Shown one piece after another: positions 1 through 64,000 of a DNA stretch of 64,000 nucleotides. The DNA comes from Kappaphycus alvarezii. Lineage: Eukaryota; Rhodophyta; Florideophyceae; Gigartinales; Solieriaceae. The stretch lies in NCBI GenBank assembly GCA_002205965.3, contig NADL03000634.1, forward strand, positions 62,001 to 126,000, read 5' to 3'. The position numbers and the translations under genes are program-made. The notes below the pieces were generated by a model. It was not told where the DNA came from and did no database searches. It worked only from the letters and a program-made list of their open reading frames with translations. Positions within the stretch are counted from its first letter, which is position 1. Every line of letters begins with the position of its first letter.

Positions 1-463
1 AAGAAATGTTCCTTAGGGCAGATTTTGCCTTTCAATTTCTAGACTAATTGGGTCTTCACTTGAAGTTTTCTCCCAATTTTCTTACCCTTCTGTAGAATAA
101 GCGGTTTAATAAGCTTATTGAGACGTTCAACTAACCTTAAAGTTTCAAACAAAGATACGAGGTACGATAAAAATCATTAAAGGAAATCGTGTGGACGAGA
201 TTGACTAGAGGGAAGATTTTTGCAAGTTAAAATATCTGAGTGTCCCCAAGGAGCTCCAAACCATCGGGCTAGAACTGAAGCGAAATTTCTATAGTGTCAC
301 ACAGTTGAAATTAATATCTGTGGACACCTTGGCATCTCCTGTCTCCAATTATTTCCATCTTATCACAAAATTGTGTCGTGATTCTGCCACGCTGAAATAA
401 TTAAAAGGAATCATGCAACTTCAAATATAGTATAAAAATGAGGTACTCTTCCTGATTTTTTTC

Positions 464-830
464 GTGAACACAAATTTAGTGCATATCAGACTCCTCTGCG
501 TGGAAGTTTGCCCTAGTTATCTATTACGTTATCGATCTATTCTTTGGGTATTCTCGTTGTACAGCCTGCTTCTGCGCTCTGTCCACGTTGTGCCAGTCTT
601 GCATCCAAGCAGTCAACATGCTTTGACATATAAAACGAAGGCAGTATGACCTGCTGGCAACATGTCCTCAACTTTCTCGCCCGTTTCTGTAAGGAAGTTG
701 GAACCTTCGTCCTTTTCGAACAACCTCTCCAGATCTGGGATCTTAGTATCGTTATTAAATGGAAGTCCACTTCACTATGAATTGACATCAACGTTCTGAG
801 TGTTTATGGTCTTGAGGCCGGTTGGCTCTT
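464..830 (+). mobile_element. LINE fragment, penultimate C-terminal segment
   Basis: This is a decayed piece of the non-LTR retrotransposon family seen elsewhere in the window at about 10915-11410 and 32235-32645. All three share the start SSAWK-like codons (here around 498-512), a cysteine/histidine-poor middle, a motif like GMTRRHH (here lost to substitutions near 645-660) and the tract that reads EQPLQIWDLS. The segment corresponds to the region after the reverse transcriptase of LINE polyproteins, just before the last domain. Stops and frame slips mean it is not coding today. Unlike the 11-kb copy, repeat B does not follow immediately, although B-like DNA begins about 1 kb downstream. Confidence 0.6.
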
Positions 831-1299
831 TTCGTAGAAACTGATAAACTTTAGGTTTTCAGATTCAGTTTTAAATGCGGTGCTTTTTTGCACTTTTAAA
901 AAATTCAAATAAATAGTGTATGTAGTAATTTCAGTACTTTAATTGACCGTTTGAAAACTCCAAATTATTAGTGTATCTATTCTATTTTTCTTTAGAGTAC
1001 CGCTGCTAGCGACCTGAATACGACAACATAAATACCGGCCTAACTACCTCGCATATGCAAAGACCGGCATTGACCATTGATAAAAAATAATCGACCGTCC
1101 AGCAGCAGCCTCCATCACTTAATTCCACCCAGATACCAGGACAGCTCCTAAATAATCCACCGGAGCTATCCGTCTCATTTTTCACTGACCTCATCAGTCA
1201 TAAGGCCCGTCCACCTGCGATGGCGAAACGTTTCCCGGTGCACCGTACCTTTATTCAGTCTTCAAGCTCGTCTTCCTTTATCGCGGCTGTGTCTTCTCT

Positions 1300-1683
1300 T
1301 TGTGCGTTGTACATCTGATTAGTCACGAGGCACCGTCTTCTCCCTATTCAATTCTGGCAGTGCCCACGGAAGGGAATAATTCCTTTGAAAAAACGAGAAA
1401 GCGCATCACAGAGCTTGTGCTTCGTTATCTGGTAGATATAGAAGCACAGAACGCAGTGGTGAAGAAATTAGAGCAGAAAGAAGGTAAAGCAGATGAGTGT
1501 TCCGAGGGTAGGGTGGCATCGGAACTTGTCTGCGGGATAGAGGAAGAGGACGGCAAGGACGAGCCCGAGGATGACGAAGAGGAGATCGAGGAGTCCGGGG
1601 ATAAAGAGGGGCTGTCGATCAGGTTCATATGGGAGGGGAAGGAACTAATTGAATGTATCAGATGGTCACGGCCATTGACCTAG
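1300..1683 (+). CDS. Acidic hypothetical open frame (doubtful)
   Basis: An open frame of about 127 codons. It has a lysine/glutamate-rich, coiled-coil-like middle (about residues 25-65) and a strongly acidic run rich in EED and DDEEE (about residues 75-105). There is no recognised domain, signal peptide or membrane segment. It lies just upstream of two copies of repeat B, and the longer B copies at 11.9, 17.7 and 28.7 kb also contain a short acidic/basic coding-like stretch. It may therefore be part of that repeat and not a host gene. The first codon is not an obvious start in context. Confidence 0.25.
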   Translation: MCVVHLISHEAPSSPYSILAVPTEGNNSFEKTRKRITELVLRYLVDIEAQNAVVKKLEQKEGKADECSEGRVASELVCGIEEEDGKDEPEDDEEEIEESGDKEGLSIRFIWEGKELIECIRWSRPLT

Positions 1684-1799
1684 TTGTAATGGCACTAGAT
1701 GAGCTGTATTTGTTGCACAAAGGGCTGGGTAATCGTGAGCAACTACCAGGTATGTGTGGTGGTTATCTGATCTAGAGAATGAGTACAATGTTTTACGTT

Positions 1800-2190
1800 C
1801 TCCAGTTATCTTTTTTAAGTTAGCAGCGAACATATAAAGTCTTTTCCTGTGTTTTTTGGCCCTTAAAGTAGTTTTATTGAGATTTTGTTTGGAAAAATAG
1901 TCTATGTAAGCTGAATAAGGTGCTTCCTTTAGAAAATCGGAGGGAAATTAGGAGTCAATTCCGAACCAAAACCCCTTAGATCAGCTCTTTAACTTACATG
2001 TGCGAGATAACAAAGCCTACAACTTTTGAATTAGTTACTGGAGCAATAACTCTTCATTCAATACTAATCCTTTCCCCTGTCCTTTAACGTCTAAGGTAGC
2101 ATTTCAATCGCCTGCAACAACTCTCATCTCGATTATATGGTGATTCACTTTTCCGCTGACGCCATTTTACGCCGTCAAACTCCGCGGCGT
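1800..2190 (+). repeat. Repeat family B, 3' portion, copy 1
   Basis: This segment aligns by eye with 2320-2670 and with the 3' parts of the longer B copies at 12340-12815, 18130-18590 and 32690-33147. Shared landmarks, in order, are GTCTATGTAAGCTGA, TGCTTCCT, a tract like CTTGCCCCTTCTATA and an end near the motif TTTACCCCTATCAG (here degenerate around 2160-2180). It is strongly diverged and non-coding. Confidence 0.55.
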
Positions 2191-2319
2191 TTACGTAGGA
2201 TAGTGTGATGACCAATTTCTTATTTTTTCAAGAAACGACTAATGTCGATAAAGTTAATGGAAAAGTGATTAGATGAGCAGACTGATAAAGTGTCTTTTAT
2301 CAAACTCTCTGTGCCCTCA

Positions 2320-2670
2320 TGGAGTCTTTTCCTACTTTGCTGGTACTTTTAGCAGTTTAATTGAGATTTAAGTTTGGAAAATTTATGTATAAGTTTAGTA
2401 AAATTTCTTTCTCCATGGGACGGTAGATAATTCAGGGGTCTACTTCAAATCAAAATCTTTAACTAGTTCACCAGCCTCAAATCGAGGTGGTAGAGCTGAC
2501 AACTTTAGAATTGGCTACTAGAACAGTCATTCATCGTTCACTTCCACTCTCAACTATTGACCGTTACCGCCTTTTGTAGCACTAAAGTCGCTCGCAAAGA
2601 CTCTCACCCCGGGTAGTTAGTGGTATCTTTTTGCGTTGAAGGCATTTTTACCCTATCAGATACACCAACA
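2320..2670 (+). repeat. Repeat family B, 3' portion, copy 2
   Basis: A second, similarly oriented copy lies about 520 bp after copy 1. It begins GTCTTTTCCTACTTTG and ends TTTTTACCCTATCAGA, matching the end of other B copies. The two copies are much more diverged from each other than a recent tandem duplication would be. They are either old terminal repeats of one insertion or two old insertions. Confidence 0.5.
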
Positions 2671-2672
2671 GG

Positions 2673-3800
2673 CTAATATTAAAAGGAATCCGATGAATCA
2701 TTAGGAATGTGGGGATTTTATTCGCTGCAAAAGACAAGCTGGCTGGTACTCAGTCCACTTGTCTCGTACCAATGAAAGGAGGTAATGAGAAGAAACGGGG
2801 AGAAAGCATCTAAATGATATATTACCTGGATTGGATGTTCTGTTCTTTTGCCAAAGTACTTGATATGGTACAAACAAGTTTGAGGCAATAATTTTGCTTT
2901 CAGCATCAACAGCCAAGTATTTATCAGTTCAGGGGTTGATACTGACATCTATGATTCAAACTGTGTCTCTGTAGTACAGCGACTGGTCCGACTATCCGGC
3001 TTAGAGAAATGTTAGCGACGAGCCGTGGGGTTGACAGTGTATAAACATCGCGATGGACGACTACATGAGTCGATCGAGGCGCTGTTAGATGTATTGACTG
3101 AAAAAACTGTCGAAAGTGTTCCGTCTGTGTGAAAATCGAAAATATTTTTACACGTAATGGAATACTATTCATTTTTTTCATTTCGAATGCAGATATAAAA
3201 AACTATGGAACAAATTTTTACCAGAAGCCAACATTTTTTATTTATTATGAACCGTCGAAAATAAGTTTATCTATTTTCCCTGGTCCATGTTTGATATTTC
3301 ATAACACATGAAGTATTTTTATGTCTGTCATTTGTCTTTTAAATTCTGCGGTTATAATTACTGGGATTATATTACCAGAAAATTATTATTTGGATGAATG
3401 CTCACCTGGAGAATTATTATATAATTATTATGTAGCATGAATTTGGTCTAAAAATTATTATACTGCCGAAATCATGTTTGTAGCTTTTCTGCTCTGATCT
3501 GCCTTACAATTAGTCTTAGGCTGCTAGAAAAATTTAGCAAGCCTCGGGTCATCCAAATATCCCCGTCGAGATTACAAATTTTGCTTTTTTATTATTATTT
3601 TCAGTCCTATTCAGGTAATTTATTACTTAGTTATTTGGAATTATCTATTTTGGATCTCTGCATTTCACTTAAATTTTACAATCTGCGAACTATATGGGAT
3701 TTATTTCGTCAAGTAGTCGGGTAGTGACGGTAGCAGGTGTATCTAGAGATTCGCAGGAAATAAGGCTACATTTGAGGCCAGGATCGCAACTCGGACCGTC
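2673..3800. other. AT-rich non-coding stretch
   Basis: I see no gene here. Around 2718-2765 there is a degenerate plus-strand match to repeat D/E (AAGCTGGCTGGTACTCAGTC). The rest is AT-rich with many ATTATTA runs at about 3355-3470 and no conserved frame. Confidence 0.5.
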
Positions 3801-3819
3801 CGATGAGAGCTTTATGGTG

Positions 3820-4130
3820 AAAGTTTTGGTTGATTGTACTGTTGGGAGGTATATTCGATCTATCCTAAACGTTTCTAGACAACCACAATCTACTCAGAAG
3901 GTTGTGCTGACCCAGAAACAGGGGAGGAACTAGGCTTCCTAAAAGGCCGCTTCCAGGCCAGCCATCAAGCCAGCCATCAAGCAGGCCACATTGGAAATTA
4001 TGGCTGCTGCAGCGTGCCTTTGCATCAAAACCCTCTGAACCTTTCCGTGTGTCTCCGTTGACTTCACTCACTTTCCTTGCCCCGTCATTTAGAACTGCAC
4101 ATACATCTGGGTTCCAACCTCCAAGCGTCA
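3820..4130 (+). repeat. Repeat family C, copy 1
   Basis: It matches 5905-6115 and 33315-33515. Shared blocks include GGAGGTATATTCGATCTATC, an AACCACAAT..ACTCA stretch, GGAACTA/GCTCCCTAAAA and CATCAAGCAGGCC, then a CTGCTGCAGCGTGCC block. In this copy the 12-base unit CCAGCCATCAAG is tandemly doubled at about 3958-3981. No function is known; it is a short interspersed repeat. Confidence 0.65.
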
Positions 4131-4413
4131 AGTGACGTGTGAGCTCACGATCCAAGTCCTAATCTTTTAGCATTAGGTGAGACTGGCGTTGCCATTGAAA
4201 GCCCGAGCGACCGTCGTAGTGGCGATGGCCTTTAATAGCGAGACCACCGTGATATGGACGGCGGTGGAACGGTGCACGTCAGCGGTGGCGAGGGCAGGAG
4301 GGTGGACCAGTATGTCCTCCGGCCTGATTTGAGTGCCCTAGATAAGGAGAGGGACCTCGAGGTGGCTGTCCAATCCAGCAGCGCGAATGATGCGTATGCT
4401 TTGTGAAAACAAG

Positions 4414-4575
4414 GGGGTTCATTTACTGTGACGGATATGTTGGCTGAAACCTAGTCAACTTGAATGGTGGTGTGTATGCACGTGAAATGTTGCGAATGGC
4501 GTAGTTGGCACTCCAATCTACCAGCAAGTATAGGGAAGGTCATATTGATTGCTCGAAAATGAATCCATGTCGACA
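4414..4575 (+). repeat. Repeat family D/E, plus-strand copy
   Basis: It starts GGGTTCATTTACTGTGACGG and continues to GGCACTCCAATCTACCAG at about 4507-4524. The same start and the same inner block, in the same order, occur on the minus strand at 5449-5602 and 38007-38170. This shows that the D and E motifs are two ends of one repeat of roughly 160 bp. Confidence 0.6.
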
Positions 4576-5340
4576 TCTTACAGCTAGTAACTGAACATAC
4601 TTTGAGCTGGTCTCAAACTGGCCCTGCGGGGAGTTCACGGCGTCTTGCTGATCTTTCAGTTTATGCCCTTGCACCCCTTATACTAAAACCTTCGGGAAAC
4701 AAATGCCCTCAGCTCTTTATCATTATCACGTCACTAGCATTTCCCATACAATAAGAGTGAGCGCGATATCAAGCTAAGGCAATAGTAGAGAGCTGACAAC
4801 GACATAATTTCTCATCTACAGGGGTGTCCTGTAACGCTGAGCAAAGCATTAAAATTTAACCATACACGTCTGCTATCTTCTTTGTCATACAACACCTTCC
4901 TCAAAAGCTCTCCTGGTTCTCAGCGCTCCAAGCTCCTGCAGTAAACAAACTCCCTGTTTCCCACTCTAATCAAAAGTGCCATGCGAGTTTGGCTTAATCG
5001 TTGCATTTAGCTGCTAATGAAACTGGTTTGTATGTTACAAGCAACTCGCAAGTGCGTGTTTACGTGTACCGTGAGGGAGGAAGTGCAGAACATGAGGCAG
5101 AAGTACTACACTGCAGCGTCGCTGATAATGCACTGTATCGAGAGTGGGAATCGTAAGGAGGAAAGCTTCGGTGCCGTGTTAATTTAGAGGCAGTGGCGGT
5201 CATAACCGAAAGGGGCATACCTCGTTCGTAAGGAGGGGGCAAAATTGAACAGGCAGCCTAATCATCTTTGTACGTGTATGGCAACGAATTTTGATGGTCT
5301 TGTGATTGAGTAGTTGCAGAATGAATAAATTTTGAAATTA
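4576..5340. other. Intergenic, with a short repeat F copy
   Basis: I see no convincing gene here. A motif of about 45 bp at 5153-5200 (AGCTTCGGTGC, then TTAATTTAGAGGCAGTGGCG) recurs at 6470-6515 and 6697-6745. Confidence 0.45.
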
Positions 5341-5602
5341 TTAACTTCGATCATTTTTCTCCGTGTTCCAGAACGCCATCCCTGATCGTAAAACACAATC
5401 AAAGTCGACTCTTTCCCCTCCCCCGTTTACCTTAGCATTCCCTTCCACCTTCTGGTAGATTAGAGTGCCATCCACAGCTTTCGACGCATTGTACGGTTTC
5501 ACAATTGGCTTGACAATGATACGATATCTACGCTCCGGTACAAATTTACTGGATTCCAACCCACATATCTACCACAGTAAATTAACTCCCCATTTACACC
5601 TT
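5341..5602 (-). repeat. Repeat family D/E, minus-strand copy with a conserved frame
   Basis: About 155 bp (5449-5602) is over 90% identical to 38007-38170. On the minus strand both copies keep the same reading frame, containing RYRIIVKPI, KPY, ASKAVDGT and IYQKVEG, with conservative changes (V/A, N/D, L/P). In this copy the frame stays open for about 72 codons, to 5341. I do not recognise the peptide; it may be a fragment of a captured or transposon-encoded protein. Confidence 0.55.
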
Positions 5603-5904
5603 AGCATACATGCAAGATAATAGGCTAAAAACCAAGTGAACACTGACTGCAAAGTCAATGGGACCGTCCACGTGTACCAGGGTAAATGGGATGGCTTTCT
5701 TAATTTTCCTGATGAAAGGTTTTCGTTGAATGGGGAGGTTTACTCAGTTTCTTGATGAAAGCAATAGCATAGACTAGTCCTAATTTGGGTAAATGGGGGT
5801 TTCTTGATCTCCCTGATAAACACAATAGCGCAGATGGGGCCTAATTTGAGTAGCCCAAGACATACCCTGAGAAGGGAGGTAAACATACATACTCTTAAGT
5901 TGCG

Positions 5905-6115
5905 GCCTTCAGGGGGGGAAATTTCGGGTGTTTTACTCTTGGAAGATATATCCGATCTATCCCATGATTTTCCAAACAACCACAATTGACTCAAAAAGGG
6001 TATACCGACACAGTAATGGGGAAGGAACTACGCTCCCTAAAATGCTACCTTCAGGCCAGCCATCAAGCAGGCCGCATTGGACATGACGGTTGCTGCAGCG
6101 TGCCTAAGTGTCGCT
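5905..6115 (+). repeat. Repeat family C, copy 2
   Basis: It carries GGGTGTTTTACTCTTGGAAG, then ATATATCCGATCTATCCC, AACCACAATTGACTCAAAAA and CATCAAGCAGGCCGCATTGG. It is about 90% identical to 33315-33515 in the best blocks. The GC-rich stretch that follows (6116-6420) has overlapping open frames on both strands, but nothing recognisable. Confidence 0.7.
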
Positions 6116-6469
6116 CAAAACCCCTACCAAAAAACAACTGGCGTTATTCTGGACGAGTCTCCCAGCGTGACGAGCGAACGATATTTACTGCGCATCCGCA
6201 ATCGGAAAGGCTGCCCGCGCGGCAATTCCAGTTGCAATCCGGTCGGCAAAGTCCCGAGCAGTCCGGTGCCAGGCCCCAACGTGGAGGGTGGAAGGGCAAT
6301 GAATCGATTCCCAGAACCCTTTGAACGTATCAAGTCAGCAAAGCGCGTGTACTTGCCAATGTGAGCTTGGTTTAGGGTCTTGCGTGGGCATCGCGCCTGG
6401 GAGGGGAGGCGGTCGGGGGTCAAGGGATGGATGACGGTTTCGTCATAATAGTATGTGCTCCCGTTCTCT

Positions 6470-6745
6470 CTAAGGGGAAGCTTTGGTGCTTTATTAATTT
6501 AGAGGCGGTGGCGGTTCTCTCTAAGCGCCTTGATGTCTAGGCGAACTGTATGGCCGCGTTGCGAGGCCTCGAGGACAGGGTGCCGGGCGGCTTTGGAGAG
6601 GTCTGTGACAAACGACCGTGTTTCCAAGTCATGCTGCCACCAGCAGGTAGATCCGTAGGCACAGGACAGCGCGTGGTAACCTTACGTATCCATAAGGGGG
6701 AAAAGGCTTTGGTGCTTTAGTAGTTTAGAGGCAGTGGCGGTAATT
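6470..6745 (+). repeat. Repeat F, two short copies
   Basis: Two copies of a unit of about 45 bp, at 6470-6515 and 6697-6745, share GGCTTTGGTGCTTT and TTTAGAGGC(A/G)GTGGCGGT. A third copy is at 5153-5200. The unit ends in GTGGCGGT each time. No gene is evident between them. Confidence 0.5.
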
Positions 6746-6749
6746 AACG

Positions 6750-7130
6750 TGTATCGGCATTTTGAAGCAGGAGGAAACAATGGTACCGTTAGAACTGCAG
6801 CCACGCCTTATAATTGCGGTCCGAGATACAGGTACCCAAGCATCTACTGACAACGAGGCTCGGAATGTCACGGTCCTCTTATCCCCCTCTGGCATGGCGT
6901 CAAAGGGAGGTAAATGGGGTTGGTTTACTGCGAGTCGTGCAAAAGTAGGGAGTACTATGAACAGGTGGGCGCATCGAGTTTATAGCATTGATTGACATGG
7001 GGAGGGGGGAAATCTTAATGATCAAGGATGCACTCATTAGGGCAGGAGGTGGCTATACTTGAATAATCTAATCAGAAAGACGGTATGTAAGGGGAGGAGG
7101 AGTATATGGCAAAGTATGATAGGGAGTGGA
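6750..7130. other. No supported gene
   Basis: Short overlapping open frames exist here on the plus strand, for example 6762-6995. None has a recognised domain or conservation within the window. Confidence 0.4.
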
Positions 7131-7134
7131 CATA

Positions 7135-7390
7135 TTTTATATTTGCGCCCACGTGGCGATTCCCGTTGCATCCCGTCATACTGTATCAATCGAAGTTTGC
7201 CGTTCTTACGATATTCTGCATATTCCAATGATTATCGACATCTACGGTGCCCTCGGGCCCGAGGGCTTTCAGTTCTTCCGCCGCCTTGCCGCCTACGCCG
7301 CTAGGCGCCGTAATTACCCTCCCCATCAAGAGTCTCACGATTTCATTACCCGCTTCACCTTTTGCTTGCACGGCACGCAATCCCGTTAGG
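7135..7390 (+). mobile_element. LINE C-terminal fragment, divergent copy
   Basis: The plus-strand frame contains IDIYGALGPEG, FFRRLAAYAARRR and HDFITRFTFCL. These correspond to the last domain of the window's LINE family (compare 36407-36766). It is more diverged than the other copies, lacks the downstream 3' tail, and has no open upstream coding part. It is a truncated relic. Confidence 0.6.
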
Positions 7391-8258
7391 TCCGTTCCCG
7401 ACGGCTTTCTGATTAGTTTCTATCGTACTCCTCCTCGTCGTCTCTGAGTGCTTGTTCCCATTTCCGTAAAGATCCCCCCCTCCGCATCAGTCCCATCGAA
7501 ATCCAGGCCAACATTAGGTCTCTTCGGCCTCACACCAGCCTTGTGAGGTCGTCCCGCCCGACTCTGCCTCCTTTTCAGTCTCTCTAATACACAGATCTGC
7601 CCCTGCAGCCTCGGAAAATAGCCGTCATACACCTTTAATCAGTAAAGCTCCCCAGATCCCCCCCCTTCAGCAAGGCTGAGGCAAGTGTGAAGTTTCTCTC
7701 TTTATTCATCTTCCTTTTCTGTACGTGATACGCCAAGGCTTACTTGATGCCAGTTTTAGACAGTCAGCTGTTGATGAGAGTTGATTCACTTAGGAAGCTG
7801 TAATCCGTTGATTTCGATACTAGCGCAATCTCGTCAACTGTATATTGCACAACATCCAGGTGTGCCACTAGAGAATGAAACAAATGCAAAAGAAGTTTAT
7901 TCACTATGATAAACGTGTGAATTCTATTACAAGCCCAATTGAATCGATAATTGATCAACAAAGTACTCAACGTGCAAACGTTTCCCTTTCCATTTACATG
8001 CGTCAAACGACAATTAACAGTTAGGCCATTTAGCAAATTCCAAGTAGAAAAGGGGGAAGGTGTATCTTGTATGCGGGTAGAGATAACAACAGGTCGGCAA
8101 TGGCTGTCCAACTGCAACAATTTAAGCAAATACGTCCTCAACAGGAATGGATTCGCCAGACAGCACATGAATTTGCATGCCACCAATCCTCACAAAACCA
8201 CCGATAACGAGCAACCTGGCTGGCCCAAAGCCGTGCCGCAAAGCTTTCCATCTCTACG
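7391..8258. other. Intergenic region 3' of the membrane-protein gene
   Basis: Open frames here (for example minus 7764-8186 and plus 7951-8529) overlap the 3' flank or run antisense to the 8259-9101 gene. None shows a family motif, and I call none of them. Confidence 0.4.
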
Positions 8259-9101
8259 TTACAGCTTGTTCTTGTTCTCCTTCTCCTTCTCCTCCGTCAC
8301 CCACAACGTCCAAGCTGCCGCCACATTCATGATAAATGCTAAACACGTACTCCCTCCGATAATCACCTTGATCATTCTCGATGGGTTCTCTGCCCTATAC
8401 CCCGACCACTGCACGTATAGCAGGCCTAAAACAGTCAGAATTCTCATACTCCCTGGCACAAATCCAGTAGCAGTGAATTGGTACGCCCAAAAACGATGCG
8501 AAGACAATGTAAGCATGGCAGCTGTCTGATACAATCGAACCATGCACACCAACCAGTACATCATAGACACCCAGACACCAGCCTTAAACGAGAAAAAGTG
8601 TTCCAGATGACGAAAATCAACCGCAAATGGCATATCACCTGCCCATTTTTCATCCGCTGCCCACATGGCTATCAGCGGTATGAGCATCACACCGGAAATG
8701 GCGATAGCGACAAGGCCAAGGCGACGATGAAGGGAAAGGGAACGGCGACGTAGAGTTGAAGAAAGTTGCAAAAACGTGAGCATTAGCCAAAGAGGAATGA
8801 GGAGAATATGGAAGCCGAGATAGCGGGAGGAGTGGAGTCGACGGAAATGGGAGGTAAGATGGTCCGGGGCCAAGGTGTGGACGAGGCCGAAGAGGTAGCG
8901 TGGGAAGAGGAGAGGGTGGTGGGAGAGGGGAGTCTGGCGGATGAGGGCCGTTTGGAGGGAGGAGAAGAGGACGGTTGTGGAGAGGAAAGCGAGGGCAAGA
9001 CGGAGGAGAAGGGCGCGGGACGAAAGGCGAGCGACAGGGATCGGGATTTTAGGGGAGATGGAAAGCTGTGCGAGGAGGAGGTTGGCGGATGAGTAAGTCA
9101 T
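8259..9101 (-). CDS. DUF2306-like multi-pass membrane protein
   Basis: An intronless 280-residue frame with an ATG at 9101 in good eukaryotic context (AACCATGA on the minus strand). About six hydrophobic segments lie near residues 30-50, 95-115, 128-149, 171-191, 207-227 and 247-267. A charged lysine/glutamate tail follows. The blocks SLHRRLGL (His125) and SHRFWAYQ (His202) resemble the HRxLG and HRxW motifs of DUF2306, a cytochrome b561-like membrane family. The usual arginine after HRxW is replaced by Gln. His98 in GFHIL could also face the membrane. Function in that family is poorly known; haem binding or electron transfer is inference only. It is an isolated gene among repeats. The antisense frames over it are shadows of its high-GC 5' half. 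Confidence 0.7.
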   Translation of the reverse strand: MTYSSANLLLAQLSISPKIPIPVARLSSRALLLRLALAFLSTTVLFSSLQTALIRQTPLSHHPLLFPRYLFGLVHTLAPDHLTSHFRRLHSSRYLGFHILLIPLWLMLTFLQLSSTLRRRSLSLHRRLGLVAIAISGVMLIPLIAMWAADEKWAGDMPFAVDFRHLEHFFSFKAGVWVSMMYWLVCMVRLYQTAAMLTLSSHRFWAYQFTATGFVPGSMRILTVLGLLYVQWSGYRAENPSRMIKVIIGGSTCLAFIMNVAAAWTLWVTEEKEKENKNKL

Positions 9102-9427
9102 GGTTGCAGTGCGGTAGGGGGACGGGAATTGCGGTGAGTGGTGTTGCGGCGATCAGTGAACGGGCAGGTGTGTTGGGGAATGTGGTCGAAAGGACTTGAA
9201 TGGTGGAAACGGCGACGGACAATTACAGGGTACAGTAGGATTTTAAATTCGTTGATTTGAACGAGATAGAGAGTTGGCATTTGGATGTTGGTCCGTCGCG
9301 ACCCCATTGGTTTGGAGGAATTTGTCGGAATGAATTCCGATTCTGCAAATGACTGTCAGGTTGCAATCTACATAACTGCATACTGTTGTGCATTATTCGT
9401 GGCCGGATGTACTTCACGATATAAATA

Positions 9428-9735
9428 AAGAGGGGGTTCGTTTACTGTGACACATGTATTGGTTGTACTGTAACCCAATCATAGATAAAGATAGGCGCGC
9501 GATGGAACGGATTTCAAAGGTGCAAGGTATTCTTTTACAGCGACACTCCGCATTGGCAGTAACCTCCAATGCGGTTTGTTTGCTTGCAGGTTCCCCTCTA
9601 CTTCGTGGAAGAGTGAAGGACCATCAGCGCCTGCAACAACCTGTCACGTACAGTACAGTACAGTACATCCTACTACCACTACACAAGTTGATTAAGTGCC
9701 GCCCAGCTTCTCTGTTAAGGAAAGGAAAGGAACCC
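9428..9735. repeat. Two opposed ends of repeat D/E
   Basis: At 9428-9480 (plus) the motif GGGGGTTCGTTTACTGTGAC appears, and at 9675-9735 (minus) the opposite-strand version appears (AAGTTGATTAAGTGCCGCCC, ending GGAACCCC). The two face each other about 200 bp apart. A CAGTA microrepeat, GTACAGTACAGTACAGTAC, lies between them at about 9648-9667. Confidence 0.5.
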
Positions 9736-9819
9736 CGTGCCCCACGATATACTGATGCCACAAAGTTACTATGATAAAGATTGGTTTTAGTCATTGTGCG
9801 AGACAGTTCAGTAAAGTAG

Positions 9820-10035
9820 TGGTTGTGGTAAATCTTTATGGGTTGTACAATGTCGCACAGAGGCGTGCGGAGGGTATTCATAAACTAACTACGGATTCGG
9901 GTGGCGGGTAGAAACCTGTCGCGCCTGCATTATTTGGAGTCTAAAAGCAAAACGGGTAACGAAGTCGCGGAGCTCCTGTTGAGGGGAGGAACCGCGACGG
10001 GAAGCAGCGAAGGAAGCAAGGCGGCGGAAAAAAAG
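9820..10035 (-). mobile_element. LINE C-terminus and 3' end, 5'-truncated copy
   Basis: On the minus strand the frame reads FFRRLASFAASRRGSSPQQE, then LRDFVTRFAF and LQIMQARQVSTR. A stop and a 3' untranslated segment follow. The segment ends at the plus-strand coordinate 9820 with a degenerate ACC/CAA tail after AAAGATTTACC. It is nearly identical to the plus copy at 36640-36835. Truncation of the 5' side at about 10035 is typical of LINE target-primed insertion. Confidence 0.75.
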
Positions 10036-10914
10036 TACACGTATACGTACAGTACAGTTACAATATAGTGCTGTTGTACTGTACTGTGTATGAAAAATGA
10101 AAAATGTGAACGAATTCTGTTCTGGCAACGCGTTATGTATAATTTCTATTTGGTGGAAACGCAATAATCCCCACGCTAGAAGTGTCAGACGACAAAGTAA
10201 ACTACCCCATCATTTCCCCCGTGGATCCACTCCATTATTCGTATCGTAGATCCTGCCAAATGGATTGAATGAGAGTTCATTGTACTCACAACCCTTACAA
10301 CATTCGCTGTAAACTTCTAACCCCCCTGGTTTCGCTCTGCTGGGATCTCAAGCTGATTCGGACACGTTTGTTTCCGAGTTCTTCACAGCACGTGAAAACG
10401 CCGTGAATCGCATCTTCCAACCCTTCCGAGCTCTGGACGATACATAAATGGCTTTACACCTTCACCGATTCTGCTCAAACGCCTCTAAGGTCATACACTT
10501 AATATGTACGCCCCCCACTCGATCTGCGGTACTCGCCGCCAGCTTCGGTCAGAAGCAGAGGAAAGCGTTCCACTAATTATTATTGCCCTGCTCAGAGAAA
10601 GCTTGGCTCCAGGCCTCTCTTCCCTGTTCAGTGGGCCGGCTCGGTCCAGCGATGTAGCGGAGAAATTGTTAAACTCTTCCCTGTTCAATGGGCTGTCTCG
10701 GTCCCCTGCAAACGTCGGATACTAACAGGGCGGCCTAGACACCACCTCTAACCAACTTTTTCCGTCTTGTCTCCGACTGCCTGACCCTTTTCACACAACC
10801 GCCATTTGGAAGAGGTCCTCTGGTCTGCAATTGGGCTGCTGTCTTTGAGCCTCCCGCTGCTGCTTTCGTCGCTATCGACCACTACCCTTTTCGAGCGTTG
10901 TTCTTCGCTCGGTC
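10036..10914. other. Region upstream of a LINE fragment
   Basis: ACTGTAC-type microrepeats occur at 10040-10090. The remainder has short open frames on both strands without recognised motifs. The last 100-200 bp could belong to the LINE copy that becomes recognisable at 10915. Confidence 0.4.
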
Positions 10915-11410
10915 CCGATGAAAGGTTCAAATCTGCGATCACAACTGGACTCATGCTTTCTAAGAATAACAGGGTTTTCTTGTCCGCAGCAGCACCCGAC
11001 TGAGCACGGTTACACTCCGAGCGCATATCTTCCCTCTGTTCCGTTTTCTCTCGCCCCATCACCCCCACGGCGGTACGTATATGGCTTCCTCTGCGTGGAA
11101 GGCCGCCCTGGCTATCCATCTCCGTATCGTACTATTCTTTGGATCTACTCGTACGGTCTGCTGTCGGCGCTCTGTCTACGTGACCCCTGTCTTTGGTCCA
11201 AGTGGTCAGCAACCTTTGACTGACAGGCACAAAGACGGCATGACTCGCCGGCATCACGTCCTCTGCAATGTTCACGCACATTACTGTACAGAAATTGGCA
11301 TTGCTTCACCCGTCGAACATACACTCCCAGTCCAGGATCCTAGTTCTGCTATTCATTGAAATTCCAGTTCACTACGAATGGACATCTGCAATCCGGTTGC
11401 CTATGGTATT
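10915..11410 (+). mobile_element. LINE fragment, penultimate C-terminal segment
   Basis: It aligns with 32235-32645 from GATGAAAGGTTC onward. Recognisable coding blocks are SSAWKAALAIHLRI (about 11082-11123), then GMTRRHHVLCNV (about 11239-11274), then SPVEHTLPVQDPSSAIH, which ends at 11359. The RRHH-type motif fits the post-RT region of LINE polyproteins. The frame breaks at about 11360, and repeat B begins shortly after. The LINE resumes at 12820. Confidence 0.7.
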
Positions 11411-11429
11411 TTGTATTACGAAACTGTTC

Positions 11430-12815
11430 AATTCCAAAAATTCCTATTCTATTCATCCCGAGATCAATCCTTGGCGTCTCTTGCTCCAAACCAATTATTT
11501 TACACTCCTCAAGAATAAAAGAAATCATTTAACCCTTTTTCTTTATGAATCCAAATTGGCGACTCTATTTTCTATTTTATGTTTGTAGATTTGGTCCTTC
11601 AAAAAGAAAACTTTCGACTCGTGACCCGCTACGCATCCACATTCCGATTCGATATTTTCAAGAGGACTTTATGAAATTGCATTGAATGTAAGCAAATTCA
11701 AAGCTGCAGCTTTGTCGGGCATTTTCCTTCACTTAAGATCGTGAAAGTTTTCGGAGACACTCTAATATAGAAAGCTCGATATCAAACTCTATTAAGATAC
11801 AACTCTGCATCAACCACTCCATGGCCTAGCACACTTTGTCCTCAAACATGTAATCCTCCGCCCGTCCCTCACCATCTTCAAACCATACAGATCCCGCTGT
11901 CCACTAACGGCCTCTCCTTCATGCCAAAATGGTCAACTGACTACGAGTACTGCAGGGGGATGGAACAGGAATACGTTCGGGAGAGGGTCCGATGTCGATG
12001 GCTCGAGGAGGCAGAGGAAGAAAAGGAGAAAGAAATGAAAAAGGAGTAAAAGGACGATTTGGATGCGGAGAGTTCGGACAGTGAGAAGGATTGATTGGAA
12101 ACAAAGGGGCCATTGGTGTACATCTATGAAGCAGCTGTTATATAGAAGGGGCGGGAGAATAAAGGTGTAATAGCAATATAGGATTTCCCTCTTGAGAATG
12201 CAGCGGAAATTGATGGTCTTGAGGAGGGGTTGTAGGAATCTGATGTATGTGGAGAGACTATCCATCATCCTGGACCATTCGACAGTATTTGTATTGATTG
12301 CACAGAGACTATAGATATTTTGGAGGAATTTTCTGGTTCTGATCTTAAAGAAGAATATTTCAGATGGAGATCTACATATTTATACTGATAGTATCTACTT
12401 TAAGCATTTCTTGTCTTCAAGATTACCTTTAACTCATTTTATAGTATTTAGTATATTTGCTTTAGGATTTAGGGTCAGCCAAAAAACCTATATGAGCTGA
12501 GTAAGATGCTTCTTCTGGAATAGGGCAAGAAAATTTGGACACAAGTTCAAGTTCAGACCTAGGTAGTTTAAGAGTTGAAAGTCAGCTTCCGATTTGATAA
12601 TATTTTATTTTATTTTAGTATATGAGCAAAAGCGATAGACCTTGCCCCTTCTATAATTACTTGTAACCGTCATTATTCATAACTTCACGTTTCCAAGAAA
12701 ATACCTCTGTATCACTCTTGTCGCATGCATCACCTCTAGCTTGGGATAATTGGATCCGAGAATATCATACTCTGGCATTTTATCCCTCTCAGTGGTCATA
12801 AAACTCATGGTCATA
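11430..12815 (+). repeat. Repeat family B, long copy inside a LINE
   Basis: It aligns along its length with 17185-18590. Landmarks are TTATGAATCCAAATT (11544), CGTCCCTCACCATCT (about 11860), a coding-like block CRGMEQE..VRERVRC..EEA (about 11950-12050), TTTATACTGATAGTATCT (about 12381), a TTAGGGTCAGCC tract and an end near 12800. Paired copies in opposite orientation lie at 27960-28760 and 30625-31300. It interrupts the LINE fragment that ends at about 11410 and resumes at about 12820. Confidence 0.65.
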
Positions 12816-12819
12816 AAAT

Positions 12820-13180
12820 TAATATGTCCGTCGACTTCACCATTGCTCATCCTTCTTCTCGTCGCAAGATCTCGCCAGTTATAGTTACCGCAGGCGCTTC
12901 TGCGACAGTCGAAGAGCACGATAAAAATCTTCATTGGGGCGCTTATTTTCACAATCGCAATACCATACGCTCTTTCATTGGGGTTGATATATGTGTGGTC
13001 TTGGTTGAAGAAGGCCAGAGCTTTTTCAGACATCTCGCTTCCTTTAATGTTTCCAGTTGTGCTTCTTGTCGGCAACAGGAACTTCGCTTGATCTTTGTAC
13101 CAGCCTCATTTTATCTTAATAGTAATGCAGGCGCGAATGGTTGCCACCCACCGCTCGCTTGTATGATTGATATCTGAATA
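12820..13180 (+). mobile_element. LINE C-terminal domain, copy after repeat B
   Basis: The frame from about 12824 contains VDFTIAHPSSRRKISP, then VTAGASATVEEHDK, HLASF and RQQEL. It then decays before the 3' untranslated part. The C-terminal region of LINE polyproteins usually carries such an EHEK..YG..C block followed by GxDxFGALG; here the second block is degraded. It continues the fragment that ends at about 11410. Confidence 0.7.
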
Positions 13181-13313
13181 ATTTCCTCTCATTTTCGTGC
13201 TTAAGAACTTGTAAAGATTTCAGGCTTAGTAAATCGACCCAATAAACATCTCTGTATGTATCAGTTACTTAAGGAAGCATATTTACGATTTCATGTAGTG
13301 CAATTAACAATTC

Positions 13314-13393
13314 TACAGTTCTGCCACCGGTAGAGCTGATTTTGTGATCTTTTACAGTTCTGCCACCGGTAGAGCTGATTTTGTGATCTTTTT
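13314..13393. repeat. 39-bp tandem duplication, two perfect units
   Basis: TACAGTTCTGCCACCGGTAG starts at 13314 and again at 13353, and the remaining bases of the unit match exactly. No gene is involved. Confidence 0.85.
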
Positions 13394-13399
13394 ATCGTT

Positions 13400-16230
13400 C
13401 AATATTTTGTACAGGGCATCGCACTGCCACCAGCAGTTAACATACTGTACAGTAGGGAAAATTCATAATGTCGACCGCAATTAGTCTTGGACCGTATACT
13501 CACCTGAAAGGGCCTGAGGGCGTGCAGTCCGAACTAATTTGCTCTAGACTTGTACCTGATATTTTCGCATCCGCAAGTCACCCATTGGGGCAAGTTTCGA
13601 CTAGTTCATCTTTAATTTGGATATTTATTTCTTTTCTGATACTTTACTTACCGCCACGCATTCTGTAGTCCCAACTTAGATAACTAGCGAAATTTATAGC
13701 CAACTGGCCACTAGCTTCCCCCGATTAAACAGCCATCCCGGTGTTGGCTCTGAATTTGACCCCCCAACTTCCGTCATTGCAGAAACCTTGCCAACAGCGA
13801 CTTTGGCTAAAGCCACGTACTGGCCCCGGTCCCTCTTTCTTCCTCTCTCTCTAATATTATACTACCCTTTTTTGTTTGTTTTTGATATTTACTCACACCT
13901 GCCCCCCCGGGCTCTGGCCTCTATAAAGAAATAGGAACTTCATGGTTGTCGTTAGTGACAACATCCTTATCTCTAAAGGAGATATTCACTACTACATATT
14001 CATTGTCCCTTTATTGCACCCTTGGTGTCTAAGCTTCTATGAAATCTACTTGTAACATGGTTCTACCATTCCGAAGATCACAGTCCGGCCTTAAAACACG
14101 GAGGACAATTCTACCGTCCATTATTCTACGGAATTCCCCCCGCTTTACCATCTTTAGTTCTGCCCTCCGTCAGCGAGCTGTGCAGCTGCATCACAGAGTG
14201 CTTAAAGCGAAAGAGGGACAGAGAACACCCTGTGGGTCTTCGTGTGTGTGTGTTGGTTTTCTCGTTTTGTGACGGGATTATACTATTAGACGAGAACAAA
14301 TGCGCACCGAGCATTGCACTAAAGTTGGGATGGAACTAAGAATTAATTAATATTTGAATTTTAAATTAGGGGAAACGCGAGGAGCTCATTTACTGTAACA
14401 GATAAGCTGGCTGATACTCAGTCAAGTTGTATGGAGATAATGAGCATGTACTTTAAAAGTTTCGAAAGGCACTGATGAAGCTCCACATAACAAGCAAGTA
14501 GAGGGGTCTCCAGAAAGCAGACAAAACGCATTGAATTTTACTGCCAATTCGGAGTTCGCTGTAAAATAATACCCTGTACTTTCTGAACAAGTTCCATCGC
14601 TTAGCTGGCGATAGTTCTTACAAGTTCATTTGTGGAGTCGAACGCAGACGAATGAAAGCCCGCTGTCGTTCAGATGGGTCGGGAATTGGCCTGATAGTGT
14701 CTATTGGACCGATGTCCTCATATGAGTACTACTTTTAGCACTTTTTCAATACAAATCTTCTTACCTCAGCGCATTGACCATCGCTTTCTATTGTTTGAAG
14801 ATCGGATAAGTACTATAGAAAGCATTACTTGGGGTCATTTAATCTACAGAAGATGTGGCCGGTTGCATACACGCCGCTGAAAGTGTGCTGCGAGGGGAAA
14901 TAGATTGATAGGTAGGACTAACTAAATTATTCTAGTGATCCTACTCAATGCCAGCGAGCCAAAATGCAGGGTTAGACGTAAAGGCATGGGCAGCGTGCTT
15001 TTGAGTAAGAGTCACTAGGGCATTTCCAGAAGTCTCCATAGCTTTCTTCTAAGAGTAAAGCACCCAAAGATTTCCCCGCCTTTATATCTGCATGAAGTGT
15101 GCGAAAACTTTTTAAGGATATCTTTACCAGACTGGTATTCGGTAACTGAAAATACTTGACAGTCCATTATGACTATTACCCGTTAACCTACCCCGAAAAT
15201 AGACAGTCTTCCTAGGCGAAAAGTAGTTTACTTGGGTAGACTAGCGAACTTTGATTTCAAGATTAATCCACCTCCGGGAAATCAATCATCTTTGCTGATT
15301 CCCTTTCAACAATCCATCAAAATGTCCCATCACCTAACCATAGAAACAAAGAACTACTATGGTACCTAATAAAATAGGCACAAAAATAATGGGAGGGTAT
15401 ATCCATTTCTTCTTTTTAGACTTCTTAGCGAGAATATCTGACTGCAGATTACGAGCTACATGAAAAACTGAAATACCGGTACAAAGATCCAAATTTACTG
15501 TTTAAAGAAAAATGATTTCTTTTACTTACATATTTTAGTATTCTCGTACTAAGGGCAACGTTTAAGGTCAAGTAGCTGCATGAATATCATTCTACTTCGA
15601 ATGCTTGTCCTTTTGTAATTTCAAAGAAGATCAATAGAACATTACTCAAAATTTCCCTCCTTCAAAACAGTACGGACGCAAGCGCTCTACCAGTGAAAAA
15701 ACCGTTCGGTATCAGCTTACCAGAATTCTGACCTGCAACAGTTCAGAATAAAAAAGGGCGAAAAAACTGACCAAAGAAGGCTTGCATGAAAATACTACAC
15801 AAGCTTTGCTCTTATTTAGCGTTCTAAAAGCCACCGTTGATGTTATTGACTATCTCAGAATTAAAAATCACCAGCAGGCCCCAAATGAAATTACTAAAGT
15901 CAGTTTACATTTTTCTATCAACTGTAGATTCCGACCGATCACTAAAGATGAGATCATTGAGGCATTGGGGTTAAATTAGGATCCCCTCTATGACTTCGGC
16001 CTAAAGCAATTAAATTTTCCATTGTTTCTAATATGTCCATCCTCATTTAGTAGTTGCGGCCTTTTGGTTGTTCTTACGCGACTTGTTTATGTTTCCCCAA
16101 GCAGGCCGAGAATTTGGCCATGAGGGCAATAGAGTAGTGAGGAAAACTTCGGGACATTTTACTTCAAAGGCATACCACAGCGGTGCTCGTGTCCAGTGCG
16201 GCGTGTTTGATGGGTATTTTTGAGGTTGCC
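13400..16230. other. Gene-poor stretch with one D/E end
   Basis: Short frames, such as those at 13468, 14039 and 15782, show no family motif or repeat conservation. A repeat D/E start (CTCATTTACTGTAACAGATA) occurs on the plus strand at 14386-14405 and continues to about 14510. Confidence 0.45.
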
Positions 16231-16234
16231 TTTC

Positions 16235-16360
16235 AGGAGGCGTATTATCTCCGCCATTTATGTTTCGGAATACTTCTTTGAGTCAATTGTGGTCCTGTGA
16301 AAAATTTTTGGATAGATCGAATATATCTTCCAAAAATAAAACATTACAACGTTTTTCTTT
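16235..16360 (-). repeat. Repeat family C, minus-strand partial copy
   Basis: Reading on the minus strand: TTTTATTTTTGGAAGATATA, TTCGATCTATCC, GACCACAATTGACTCAAAG. A further related fragment, GGAAGATAGATTCGACCTAT, lies on the plus strand at about 16857-16876. Possible remains of the family's CTGCAGCGTGC block are at 16700-16720. Confidence 0.55.
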
Positions 16361-17184
16361 AGAAATGACCATGTTACGTAAGTACCAAAGTAATCAAGCC
16401 TTTTCTTCTTTACAAAATATGTACTAACGCACCACTTGTTGTAGATCAAGCCCACCTACCCCCTTTCCAGAACTATAGGAATCAAAGAAGGGCTCTATCG
16501 CACCAGACGCGACACTCGTGCAAAACGTGGCGAGATGCTCAGAAGAAACCAATCGCATATCAAGGCTTTCAGCAAAGGTAGCCTCTTCACTATACCTATC
16601 TCCCACCTAGAAATTTCAACACGGACGCAAGCGCAGTTCTAAGTGAAGTGAGAGTAAACATGGCCTTGAGGATCACGTAGATCCGTGGAAAAGGTGCAAA
16701 GCACGCTGCAACAGCCGCCGTGTCCAATGGGGAATATATGAATACTGTGATAGATAATCCCCTATTATCTTGTAGGAATGAACTTTGGAGCCCATTTGAG
16801 TTGCCTACAGTACTTCACAACAGTATAACGGGGACGTTTTGGGTTTTTTAACTGTTGGAAGATAGATTCGACCTATAGATAGAATTTAATGTATTGAACA
16901 AAATAAAAGACACCAAAACCTCTCCGCTCGTGTGGTAGTATAATCTTGATGCAAATAATATTTGCAGTTGATGTAATTCATTCCCTTAGTGTATTCCTTC
17001 ATAGAGGGTTTACGTGCTTTCTTTCATTCAGAAAAATGAGTGCCCTATTCTATCTTTCGCTTCTCGTTCTTTACACATAAATATTATGGGTAGCTGAACG
17101 TTTCATTGTCATTTCTTAAGTCTTAGTAATTGATTTTTGTGACGATCGTACGGTGGCTGCCACGTCTGTCATTACGAAATCGCT
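16361..17184. other. No supported gene
   Basis: AT-rich sequence with family C fragments near 16700 and 16857. No frame longer than about 60 codons has recognisable content. Confidence 0.4.
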
Positions 17185-18590
17185 ATTTTCAACAAATTAT
17201 TGCTCCCTTCATCTCGAGATCCATTCTTGACCTATTCGTTTTCATTTCAATTGGGCTATTTGTTATTTTCATAGATTATAAATCCTATAATATTTTCCCT
17301 TATGAATCCAAATTCACTGCATGACTCCATTTTCTATTCTTTGTTTGGAGATCTGGTCCTTTTTCAGAAAGAATATTTCAACTTTTTGATCCGCTTCGTT
17401 ATTCTATTTCAGTTCCGGTATCTAAGGGAGGATTTTTTATTATTGCACTGGAAGCGTGCAAACTCGAATCTGCAAACTTGTCACGCACTAAGACTTTGAA
17501 CATTTTAGAAGACATTGTCCTCTTTGAATTTCGATATCAACGTCGTTGAAGCAGCACAACTGTCGTTGGCCACACTACCGGCTCACTAACTCTATCCTCG
17601 ACATGACCAGCCTCCGTCCGTCCCTCACCATCTGCAAGACATCCAGAGCTCTCCATCCCATCAAAAATCTGGGTTAAGTGTCCACTAGGCCAACAGAATA
17701 CGAGTAATAATGCAGAAGGATGGGTTGGGAACGCTTTAGGGAGTGGGTACGCTGTCATTGTTTCGAAGAAGCAAAGGATGAAGAGAAGAAAAAGGAGGGG
17801 AAGGAGCCGGAGGAGCCTGGGGAGGGTTTGCAGGGATCGTTAGATGAGGAGGAGTATTGGTGAGGAGGAGTATTGGGAGGAATAATTTGAACCAAAGATG
17901 TAAAAGCGTAAGTTGCTGTGGAGAACGGAGAAGAGAGTGAGTTTGTAATCGTAATACAGAACTTCTCAATTGAAAATAGAGCAAGAATTGATGGTATTGA
18001 GGATGAAGTGAAGGATCACGATGTGTCCAGAGAGGTTATTTATGATTATTGGCAATTTGACAGAATTTTTGGGTTCTTTATTGTGTTTATGGTTATTCTG
18101 TAGGATTTGTCCGGCTCTGATCTCGAGGACAAACACTTCGAGGATCCGATCTGTATATTTATCCTGATAGTATATTATGATACTTTTTCTAGTCCATTAC
18201 ATTTTCTTTATTGCATTGTATAGTATTTATTATGTTTGTTCGAGACTTAAGGTTATCCCAAAAGTCTATGCAAGCTCAGTAAACTACTTCCTTTTGAAGA
18301 AAGCAACCAAATTGGGAGACAACTTCAAGTGAAGAATGAATTAATTCAGAGGTCGAAAATCAACTTCCTTTCAAAGAATCATTTATTTTGGGTTAGTACT
18401 TGAGAATTGGTGACAGACCCTGCTCTTCTATAGCCAGTTGTAACCCCTTGGCCCCCGTCCGTACTCGTCTCTTCTCGTTCTCACATCCATACTTCGGTAG
18501 CATTCTTGCCGATTGCAACACTTCTATTTTGGAGATAATTTATTCTGGGAATATCGCACCCTGAAAATTTATCTCCTTTGAAGTTGTGAG
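17185..18590 (+). repeat. Repeat family B, longest copy
   Basis: This is the most complete-looking B copy, about 1.4 kb. Its 5' part shares TCTCGAGATCCATTCTTGAC and TTATGAATCCAAATT with the 11-kb copy. The middle has a coding-like block CRRMGWERFREWVRC followed by EEAKDEEKKKEGK (about 17709-17815), matched in register at 11950. A second open stretch of about 60 codons (17918-18103) is acidic and then hydrophobic. The 3' part carries TTTATCCTGATAGTAT (about 18158) and ends near 18590. No enzyme domain is visible, so it looks like a non-autonomous element. Confidence 0.6.
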
Positions 18591-18599
18591 TACTTTGAA

Positions 18600-21500
18600 T
18601 ATATATTACCTTTTTGCACGTGCAGGGGCCTATCACTATACTAAATTACGCTCCGTACGTCCAATAATAGGTTATGGGCACAAGAAATATAGTACCTGAC
18701 TTCGCAGCCAATTTTAATAAACAATTGCCAATTACATTTCAGCTATTTCAAAAACCATGTCCAAACCAGGAAAGATTCGAATGCAATCGCCAAAATAGAA
18801 GTCTAAGTTACGTATCTGTTGGGTTCGAGTTCTTTCAAAGGTAGAGGCCAAGGGACTGGAGGATGTACTACGCCCAAACCAAGAAGGATACTCTTCAACT
18901 CAAGTGGAACGAAAACGCGATTAAAGTACCTCCATAGTCAGTACTTTGAGTGCTAAATCTGTTCATGTTACTTACACTATACTCGAAAATGCAGTCATTA
19001 TGCTGGAGGACTTGGACGTTCGCTATGATTCGAGGTCAACAGCCACAAAGATCTGCAAGGATTACACATTTGTATGAATTCCCCTCCTCAAATAGAACTT
19101 GGTATAGAACGTTGATGGCTTGGATTTACTTTTTGGGTAACTCAGAAAAATTGGCCGTGGCTTTAAATACTCAATCAAGAATAGGCATTTTAATCGCCTC
19201 AATCGGCGTGATGCAACTACAAGCAGTTACTTTAACTATCGCATTAATCGACGTGAAGAATCACCTATTCTATGAAGCGAAATTTGCAAAGACATATAAC
19301 TCACTGTACGAAAGAGAAAGCTCGGCGAGTTCTATGTGTCGCATTTGAAAAAAGTATAATCACAACATGGCAAGATGTTTTCAAAACCCCATGAACTCGC
19401 GTAGTAAGATGAAATCCGTTTAAGGCATTTTCGCAAGGCATTTTAATGTGGAAAGAAAATGAACTTGATCCAAAGAAATAGAGTGCAAGAAAAATAGTCC
19501 TTCAGAGCGGGACTATCTTTTTTTCGAAAGCCCGATGATTTCGAGAAAAACAGGCGTCTTAATCGCTTGATGATGTGTATTGGTATTAATTTTCAACTTG
19601 ACCTGCATGCTAAGAAAGTAATAAGCTTTAATGTCTTCAAAAAAGGAAATAGACCAATTTTCTTCCCCATGGCTAATAAATATCGTAAATTCATTTTTTG
19701 GACACTCTCATTGTGTTTCCTACCGCCATCATTCTGTGGCCTAAGAATAATAACATATAAGTAATGTTGATTACCATAACGGCACTACTATTCGATCTTG
19801 AAGGCGATTTTCAGTTCCATTATGCTTATTTCAGGACTCGGTTATGATTTTCTACATCCTTGACTTTACAGACATGGATAAAGTGTGAGAGCCTCGAAGT
19901 AAACGTCGAAATATATCAGCAGCGAATTATTTTCTTCTTTAAACCTGCAAGTTGTCCATCTCCTCTAATGACTATCTTCAGGAGCCATTCTTATAACAAT
20001 AGAGTGAAAAAAGCTGCATCTCCAGTTCTTACAGTGAAAATTTGTTTAACTTTGTTGAAACATCAAAGAATTTTTAAGCGCTTCAGTGATTCCATCTCGC
20101 ACGGAACTGATAAGGAGGTCAGTAAAATAGCAGCAAGGAAATGAAAAAACAAATGAGAAAAATTAAAAACTTTAAAGCACCGTCTGAGATATTTTGTTCC
20201 TGCCAAATCCGTTTGAATTTATTCCTATGAAGGTTTAAAATACACCTCCCTCATGTGATTCAACGTATTGGGAAGATTTTGCCAGGAAAATTTTCCTAAA
20301 AGCCACCGTATAAGTTTGAAGAAAGCAAAAAGATTAGCTGCCTCTTAGCGCACACTAAGAAGGAGGTTGATATGAAGTAAGTCCAATGCCGTAAATATTT
20401 ATCTACTGCTAATAATTCTATTTCTAGGTTAAATTATCTACAACATGCAGATCACCTTATCACGTTCGTTTAATGGGATATTTACATGTGATAAACCTGT
20501 ATGTATAGAACAGTTTTTTCCCATATTAGATGCAGCTACTCATTTTCTAGGGAAAATGTTGCGCAATGGGCAAAAATAGACTTTTCCCTTTCTGTGTTGA
20601 ATTCCAATAGGGTGTTTCGATTTTGAACCCATGCAGATATTCAATAATACCAATCTTTTATGGCTGATGATTTCGGATATATCATAACAAATTTGATATT
20701 TATTTTCGGCCTTTTCTGTCTAACTTTAATGACAAGAGTGCTACTGTAACGAGCAGATCCCGAGAATTTTGATACGTTTACTCTCCAAAACTCCCGATTG
20801 TAAAGATCATTTCTGGCTGAAGGTAGTCTTGACAATATCTAAATATTTATAAGGAAGTGATGTCTCCAGTACACATGGACTTCTAAAGGGCTTCACGAAC
20901 CCACTGAAAGGTGGTGCCTGATCCATATTCCTATTTGAGTAGGGGAACCACACAATGATCTGATGCTGAAGGGAAAGAAAAACTACCATGAAGTTAGCGA
21001 GGCTTTATTTTTGCAAAAATGCTAATAATTGCATTTACTAAAACTGCTTCGTGATTCCAATGTGATATACAGTCATTTATTATAGAGTGAGAGGATACGA
21101 GATGACGGCGCAATAGTACTTCACGATATCATTGAGCTTAATGATTACAGGAGCCGAGACCGTTTCCAACTAAAGACTTATTCAGCTTCATGTATTCCGC
21201 CGAATCTCCGCAAAACAATTTAAATTTTTTTTATCATTTTTCTTGTTCTTTCCGAAAATTTATATCAAAGTGCGTCCTTCAATATTGAGTTGCAACAGGA
21301 GATTTTTATATGATCTCGCCTCCTGAGTGTTCAAAGAGATCATTTTATTAGTTTCTTAAGGATTCATATTAGGGAATTATTCCAGAAATTTCCAAATGAC
21401 AGCGAAAAAAAAGACTCAACACTTCCAGACCTTGGGTTTTCATGCGAATTACTCGTTACAGGCTTTTTTATTTGAACAAAGGGAATGATTTGTTCACAAT

Positions 21501-24500
21501 AGTTGCAAAAGTTTTTGTATATATTTTAGTCTATGATATGAGCCAAATTCGGAATTAATACATTCAGAATCTCAGATAATTTGTACAATATTCGGAAAGT
21601 TGTGCACATGCCATGAGAATTGGGATTATTTATTATGCATGTTCAACCGGATGGAGGTGCTGCTATTCATTTATCGGATCAAGAAAATATGAAGTGAGAT
21701 GAGCCATATCTATTCTTTTGACTCAGACGAGAGGAGGTACGAGACGCCTCGAACGGTTTTTAAGTTATGTACGCATCTACATCATTAAAATAAAAGACTC
21801 TTTGAGATCCAACTTTCAAATAATATTTTAAAAAAATTAATTATTGACATATGGTTGATAACTGTGTCTTAGTTTGTCTGAAATATTCAGGCTGTTTGGT
21901 GTATTCAGGCTTTTGCTTGCCAATACCGCGAGATCGTGAGGTGCTGGGCAACTTGGTTATCTTGTTGGTGTTATAGTTTGAAAATCCCAGAAATAATATA
22001 ATTTTCCCCTTCTAAGCTGACCTTCGCATGCTTTGAGGTTCCCTATAAAATCCCAAGACTATGATGAAGTAATTTCGTCCAGTTTTGCTTTGGATGTCAG
22101 AGGTACCATTGCATGTACATACGAAGGGTTACTGGATGTATAGATCCACCTTTCTTTTGCTGATGATTCAAAGTATTTATTCAATTCTATGTCATTTTAC
22201 CTAAGTTATCCGTTAATTGGACGTAAATGAACTGCTAAAGTGAAGTAAATGAACGTTTGAAATTGTAGCAGTTAAAAACTGTTACATAAAGGTTGAAGCA
22301 TGTATTTACAAAAGCTAGTGAAATATATATATACAATCTTTTAAATTATTCACACGTTTTTGCATTTATGTAGTAGAGTGCATATTTACGTATTAACTTT
22401 TAATTGAAGTAGAAGCGCTTGCTAATTTTCTTTCGCAGCTGAACTATATGATTTTGTATTTATCAATGGCATTTAAAGCGAAGAAACAGACTGAATTTAC
22501 CCATAGCGTTTACTGCGAAGAAACAGAATGTCAATTTTTTTGCTTTGAAAAATTTTTCTAGAAATCAGTTACGGGATAGATTTTTCGTGTAACTATACAG
22601 ATATCAGATAGGATAATAATTACTTCACAATAGCGGTTATTCAAACTTTTTGTTTTTAGTTAATTTCGAGAAACTTCTTGTAGTTAGACAGAATTATCAT
22701 TGAATATCTTCCCTCTTTAAGTAACACTTTTCCCATAAAAGTTATGTATTACCCTTTGTGTCTTAAATATTTCTGTAGCGTTAAGATGCATTTAAAATCC
22801 ATTACATTTCATTTGAAGTCAAAACTGTCTGACAAAATTTGTTCTTCAAACACGTTGTAGAAAATTTAAAAAATCAGTTTTGTTAAATATGCACTCAATT
22901 TTGGAATATAAATACGTTCCATGACAGCTTAAGACTACAATACGTGTGGTTAAAGGGGTTTAAATTAGAATTATTTTTTTGCAATTGTGAAAAACACTTG
23001 AATCAAATATTTAATTGTAAAAAAGTGGTTTAAAAATAAGAATAATGTGATCTATTCTTTTTCTTGCCCTTATTTCAAAATATCTCTATAACCCATACAT
23101 GTATCTATTATAGTTCTAAATATTTCTAAATCACTCTTGCAAGATTCTATGAAGGAGCCTTCAACAATGTGACCGTTTAAATTGGCAAAAATTCCTAAAG
23201 ATAAAAATGTTCAAGGAGTCTCTCCTATTCGTGATCCCATACTCATTCGATATACTGATCCTAAAGTTGTCTAGTAATATGATAGGAATTGAAGTTAAAA
23301 TTTCGTGCATATCTTTGAGTATTGACTGTCTGCTAAATTATATCTCCAAAGTTCCTGAGATAAAAGCATAATATGGATATAATAGCTTTTCCTAGTTCAT
23401 TTTTGCAGTAAAATAGTGATTAATAGAGATTATGGGAATCATGCACGATTTTTATATTTCTAGCCTTTTGAATATGTCGGAGACTTCAATATTTCCCAGT
23501 TGAAATTTCATACCTTCTATTATTGCGATTGTACTAGAATCAATACTTTAATCATGAAAAACAGTTCTGTAATTCTGTAAAAGAGTGTAAATCTTTCACA
23601 CAAAAGAGGCTATGTTTCTTAAATGAAGCCATTTAAAAGGAATAAAATGTCCGTAAGATTTGATTAAGAAAGTACCAGCACATCAATTGAATTTTGAAAA
23701 ATGATGCCACCGAATCCTCTACATATCACATGCAATGAGGACAAATCTTTATAAAATGGTGTTCTTTTACAAAAAAGAGAAGTAATGACAAAAGGTATAT
23801 TTATTTCTAAAAAGGAGTATATGAGGCCAATTTAGTGATATTTGTGTTTTTCTCTCAACAAGTATGTAAACGATAGAATAAATGATGTAAATGATAACGA
23901 AACTCAATTTCGTAAACTAAACATAAAAATAGGCAATAGACAGAGACGTTTGGGAGATAAATACTTAAGAGCTTTTAAATTAGATCAACTGGAAAAGCTG
24001 TTAGGGTTGGATACCTTATTTTAGATTTACGTTTAGTAGAAAATATTTCTCATTTTCAATGTGCACTCTATTTCATCTAAAAAATATATCCCGAAGCAGA
24101 AAATATTCTTACTAACTCATTATGATATTCTAATGTAAGTAACATTCCGATGCAAGGTATTTTGAATATTATCTCTATTTTAATTCTTAAATCGTTTCAC
24201 CTTTAGGTTTAACTTGTAGGAATACGATTATGGGATTCATTTTTCGCATAATTGAAGCACATCTTCAATCAAGTAGCTGACGGAATCTGAAAATCAAAAT
24301 AAGAGCTAAAATAATATTTGTTATATCATTTTAAAAAATAAATATAAACTGAAAATACAAAACCAAAATATTGGGATTCCTTAGGTACAACCGAGTTTTT
24401 GCTTTCGACTAATGGTAAAGATTAATACTTAGAAAAAATGCAGATAGAAATATTATAGCTTACCTTATCTTGATTTGGAAACAAAATTTATCCGGTGAGT

Positions 24501-27500
24501 TCTTTAACGCGTAGCTCCATTAATATTCGTTTCGTATATTTTAATTTTATTGATAATTTGCTCGGTGAGAAAATTCTAGAATCAACTTCGTCAAGTGGAA
24601 AATGTATATACTTAGTAGAAAGAGGAAGTTTTGAAAAAAAGGTACAAATTCTTGTTTCTATTCTACGTTAAGGAATAGTGCATTCGTCTCTGGAATAACT
24701 AACTTGAAGATAATTTATAGGTGAGGAGAAACAGCAAAATGCACATGTTTCAAAACTATTTGTGCTCAAAACACAAGAAAGAACTTAACAGCCGACAGAT
24801 AAGTTTAAATAGCTAGATAATCTCTGGAGCGACTCATAGTGTTATTAAATCCAAAGAGCCGGGTATATATATTAAATGAACTGGAATCAATACCGTGCTT
24901 TTACTTGCATCTAAAAGAAGGAGAGAGTGGAATTCAAGGAAAAATGAAATCCATTTGTGTATAAAATATTAACACTAAGAGTATATACTAGAACATAAAT
25001 GAGAGGCCAGCAATCAGACAAACCTCATTGGAGGTTTATTAGCAACGCCAGATAATTCTGTGGTAAAATGCCTCTAGTATTCGGAAAACGTTCCACTTTA
25101 TTACTGTCTACAGTTCTCTCGATTTTTGTAACACTCGAAAACAACTCCTTATGTTAACTGCTTCACGAAAGATACTTTTGGAATATTTTCATGCAGAGAG
25201 AGGAGTAATTTCACATAAAACTACTGTTAAAAGCGGTATCTTATTTTCATTATTATATTAATCTATGAATTTATTGAATGAAAAGTCCGAAAAAATAATA
25301 ATAAAGGTTACAAGGTTTGTTTTAAAGTTTTTGTTGTATTGTTAAGGGAATCAATAAATGTCTCTCTTCTTTGGGATTAACTCACACGAAGATGGCGCAG
25401 GGCGTATAAAAATTTGTTCTTTTGAGCCATCGGCCATCTCGCATTGATAGCGGTAGTTTTCCACCTATTCCTGTGTTTGACTGTTTTTTGAGTCGAGTTT
25501 TGATTGTATGGAGTGTTTTGAGATATAGTCGAATATCTCATCCAATAAAAGCAACAAACACTTTTCCGAAATAGCCGGAAGCTTTCATTGCATGGATTTG
25601 CTATGTTTGAATGCAGCAAATGTTTAGTTAATACATGGGCAGAGTAGATAGGAAGGGAAGTCTAGCTTCATATCATCGAATAGACATTCTTTTGAGAAAG
25701 AACATTTTTTAATCTCTAACATGTTTCGAACATTCCTGGAGATATGCCACTCGTATCCATCCAATATTAGAGAAAAAAAATATTTTTGTAGAATGCACTC
25801 AAATTATTCATCTTTGGTGCATTATGGCTGGTGTAAATCCTGTCTTTTGAAGAAAAATGTAAGTTCTTCTGGTAAAATACCATCGAACTGTCCTCCAACG
25901 TTCCGCGACGCTGATTAGCAGCCATGGTGTCTTTCAAAAAGAAATCATCTCAAACTTTTGCTCTTCAAGTACTTGACCAACTTTATTCTCCATTCATGCG
26001 AGAGCAACCGTACCACAAGCGCAATTTTCGTTCTACAGTGCAAAATAATCACTATGTCCATCTCTAAATCATTAAAGCACCCTGATTCCCCCCCTCTTTT
26101 TGAAATAACCCTCCTTGCCAAATATTAAAGTACTCTTACTTTTTCACCTGAGTTGATGAGCAACCCGCATACTAAACGTGGTACGTTTTGATCGTACATA
26201 AAAATTTAATGCAAACCTTCGCGCTAATTAATGGAATATTTACATTTGCAAGAAGAAATATTTTGGTGATTTTCTGGTAATCATAGCAAATTTTAGATTG
26301 TTTAGTTTACTTCTGTTGTTGCAATGGTTGGATTTTCTATGAATTTTCGTTCAAACAATTATCCAGGATATGTAATAAAAACAATAAAGCATTTATATGA
26401 AGTTGAAGTAGCAGGTAGCCAAAGCGACTTGCAAGCGGCTCTATAGGAAACTATTGATGCGATACATCATTAGAGGAGAGTGGTTCACACCTTATGGTAG
26501 TAATAAAGAGCCCGGCAGGCTACCAATAGTGCCCCGCACGTGATCTTGAAGAACAAACCGAGGGGCTACGCTTCGATCTTGACGAACCTGCTACCACTAG
26601 ATAATACAGCTATGAACCCCGAGTATTTCCTTAGAATTTCACTCAAAGCTGCTTCTTAGATCTTGAAGTTGTACAAAGTTCTAGCACTGGCCCTATAAAG
26701 TTCTAGTTGTATATCAGTTGGCAAGAATAGGACTGTTGCTGAGAGAACGGTCAATAGTGTACGCCGACCAGTGTCTTTTTTCTCTCTCGATACGGAAGCT
26801 CAGAAATCCTTTATGTATTTGATTGGAGGAATATTTTAATGAAATGGGATAAGTAGTTTAGGTAAATACAAATCCTACAATTTTTTCTTGGACTACTTTG
26901 ATATTATCAAAAACACTAATCGAAGTGAGCTAAATAGCTACAAGACAGAAATATCTGAAGGTTGTCTCATGAAAATAGAATAAAACATATCGTATCATAT
27001 CAAAGATTTCAGTGAACTTCAATAGAGCGGTTCATTAAAACATTTTACTGTACTTAATACTTAAGTACTGCATATTTTGCGACGATCGATGCAATGGCGA
27101 CAGTATATTTGCTACACTCTAAATATTACACATGACTTCAGCTCTCTTTCCCGCCAACTATTGCTCCTTCTTCAATTCTCCCTTTCTTTTGTTCGCTTAG
27201 CCACTACTCCTTGAACTCTAGCGTTGACCTAGACAGTTATCTGTAGTACCCGTAACTCACACCAAAATATTACTTTATATGGTTCCTCTAATAAAATGTT
27301 AGTTCATTACCACCCAATCAATTGGGATTAGTAACCGGACACTATTAAATATTTGGGTTGCTGCAAGTTACACATTTTGTTTTCGAAAATAACATCAAAG
27401 GAAAATTAAACCACCAATTGCTTGCTTCTTGCTTCTGCGAACAAGATAGTGATCTGGCTAATTATCGAAATAATTCAGTAATTTCCTTCCAGAACGTTTT

Positions 27501-27955
27501 CTTGATTCGTTCATATCTGGAAGAGGTGTATTCTTCCCGAATCTTCTGATCATTTACAGAATCATCTCCTCTACATTGTACGAGGAGGCCGCAGAATACA
27601 AAAAAATGAGCATGAATAATAATTTCTTGCTCAAGATCTGCAAAAGGCTGCTGACCAATCCGCCATTCGGCCGAGGGATCTCCTTCGCCGCATGAGACCA
27701 TATATCAGGGAATCTTCAAGCACAAGAAGAAAAATATGTAAGCTCTGATAACTAATCCAAACCAAAAAGAAAAGTACACTCGAATCCATCACTATTAATA
27801 GGAATAAATTGCCGAAAATGAGATTCCAGGGAGCAATCGTCCTCCAGAGAACTTATTGGAAGCTACAGAAGTTCTTTAGAAGTATAATTGTTGGAATATA
27901 AAATGAAAGATAGAGACGGGGGTTCAAAGAGCTACAAGTGACTGTCCAGGTGACA
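18600..27955. other. AT-rich stretch without recognisable genes
   Basis: More than 9 kb of AT-rich DNA. The longest frame, 18950-19348, gives no family match. An overlapping frame over 18960-19080 reads ENAVIMLEDLDVRYDSR, which I do not recognise. No tRNA, rRNA or conserved repeat was found by eye, apart from possible weak B-like fragments near 27130-27240. Confidence 0.5.
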
Positions 27956-27959
27956 GAGT

Positions 27960-28760
27960 CCAACACCTATGCTCAGTGACTAACGTAAAAGAAATACCTC
28001 ATGGGTCAGAGGTTGCGTTTCAACTTTTAATCTATTGGTGTCTGGCTGAAAGATGCCTGTCAACTTACTTGCTCTCTCCTAGATATAGCTTTATACTCAG
28101 CTTATACATACTTTTCTTCTAGCTGCGTACTCAGCTTATACATGCTTTTCGTATAGCTGCCTACTCAGCTTATACATACTTTTCGTATAGCTGCCTACTC
28201 AGCTTATAAATACTTTTCGCCTAGCCATAAATTCCCATACGAACATACTAAATACCATAATATCCATGAAAGGGATTATTTTGGACTACAAAGACTAACC
28301 GTAGATACTGTCACGATAAGTACCCAAATCTAATTTTCAAAATATTTTACCTCGAGATAAAAGCAAAGCGTTCCTCCAAACTACCCATCCCGCCAATCAA
28401 ATCCCCGCAAACTCAGTCAAACTGCCTAGAATAATATATATAGCCTTCTCAGTTATATCTAGGTCCTTCAATTCCTCCTTAAGACCCTCAACTTCTGTTC
28501 CATTCCGTAAAAAGAGTCCAAGATCCCGATCATACTCTCACTCTTCTCTCCATCCTCTATCTTCCACAGCAGCCTCCCGAGTTTGTACACTACTGGCTCC
28601 CAGGACTCCACCAATTACACCTCATATTCGGATATAAGCCTCCGCAGGCTCCTCCGCCTCTTCTTCTTCCTCTTTCGCCTCATGCACAAAGTGAAGGAGG
28701 ACTCACTACCCAACGCGATGCTGTTCCATCCTTCTGAGGTAATCTTCAAGTTCATTTGGT
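27960..28760 (-). repeat. Repeat family B, minus-strand copy
   Basis: On the minus strand it contains the RMEQHR block and an EEEEAEEP-rich stretch (28620-28740). Further along come the GACAGTATCTACGG and GGTATTTAGTATGTTCG tracts and GTATGTATAAGCTGAGTAG. The last of these sits in a tandemly expanded segment (see 28098-28226). Confidence 0.6.
28098..28226. repeat. 34-bp tandem repeat, about 3.8 units
   Basis: Units begin CAGCTTATACATACTTTTC at 28098, 28132, 28166 and 28200, with a few substitutions between units. The unit is an expansion of a short part of repeat B (its AAGTCTATGTAAGCTGA tract on the other strand). Confidence 0.9.
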
Positions 28761-29735
28761 CCATTGGCCATTAAATCTATGTCATAGATAGGACAATGAT
28801 TTTTTTCAGATGGAGAGGGACAGGCGGAAGCTGGGCATGCTGACGGAAAAGTTGGCGATACGATGGATTGTTTGACAGCCGGGGTTTTGGTTCAACGGAG
28901 CTGCTCCTGTACATTAAATTGGGGAATGAGCTCAATAAAATTGAAGGTTTAAGTCGAAATAAATAGTGAAAGATGATCCTGTAACTATGTATTTAAATTT
29001 ACTCGGTGATTAATAAAGTAATCTGCCTGCGGAAATATTGGACCGCAATTTGGTGCAAAAAGCATATCTTTAGTCGAAATTTTTCTCTTCGAAAGACTCC
29101 GGCCAAATATTCATACATGAAATATAAGATGGAGTCGTACAGGGGTAATTGTGTGAGTGTTTTACTCTTAGATGATATATTAAACTAGTACAGAGAATTT
29201 GGATTCATAACGAAAATGACTGTTAAATTTCTTTTATTGAAGGGAAAGATAAAACGATTGGTCTACAGGGGACGCCAAGGAATGTTTTCGGGATGAGTGA
29301 AAAAAAAATTTTGGAAAGGACCAGTATCGTACTAACAGATATATCCAACCCCTACGGTTGATTTGTATCCAGACGCCTACACAGTGCTAACCGCCGCGAC
29401 CCAAAACTTGCGCATTAGGGTAATGGATGCATACCGCACGGCTCGAGCGTTTTTTATCGAAAGGTATGCGGTGGTCGCATTTATGTCCAATTCAGCACAC
29501 TCTGTCTAAAAGCAGGCTTACAGCTAGCTCTTTCGGCTAACTTGTACCAAATAACAATCATCTGGTTAATATTATGGGGAAATTTAGTTATCAAAGGTAC
29601 CCTGGCTGCCATTTGACATCTTACTTGAAATATTTTGGGGTATTTTAATGCATGGAAGATTTGGTCAGTTGTATCTACACCACGAACGCATTATGCCGGA
29701 TAAGTCGTCACTATAATGCGTAGTAATTATTTTTA
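28761..29735. other. No supported gene
   Basis: The region contains a degraded family C-like fragment (GAGTGTTTTACTCTTAGATG at about 29155-29174) and nothing else I can support. Confidence 0.4.
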
Positions 29736-29739
29736 ACAT

Positions 29740-30395
29740 TTTCAGTACAACAAATATTGATTAAGTATCAGCCGGCTTATCTGGTACATTAAATTAACCC
29801 CTTTATTTCTCTGTTTGGAACGTACAATAACGTAATATTTAAATGTTGGGTAAGAGGATGCGAACAAAACGGGGTAGGTTGGGCAACTAAACGGTAGGTG
29901 ACGGAAAAACACCTGACGGGCTTGCATGCCTTGCAGGTAGAAAACGAAACGGGAAATGAAGTGGCCGAATTTCCGCTGTGGGGAGGACCCCCAGTGAGAG
30001 GCAACGAAAGTAGCGAGGCGGCGAGATAACGCTGTACCTTGATTTCCTAAAGCATCGTAAACATCGATACCCAAGGGAAGAAGGAGGTTGAGGGCCTAGC
30101 ATGATTCATCGTAGTGGGAATGTTTGGCGAGTTCCGCAGGATTCGCGGCAGATCATCCCGATACAGTGGAATGAGAGAGGCGTGACTGATCATGAAGATG
30201 TGCCACAGTGACATCCAGAGAGATACCGCGGGAACCGAAGTGTAGGGGCAGAGAATGAAGCGGTCGATGCAGAGGCAGGAAGAGCATTGAGAGGGTATTC
30301 GATGGCGGCAGGAATGCTAACTTCCATGCAGTAAATGTTAATGGCATTGCCGAACATTGTGGCGATGTGTCTGGTCATCGTCTTACTTACAAGTG
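29740..30395 (-). mobile_element. LINE C-terminus, longest contiguous copy
   Basis: This minus-strand copy links the two LINE segments that are separated elsewhere. From 30395 downward it shows a degraded MTRRHH-like block, IPAAIEYPLNALPA, ISLDVTVAHLHDQ, then LGIDVYDALGNQG, SRRLATFVASHWG and LQGMQARQVF. No repeat B intervenes. Frames shift at least twice. It proves the order of segments in the family. A minus-strand D/E end lies at its 3' side (29765-29815). Confidence 0.75.
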
Positions 30396-30624
30396 AGAGC
30401 ATATTATCCGGCTCAATCTAACTGATAGCATTGAAACTGCTTAAAAGAGATATCGAACGCTCACTATCTCAGAACGAAGGTGTGGCAAGCGACAAAAGTG
30501 CTACCGTAGTATTGTTGCACGATCAGGGAGTGGTATATATGGATGAGGGGCCAAGGTTTTATCAGTGTATTCAGAAGATGCAGGCTTTACCGACTAACGT
30601 CTCTAAAAAAAGTAACAATAACGC
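30396..30624. other. Spacer between LINE and repeat B
   Basis: A 66-codon plus-strand frame (30431-30631) has no recognisable content. Confidence 0.3.
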
Positions 30625-31300
30625 TTACTGAATCTGAAGTTTGACTCTCAACTTCCTAACTACTTAGAACTTGACTTGAAATTGTCTGCCAATTTGCTTT
30701 TCCTCGCTCTGAGGGAGCAGCTTACTTAACTTTCATAGACTTTTCACTACCCCTAAAGTCTTGGAAACCATCCGAAATATCATGAAAACTATAGAAATAA
30801 TTTCTATTGACGTGAGAGTCCCGGTCAAAGTCACTTTGAAGATGTTGAAAGATACTTAAAATATTCTAAATAGACGCGGAAATGATTATATCCCTTAAAA
30901 TTTCATTGTTCCCTGTATCAGATCTAAACAAATTATCCCAATTATCCACACTTCCTGGACAGTCCCCACGAACATCTACGAACGGCTTAAAATTATCTAT
31001 TTTCTCCTGTCAGATATCTAAACCACTAAAGATGCCCCATCTTGTTCCATCGTCGGGACTACCTAGTCCATACAATCCACCCCTGCCCCAGCATTCCAAT
31101 AATTTCCATGTATCCCTTCCCCTCATACTCCTCGTCTTCCTCTTCATCCTGCACTTAATCCTTCTCGTCCTCCTCCCCTATACTTATTATCATAAACCAA
31201 TTTTTTGGGCCGCCTAATCTTCAAAAGTCTCCCCAGCTCCATCCTCGACCTCCCTCTGCTGTCCATTACCTACCACCCCGCCTCATTCTCGAAGAACAAA
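30625..31300 (-). repeat. Repeat family B, minus-strand copy
   Basis: The plus strand reads GACTCTCAACTTCCTAAC and CTTGAAATTGTCTGCCAATT. These are the reverse complement of the tract at 32860-32930. Farther right is a pyrimidine-rich block (31110-31180), the complement of the acidic coding-like block seen in other B copies. Confidence 0.6.
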
Positions 31301-32234
31301 CGAAGAACGGAGTCGATCAACTTATTTTTGGTTTGTCGACGGACATAATCATTGCGGGCAGTAGGTCCGAAAGGGAGTAGGGGAATGGCGTGTATGGGGC
31401 AAGTGCGGCGAATTCTGTAAATGACACTAAAGGGGCACATGTTTTTCATTTTGGTGTATCTTAGGGAGTGGCGGGTGATTGAGGGTGTTTTGAATGGATA
31501 GGGGTAGAGGGGTAGTGAGCAGAATGATCAGGCACTCTGAAAATTAAAATAAGGGGATTTAAATATGCTCTTGAGGGTGAATTCTGTGGATTTGAAATAG
31601 ATAAAATAAATCTAAAAGAGAATTTGAAGTTGTGAATTTGGCCGTTTTTATCAGAAAAAATGAATTTAAGGAAGGTAAGCAAAACGGTAATAACTTGATT
31701 TGGGATCTAGTTGGAGGTTTGGATACAGTATTAAAATGCCTAGGCAGAAAGGCTGTAAATTTGGAGAAGACCGCAAAAAGTGGTAAGAACGGACAAGGAA
31801 GAATAGGAGATATCCGTTTGGAGCTGAGAAAAGTAAAAGAGAACGAGTGGAGACCGTAGGTATAAGAAAATTTGTAAAGGGAAAGGGGTTACAGTATGTT
31901 TAATTCAGAGGATGACGTCGAAAAACATTTGCGTCGCACGTGAGCGTGACACTATCAACGGAGCATCTTCTATGGAGCAACGGGAGCAGATTAAACAGCA
32001 ATCCTGACCTTAAATCAAGACCAGACAAAGCCGGAGGGAGGCGGTAATGATCTAGGTCTGAGAGCAAATGTGTGTGTCGCAGTGAGCGTGATGAAAGACA
32101 GAAGAAGAGGGCAAAAGACGTCGGCTCGCGGACAGAGAGAAGGCGAGCCCTTGCCGGGGCGGGCGCGTAAATGAAGATTCTGCCGAACTTCGAGGCCAGG
32201 AACTGAGAAGTGATGACTAATTAAAGACGCTCCC
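31301..32234. other. No supported gene
   Basis: A 75-codon lysine-rich plus frame at 31632-31859 is AT-rich and unrecognised. I found no repeat family in the rest. Confidence 0.4.
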
Positions 32235-32645
32235 ACAGTGAAAGGCTTCAGTCTGCAAGCACAACTAAACTCGTGCTATCGAAGTCCTGGCAGGTTATTC
32301 TTGTCAATAGCAGAACCCGACCGAGCACGCCTCCTCTCCGTGCGCTCATCTTCCTCCTCGCTTCCTCACCCCAACGTCGGTGCTAACATGTCCTCTTCTG
32401 CGTGGAAAGTCGCCCTGGCTCTCCGTCTCAGCATCCCGCTATTACCTGGATCTACCAGCTGTACGGTCTTCTCCCTGAGCTCGGCCGACGTCGCACACGT
32501 CTTAAAAACAAGCTGCCAACACCCGTTGACCTGCGAATACGAAGACGGAATGACTCGCCGACATCACATCTTCCGCAACGTTCTCGACCCCTTCTGTGAG
32601 AAAGTTGTACCCGCTCCTGTACCAGGTTCCCAATTTGTCTGTTAA
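32235..32645 (+). mobile_element. LINE fragment, penultimate C-terminal segment
   Basis: The best-preserved version of this segment. From about 32390 the frame reads SSSAWKVALALRL, later ADVAHVLKTSCQHP, then YEDGMTRRHHIFRNVL and PAPVPGSQF. The frame is open for 135 codons, to 32645. It starts about where the 11-kb copy becomes recognisable and ends where repeat B begins. Confidence 0.75.
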
Positions 32646-32654
32646 TTCGGAGTA

Positions 32655-33147
32655 TTTTGGAGGACGTTTTCGTCTCTGATCTGGAGAACTAAGATTGTAG
32701 GGAGGAAATATAAATATTTATCCTGATAGTATACTCTTTCGATATTTCTCGCTCACACGACTCTATTCGATGCATTTTATGGTACATGGTATGTTTGTTT
32801 GAGACTTTAAGGTTAGCGAAAAAGTCCATTTAAGCTGAGAAGTCTGCTTCCTCTTGTTGAGGTCAAACAAATTGGCAGACAAATTCAAGTCAAGTCCCTA
32901 GTAGTAGGAAGTTGAGAGTCAACTTCAGACTCAAGAGCAATTTTTCTTATGTTGGTCACAGAGCATCAGTTGGACACCCTGCCCCTTCTATACTTGCTTG
33001 TAGCCCCCTCAACTGTCTTCCTTACTAAAGAGTTTTTGTTCGTTCATCTATACCACGGAAGCACTTTTGTCTCTTGCAACACCCCCTTCTTGGGGTAATT
33101 GGTTCTGAGTATCTATTCTCCCGGCGATTTACCCCTATCAGTCTCCA
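32655..33147 (+). repeat. Repeat family B, 3' part, inside a LINE
   Basis: It begins within the family (TATTTTGGAGGACGTTTTCG) and includes TTTATCCTGATAGTATACTC, AAGTCCATTTAAGCTGAG, CAAATTGGCAGACAAATTC and the end motif TTTACCCCTATCAGT. It lies between two LINE segments, as at 11.4-12.8 kb, but lacks the family's 5' two thirds. Confidence 0.7.
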
Positions 33148-33275
33148 CGTGATGCAGGCGCGACGGCTTTCCTCCCGCCGCCCACATTCGTAGTTAATTT
33201 ATGAATATCCTCCGCACGCTTCTGTGCAACACTGTACAACTCATAAAGACCAAACACCAACCACGGACCAGAGGG
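33148..33275 (+). mobile_element. LINE last codons and 3' end
   Basis: It begins GATGCAGGCGCGACGG (the QARQ codons), runs through CGCCCACATTCGTAGTTAAT and ATCCTCCGCACGCTTCTGTG, and ends CATAAAGACCAAACACCAAC. It is the same 3' end as at 36730-36840. Confidence 0.75.
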
Positions 33276-33314
33276 TCGCAGCGATGAAAGAGAGTGGTTG
33301 GAGCGAGAGGAGCG

Positions 33315-33515
33315 GAAAGGGAAGTGTTGGGTGTTTTACTCTTGGAAGATATATCCGATCTTTCCCCTAGTTTTCCAGCCAACCACAACCGACTCAAAAA
33401 GGTATGCTGAAACAGTTATGGGGAAGGAACTGCGCTCCCTAAAAGGCTACCTCCAGGCCAAACATCAAGCAGGCCGCATTGGACATGACGGCTGCTGCAG
33501 CGTGCGCAAGTAGAG
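33315..33515 (+). repeat. Repeat family C, copy 3
   Basis: It starts GGGTGTTTTACTCTTGGAAG at about 33329 and ends in CTGCTGCAGCGTGCGCAAG. The frame around ETVMGKELRSLKGYL is shared with 5986-6110, where it reads DTVMGKELRSLKCYL. This suggests either a once-coding segment or recent common origin. Confidence 0.7.
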
Positions 33516-33574
33516 TAGAGTACAGTGAAGTGCCATCACCACCGGCCGCGACAAATTATGTATACGCACACTAC

Positions 33575-33645
33575 CGTACAAGTTGACTAGGTGTGAGCGA
33601 GCTTACCTGTCACAATATATGAACCCCTCATGTTCCTCTTTTGTG
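33575..33645 (-). repeat. Repeat D/E end
   Basis: The plus strand reads CAAGTTGACTAGGTGTGAGC, then CTTACCTGTCACAATATATG and AACCCC. This is the reverse complement of the family start seen at 4414 and 14386. Confidence 0.5.
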
Positions 33646-33708
33646 TCTTTGCTGTACAGAGTACTGATTTGATGCAAGCATCTCAAGATGAGTGTCGCGT
33701 ACGTGCAA

Positions 33709-34775
33709 TTAAACTGGTGACCCAAAGACAAAACTGCTATGGAGGATTACAGCGTCCTCGACGAGAAGCCCGTTAGTAAAACGGTCCCCATCGGACTCCG
33801 GAATATGTCTTTCATAGCCCCTGGTCTCTAAGAATTCAGTGATTTGCGTCAGAGTTAAGGGGATATCTCGACGACCATCACCTTGATAACGACCTTGTCC
33901 CATTCAAATCCCTGTAGAACATCCAATTCGTGCCCTTCCACATCTAAGCTCATAAAATCAACAACGGAGACATTGGTACGTCTCAGTAGTGAGGACATTG
34001 TGGTGCAACGGTGCGTCATGGACGGTTTTCCTTCTTGATGGAATCTGTCCGAATGCTTGTAGTTGTTGTCGACTACGCCACTCCAGCCTCCAAAAATACC
34101 AAAAGGGACGATGTGACCATCTCGTGAACTTACACACGTTGGTGCCAGATGGCACGATCGCAATCTATACAGCGGTTCGATGTAGTTTGACTTTGGCTCG
34201 ACGCAAATTCCTTTCCAAAAGAGGCAGCGGTCCATGAAATATGTATTGGAAATGTGGATTGGATCGTTTGCCCCAATGTCAAGATAAAAGCCAGGCCTAC
34301 GAAGATGAACAAAGTGGCAGGTGTAAAGGTAGTAGTCTTGCTGGTACTGAGAAAATGTAACTGAGTCATTGTCGCGGGGGCATATCATTTCATCTGGCTC
34401 AAGCATACACGACTTTGTTTGAGGGACAGGATTGCTTATCATCCTTTCGCAAAATGAGGGCCTCTCGTCCTCCCATGACACCCTGGAAGCCAAGGAACTT
34501 AGTGATGGGGATGCAGCCGGTTGCCCAATTGAACTAGCGCATGCGTACAGAGGAACACAAGTAATTGTCGAAACCAAGATTAGGATAACAAGGCGATGGT
34601 GTAGGGAACTTGATAAGAAAGAATAAGAATGAGCCTGATTCCGGAAAATGAGAAACGAAGAATCAGTCGTCAGTAGAGCAGACTTGCCAGTGGCAACACG
34701 CTGAAGTGTTGCAGTGGTATCAAATGAGCTTGAATAGTAACGAATAGCAGGTGTCATTTTTCTCATAGACCGCAT
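33709..34775 (-). pseudogene. FkbM-type methyltransferase, membrane-anchored, frameshifted
   Basis: The ATG at 34775 opens 306 codons. A single hydrophobic segment (residues about 61-81, LVILILVSTITCVPLYACA) after a charged N-terminus predicts a type II membrane anchor. The methyltransferase fold follows: FYLDIGAN (163-170) is the SAM-binding loop, CVEPK (191-195) the acidic residue after strand 2, and SLDVEGHELDVL (276-287) the FkbM signature. The frame stops at 33855, just after VVEISP. The expected last helix and strand, LTQITEFLETRGYERHIPE, continue in another frame to 33709, so a one-base shift lies near the CCCC run at about 33862. FkbM enzymes methylate oxygen on sugars or small molecules; a Golgi glycan substrate is inference. 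No intron is evident. It may be a pseudogene or an assembly error. Confidence 0.75.
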
Positions 34776-35344
34776 GGAAACTTTAACGAAGGAAGCGCTT
34801 CGAATCGCGAAGGGACAAGCTCAATAGTTTTAAAGACAAGTTGGGAGCCAGAGGCGCCAGTTTTCGTACTTAACAAAAAAAAACTTTACGCTCTACCACC
34901 ATGCAATCTGACTGACCCAAACGTTCCCCATCTGACTGGGTATCAGCCAGCAATCCTGTTATAGTGAACGAGTCCCCCAGAAAAACTTCATTGAAGAGTT
35001 CACTAATCATTCCTCCGTGGTGATTCATTATTGCGTACAGTAGTCGTTCTCCATTTTTCTGTCTGGTTACTCAGGTATCCCAAAACGCTCCCCTGTGCCA
35101 ATATTCTCTGTAAAAGCTTCTGATCTGCAGAGTAAACCTTACAGGACACATGCGTAGTATCTAAATATTTTTTGATTTCACTTGCTTCAAGAAGCGTTTT
35201 GCAGTATTTCAAGAGGATTTTCTTTCGGCCAATACACAGCAGCACAATTGGTTATTGCCTAGGAAATTGATTGGGAATGCAATATGCAGAGGCGTCATTT
35301 TAGATATCAACGGAAACGTTCTTGTGCTCAACAAAGACAAACTA
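34776..35344. other. Upstream flank of the FkbM gene, with a D/E end
   Basis: This is the presumed promoter side of the minus-strand gene. A repeat D/E end lies at 34915-34975 in minus orientation (GACTGGGTATCAGCCAGCAA, then TATAGTGAACGAGTCCCCC). No other gene is supported. Confidence 0.4.
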
Positions 35345-35435
35345 TAGTTGGTGGTGGTGGTAAATCTTTATGGGTTGTACAATGTCGCACAGAGGCGTGC
35401 GGAGGGTATTCATAAATTAACTACGGATGCGGGAT
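35345..35435 (-). mobile_element. LINE 3' untranslated end only
   Basis: About 90 bp containing GGTGGTGGTGGTAAATCTTT and GCACAGAGGCGTGCGGAGGG, ending ACTACGGATGCGGGAT. It is the reverse complement of 36765-36840. It is an extremely short 5'-truncated insertion, identical in structure to the end of the copy at 9820. Confidence 0.75.
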
Positions 35436-35629
35436 AGTTGGAACGGAAATCTTTCGTCTCCTTGAGCTACTCTACAGTAACCTCCTGGGCCCCACTGCAC
35501 GTGACCGATGTGGTCCATCCAGTTAGCTCTTAATTGAATAGTCGGTCAGTCGGTGTACACTCAAGATTAGGGGGAAATTTGGGGTGTTTTTAATGCATGA
35601 AAAATAGGGTCAGCTGTTCCCTGAGGGTT

Positions 35630-35660
35630 TTTAGGGGATTTAGGGGATTAGGGGTTTTTC
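35630..35660. repeat. Short telomere-like TTTAGGGG repeats
   Basis: Three imperfect units, TTTTAGGGG, ATTTAGGGG and ATTAGGGG, lie in a row inside otherwise ordinary sequence. They are too short to call an old telomere. Confidence 0.4.
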
Positions 35661-36400
35661 CCTCAAGATTAGTAAAGAGTAAAAGATTCTCTCTCTTTCT
35701 GAAGTAAAGCAGGGGGTGAATGAGGATAGTCTGTTACCAGTCGTGCGAAGGTAGTAACGATTTTTCATTCAACCTGTATTGTAGTCTCTGGCCTAGTAGG
35801 CCTCTCTATCATAGATTAAACAAATGCTCGAATTCTGTACAAAAATCAATATCACGGTAGTGCAATAATATATTACCAAATGGTTTAGCAAACGTAGAAT
35901 TTTAAATGAAAGTACAGTATTTCAATAAATAGTGCTCCACTCTATAATTTACTGTACACTAACGACACAACCGTGCCATTGCAAAAAAGCAAAGAATCAA
36001 AAAAAGAAACACCCCCATTTCCAAAAGCGCACAGTATTTAAAAATTTTGCGCGCCATTTCCAAATGAAGAGCACAGTACTGATGAAGAGCCCGAAACGGC
36101 GATGGACTGTACCACCAAAGCCCTTCATTAGCAATATTTCCATGTGGATATAGCCGTCCCCAGTCGCCCCTTACTACGACCCCGCTTAATTCATCGCTCC
36201 CACCCTCTCCTCCACTGCAGTCTATCCCCCCACTGCTGCGTACTCCTTCGCCCCTGCCAGCCCAGCCCCCTCTGCTAGCCATTCTGGCCTCAGAAGATAC
36301 TGTTCCGCACCGCTCCGCTTCCCTGACCTCGGCTGTCCCCTTCAATACCACCAGGCAGCCCAGCCTCACACGGTTTTGAAAGAAAGAGTCTTATCTTTCA
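35661..36400. other. No supported gene
   Basis: A 136-codon minus-strand frame (35959-36369) overlaps a pyrimidine-rich stretch. It is glycine/serine/arginine-biased with one hydrophobic end and no family motif, and I do not call it. Confidence 0.35.
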
Positions 36401-36406
36401 ACCACC

Positions 36407-36840
36407 ATGCGCTCCTCTCAACCCACCGCCACCGCTGTCAGTGTGCCCTCCCCATCTGCACGCCGCCACATTTCGCCAAGTACGGTTACTGCCGGCGCCG
36501 CCGCGACACTCGCAGAGCACGAGAAACATCCTCATTACGGCACTTACTGCAACAGAAACGATATCCTCCTCTCCCCCGTCGGGATTGATATCTTTGGCGC
36601 CTTGGGCGACGATGGTAAGGCTTTTTTCCGCCGCCTTGCTTCCTTCGCTGCTTCCCGTCGCGGTTCCTCTCCTCAACAGGAGCTCCGCGACTTCGTTACC
36701 CGTTTTGCATTTAGTCTCCAAATAATGCAGGCGCGACAAGTTTCTACCCGCCGCCCGCATCCGTAGTTAATTTATGAATACCCTCCGCACGCCTCTGTGC
36801 GACATTGTACGACAAATAAAGATCTACCACCACCACCATC
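36407..36840 (+). mobile_element. LINE C-terminal domain and 3' end, best-preserved copy
   Basis: An open frame of about 119 codons from the ATG at 36407 contains SARRHISPSTVTAGAAATLA, EHEKHPHYGTYCNR, GIDIFGALGDDGKAFFRRLA, RRGSSPQQELRDFVTRFAF and IMQARQVSTRRP. It stops at 36766. A 3' untranslated segment (ATTTATGAATACCCTCCGCA) and CAAATAAAGATCTACCACCA end the copy with a (CCA)n tail at about 36840. The arrangement EHEK..YG..C then GxDxFGALG is that of many LINE polyprotein C-termini. The short frame is a truncated tail, not an independent gene. At least seven related tails occur in the window. Confidence 0.8.
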
Positions 36841-37925
36841 TGTACTGTGCAGTGCTGTAGAGACCACGCTTACTGTACTGCACGGTACAGTTGTGACTTA
36901 ATCGGTAAGTCGATGCCGACTGGCGTGCGCAGCGGTGCGAGGGATGACTATTTTACGAGGCACAGAGGGAAGGCACGAAGCCCGAGATTGCCCTCTGTCT
37001 ACTAAAGCGGAGTTCCAGTGGCATGCTCTTGTCTCACTGCCTCCTGTCCGGTTTTTCGCCCCTCCTCCGTTGTGGCTGGTCCCTCTTTTCCGATGTGGTC
37101 GCTCTTATGCACTGCCACCCACATCTTTCGTGACCCCCTTTGCATACTTGTTAAATGCAACTGAACGCATGACTGATACTTACGTTTGCATTCATGCCAC
37201 GTGTAAATACTTACAATCCAACAACAGTACATTGAATAGTAGAACGAACAAAATTGCCCTGTGTGCGAGCAAGCACACAGCGCATTTTGTCCATCGTTTT
37301 TCAACAAGGAGACTAATCTGTCGAGTTGGCAGTACAGTACGAAATGGAGACCTTAATTTGATTTTTAGTGGGCCTGCTAAACAGACTCAACCCAGCACCG
37401 GCTAAACCGATGTCCACACCAACAGAAGGGAAGGAAGAAAATTCCACCACCGACACACCTGCGGGCCAAGGCGGTGGTAGCTTGAAAAACTCCCTGTGTA
37501 AGCGCGATGCTTACAGAGATTGGCGACGACGTCGACATGTGCTAGCGGTTTGCGGCCTCGGACACAACCAGCAGAACCACGGGACCCAGGACCCCTCGCG
37601 TGCTGTCCAAAAGGACAGTTGGATTAAGTGCGGCACGGTACGCTGAGCGTTGCAGAACTTGGTTCAGGTAGAGAGCCCTCCTTACAAGCCATTCCCAGTT
37701 CGAGGACCCAGGTGCGCTGAGGGCGCGGGAAGACAATCCACTAAGCACAGTACAAATATGTTAAAAAGTAACCTGAAATTAGGACTGGAATTAGAAAGTA
37801 GGGACAGGGAATCTTTTAATGTGTTCAAGAACCTGAACCGTACAGGTATAGTGGTTACACTAGAAGACTGAAAGTAACTGAACCTCAATTTTCATTATTT
37901 TCTCCTAGTCCTCCGACGGTGCTGC
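36841..37925. other. No supported gene
   Basis: ACTGTAC microrepeats occur at 36841-36895 and 37331. Overlapping frames at 36935-37405, 37368-37646 and 37542-37748 have no recognised content. Confidence 0.4.
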
Positions 37926-37929
37926 GCGC

Positions 37930-38005
37930 GGCAGTGGCCTAGTGGTCTAGAACGACATAATCCGGCTTTCAACCGACTACAAAGTAGCGGTCAACCAAAT
38001 CTGGC
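37930..38005 (+). tRNA. tRNA-like fragment or SINE head (weak)
   Basis: TGGCCTAGTGGTCTAGAA resembles an A box and D arm. CCGGCTTTCAACCGA could be an anticodon arm with loop CTTTCAA, and CTACAAAGTAG could be a long variable arm. The expected B box (GGTTCGAATCC) is replaced by GGTCAACCAAATC, just before a repeat D/E copy. A functional tRNA is unlikely. A tRNA pseudogene or tRNA-derived SINE head is possible. Confidence 0.25.
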
Positions 38006-38006
38006 C

Positions 38007-38170
38007 TCCCTTCCACCTTCTGGTAGATTGGAGTGCCATCCACAGCTTTCGACGCATCGTACGGTTTCGCAATTGGCTTGACAATGATACGATATCTACG
38101 CTTCGGTACAAATTTACTGGATACCAACCCACTAATCTACCACAGTAAATTAACCGCTCATTTACACACC
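38007..38170 (-). repeat. Repeat family D/E, minus-strand copy with a conserved frame
   Basis: It is over 90% identical to 5449-5602. On the minus strand the frame keeps RRYRIIVKPIAKPYDASKAV and DGTPIYQKVEG. The 5' end of the repeat (on the minus strand) is the TTAATTTACTGTGGTAGAT motif. Confidence 0.65.
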
Positions 38171-38392
38171 AAATCAACAACCACGTGGCTTGTTGACCAA
38201 AACAAGCGGTGTGGTGAACATTTATTTAAAACTTCTGACTAATAAAAGCCGACTAGTGGGCTATGTTGTCAGGGTAATCTTGCAAGAGAAATACTGTAAT
38301 GCATGCGGAGAATCTTGTTCGGTTGGACTTTGGTGTGTATCTTAGCCCCCGTTTGGGGTCAGCGACAGGAGAGAGATGCAATGAAATGGCCT

Positions 38393-39130
38393 CTAGCGCT
38401 GAGTGTATAGTACATTGATGGCGTGTCGTAATCGTTTAACTTGGTTGTCGGTGATGGCGTTGTTCCGGAGGAGTTCCATGGTCCTGGTAGCAGTTCTGTG
38501 GGGCGTTGTCGTAGGTACTGGGTGATGTGGGAACCAGTGTAGAAACCATTGTAAGGCGAGGCGACGTGGGTGCCCCTTGAGGATGGGGGAGGTGAGGAAG
38601 GATGGGTATGTTCTTATTCGTGTTACGGCGAGTGCGTGGCGGGGTGAGAGGCGACGTGGACGGCGGTATGAGGGGTTGCTACGGGTATTCCAAACGGTGG
38701 TGTAGAGGTGGGATGGATGCGTCTGCGATGCGGAGGTGAGGGCTATGTGGAGAACCGAGTTGGTACCAGCGGTTCTGATATTTTGTAGGGCGCGGGCCGC
38801 CGTTGACTTGTGGTTTTCTGTGCCCGTTTTGGTGGTGGCTTGGAGAGTGGCGAGGAAGTTAGAGGCTTGAGTTTGAAGAAGGCTGGTGAGGTTCGGGATT
38901 TGGAGGATGGCTCGTAACCGGGACAGGTGGGTGGTGTTGAATGTGCCTCTTGTGGAGAGGTAGGATGCGAAGAGCTGCCGCTGATCAAGGAAGCTTTCAC
39001 TCTTTGCACAATATGCGAAGAACTCCCGTAATGCGGATCCGTACTCTTTGGTTGTGTTCCGACTTACACTCGCTAAGACGAGCTTATACGCATCTTGAGG
39101 ACCATCTGCAGGGTTTTGTTCGGACGGGAT
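38393..39130 (-). CDS. Uninterrupted 245-codon frame without an early start
   Basis: It is open on the minus strand from a TAG at 39133-39131 to a TAG at 38395-38393. The only ATG is near the end. The frame continues the RNase H frame above it: the in-frame TAG replaces the Trp of the usual WIPSExNPADGP motif, and IPSEQNPADGP follows at once. Next comes SRNTTKEYGSALREFFAYC, which resembles the N-terminal core-binding domain of tyrosine recombinases, as expected downstream of RNase H in DIRS elements. The rest (ARALQNIRTAG, HLYTTVWNTR, RHALAVTRIRTYPSF, then HWFPHHP) lacks the R..HxxR..Y residues and looks more like the C-terminus of a LINE polyprotein. It may be a chimera. Its lack of stops contrasts with the broken pol upstream. 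Confidence 0.5.
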   Translation of the reverse strand: MPSEQNPADGPQDAYKLVLASVSRNTTKEYGSALREFFAYCAKSESFLDQRQLFASYLSTRGTFNTTHLSRLRAILQIPNLTSLLQTQASNFLATLQATTKTGTENHKSTAARALQNIRTAGTNSVLHIALTSASQTHPSHLYTTVWNTRSNPSYRRPRRLSPRHALAVTRIRTYPSFLTSPILKGHPRRLALQWFLHWFPHHPVPTTTPHRTATRTMELLRNNAITDNQVKRLRHAINVLYTQR

Positions 39131-40720
39131 CTAAATAAGTGTAAAGCGGATACCACACGAAAGGTAAAGAGCGGCAATCTTCTGAGCTAGACGCCGTAGC
39201 CGAGGAGAACTATACCTACCCTTGGCCAACATAATATAATTACCTGCGAATCTGTTATAATCGCAGTTCTCCGAAAAGCTGTTGCTCGTTGTCGCGCGAG
39301 CCAACGTAAACCTGTCAATGTCGTTTGACCTTCCAGCGCGTTTATGTGCTGAGGAAAATTCCATTTCTTAGCACTGATCATTTTCCAATTAAACCGAGGG
39401 ACTGGAACATCTTTGGGCAAGATACCCCGAGAAAACTTAGACACAAGCTGCACCTGGTTGGGGTGCCAGGCGGAATAAGGGGCACACATACTTGCCCCGC
39501 CTTCAGATACCAACATGTATTTCCCGAATTTTCCTCTTAAATCATAATGTAGTAATGGGGCCGAAACCACCAGCAGGACTAGCTCGTGTACAACCGACAC
39601 TGGGTTGTAGTACTCCCGAAGAAGAGCGAAGACCTTCATACAGTTCTTGTAAACCCGAAAAAATCGGACGATTCAGCAGGATAAACCAATATCTGAAGCT
39701 CATGCAGGCTCCAGTCCTTAGCGCTTTCTGGCCGCTTCGTCTTCATTATCAAATCAGACATCTTTGCATGGTCAGGCTCCGAACATCCTTTGGAGCACCA
39801 CTTTATCCCCAGAATCGACTTTTTACTTGCACCTGGCCGTTCACATTTGGACGGTTTAGGGTCGAATTTTGCATCAGCAAACACTTTCCATACTTTGTCA
39901 TACACTTGGTTCACCATTTTCAGGTTGTGTCCAACAACAAATAAATCTTCAATAAACCGTCCATAACGCACTGCGCCGATAGATTTCCCTTTCGACGCCT
40001 TTATTTCTCTTTTTGGATCAAGGCCGGCTCGTGCCAGCAGCTCGCCATGAATTGAGTGACCGACCAACACTGAATGCGACCACCCCATCGGTAGGACTCT
40101 GTACCTAGACCAGAACCGTCTTCCCCCGACCACTACGCCAGGCAGACCGAACTACACGCGGAGGTGCTCGGTTATTTCCAACCGATGGTAATGGTTGTCA
40201 ATATCCAGCTTTCCTGTAAAGATCGATTTTTCGTCCACTGCCTCGTATTGCGTTAACAGTCCTGGGTGAGACATCTCACCCTCTACTGGGGGAACGAACT
40301 GAAAATTCCCCCGCCAGGCGTCCAAAATCAAACGCTGTCGGCTTGCATCCTTTGGGACTGCAAAAAGGCCATTGATCTCTTTCGGCCTCTTCGTCATCAA
40401 TTCCAGTACATGTTTTTCCTACTACCCGGCCACTAGGGCTGGATATGTCTTAGGAGCAACCATAAGACATTTCTTTGTGATTTTCAGTTCCGCTTCCATA
40501 GGTTTCCAAAAGATACCTCAGTTACCTGGGTCTGTATATTGGGGTATCATCCCCTGTGGGAGCACATCTCGAAGATATACACAGCTTGCAACCTCTGTTG
40601 GAGGCAGAGGTAATTTCTTAAAGTCGATGAAGTTTGCATCCGCGACTCCAACATTTCTACCATATGTTTCTGCCGTAAACGAGAGCGGCGCACGGAAATT
40701 TTTGTTACGGCGCCAGAACT
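39131..40720 (-). mobile_element. DIRS-like reverse transcriptase/RNase H relic
   Basis: Read right to left: LPLPPTEVASCVYLRDVLPQ (about 40600), then GLFAVPKDASRQRLILDA (about 40350), KLDIDNHYHRLEI with the first catalytic Asp (about 40190), LPMGWSHSVL, and FIEDLFVVG in place of the usual YxDD box. The RNase H part follows, with INALEGQTTL, ITDSQV and LAKGRYSSPRLRRLAQKIAA. At least one stop interrupts V*FGLP and frames shift near 39640 and 39300. The VPKDxxRQRLI and PMGWSxSV motifs occur in DIRS-type and related algal elements; that classification is moderate. No terminal repeats were identified. Confidence 0.7.
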
Positions 40721-40743
40721 CGCGACATATTTATTCCAAATAA

Positions 40744-42020
40744 ACCAACAAGCTGTCCTGGACCACAGTTTTTCTCCCTTTCTTTGCCGTTGGAAGAGAG
40801 ATATCAGATATAGCCCTCAATTAATAAATATCTCTGCAATACAAGAAATTCAATGCACATACCAGTCGCCTGGTTTCTACTACAACCTGTCTTCGCTTGA
40901 CCTGACGCTGACGCAATATACTGTTGCAGGAAAATTTCTGAAAACAAACATAATTTATTGGGCAAAGCAGGGGGAAAAGGTCTCTACGGTCCGCCAGTTG
41001 AACCATTGTTCTTCTTCTTGTTACTTGCCCGAGCCTCCACGTTCGTCTCTATCCTCTTGCTAACGGTTAGAGGCTTTTCGGTAGGACTCGGCCACTTTCG
41101 CAGATATCATCGCCCGCCCCAGCACATCATTGATCGTCGCATCATTTCCGACCGACGACTCCAAGTAGCTTATTGTAATTAATCTGCTTAGTTTACACAT
41201 GTGATTCCTTCATATCCCGTGAATAGTACTCCAGACACGGTACACAGGACTTTAGAGGCATCAGTGAATGGTACAAATGGCATTCGACGTGAAAATAAGT
41301 CTGTGCCGCAAGTTTTGACATAAATGTATCCACAATAGCTTAGCAGAAATTCCTTGGTGTCTAGCATATTTTATCAAATCTGTGGAGTTGCAAGTGCAGC
41401 TCTAACGAAAATAATATTTTACGGTAGTTACAAGTTTCATTGCACTGTACTGTAATTGCAATACAGTGTAGCCGGGTGAACGAAATTTTACATACGGTGC
41501 TTGCATATCGATAAATGAGCTCGTCCAGTAAAAGGAGGAAAGTAAGCCATCGGACAGAAGTATTGATCATTTGTTCTTGTAACAATAATGGGAATTCAAC
41601 TCGTCAAGCATAACGGTTAGTCGTTGTGTAAGACTTTGTAAGCTCTTTTTTGGAGCCTACATCTGACTATCACCATAAATCTTACTGTCTTTCACACCTG
41701 TCGTCTCATTTGGGCAACAAGACTACCGCACAACGACTTTAATCGTGGTCCATTTTCTGAATTTTGAATTGAAGTTTTAACAGTGCAGAGAGGAAATGTT
41801 TGGATGTTTTAATCTTGGAAAAATATTCAACCAGCAATGCACAATACAATACACTGCATTGTTAGTAGATTTTCGAGGAGTGTAGGGTAAGGAGGAGGGA
41901 CTAGTTATTTTTGTGACGTGTCTTCTTTTAATTTGACCACGGCGTCCTAATGTCTATTCGACATTTGTACTTGAGTATATTTGGCGTCAATTGATTATAT
42001 TTTCAAAATCAATTGGTAGA
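40744..42020. other. No supported gene
   Basis: A plus-strand stretch, CCCGAGCCTCCACGTTCGTC (about 41028-41047), resembles CGCGCCTCTACATTCGCGTG near 43962-43981, so it may be a small fragment of the element at 43.6-48.4 kb. A family C-like scrap is at about 41790. Otherwise nothing is recognised. Confidence 0.35.
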
Positions 42021-42029
42021 CTTTTATGT

Positions 42030-42165
42030 GGCTCATAGTGGCCGTTATCCTGTGGCCACAAATTATGGTCCTGAGAGCCATGTACAGTACTGTACATGGC
42101 CACAAATTTGGGATGCGAGAGTTATTTGCATTACTGTGCATGGCTCTGAGCCACAAGTGGCGTGC
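42030..42165. repeat. Nested inverted repeats with a 24-bp perfect palindrome
   Basis: GCCATGTACAGT at 42077-42088 is followed immediately by its exact reverse complement to 42100. A second, imperfect arm (ACTGTGCATGGCTCTGAG, about 42135-42152) pairs with CTGAGAGCCATGTACAGT at 42071-42088. GTGGCCACAAAT and ATGGCCACAAAT are direct repeats at about 42052 and 42096. Confidence 0.85.
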
Positions 42166-42611
42166 ACTGCACAATAGTACAGTAGAGGCGCATCTAAACA
42201 GGCGAATAGGGGGGTCTAATGGTTTCGTTTTATATTTTTCTAGGAATTTAGTACCAAATTGTGCGTTTTAGAAATTTGCGAATCTCTATATAACGGCTGG
42301 TCGACTGGGATGTGAGTGTCGACCTGCCAACAACAAAAAAAACGAGCCCCCCTATCAAAGCCACCACCTAAGCCAAAATACCCAACCAAAAGTACCACCA
42401 AAGCACCAATGCCCCCCAGACCCGAAGCCCCAAACTACAAACCACCCCAGACCCAAAGCTATTACCAGAAACGTTGATTTCCTCTTCTCTTTTTTCCTTA
42501 AAGCTGTGGTGTCCCTTGTCTCTTTGGACTTTTGGTGTCTAGCTCAAAGTTCAAAGGGGCAATACCCTCAGTGACCGCTATACTCTAATAAAATTCTTGG
42601 AAATTCTAGAA

Positions 42612-42833
42612 ATGGTTGGAGGGGTGAGGAAGCCATTGCGGATCCCGAGAGATCATCAAGTGTATCAGGAACTCCGTCAGAGGGAAGAAAAGGAAGGCCC
42701 CGTCAACAAATCTACCGAAGGTGAGAGCTCTGCCATCACTGCTTACCCGAGGCACCCCCTTATTGACGACGAGACCGAGGAGGGGTTCGAAGAATCCGAG
42801 CAAGTCTACCTCAGTCCTGAGTCTTCTTCTTAA
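42612..42833 (+). CDS. Small acidic hypothetical protein
   Basis: The ATG at 42612 opens about 73 codons: a basic N-terminus (VRKPLRIPRDHQVYQELRQR) then an acidic tail rich in DDETEEGFEESE. No domain is recognised. It lies 90 bp upstream of the zinc-finger frame and is read in a different frame. The two could be parts of one gag-like product joined by frameshifting or splicing, or unrelated. It follows a C-rich leader at 42300-42450. Confidence 0.35.
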   Translation: MVGGVRKPLRIPRDHQVYQELRQREEKEGPVNKSTEGESSAITAYPRHPLIDDETEEGFEESEQVYLSPESSS

Positions 42834-42876
42834 GCTTCTAGCTAGCTACTCAAGACAAATCCCTCGTTCTCCATAG

Positions 42877-43269
42877 TCTTCGCCTTGTCCGTCTCACCGT
42901 ACAAACGCCCTCGGGTCTTCTTCCGTGGCTACTTCCTCCCGGGCCCAGGCCCGCATTGACCTTGTCTGTAACACAGCTTTCAAAGTCGCAACAGATCGGG
43001 AGAGAAGGCAAAATAACAAGAAAGGGATAAAGCCTAAATTTCACTGTCGCATCTGCGACATCGATTTTGTCAGTTCCGGACAAAAAGCCGTCCACGAGGC
43101 TGACGGGAAGCACCAGAGGGCAGAACAAAGGTTAAGGGAAAACAAGAATGCTCCGCGGTGTACTGATTACAACATTATTTTCGCCCAGGAAATCGACCTA
43201 GAGACCCACCTGCACAGTAACAGGCATCGCAGGAGAGTATCCTTCCTCGCCGAGAAGAGGCGTAATTAG
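42877..43269 (+). CDS. C2H2 (U1/matrin-type) zinc-finger frame without ATG
   Basis: The frame is open from a TAG at 42874-42876 to 43269 (about 130 codons) but contains no ATG. It has a basic region (RERRQNNKKG) and then an intact finger, CRIC-x12-H-x5-H (HCRICDIDF..HEADGKH), the spacing of U1-like or zf-met RNA-binding fingers. A second finger, CTDY-x12-H-x5-H (..HLHSNRH), has the second cysteine replaced by tyrosine. A basic tail ends in EKRRN. A purine-rich tract follows at 43285-43372. This could be the nucleic-acid-binding module of a retroelement or a retrocopied cellular gene with its first exon missing. Function is unassigned. Confidence 0.5.
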   Translation, partial: SSPCPSHRTNALGSSSVATSSRAQARIDLVCNTAFKVATDRERRQNNKKGIKPKFHCRICDIDFVSSGQKAVHEADGKHQRAEQRLRENKNAPRCTDYNIIFAQEIDLETHLHSNRHRRRVSFLAEKRRN

Positions 43270-43284
43270 AGTATTTTGCTGCGC

Positions 43285-43372
43285 TAAAAGAAAAAAGAAA
43301 GAAAAAAAAGAAAAAAAGAAAGGGGAAAATAAAAAAGGAAAGAAAGCAAAGAAAAAAAATTAAAACTAGAAG
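43285..43372 (+). repeat. A/G-rich purine tract
   Basis: About 88 bases of nearly pure A and G lie just after the zinc-finger frame. It could be a degenerate poly(A) tail of a retrocopy or a polypurine tract. Confidence 0.6.
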
Positions 43373-43614
43373 CCCTCAAATAGAAGTGCGATAAAACAGA
43401 ACCCCTTCCAGTGCCTAACAAAAAAGAGCAATATTAGGTAGACTTTATTGACCTTGTGCAGAGCTAAACAGTTCTGCTGTGTGCTGGCCCGCTACGACTG
43501 AGTAAAAATTATTCATTTTTCATAATGTTAAAATAATAATCATTACAATTTTAAGTTTTACCGTTTTTTGCAAAAACATGTACTCAATTGAGTATATTTA
43601 ATGGTCCAATAGAC

Positions 43615-43830
43615 ACTAGTGCGCCAGGCTACATACCTGATACAAGGGCGCTCTCTGACCACGAATATTTGTACTGTAGTAACAACTACTGTACAATAAC
43701 ATAAACATCAAATTCAATCTAGCAGGTATGGATTAGAAAAATACAGTAAAGTTAAGTAGAAATTCATTATATGTACCCCGTAAAATCCACGAAAGTCACC
43801 TTCCAGTAGGTTTTACCAACAAAAACCCAT
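43615..43830 (-). mobile_element. Left terminal repeat of the old Ty3/gypsy element
   Basis: It aligns with 48215-48410: TGCGCCAGGCTACATACCTG, CTGTAGTAAC..ACTGTAC, an ATTATATGTACCCC block and ATCCACGAAAGTCACCTTCC, all in the same order. Identity is only about two thirds. The element is read on the minus strand, so this is its 3' repeat. Exact ends are unclear. Confidence 0.55.
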
Positions 43831-45129
43831 TCCCTTGACTGTTCTACGTCCACAGTACAAAAACGTAGCTCAATGCACACCAAAAGTACTCTGCTACCCG
43901 CTACGCACCCACTTCTCTCTGTTCACTTGTACCACGCATACCTACTCTTATCCGCCCGCGCCTCTACATTCGCGTGCAGGCCCTCTTGCCCATCTTACAC
44001 TAGTTTCCGCGATTCAACCATTAATCACGCGTTCCTTCTCTTCGTTCGAGCTCCTCCTCTTGCGATCCTCGCACTAGTCTCCCTCGACTGATTACCTTCT
44101 TGCGAACAAGTTGATTCAAGTCAAACAAATACCTCTGGACTCGATCTATCAGTCTTAGTACAAGAAGACCGGCTTTGAATCCTCCAAAATTTCCTAAGAG
44201 AAGTGATAGGATGGCAAAGACGAGATAAAACTTGGAAATTGGCACGGGGAGAGCGCACCGAAGAGATGAGATTAATTAAAGATCTATTGGGGAGAGAAAA
44301 TACACCTACCTAAGAAGAAACAGCCATGCTAATTCAAACTGCAATAGACAGGAGATTTTGCAGCTCTACAGGCCTGCCAATGGCTCATCGACGCACATCA
44401 GTATTATAAAATGAAGATAGAGATCATATAGTAATATATTTACATCAGGCGGTATTTTGTACACGGCAAGAATGGCGACCAGCTAAAAAGAAAATATTCC
44501 TCTTTATAGTAAAAGAACACTCGCACGCAAGATTGCGTTAGAATTGAAGGGATGAGGGCAAATAAAAAGTCGGATGGAGAAAGTTCTAGAGGGAAAATGG
44601 GCCCTCAGAAAAAGAGATGCAAAAGCTTGATTACATAGGCGCTCTCAAAAGTAAAAAGAGTGAGGTGGAAGAGCGAAGAGTGTGGGCGGCGGTTTTGCGT
44701 GAGAAACGTAGGGCTATGAACGGTTGAATCGCGAAAAGAGAGACTAGGCCGTGCATATGAGCAGCCCGGGCATTCTTAAGCCTTAAATTGACCCGGATGC
44801 AAGGTATAGGGTAATATTGTCTTCTCATAGATATGGCGGCTTATATGAGGACTCCTGTAAGAGTTTAACTAGTGGTGAATGTGTTTAACCTTTCAGATGC
44901 GGCACGGTCCGAATAAACGGGACTTGATCCAAGGTTATTTCAATGTAGACGCCACCTCTTCTCCTTAGGCTACAAGTTCCCAGTCTACCACTTTGAAGAG
45001 CTTCACAGTCTCAATTTTTTTTGGCCTGAAGAGACGTCCGTAACTGTATGTCATTTCTTTCTACTTGCAAAGCTAAAGACGCGAGTAATTCAAATCAGCA
45101 AAACTCATCTGTAGCGATCGATATAGACA
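43831..45129 (-). other. Region between integrase and the left terminal repeat
   Basis: The minus-strand stretch around 43930-44100 reads HANVEARADKSRY with stops around it, which resembles the helix after the integrase core of gypsy elements. Minus 44021-44245 is an open frame of 74 codons with a hydrophobic start and no match. The remainder is unassigned. Confidence 0.3.
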
Positions 45130-48120
45130 AACCGGGTCGGTTTAGTCCACGCGTGGCAAGACGCCGAAAATAAGCTCGAACGGTGAAGCTCCGGAGAGAA
45201 GAAGGCGACCGCGGTATCCTTACAATACTTCAAGGAGTAATTACTCCCAATCCACTTCTTGAACAAGGATGGTCCTCTTGTGAATTTTCTCTATAACATT
45301 ATATTGGCCCTGTCATCAGACATGGGAGCGTAAGCTAATAAATTGACTCGGTGCTTACGTTGGTTCTTCATAAAGCTTGAAGTAGAGGTGGCTGTCGAGC
45401 AGCGGGTATTGAAGGATGTAAGAGTCCTAGGGAGGGCTAAAAAGTAAATAATTTCCTTCTCTGCGATAATTGTGGTAGTTTCCGATGACGATTCTAATAT
45501 AGCAGCCGCGATTGGTTAACCGGTGAGATACTCAACTGCAATGAACAAATTATTCATTCCCTTCCTCGTCGTCGGTAACAGCCGAGCGAAGAAGATCTAA
45601 TATATCTCCAATATGTTCGTCAATGTAATATTTGGCGTTTTTCGATATGGTGGTAAAGATTGGCCTCCTCGCAGCCATCGCAACTTTTCACATAGTAGTA
45701 GGTATCTTGATGGATCTTCGGACACCAAAAACGACCCGAAACTAGTTTTTTTTGTAGCTTCTCTATGCTATTGTCCAACTTTTTCACGCAATAAAGCGAA
45801 CATATCCTTTCCTTCACGAAATGGACAGAATTTAGCCGTTGTGGTTGAGCCTCAAACTCTTTTCTTCCCACGCCATCAGATATTAAATCATCCACTCAAT
45901 CGATCTGCGCTTGTCTTCCTCTTCTACTAAGATCTTTAACACCTGTAAATTACAAGGGAATTCGAGCAGAAAGGTTTTCAGGTGGTATTTTCTACTCCTC
46001 GACGTCGGAATTCATTATGGAGATAAGGCCTCCCCCATCGGCTTCAAACCATAACAAGAGTGCATCTGGATCTGTACGAGAGAGAAATTTGGCCGCTTTC
46101 TTGTTTGATCCAGGCCTACACTCGGCTTTTAGCTCGTAATATGCACATAAATACATCCACCGGCCCAGTCTTCCATGATAATAATTGTTCCATAACGCGT
46201 AAAGAAGAGCTTCTTGTTGGTTTAAAAAGGCTTAATAATTCCGTTCCGCAAATCGCATCATTCAGCTTACGTGTTTTACGTGGTAAAACTCATTTCCTTC
46301 CTTACTTTGCGCGAAGAAAGCTCTCATGGAAATATTTGACTGATTTTTTCCAAAATAAAAGAGTATAAAGGTACGGAAAAGCTAAAAAGGTGAAGAGGCA
46401 AGCCCTTTTATGAGATTATTGAAAGCTATACATATAACTTCTGACCATTCAAACTTCTCTTTGCTTAAATTCGCAGTGTGAATAGTAGCTGATATACCAG
46501 CAAAAGCCGTGATGAAATAACAGTAGTACCCCGCAAGGCCAACTTGTTCACGCAACTCAGTCGAATTTTTGGGAATTGGTTCTTCCTTTATGGCCTTATT
46601 CTTTTCATAGTCGAAGTGCACCCCGTTCTTTTCAACACAGTGTCCGAGCAGCCTACCCAACGGCTAAGAACCCTCGCAGTTGTTAATCTTGAGCTTCATT
46701 CCAGCCTCTCCTATGGCTACGAAGACAACAAGTAAATGCTCGATGTGCTCCTCAATGGAATTGGAATCCATATTGAAGTCATACAGGTAGGAATGAGCAA
46801 ATTTAGTGTTTTATGATGTATTCCATCATTTGTTGGAATGATATAAGCGCGCTAATTATTTTCAGAAGCATCACTTCGAACTTGAAATTACAGAAACGGC
46901 TGACATAATTCGTCATTTCTTTGCCTTTTCCACTCATAATTTTCTGTTAATACTCAGTGAAGAGATTTAGGGTAGTGAATACATATCTATCTTTTAAATT
47001 GTCTCATGTTTCTCCTATCTTAGGATATCTAGCAGCCGTAGGCCTTCATTTTACAGTTCACATTGTGGTATTCCCTACAATAACGGGGTCTCCCATCTTT
47101 CTTTGTTACTGTGAAGACGGGAAACGGCGAGGCGGAAGGTGCGGAGGGATGGATACCAGCATACAGCATATTGTTGATTTCTGATGGGCAATATTCGACG
47201 AGCCCTGTGATAAATCCCCATAAGTTCCTTCATTTCGATAGAATGATTCTTTGAAACTGATTCCATGCGTAAATAATCTATATTTCAGAGCACGATTCGT
47301 GATTACCAGAGCGGGCTATTGGTCTTTTTCTGCGTTTTTTCTTGCAAATGAGTCACTCGGGCCCTTAATACGTAACGCATTTCCTCTTTTGTTTTCTTCT
47401 TCGTCGGTAATAACTTTTCCGCTGCTCGGTTTTGCGACTTTTCAGGGATGTTTTTCTTCCAAGAGAGCTAGGAACAGTTCTTCCTATTAATCCGAAGAAC
47501 CCAGCCGAATATTCGAATAAGATGGGAATACTCCCTGGAGATCGCAATATATTTGCCTCGTACCAGCTTCTCCTCGGTCGATTTAGTGTCCTGGTCGAGC
47601 GAAATTATCATGGAACGCATGTGAAAACAGAAGGTTGTTCCCCTAAATCCATATTTGCACGCATAGCAGAGAGCGTGGGCAGACTGATAATAATATCCAA
47701 CAGATATTTCTAGCCAACCAGGAAGTTCATTTTGACGCCTTAGTCTCCAAATATTGTCAGAAACTTGATTATCAATCCAGCACATGAAGAGCTATCACCA
47801 TTTGCGATAATGATTCCCTTCGACGTGTAGTTCGGTGACATATGCAAATAGCGAGACACATCAATTTACATCACATCAGGCACGGCTCCGGAATCCAGTA
47901 GCTCCCAGATTTTAGTACCGTACTCCTTTATCAGAACCAGCTTAAGTAATCGAGGACCAGATTTCGAAACGACTACAACACGCGAAATAAACTGTTTCCC
48001 AACCAAACTGAGCTTAACCTTGGAAACTCCTTCAAACTCAGCACGAAGAACTTTAGACAAACGTGAAACCACAACTAGGATTCCCGAGATAGGAGAAAAC
48101 GTCATATTTTCGACTTATTG
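45130..48120 (-). mobile_element. Old Ty3/gypsy pol relic
   Basis: Order on the minus strand: protease near 47866-47890 (LLDSGAVPDVM); RT with SPFPVFTVTKKDGRPRY (about 47100-47160), SYLYDFNMD where YLDD is expected (about 46770-46800), and the post-RT linker GHCVEKNGVHFD, TELREQVGLAGYYCYF and FEWSE (46382-46660); the integrase zinc-binding region GRFWCPKIHQDTYYYVKSCD..C (45620-45740); integrase core AVEYLTG*PIA with the Trp codon changed to TAA (about 45520-45545); and GASPFELIFGVLPR (about 45150-45200). Order and motifs are those of Ty3/gypsy elements. Many stops and frameshifts make it long dead. Confidence 0.8.
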
Positions 48121-48214
48121 CTGAAGTATACTAGATTTATTCTTCCCGTCGCTCTCTTTCGAGGATTTTCCCTGTGGCTGATAATGTGAAAATTTCCTTC
48201 CTTTTTTATTAGGG

Positions 48215-48410
48215 TTAGGGCATCCTCGTGCGCGAGGCCATACACCTGAAACACGGGGACTGGGTGGCCAAGAATTGTTTTACAGTAGTAATGACGACTG
48301 TACGAACATATAACAATCATATAAAATGTATCAAGTGAGAGATATAAAATTACAGCAAAATAATCATATATACCCCCTTATCCACGAAAATCACCTCCAG
48401 CAGCGAGAGA
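48215..48410 (-). mobile_element. Right terminal repeat of the old Ty3/gypsy element
   Basis: The 5' repeat for the minus-strand element. GTGCGCGAGGCCATACACCT, TTACAGTAGTAATGACGACT and ATCCACGAAAATCACCTCCA align with the left copy. The protease lies about 110 bp inside it, so little or no gag remains. Confidence 0.55.
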
Positions 48411-49185
48411 AGTATATATCTACCCATTTTTTGGGTAATGAGCACCGACTGATTGAATAATCAGTTCACAGCTAACTTGATGTATCAAATCGGTCACATC
48501 GTGTAGGGCTCACAAATAGACTTCAATGGTACAGACGACCAATAGGCGTACCTGATACGCCGGTAGATCTGCGTGCGAAAAAATGCGTCCGAGGAGTGTC
48601 ATTTCCTGGAAACAAGGGTACGAACTCCTCGATAAATAAAACAATCTCGGGAACAAGAGCACTAAGGGAATCAAAACCCAGGGGCTAGAATTGGAAGTCC
48701 TGATCACCGAAAAGTTTAGAGGGTTGTACCGGGGGGCATTTTCAGCTTTTTCTTTAAGTTTGAGACCTTGCGTTAGTGCGTGAGGGCAGTAATCACACCA
48801 GCGACCTGCATCTACCCCGTGAGTGAGGACTATTTTAATGGGGACGTCACTAAGACGTCACATGTGATGGGACAGTCCGAGAGGCTGGATTTAGGTTCAC
48901 TGCTGGCATAAGGAGGATATCTTTAAAACAATACCAGAAAGGCTGTGATATGATACAGCAGCCCAAATCATAACCCATCTCCAGCTTTCTGAAGTTATGA
49001 AAAACACTGCCGCTCTTTCCTTAAATCGTGGTGAAATACGCAAAATTTTCAAAAAAAGTGTAAATTAATCGTTTTTTCGTCTGTAAAAATAACATCTTTC
49101 TGATCGAATGAGTTCTAGGTCAGGTGTTCTTCAGTCCACTCATATCTGACTTTTTCTTGTTTAATCTTCATTACGGGAACCGTTT
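48411..49185. other. No supported gene
   Basis: Flank of the old element. Short frames only. Confidence 0.4.
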
Positions 49186-49189
49186 TTTC

Positions 49190-49565
49190 ATACACTATGT
49201 CGGTGGGTGGACGCTTGTCGCGCTTTCATCACTTGGAGACTAAACGCAAAACGGTTAAAGAAGTCGCGGAGCTCCTTTCGAAGGGAGTAAAAGCGACGAT
49301 AAGCAGCGAAGGAAGCAAGCCGGCCGGAAAAAAACCCTTCCCGTCTTCGCCCAAGGCGCCATTGATATCAATCTCGACAGGGGAGAGTAGGATATCGTTT
49401 CGGTCGCAGTCAGTGCCTTAATGAAGATTCTTCTCGCGATCTGCGATTGTAGCGGCAGCGCCTTCGGTAATCTTACTTGGCGAGATGTGGCAGCGAGCGA
49501 AGTTGTGGGCAACAGTAAAGTCGACGGGGATATTGGTATTGTGATGCCTGTAGGCTGCGAGAATT
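49190..49565 (-). mobile_element. LINE C-terminal domain, truncated copy
   Basis: On the minus strand: PVDFTVAH, CHISPSKITEGAAATIADRE, KNLH*GTDCDRNDILLSPVE, IDINGALGEDGKGFF. The frame then slips. The copy ends at 49190, at the QARQ-equivalent codons, without the 3' untranslated tail. Confidence 0.7.
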
Positions 49566-50090
49566 TAAATGTCCAATCGTAACAGTCTGTGGTAAAGTAA
49601 AGAGTTCTCGAGGGAAAGAGTCCAGCAGGTCATTGATAAGACCAAAAGAATCAATATCTATTACAAATTCTGGGTAACCATCGTCGGTAACGTCCGTATA
49701 CTATACAACAGACTCCTATATCAAAGACGCGGGGCTATCCGAAAGAGCCAATATTTTTAAAGCAAGAAGGGAGGCTATTGTAACAATCAAAGTAATAAAG
49801 TAAACAGAAGCCAAAAATTTTAAGATAAATAAATTGAAATATTATAATTCTTCGTAACCATCATTTCATGGGATACTTACATTGAAGTTAAAAGTTCAAT
49901 GATCCCATTTAATTGTCAAAGACCCGCCCATTTCAGAAATGGTAGAGTCAAATCGGAAATAACCGCCTTTCCCAACAGAAAAATAGTTTAAAAGACTTAA
50001 AGAGGACTAATTGACTATCCATATACCAGTTTCACTCAACTACACAACCTGGCACAATACCATTCCCAAATTGCCTTCACACAGCCCACT
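49566..50090. other. No supported gene; left flank of the young LTR element
   Basis: AT-rich sequence. The five bases before 50091 are CCACT, close to CTACT after 62796, a possible target-site duplication with one mismatch. Confidence 0.45.
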
Positions 50091-50853
50091 TGTGGGAACC
50101 TGGCCTTTTATTTTCGCGCGCCCATACTGTTCTCACTACAGTACGGACAGGCTCTTCTGTCCTGGGCACACATGTAGTGCCACGTGTGATTGCCAAGTTT
50201 TAGGGCCACGTGTAGGGTCAAGGCAATTACATTTATTCCCTTAATTCTCCCTTTACTTTAGTAATTACTGTGGGACTAATTAGCTGACAGTGCCACAATA
50301 GGTGGCACCGTTTTTTCAGGGCCGTCAGCCTTAGGATCCCTACCAGTAAACGATCGAACCAATGGACCAACTTCCATCCCCAAAATTCCCTGACCAGCAC
50401 TACCGAGACCGGAGTAGTCCGGTGTAACTAGTTTGTCTAGGTTTTGCCTAGTTGAGTGACCAGCAAGCCTAGCGCTGCACGAGATCACTACAGCTAGACC
50501 AACTAGCGTGCGTCCAGAGTAGGCGGCGCTACTCGTGTCCGTAGTAGACACAGTGACCGGAATAGTCACATTGTACTAACCCTTTGGGGCCTTCCCCGGA
50601 GTAGGATCGCCTACCCTAACTAACCATCTCCCTCCTCCTTTCTCCTTTTCTCCCCTTTTTCCTTCTCAAATCCCCACTCCAGGCCCACCTGGAGGATACT
50701 ATGGCGTCCTCCTAGTCCTTTTCGAGCGCGACGTACCGGCGCTATACCCTGCTACTTTCGTAGCTGTCTAGCCCAGCTAGACTGGTCTCCCGAAGAAGAT
50801 TTGCTTTTAAAACCCCCACCTGGTGCGTGGACCTTCCATTCCATTCTACTGCA
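50091..50853 (+). mobile_element. 5' LTR of the young Ty3/gypsy chromovirus
   Basis: It starts TGTGGGAACC and is about 98% identical to 62037-62796. Its last 20 bases agree less well, so the right end (CA at 50853) is approximate. Hairpins inside include ACCGGA/TCCGGT, GTAGG/CCTAC, CTCCAGG/CCTGGAG and GTCTAG/CTAGAC (50766-50782). A possible primer-binding site, TGGTCTCTCGACC, begins about 3 bases after the end. An antisense frame of about 97 codons (50276-50569) is preserved in both LTRs. Confidence 0.85.
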
Positions 50854-51129
50854 AGTGGTCTCTCGACCTGGAAAGGTTTTACTTTCTGTGGAACCATTGA
50901 GTGGATTCTTTGAAGAAGGACTAACTTTTATTTCGTTTTGTGGTTTGTTCCACTGAAGAACCGCAAGATACCTCTTCCTTTGGATGTGAACAGCCAATGA
51001 AGAACCTCGGATCGCGCTTCGCGAGGATTTCCTCGTGTCAACTACTCCAAAAATGGAAAAGGATCGCGTACTTCGCGACCGCGCAATCAGGGAACTCCTG
51101 ATCCTCTTCCCAAGCTGGGATCGTCTCAG
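50854..51129 (+). other. Leader between the LTR and gag
   Basis: It contains the putative primer-binding site at about 50857 and several hairpins, for example ATCGCGTACTTCGCGA near 51062-51077. Confidence 0.4.
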
Positions 51130-52545
51130 TTGGTGGAACAGATAACGGGCGAACCCGTTCAAGTTGCTCAACCACCGGCGATGCCGGAGGAGTCGACTGG
51201 GATTCCCCCAGTTTCAACAAAGGCCGAAGACCTGGCCGGATCTGGATTTGAGGATGTCCCTCAAATTTTCACTAACTCCCGAGCTTCGCTTAGTGATTGC
51301 TCATTTCGAGCAAGCGCTACCAGATCGTGTGACTGTCTTCCAGTCAGCGCTGGAAGAGAAGATGAAAGAGAAGGAAGACTCATTCCACACGACTCTCCGT
51401 CAGGAGATGGTCGCCCTCTGCAAAGAGGAGCGATGAGTAGCGGATGCTACTCACGTTGGCCGACTCGTCGGAGCCGCCATGGCCGACTCACCTCTCGAAC
51501 AGAAGCTCGAGGACCTCAAGCAGGAGCTTGAGGTGTAGAAGCGCAAGGTTTCAGACTTGCGTGATAAATTGCGGGAGGTTGCCCTCCGCAGAGATCATTC
51601 TCCGGCATCTAGCCGGAGCCCCGTACCAAAAGGTACAAGTGACAGGCGTCGCAAAAGCTTTGTCCGTGACCAAGGCCCGGGTTGCCCTGGACTCCACTGT
51701 CGCGTTTATGACATCAGTGGGAAGCCACGAAGTGTCCGCAGTTACTCCGCCGAGCGCGTCAATCGCTGGGTCCAGAACCATCTGGAAAAGAAGGCCAGCA
51801 AGGCCGAGGCCGAGGATATCTCGGAATGGAAAAACCGTGGGGAGCGAGAGCTTACCCCCAAACGACAACCCTGGGTAGGTCCAAGATATGACGATCTCAG
51901 AGAGATCCACCCGGCCGAGGTGAATTTCGCTCGCGTCGTTTCGTATCGAAGGTATCGCCAGCGCAACACCGACTAGAACATCGTTCGTGACGTGCTCGCC
52001 AATACTGGCGACCATTACAAACGCCTCAAGCATTTTCTTGGCGCGCATAAGTTTGATGAGTCAGATCCCATCTCAATAATCCCGTTCTTGTCTGCGTACA
52101 AGAAGGTATGCGATAACTATCGCGTAAGTGAGGGAGCCGCCCTCATCTTATTACCACACTTTCTCTCGGGTGAGGCCCGAGAACATTTCGAAGCCAACTT
52201 CGAACTTGGCGAACAAGGTACTGTAGGATTTGACTCCTACCCTCGAGCAGTGCAGTTCTTGCTGCGCATGTACGCCACCGATCGCACGATCGAGAAGGTG
52301 GTCGAATACATCGACAACCTCCGGCAGAAGCCGGATGGAACGAAGCTAGCCTTTGCTAGTCGCCTGCGCAAGATTTTGAGGTCCTGTGGTGCGGAGTACA
52401 CCGAGGAGGACCTGATGACGCGCTTTGTAAGGGAATTCTTGCCTGACTTGAAGCCGTTGCATCAAATTGAGCGTCAATCCTCTTAGACTCGGGACAACAC
52501 GAGTTCTTTTCTGGACTTTGTCGAGAAGTCCGCAGCACTTGGGTA
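51130..52545 (+). pseudogene. gag: gag (capsid) of the young chromovirus, broken
   Basis: The frame starts proline-rich (EPVQVAQPPAMPEE at 51150-51200). It shifts to a coiled-coil segment (FEQALPDRVTVFQSALEEKM, then KEKEDS, about 51310-51430) and a basic region. Then comes a capsid-like helical domain from 51992 with HFLSGEAREHFEANF, YIDNLRQKPDG and ASRLRKILRSCG. Stops interrupt it at 51434 (TGA), 51536, 51974 and 52484 (all TAG), and frames slip near 51270 and 52545. The layout (coil, capsid-like, then zinc knuckle) is that of a Ty3/gypsy gag. Hairpins occur throughout, for example CTCAAG/CTTGAG at about 51519-51536 and GTAGGA/TCCTAC at about 52225-52242. Confidence 0.75.
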
Positions 52546-53223
52546 CGCACACCGCCCCTTGTGCAGAAGCAGGCACCCCTGCCAATATTATCCCGGAGAG
52601 CAGCAGCCCTTTCCGTGGATACCATCGACGAGGTAACCGCCTCGCAAGAGCGCCGCCGAATGGCCGCTCGACACAATGGCGATCGAATATTCGCCTTACA
52701 TCCGGAAGAGTGTATCGCCTCTTCAAGACCGCATGACTCAGCAACAGAGTTCGAGTCAGCCCGTTCACGGGTTTCTCAGGAGGAACCTGACGCAAGGTTA
52801 GCCGTGATACCATCACGTAGACCGCGGCGCCCGTCGTGGACACAGCCCACCAAGAACCAGAAACCTGGTTGTGTTACAACTGAGGTTCAACCCTCAGATT
52901 TTTGCTTTGAGTGCTACCGTTTGGGACATCGCCGTCCCAACTGTCCAGATCAGGGTATACCTGATGCAGACCCGCATTTTGCGATTGTCGTCCAGGGCAA
53001 CTACAACAAGTTGTCCAAACAACAGAAGGATTTCCTTCGAGCCGTAGGAAGAGCACCGCCCTTCCTAACTGCGGACGGGAAAGGCCTGTCTTATGTTCAA
53101 GAAGCACCGGCACCGCCGGTGAGATCGGAACCACCATCGAGGGAAGCCTCGATTATCGCAAAGAAGGATGAACTCCATGTCTCTTTTTCGGACAATGACG
53201 TTCCGACGGAGTCGAGAAAATAA
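52546..53223 (+). pseudogene. gag: Nucleocapsid with a CCHC zinc knuckle
   Basis: The open frame of about 220 codons carries one retroviral-type zinc knuckle, CFECYRLGHRRPNC (C-x2-C-x4-H-x4-C), at about residues 116-129. A basic region (SRRPRRP) comes before it and a proline-rich linker after (EAPAPPVRSEPPSREAS). It binds the element's RNA in this family. It ends at a TAA (53221), but the same frame continues into the protease. Confidence 0.8.
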
Positions 53224-53936
53224 GAGGGGTCCGTCACAGCAAGAATCCACCCACGTAACCCCCCTCCCTCGAGGGGATGGTTGCGCGTTCCCGACTCGGG
53301 ACCTCCAAAGGTTGGAATCCTACCTAGTCCTTTTGAACTTCACCGCCACGTCACAGTGGAGGAGCATCGAGCAGATCCTATCTGCTACATATCGCGATAC
53401 AACTACAAAGCTGTCGCAGAACTTGGAGTCACCCAATATATGCTTCAAGCATACAACACCGTGTCTGACACCGGTAAAGGACCAAACTTGGTCAAGGCAG
53501 CTTGCCTGCCAGAAGAGATTGCTGCTAACGCCAACCGCAAACAAGAGATAGTTAACCTATCTAGTGCTTCAAACCATCGTCTGAAGACAATGGGATTGGT
53601 AGCATTTACACTACTCATTAGGGACTTGACAGTCAAGCAACCCTTTCTAGTCGTCGAGGAACTCGACGCCGATGTTATCATCGATACTACCTTCATCGAC
53701 CAGCAGGTGGAAATCATCCACATCCGTCGCTGAGAGGTGGTCCTCTGTAGCGGAGCTACAGTGCGGATCCACAAAAGACCCGCAGCGGTACCGTTTCGTC
53801 GCGCATCAGTGAAGACTAAACCGTTCTTCGAGGAAGTTCCTCGAAACAAGCTCGTGCGGACCACCCGCCGATTTGAACTGCCTCCCGAGTCGGGGAGAGT
53901 CGTGGAAGTTCAAGCTTCCTTCAAGGGGATCTCTTA
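53224..53936 (+). pseudogene. pol: Aspartic protease domain of pol
   Basis: In the same frame as the nucleocapsid, AYNTVSDTGKGPNLVKAACL (about 53450-53510) holds the DTG active-site triad typical of Ty3/gypsy proteases. ELDADVIIDTTFIDQQ (about 53660-53706) corresponds to the flap/second-strand region of the protease. A TGA at 53731 breaks the frame. The protein continues to 53982 in this frame and then shifts. Confidence 0.75.
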
Positions 53937-55886
53937 TTGGAGACATACTCCAGACTGTACCAGAAGTCTCAGGTTAGCCTGAGCAATGGAGTTGTCTCAA
54001 CTCAACCGAGCAAGTCATTCTTGGTTAAGATCTCGAACTTCTCAACCAAGACGCGAGACCTGGCAAAGGGCCATATAGTAGGGTATGCATCGCCGATGCC
54101 CGATATTGTACTCGAGTTTAACCTCGATGAGGAGCAAACCAGCCAGGAGGAAACGCCTGTGCCGTCGCAACTCGGCCCCGCCTATGAAAAGTTGGGGGTT
54201 GATGACGTTGACTTGTAGCAACTCACCCCCGATTCTCAGAAGAAAATACGAGGCATGCTCGTCAAACACGAAGCCATGTGGTCAAGACACCTTGCTAAAA
54301 TCCTGGTAACGGAACACAGGATAGACTTGATCCCTGGGTCAGTCCCAGTGAGATCCCACCCCTATCGCGCCGGCACAAGGGCCCGCGAAGTGGAAACGGA
54401 AGAGGTCAAGCGAATGCTTGACGCAGAGGTGATTGAGCCCACTCAATCGGAATTCGCCAGCCCTGTAGTGCTGGTCCCCAAACCGGATGGGATCAAGCGG
54501 TTCTGTATTGACTACCGCAAGCTCAACGCCATCAAGCTCAAGCACAGCTACCCGTTGCCCCGTATGGATGAATTCTTACACTCCCTAGGTGAGGCAACGG
54601 TATTCACCGCCTTATATTGTAACTGCGGTTACTAGCAAATACATATCCGCGAGGCGGACAAGGAAAAGACAGACTTTTTATTTCATGAAGGCTGTTTCTG
54701 GTATTGCCGGCTGCCTTTCGGTCTGTGCAATGCACCAGCCACGTTCCCGCGGATGGTCGACATCCTTCTGGCAAGATACAAGTGGAAGTCTTGTTTGGTA
54801 GATGATTATGTCATCCAAATATACCAATATTTGTATGACCTAATCATCTTCTCCAAGTCCATCGAGGAGCACCTAGATCATGTTGACGAAATGCCCAAGG
54901 TACTCCGAAAGTCAGGAGCTTCCCTGAAATTGAAGAAGTGTTCGTGGTTCACCTCCACGGTGAACTACGTCGGCCATGCTATTCGGCCGGGCAAACTCGA
55001 GGTTGCCTCGAAGAACATTGAAGCTGTGAAAGGTTTCAAACCGCCACAGACGCAAACGCAACTTAGGAGTTTCCTCGGTCTTTGTAATTTGTATCGGAGA
55101 TTCGTCCCGAACTTCTCCATAGTGGCGGCGCTACTCAACAAGTTGTTGAAAAAGTGGAACACCTTCCAACTTCCAGAGCTTGACTGTGACCAAATGGAAG
55201 TGTTTACTTCCCTGAAGCAGGAACTTATCGAGCCGCCTGTGTTGACGTTACCCCAACCTAATCTATCCTATTCGGTCGACACCGATGCGTGCGACGAACA
55301 AGTAGGTTGTGCCCTACTTCAAGAATACCCGGATGGAACTCGCCATTCTATCGGCTATTGGAGCCGCTCGCTTGGTCAAGCCGAGAGAAATTGTTCCACG
55401 AGCGAGAAAGAATGCCTCGCTGTTGTATTGGAAGTACAACTGCTCCGCCCATACCTTGAGGGAGAATTCCAACTCTTCACAGATCACCAAGCGTTACGCT
55501 GGTGGATTACATCCACCGAAACCACCGGTCCGTTGGCTCGCAGGAGTTTACGCCTCCTTGAATTCGACTACACCTTTAGATACCGAAAGGGGGTGCAGAA
55601 TCAAATAGCAGATGCTATGTCTCGGTTGCATACCGAGGGCAAAACGGAGTTCGCCGGAGATTGGGAAGTACCTTGCTTCCTGGTCGAAGCTGAGGAGGAT
55701 TCTTCAGTCCTTAAAGAATTTTCCATCGGATTGGGATTTTCCCAACTCCGTAACGAAGCAAGGCCACCCTTGTTGAAACACGGAACATTCCCACGTGTTT
55801 TTTCCAAACGCAGGGAGCCTGCATCGGATCCTTCGAGTGTCATAGACTTCGATGACATCGACTGTGAAGACAGTCTGGACTACTAA
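53937..55886 (+). pseudogene. pol: Reverse transcriptase and RNase H of pol
   Basis: One frame (interrupted by TAG at 54216 and 54633) runs through ASPVVLVPKPDGIKRFCIDY (RT motif), TALYCNCGY*QI where LDxxSGYWQI is expected, RLPFGLCNAPATF, then QYLYDLIIFSKS where YLDDxIIFS is expected. Both RT active-site positions thus read Tyr for Asp, and about 10 codons look duplicated just before YLYD. The linker SFLGLCNLYRRFVPNFS follows. RNase H is intact by eye: YSVDTDACDEQVGCAL, STSEKECLAVV and LFTDHQALRWW. It ends QNQIADAMSRL. The domain order RT, RNase H, then integrase is Ty3/gypsy-like. Confidence 0.9.
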
Positions 55887-56667
55887 TTAGTCTCGTTTGA
55901 CGCAATCTCGGTAATAGAGCCAGCTCGTAAGCTGGAACCGCTCACAACGGAGGAGATCATCCGAGAACAAGAGAAAAATAACTTATGTAAGGAAGTGAAA
56001 GACGCCTTCACCACTGACAAACGTAAAGTTCGTGACTTAACGATCGACCAGAGTGGACTGGTCGGGCGCCTAGCGAAGATCGACTACTCAGTACAGATCT
56101 ACGTACCATCGTCGCTCCGCTCGCGTGTGTTAATGATATCTCATTTCGCAAAGATGGGAGGAACAAGAATGTACATCACCTTACGTCGTACTTTTTATTA
56201 ATTTAGCATGGCGGTGGACGTCTATAATACCGTGCGGAAATGTAAGAGCTATTCTAAAGAGCGGATCGCTCTTAGGAAGCATGCAAACTTCCTCAAGTTA
56301 TTACCAGCCTCGAGCCGACTCGAGTTTGTGGTATCGACATCATCGGTCCCTTACCAAGGACTTCCTTGGGCTATCGATATTTGTTGTTCATCACGGATAG
56401 ATGTTCGAAGCTTGTTCGAACAGTTCCATTTCGGATCGTTACCGCAGTGACGATCACCAAAGCATTCTGCGAACAATGGGTGTTCGTATACGGGAGCCCC
56501 GTATATTTGCTGTCTGACAACGGAGGTCAGTTCGTCAGCAAGTTCTTCCAGAGCATATGCTCTGTCTTGGGCACGCGTAGCATGTTTACGACGGCTTATC
56601 ATCCGCAGACCAACGGTCAGACGGAAAGATTCAACAGGACAATCCTGTCGGCCTTGCGTCACTTTTG
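55887..56667 (+). pseudogene. pol: Integrase with zinc-binding and DDE core, frameshifted
   Basis: It continues in frame after a TAA at 55884. The zinc-binding part is damaged: GHPG-type residues are lost, CxxC reads CKSY, and TFY*FSM has a TAA for the Trp of FYWPxM. After a frameshift near 56350 the core is well kept: ITDRCSK, then LSDNGGQF and YHPQTNGQTERFNRTI, with 35 residues between the second Asp and Glu, as in the DD35E family. Hairpins such as GTTCGAA/TTCGAAC (56404-56422) and ATACGGG/CCCGTAT (56493-56509) lie in the coding sequence. Confidence 0.85.
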
Positions 56668-56984
56668 CAGTGACCATGGCAGGGACTTGGACCAGTTACA
56701 TCAGGACACCTCGGACTAATGAGGATACGCTTTCATCGGGTACCCCGATGGCAGAGGAAAGTGAGGACGACCTCATCGAAGTTCCAGGTGACCTTGATCC
56801 CTACGCATTCGATCGGATAGTCGATCACGATCTTGACAGCGGATTGTACCGCGTCCGCTGGACGAACTATTCACCCAGTGATGATATCTGGGAACCCAGG
56901 TCTTCAATCCCTGACAACGCGGTGGCGCAGTATCACCGACGTAAGCGGCTGAGACCACCTCAGTACTACACTCCATCTGAGTGA
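56668..56984 (+). pseudogene. pol: Chromodomain at the integrase C-terminus
   Basis: After an acidic linker (EESEDDLIEVPGDLDP), the frame reads YAFDRIVDHDLDSGLYRVRW, then TNYSPSDDIWEPRSSI. This matches the chromodomain pattern Y-x-V-E-K-I..VRW..Y....TWEP, with Trp and the WEP motif kept. It marks the element as a chromovirus. The DDE core ends about 60-80 bp upstream, so most of the usual integrase C-terminal part (the GPY/F region) is deleted. Confidence 0.85.
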
Positions 56985-59782
56985 AAAACAGATGGCCAAA
57001 CAACTAGGAGATCCTTGGGTAACACCAATGGGGACATCCCATTGGATCACTGTTAACCAGGCACCCTGGTTTTTTACGCGGGGAGTGGGGAGGGGCCTGC
57101 TCGCGCTGGCGAAGACTAGGATTCCTAGTTACTGTGGTGAAACAACCAGGATTACCTGGTGGGGACGACTTTTATAAGAAGAAACATCCGTCTATCAGGA
57201 CTACCTGATAATGGTTTATAACCATGGCAAATTACGTTGCCATATGGAGGACCACCTCCACCTTCGTATTGTATAGGTCAACCGTACTATACTCCCAACA
57301 GGGACACTCCTGTGTACGTTGTAGTCGAACACCAGTACCCGGTGCTGACATTATATCAGTTAGGTATCCTAACTATATACGAATTGGTCGTATTACTTCT
57401 ATATGAGGAGGCCTACCTCCTTTGAGTTGATGAACTCTGAAACATTGATTTGAGAGTTGAGCAAACAGCAGAGTTGGTTTTGAAATTACCAAGTGCCAAG
57501 CCCAATTTCTGTACAGCAACGACCAGGCACACTGGTCAGGAAACCTGTCCTAATTACACTTGCATACCTGCTCAAGTGTACATCTGTACAACTGTACACT
57601 GCCAGCAAGGACAGCTGGTCAAGAATCCATGAGTCAATTGAAGGCTTGGGAGGAACTCCTCCCACTACGGAACCCTCGAGCGCGGGAGTGTGTAGATATT
57701 TTCCAACATGAGTTGGCACAAACGGAAACTCCGACTGGAAATCTCACTTCAGTCAAAGTCAGGATACCCTGACTCTGGAAGCCCTAACGCGACCCTCCAC
57801 AACTTGGCGGTCGAAAATGGCAAGGACTTCCTTGCCCAGCGAGCGAAAATCGAGTTCAACTCGACACCAACACTCTGGCTCTCTGAGTTGAACAGCGTAG
57901 ATTCACCTCTTGCACCTCACTCTACTATAGGGTACCCCTTTCTCCGCTTCTCTGGTATTACCGTTGTTCGGTCAGGAACACCTGACTACCTCTTTCCCGC
58001 GTGCCACGCTCAACTCTTGTCCTCCCTCGCGGAAGTCTGCGAGGACTCTTTTCCCTCATGATGGCAATTATCTTCCATCATACCGTTCAGGATTCCCTGA
58101 CATTACACCTTCCCGACGGGCAAACCGCCAACACCGTCCGAGTTCCAGCAAGCAATCCCCTTACTCTCTTCTCGTCGTAAATGTATGCGGTAACTACTAT
58201 CGCGTACTACAGTCAGGCCACCTGACTTTCCTTCGACACCAAATAACTCTTGTGCGAACATCGTGTCAGGACACCTGACTAACCCTACCATCAATGGACA
58301 TCCATTGCCGATCGCTAAGCAAATAAGGCAGACCTTGTTCGTACCCTGGTGCGGATACGATCGCACCCTACCGAGTCAAGGTCCCCTTGACATATGCAAG
58401 GACGGAAGCAATGTACCCCGACTGTCAACTTACTCAGGCTACCTGAGAGGAGAACAGACACGTATCAACGAGGATTACCTCGTTCACTGGAATGAGAGGG
58501 TGATTCAGTCTCCCTCTTTTACGAGTAAGGAACCTCTTACTGTAGTGGTCGCCGTAGAAGATCACACCTGTCCCTCAGGAACACCTGAGCTCAAATGGAA
58601 GGACATGGGAGAACCCTCCTACACCCTGCAAGGCGCCCTTGCGGAGCCCAGTTCATGATATGGCTCGTATCATGTCACACCGGATGGGAACTCCCATCCC
58701 ACGAGAAACTGTACTCTGTCAAGCAGAGTCAGGGTCAACAAGCCCCGCTTGTCAATAATTCAGCATTGGCTTGACCACGTGAGAATCCAGGTACCCTGGA
58801 CCGAGATAACAATATGGTGGCGTCCGCCATTGTGAAGACAGTATCGTTCAGCGCCGCTGACAACCTCAACCCTGTGGGTGCTCAAGAACAAGGCACCATT
58901 GTTGTAGAACGAATGTAACAGGTTGACCCGTTCCTGTGATTGCCCAATTAACTCCTGAGTGCTAAGGTGTTGTGAGTTGATTCCAAGACCAACTACAGAC
59001 AGACAAGGAGTTCCTCATCTTAAATGTTCATCGGGGACGGCCTCACCGCCGTCCGAGAAGAAGGAAGACAACTCAGGATGACCTGAGTTTGGTCTCAAAG
59101 AAGAAGTAGATGAGGAAGCCATCCTCGGAGTCGCATGCGAGTGTAACCATACCCAACGCTGCTGTGTTCAGGAATTCCCTGAACTACACTTAATCGAGTA
59201 CGACTGTCAAGGAAAAACCTCGACAGGTGAAGATTGTTCACTATACACATCTGTATCGCCCATGACTCACATACAAGGCACGACTTGCCCCACTACAACG
59301 GCTGATTTGACAAGGACACCTTGTCCTGAAGACACCGCGCTGGCGTACGTAACAACACCCTCGCATCAGCTGTGTTGCAAAGGCGACCCTTAAACGACCA
59401 TTATGGTATGCAAACGAGCTTACTCGCTCGTACAAATCTTAGTGAGCACGGGTCTCACTCTCTCAGATGGATATGGGGGAGCACGACCCCACTCGACATC
59501 AAGATTCACTTATTTTGTAAATACGTAACAGTACACCGCTGTTACTATGTACAAGCTTCTGTTCAGTCAAAGCTGAACAGGGAAGACGCCTCAACGAACT
59601 GTGAACTGCAGAATAATGAGGACACAAAAAGCAGTATGTTTCACAACGGAGTGTGAAGTAACCGACCCGTACTTTCATTTAAAACAATTGCGGGCTATCC
59701 TCATGACTATAAATACGCTCCAGACCCGTATTGGCCGGCGTGGAGGTCTTTTCGGCCCCATACATCGGAAGATTCTCCCCCT
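56985..59782. other. Hairpin-dense non-coding part of the young LTR element
   Basis: About 2.8 kb behind pol holds no recognisable protein. It has perfect hairpins every 30-60 bp: 57025-57045 (8-bp arms), 57055-57071 (7), 57115-57129 (6), 57145-57160 (6), 57193-57210 (7), 57211-57225 (6), 57224-57243 (7), 57245-57260 (6), 57358-57374 (7), and so on past 58700. Arm sequences differ but often end AGG at the loop, with CCT after it. Open frames here (for example 58263-58658) are weak. Confidence 0.7.
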
Positions 59783-61072
59783 CTACAACCGCAGGCGCCG
59801 GTCCAGCCGACGTGACGCCTTCGGGGAGCACGATCGCTCTCCCAGACACGAGGATCTCTTGTAGGAGATCCAACACGCCGACAATGGTGATGCCATCGGA
59901 CTGCCCGTTCCGAACAAGGGCCGCCGAAAACGACGGATCCCATATGTTGTACTCAACTGTGCTAAGTATGCGCTCGGCATGTTTTTAATCCTCACGGGAA
60001 CACCCCGCTGAGCAGCGGACGGGAAAGCCCCCGTCCCAATGGCACTGCCAAACGCCCCATCCACACCCTTTGGACGAGATTCTTGCGGCAGATGCCGCAG
60101 ACTACCATCCAGACATGAACCTCGGTCATCACGCGAGAATGGTCCGTCTGCATTGCGTGGGATCAACCCACCTGGAGGGCTAACAGGAGCCCATATCGCC
60201 GGGTTGAACTCAACCCAATCCCCACTAGTATCGACTGGTGTACAAATATCCTGGACCTCGGGCAGGATACGGTTCGCAGGGGGAACATGCAACCAGCGAA
60301 GCTGATCAACGAAGTCTAGCATGGCGCTAACATCCTGACTGTCATCCTCAGGACTATTCGGAAGTATCGCTTCCATACCCATCTCGCGTACTGCTTCGAC
60401 CACAGCCCTTGGCAAGTACCATAGCTTGCCCCTGCGTTCCTCGTACATGGCCTCGACAACGCAGTTCTTTTCCCATTCGTAAAAAATGAAATTCCACGAG
60501 GCATCCTCGTCATTGGCAAAACTGCCGGAAATTTCCAATCCGCGGTATGACAGATACCAGGGAGTCTCTGGTAAGAAGCCGTAAGGTACCTCATATTTGT
60601 GGAACCAAACCGGCACGGGAACATACTTCCCACCCAGCGCCGCTGAGTCTAGGACCTCTGCCTCTCGGTTGTGGTAGCCGGGGAACACACCTTGGGTGTG
60701 ACGCATCTTGCGTTCGTACTTACGATCCCCATAGATCGGGTAATAGTCCCGATTCGCCCGACTAACAACGTTCGGGGGAACATCCGTACGAACTGGGAGC
60801 AAGGAGCGCTCCCGCTCAAACATTAAGGCCAACGAAAAGTATCCGTCACAGACCATATCATCCCTATTTAACGAGTAAATCGTCGTAGCGTACGGTGCCT
60901 CATTGGCACACCGCGCAAAAGCCAAATCAAGGTTCTCCTCGACAGCAAAACGCAGATTGAAGTACTGACCGCGTCGGCGTGCGCAGGCACGAAGTATCTC
61001 GATGCGACGCTGGCCGAAGGACCCAGCGTCAGTGTCGAAGCGCACCTGCTAGTCTCTGTTGGCAACCATCGC
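59783..61072 (-). CDS. Antisense accessory frame inside the LTR element, unknown function
   Basis: The minus-strand frame is open for 420 codons (61045 to 59783), with a single TAG at 61049 separating it from an in-frame ATG at about 61071 that begins MVANRD. Together they make about 430 codons. Visible parts are EILRACARRRGQYFNLRF (residues about 15-35), LMFERERSLLP, an aromatic-rich middle (YYPIYGDRKY, VPVWFHKYEVPYGFLP and WYLSYRGLEI), FYEWEKN, LPRAVVEAVREMGMEAILP, FVDQLRWLHVP and a basic C-terminus (RRFRR, ASRRLDRRLRL). There is no signal peptide, no clear membrane segment, and no family I know. The length, proline/aromatic content and lack of stops argue for a protein. Opposite-strand accessory genes near the 3' LTR are known in a few plant and insect gypsy elements; homology to those is not shown. 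Confidence 0.5.
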
Positions 61073-62036
61073 CCTCGGGATACCCGGAGCGGCACGGGGC
61101 AGGTCACCTGCCCTCGCAGCTAATCCAGCTATCCCGAGGGAGAAGACCGGAAATGACAAGACGGGCTGCCCGTTAGTTGACTGAGGAAAAGAAGCTGATG
61201 ATGGATGACGATGGGGGATGTGGAGGAAGGACGATGAGGATGTGTGATGGTGAAGGAAGACAAGCGGATGGCGACAAGATGTCTGATCGGACTTTGGTGT
61301 TGGACTTTGGTGTTGGAAGAGGTGACGGATACAAATGAAATCACCAGGACTCCTGGTTAAATAACGCACTGCACAGCAGAAGGGTGCACCGAAATACAAG
61401 GAAATCCCTTGCAACGTGACAGAATCCCCACCTCGATTACCGAATTTTATTGGTTTTTCAGGTTTGTGCCGCACGTGCCAGGCACAACCATCGATGGATT
61501 GACCACAGTACCACTGGGAACCCCCAGTGAAGGTATTTGAGATACCAACGAAGGGGCGTGTTCACACGACCGCCCCCAACTATTTTAATTCACCAGGTCA
61601 ACATGGCCCGACTCGAGTTGCACCTCGAAGGAAATATACGGAATTTGGAAACCGCGCGCGTGCAACTGCGACCCACGATGGGTGTAACGTCTAGTAGCTA
61701 CGTTACTACGTGGTAAAAGTCAGTCTTACTAACCCCCTTTTCAGGTAAGACCTGAAACGGCAAATTACTCGGATGGGGTTAACCACTCCCCATACCGACA
61801 CGACCTTGTCGAGGATAACCTCGAACAGATTGATATCAGCGTACTGTCGCTAACTAGCGAAGCTAGTTCGGCACCCAAAGTACCGGGTTGCCAACTTGAT
61901 CGGGACCCCCGACCACGATGCGAAGTGAGTGTTACTCATTCGGAAACGCAGTGCAAACCGCATCCAAGACCGGTTCACTGGTGTTCTTCCTCGCGTTTTT
62001 CGCGGTAGGACACGCCGGATGCTGGGCGTAAGGGTA
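61073..62036. other. Region between the antisense frame and the 3' LTR
   Basis: It contains the presumed 5' flank of the antisense gene. Its frame extends further upstream (to 61474) as a proline/serine/histidine-rich open stretch that may be leader or coding. Hairpins continue. No promoter was identified. Confidence 0.4.
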
Positions 62037-62796
62037 TGAGGGAACCTGGGCTTTATTTTCGCGCGTCCATACTGTTCTCACTACAGTACGGACAGGCTCT
62101 TCTGTCCTGGGCACACATGTAGTGCCACGTGTGATTGCCACGTTTTAGGGCCACGTGTAGGGCCAAGTCAATTACATTTATTCCCTTAATTCTCCCTTTA
62201 TTTTAGTAATTACTGTGGGACTAATTAGCTGACAGTGCCACAATAGGTGGCACCGTTTTTTCAGGGCCGTCAGCCTTAGGATCCCTACCAGTAAACGATC
62301 GAACCAATGGACCGACTTCCATCCCCAAAATTCCCTGACCAGCACTACCGAGACCGGAGTAGTCCGGTGTAACTAGTTTGTCTAGGTTTTGCCTAGTTGA
62401 GTGACCAGCAAGCCTAGCGCTGCACGAGATCACTACAGCTAGACCAACTAGCGTGCGTCCAGAGTAGGCGGCGCTACTCGTGTCCGTAGTAGACACAGTG
62501 ACCGGAATAGTCACATTGTACTAACCCTTTGGGGCCTTCCCCGGAGTAGGATCGCCTACCCTAACTAACCATCTCCCTCCTCCTTTCTCCTTTTCTCCCC
62601 TTTTTACTTCTCAAATCCCCACTCCAGGCCCACCTGGAGGATACTATGGCGTCCTCCTAGTCCTTTTCGAGCGCGACGTACCGGCGCTTTACCCTGCTAC
62701 TTTCGTAGCTGTAGCCCAGCTAGACTGGTCTCCCGAAGAAGCTTCGCTTTTAAAACCCCCACCTGGTGCGTGGACCTTCTAGTCTATGCTACTACA
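62037..62796 (+). mobile_element. 3' LTR of the young Ty3/gypsy chromovirus
   Basis: It starts TGAGGGAACC and is about 98% identical to 50091-50853. Compared with the 5' LTR it lacks two bases in the GTCTAG/CTAGAC hairpin but has a perfect CGAA/TTCG hairpin near 62743-62755, where the 5' copy is imperfect. The end near 62796 is approximate. Confidence 0.85.
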
Positions 62797-63730
62797 CTAC
62801 TGCTGCTATCCCCAGCCGCACCCAAGCAAACAATACCCTTCACAAACTGGCGACGTGGCCGGTAACCGAGATACACAACTTGCCTAATACTCAGCCACGG
62901 AGGGAGATGTGACGGATACAGAATCAAAGTACAAATGCCCTGTTTTCGATGTATTTTACGAGATTGGTGGATCCCTAGCCATCATTGATATGAACAGTTT
63001 TGATTCGTCTGAATTGCATGGGGTATGGAAAAACTTGGCAGACACTGTAAATGAACGACACAATGTCAAGTCTGGCCGAAAATCAATTTATAATGGGAAG
63101 GATATGCTGTTTATGGTGCTACCTACTTTGAAGTACGGAGGGCAATGGGAGATCGTCCTCAAGGCTTTTTGCTTCAAGGGCCCGGCTTTTCAACGAATGA
63201 TGGCAATTTTCAGTGATTTGCTGAGAAAAACTCCATATGACGCTTTGGTGGTGCGTAATTTAACTTTTTTATATTTGCTGACTTATATCAAGAAGAGCAG
63301 AAGTTTAAGCAATCTTCGGCTGCTCGCTATGCTACTGATGTAACGTTTCATCAAGTACCCCGACCGACAGAAAACTTGCAAGAAGGTGAAGTTTATTTTA
63401 GTTATAAGCACAAATTGTATTGATATTTGGTGATAGTCAGCATTTTTTGAAATGGACTTGCAGTTAACCGCACGAATAATTACCCTGGATCCGTCTGGAC
63501 TGGAGATTTTCCAGCGCAACGTTATATTCCATCGCGCTGCTTTGAAGAAAACTTCGCCAGATGGAGATATTGGGGGTTTACATGGAATGGTTGGAGAGTA
63601 TCCAGAGCAGTGGGCAGTGCCGATGGACTAAGATTATGGAGTGGTGGCTGAGCTTGTAAGAGCTATTATATTGAGGTAAAAAGCCGATTTATGGGCGTTT
63701 TCTTAGGGAAGAAGAGGTAACAAATAGAAA
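62797..63730 (+). pseudogene. Harbinger-like (DDE_Tnp_4) transposase, broken
   Basis: The first part (from about 62909, no clear ATG) contains SGRKSIYNGKDMLFMVLPTL, KYGGQWE and KAFCFKGPAFQRMM, the N-terminal block of Harbinger-type transposases. After a frameshift near 63290, TDVTFHQVPRPTEN (first catalytic Asp), EGEVYFSYKHKLY* and NGLAV..NNYPGSV follow, with stops. A further shift gives GGLHGMVGEYPEQWAVPMD (second catalytic region). The 3' LTR ends about 100 bp upstream, so the LTR element may have inserted in its promoter or 5' end. Confidence 0.75.
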
Positions 63731-64000
63731 TATTGCTTCCCACTGCATAATTGCGGAGAATTTTTTTGGTAGGTTTTGCATGTTGTGAAGTGTAAAAGAG
63801 AGTAAAAGGCGTCGGAAATAGGATCGTTATGACTCTGTATTGAGGTTTTGCACTGCTTTGACAAATGCACACATTCAGTTTCATCCATTGCGATCGAAGG
63901 ATGTTAAGTCATCATAGGTGCTTCAAAAAGAGGCTACTGATGAATCCACCATCAAGCGGCGTCGGATACAAGAACGCTATCGCCAAAAGCGGCGGAGACG
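63731..64000 (+). other. End of window, basic coding-like tail
   Basis: The last 70 bp read ESTIKRRRIQERYRQKRRR in one plus-strand frame. This could be the C-terminus of the transposase or the start of another gene. It is cut off by the window edge. Confidence 0.3.

Follow-up and report, generated by a model that had tools for sequence, protein, structure and literature searches.

Short perfect hairpins saturate a chromovirus of Kappaphycus alvarezii and are probably maintained by selection on its single-stranded genome

The window analysed here, a stretch of 64,000 nucleotides from the red alga Kappaphycus alvarezii (contig NADL03000634.1), contains at positions 50091-62796 a 12.7-kb Ty3/gypsy chromovirus that is filled from one LTR to the other with short perfect hairpins, roughly one per 80 nt. 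The single-stranded genome of this element, most likely the genomic RNA, has probably been selected to fold throughout into short stem-loops. Its parts are as follows, with hairpin counts set against the mean of shuffled sequences.

50091..50853, plus strand: 5' LTR (TG...CA), from repeat and alignment with the ends read; 10 hairpins versus 1.9
50854..53223, plus strand: leader and gag, interrupted frames; 34 hairpins versus 6.1
within 51977-52486, plus strand: Retrotrans_gag match, inside leader/gag
within 52471-53223, plus strand: zinc-knuckle match, weak and below the cut-off, inside leader/gag
53224..56984, plus strand: pol, interrupted frames; 46 hairpins versus 8.3
53827..53845, plus strand: 9-bp hairpin with a 1-nt loop, the longest arm class found
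54405-54422 and 54431-54448, plus strand: two adjacent 7-bp hairpins in RT, both common to the young copies and the sister family
within 54636-55886, plus strand: RT and RNase H, in pol
within 56276-56719, plus strand: integrase core, in pol
within 56451-56984, plus strand: chromodomain, in pol
56985..59782, plus strand: post-pol stretch; its longest frame between two stops has 154 aa
57025..57374, plus strand: a group of nine hairpins picked out by the earlier note
59783..61048, minus strand: antisense ORF, 421 aa; 14 hairpins versus 2.8
61049..62036, plus strand: stretch from the antisense ORF to the 3' LTR; 11 hairpins versus 2.5 (counted over 61049-62035)
62037..62796, plus strand: 3' LTR (TG...CA), from repeat and alignment with the ends read

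The two LTRs differ by 17 substitutions over 760 aligned sites and are flanked by a target-site duplication with one mismatch (CCACT / CTACT). The domain order (Pfam PF00078, PF17917/PF17919, PF00665, PF00385), with the chromodomain behind the integrase core, is the chromovirus arrangement, and LTRs, gag, RT, RNase H and integrase are likewise those of Ty3/gypsy chromoviruses, from which the element differs in its length, its 2.8-kb post-pol stretch, its antisense ORF and its saturation with hairpins. The antisense ORF has no Pfam match and a single homologue (P0121, 45% identity). A search of positions 50000-63000 against Rfam at gathering scores gave zero matches.

Counting perfect arms of at least 6 bp with loops of 0-10 nt, we found 176 hairpins in the element. 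Fifty dinucleotide shuffles gave 27.7 +/- 5.7 and never more than 39, which makes the excess 6.4-fold. Every part is enriched (4.4-7.8-fold), the densest being the post-pol stretch (51 versus 6.5, 7.8-fold), where many hairpins have the apex CAGG-loop-CCTG. The rest of the window (1-50090) has 144 hairpins versus 128 in five shuffles, 1.12-fold. The excess is confined to arms of 5-9 bp and loops of 1-10 nt, with a peak at loops of 3-4 nt; there is none at loop 0, practically none at loops of 11-30 nt, and arms of 10 bp or more number zero. Spacing departs only slightly from random towards evenness (CV 0.73-0.88). In the sister copy L023 the open 1091-codon pol frame has 62 hairpins; 200 synonymous-codon shuffles of it gave 8.5 +/- 3.0 and at most 19, a 7.3-fold difference. 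The earlier note had described the whole element as saturated, from LTR to post-pol DNA, and older elements as free of the trait, and both statements agree with these counts, density lying far above dinucleotide and codon controls alike. Its chance estimate of one hairpin per about 800 bp is correct for random sequence; all the hairpins it named are present where it placed them, exactly nine of them in 57025-57374 (arm at least 6, loop 1-8), and their arm lengths were right except at 54947-54965, where the arm is 7 bp, one base longer than it gave.

The trait is restricted to one clade among the loci sampled. Of 28 10-kb loci with an RT that were taken from this genome, 24 lack it (0.91-2.04-fold). 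Dense hairpins recur in a sister family (three copies) and in one further family of the clade; the three families have one hairpin per 60-105 nt. Two members of the same clade, L022 and L026, are without it, hence dense hairpins are not required for the life cycle. The window element and L023 have 16 of 34 hairpins in common; those of L025 are co-located in 0/24 cases with L023 and 1/24 with the window element, about what chance would give. RT proteins at 50-60% identity occur in other red-algal genomes. Viral contigs yielded no confirmed relatives. A set of 28 loci from a collection of genome contigs, RT relatives at 36-49%, gave 0.4-2.4-fold; these are probably misbinned eukaryotic contigs.

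A way to separate selection from mutation is offered by copies of different fate, of which we compared 6 of 40 RT copies, as segments. In four old, dead copies stem sites had changed as often (58/1316, 4.4%) as sites outside (215/4761, 4.5%), and 59 of 104 hairpins were retained against 56.5 expected: once a copy is dead, its hairpins decay as neutral sequence does. Between the active-looking lineages L063 and L068, with stems defined in the outgroup L023, third codon positions had changed at 14/137 sites in stems (10%) versus 78/364 elsewhere (21%; p = 0.002), and first and second positions at 17/258 versus 45/740, in a test confined to a single 1.65-kb stretch of coding sequence and a small number of copies. 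From L063 to L023, 15 of 26 hairpins survive against 2.3 expected (about 8 after allowing for ascertainment). Compensatory substitutions, which the earlier note had suggested seeking between copies, are there: where both members of a pair have changed, pairing is mostly restored (8/9, 6/10 and 9/12, versus a background of 94/256; 16/28 and 25/49 for the window element and L023). Loops vary freely. Ascertainment alone can halve the rate of change, so stem conservation is overrated when judged from the raw comparison of the window element with its sister family; the corrected test gave 29/74 stems unchanged versus 28%, and with stems ascertained in L063 itself 12/25 were unchanged versus a ceiling of 42%, which is not significant (p = 0.35). 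Taken together, these comparisons indicate that natural selection maintains the hairpins for as long as the element stays active.

The earlier note had offered selected local RNA structure and template switching as alternatives, and it is the former that third positions, survival and re-pairing favour. If reverse transcription switched templates or copied back along a fold, it would create and repair perfect hairpins that have no function. The copies, 53-99% identical, are all products of reverse transcription; their Watson-Crick arms are perfect, G.U not being favoured over other mismatches among broken or one-mismatch stems, and the orientation bias of the stem apex described below could stem from fold-back priming (in its treatment of stem base-pair asymmetry, PMC8794818 proposes a fold-back origin). 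Such copying should convert one arm as a block, but in hairpins that differ between families both arms share the changes as if these were independent, and the one-armed cases (5/24 against 5.8 expected and 12/46 against 11.3, with power limited by about 25% divergence) give no signature of one-arm conversion. Nor do the difference clusters listed for three sister copies, about 99% identical, contain a clear event, in a test whose power is likewise limited. Conserved third positions beside unchanged first and second positions are not predicted by it, and stems are equally frequent at strongly conserved residues (23% at residues conserved in at least 90% of 17 homologues, the same as in the whole RT segment). 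We therefore regard template switching as quite unlikely, and a mere by-product of base composition, codon choice or biased dinucleotides as hardly credible: the element does have a higher GC content (0.49-0.54 in 2-kb bins) than most of the window, but a 6-7-fold excess remains against dinucleotide and synonymous-codon shuffles, and L022, at GC 0.53, shows only 1.1-fold enrichment.

Selection might instead act on the minus, first-strand cDNA, in which hairpins of single-stranded DNA would support or safeguard reverse transcription or the priming of the plus strand. Stems with seven or more pairs around one mismatch have A.C 25 times versus G.T 9, opposite to the expectation for plus-strand RNA and equivalent to G.T on the minus strand; C.T likewise exceeds A.G (34 versus 18, at six or more pairs), and the purine-rich 5' arms beside the loop may resemble primer tracts. 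The A.C excess is, however, absent in L025 and the numbers are small, plus-strand loops are A-rich, and in each of the three families the predicted folding excess (MFED) is a little greater for the plus strand. Whether RNA or DNA parameters are used, folding energies are about equal on the two strands (no paired p below 0.12). MFED itself was 15.1% (15 folding windows), 22.6% (13) and 14.8% (13) in the three families, in windows sampled rather than tiled, versus 3.1 +/- 3.5% in 20 controls (maximum 10.4%). Tolerance of G.U was tried as a test of RNA folding and proved weak, since in five RNA phages used as a positive control G.T also about equals A.C. Selection on the cDNA appears unlikely; the selected molecule is likely the genomic RNA.

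Selected folding of the genomic RNA would have as its unit an independent stem-loop of 6-7 Watson-Crick pairs with a loop of about 3-5 nt, placed along the entire genome. Two of the three families have AGG, GGA or GGG in the part of the 5' arm nearest the loop, the reverse almost never occurring: apex AGG:CCT versus the reverse is 30:0 and 26:0, and all-purine 5' apices are 66:6 and 69:5 (12:14 in L025). Strand asymmetry was ruled out as its description, arms being identical on either strand; it is an orientation bias. This family-specific apex hints at a protein reader, with Gag the natural candidate during packaging, although the lack of a purine apex in L025 and the freely changing loops weaken sequence-specific reading. 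That RGG-loop-CCY hairpins might form a genome-wide family code, largely silent in coding sequence and read by Gag as dispersed packaging signals, is a tentative proposal that we think doubtful.

Among known systems, the closest in working may be genome-scale ordered RNA structure (GORS), a folding excess across the genomes of positive-strand RNA viruses (coronaviruses, HCV), given as 15% for SARS-CoV-2 in PMC7642675. The element is similar in its genome-wide excess (MFED 15-23%), in sequential stem-loops within coding sequence whose positions are poorly conserved in distant relatives, and in paired sites that vary less than unpaired ones (14/137 versus 78/364 at third positions). It differs in that its stems are short, perfect, 6-7 bp long and 14-18 to the kb, none of the arms reaching 10 bp, and in the purine-oriented apex of two families; being an LTR retrotransposon and not a positive-strand RNA virus, it would be GORS-like in working, made from short perfect hairpins, and is not classed as a GORS member. 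Single-stranded RNA phages (MS2, Qbeta, PP7, GA and AP205; L058-L062) also have a high MFED (22.9-29.0%, measured in three of them), but they have only 3.5-8.4 perfect hairpins per kb (2.0-3.5-fold) and an apex that is not purine-rich (7:19). Dispersed packaging signals (PMC6281560) are many stem-loops that have a motif in common close to the loop and are bound by capsid protein in assembly. The element's many dispersed stem-loops with a common near-loop motif may be comparable to them, but the motif sits in the stem apex while loops vary, and L025 is without it.

This genome keeps young and dead copies side by side, and selection on structure can thus be separated from mutation within one sequence. 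RNA viruses are known to carry pervasive selected structure; for retrotransposons we found none in the literature searched, which covered few subscription journals. It becomes a testable question whether dense local structure packs retrotransposon genomes, hides them from RNA silencing or organises them in some other way, and the code read by Gag, if true, would be a retrotransposon counterpart of packaging-signal-mediated assembly.

The element at 50091-62796 is a Ty3/gypsy chromovirus LTR retrotransposon, an assignment based on its Pfam matches (Retrotrans_gag, RVT_1, two RNase H models, rve and Chromo, in interrupted frames). Its LTRs are flanked by a target-site duplication with one mismatch (CCACT/CTACT).

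Components of the element
50091-50853, 5' LTR, TG...CA ends
62037-62796, 3' LTR, TG...CA ends
post-pol stretch, 2.8 kb, longest stop-to-stop frame 154 aa
59783-61048, minus strand, antisense ORF of 421 aa downstream of the post-pol stretch

The antisense ORF had no Pfam match; the protein search gave a single homologue (P0121, 45% identity), and part of the stretch can be aligned (ca. 72%) to L020 and L023, two copies of a sister family. Among the best 120 of 307 matches, the closest RT relatives reach 60% identity; an organism was given for six of the 120, five Chondrus crispus and one bacterial MAG, which makes a red-algal host probable. The LTRs differ at 17 of 760 sites (2.2%), five of them within the last 17 bases, while the RT segment (54219-55886) is 6.4% away from the young copies L063 and L064, with codon positions hit about equally. 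Either LTR homogenisation or copying from an already dead template would account for this disparity.

All the hairpins named in the earlier note are present, and their density is real and not ordinary. The element contains 176 perfect hairpins (arm of at least 6, loop 0-10) vs. 27.7 +/- 5.7 in 50 dinucleotide shuffles, a control that the note had proposed. Enrichment ranges from 4.4- to 7.8-fold among its individual parts, while positions 1-50090 of the window give 144 vs. 128 in shuffles. The excess falls at loops of 1-10 (peak 3-4) and arms of 5-9, and none of the element's hairpins has an arm of 10 bp or more.

We surveyed 28 RT-bearing 10-kb loci, from 150 scored RT matches of 10,224 candidates. 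The sister-family copies L020, L023 and L024, which share 99% identity with one another and 75% with the window element across gag-pol, were enriched 6.5-8.1-fold. L025, a member of a further family in the clade, reached 4.0-fold, and the remaining 24 loci gave 0.91-2.04-fold.

Hairpin enrichment (fold) in 5.5 kb around the RT
Window element, 7.9
L023, 8.6
L020, 7.7
L024, 9.7
L025, 4.6
L026, 1.65
L022, 1.36
Other 23 rows, window's own flank included, 0.97-1.80

L022 and L026 are hairpin-poor (1.1-1.65-fold) despite 63% RT identity to L023. They belong to the same clade by RT and are natural comparators for any function of the hairpins. Enrichment was 0.4-2.4-fold in 28 more remotely related loci of other genomes (L030-L057) and 2.0-3.5-fold in five RNA phages. 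Bacterial and archaeal MAG contigs behind L030-L057 encode Ty3/gypsy-like RT relatives; these contigs are probably misbinned eukaryotic DNA. Of 34 hairpins compared between the window element and L023, 16 sit at shared positions (null 1.5); L025 shares none beyond chance, with 1/24 for the window element and 0/24 for L023 (null 0.7 and 1.1). What recurs across families is the hairpin-rich trait, not the positions, and L025 1-7600 represents either an independent or a long-separated instance in the same genome.

The folding-energy excess over shuffled sequence (MFED; sampled 375-nt windows, 12 shuffles each) reached 15.1% in the window element (15 windows), 22.6% in L023 (13) and 14.8% in L025 (13). 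Three controls gave 1.4, 3.0 and 9.0%, and 20 further controls 3.1 +/- 3.5%, with a maximum of 10.4% (8 windows, 10 shuffles each). Three other elements, L012, L013 and L015, combine a raised MFED of 7.7-10.4% with hairpin counts enriched just 1.6-2.0-fold. The phages MS2, Qbeta and PP7 reached 27.8, 29.0 and 22.9%; PMC7642675 gives 15% for SARS-CoV-2 and 7-9% for HCV.

In a sister copy whose 1091-codon pol frame is open, that frame has 62 hairpins vs. 8.5 +/- 3.0 under synonymous-codon shuffling, so the excess also withstands the codon-preserving control. Use of the pairing classes that set third positions against first or second ones is uneven.

Pairing classes of the 62 pol hairpins
1-1/2-3, 27/62, null share 0.245
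1-3/2-2, 19/62, null share 0.406
3-3/1-2, 16/62, null share 0.35

Stems are no rarer at residues conserved in at least 90% of homologues (23%) than in the remaining bins (21, 34 and 21%). Both results are consistent with hairpins built mostly from silent changes.

For the selection tests, six of 40 RT-segment places were fetched. Over 1.63 kb, L063 and L064 (99.9% identical) carry 26 and 27 hairpins, compared with 18 in the window element, whose identity to both is 93.6%. In L068 and the sister family, the differences from L063 lie mainly at third positions; such bias marks protein constraint, and both were taken as active lineages. The window element, L065, L066 and L067 differ about equally at all codon positions and are therefore read as dead copies. 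With stems defined in L023, outgroup to both, L063 and L068 differ at 14/137 third positions in stems vs. 78/364 outside (one-sided p = 0.002), and at 17/258 first plus second positions in stems and 45/740 outside. By these comparisons, stems are conserved between the active-looking lineages. Of 26 L063 hairpins, 15 persist in L023 (expectation 2.3 with the rate outside stems, or about 8 with an unmutated L063 branch) and 10 in L068 (5.5 expected). Two other ascertainments gave weaker outcomes: with stems taken from L063 itself, 12/25 were unchanged, no significant excess over a 42% neutral ceiling (p = 0.35), and with stems taken from the window element, 29/74 were unchanged, modestly above a 28% ceiling. 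Compensatory changes, which the note had suggested looking for, were found: where both members of a pair had changed, pairing was restored in 8/9, 6/10 and 9/12 (three directed comparisons sharing data) vs. 94/256 for chance complementary columns, and comparison of L023 with the window element gave 16/28 and 25/49.

In the four dead copies stems change like the rest (58/1316 vs. 215/4761 outside), and 59 of 104 L063 hairpins are retained (56.5 expected). Over L023-defined columns, change in their stems is not significantly reduced (one-sided p 0.24-0.98; totals of 30/548 inside stems and 72/1458 outside); the window element taken by itself has more change in stems (15/137 vs. 22/364).

The other explanation in the earlier note, conversion to perfect palindromes by template switching during reverse transcription (a mechanism described in PMC8794818), is not supported. 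Among hairpins with at least two broken pairs in the other family, one-armed change sets are at chance (5/24, 5.8 expected; 12/46, 11.3 expected), in a comparison of limited power where, at the divergence involved, later point changes blur the signal, and difference clusters of three nearly identical sister copies gave no clear event by eye.

The apex, taken as the last three bases of the 5' arm before the loop (one LTR counted and loops 1-8 in the window element), is oriented in two of three families. AGG occurs 30 times and CCT never in 147 window element hairpins, 26 and 0 times in 163 of L023; all-purine vs. all-pyrimidine apices are 66:6 and 69:5. The ratio is 12:14 of 72 in L025, which has no purine apex; the five phages gave 7:19 of 99, and 64:105 of 511 came from 18 further elements. 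Nearest-neighbour stacking energies are independent of apex orientation, so stability alone does not account for it, and the simplest idea is a protein reader. Among the 31 four-nt loops of the window element, 16 start with A and one with T, and the last base is A in 19 and T in three, a strand-specific bias that speaks for a single-stranded molecule. The pattern is weaker in L023 (37 loops; A in 18 and T in 4 at the first base, A in 10 and T in 11 at the last), and the four-nt loops of L025 begin with T in seven of 11 and A in two.

Evidence on the selected strand is mixed. Plus/minus MFED (15.1/13.5% window element, 22.6/20.0% L023, 14.8/12.8% L025) is slightly higher for plus, and plus-strand loops are A-rich and G-poor; both agree with RNA. 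Folding scores of 100-nt windows showed no significant strand difference, and the lack of a G.U preference in stems and the excess of A.C over G.T mismatches (25 vs. 9) do not fit RNA. Minus-strand cDNA is a live rival. Literature searches, judged from search results alone, gave no retrotransposon with genome-wide ordered structure. Of the selected RNA structure that the note had offered, selection has good support from third positions, survival and re-pairing, and RNA, on mixed strand evidence, would be the likelier selected molecule.
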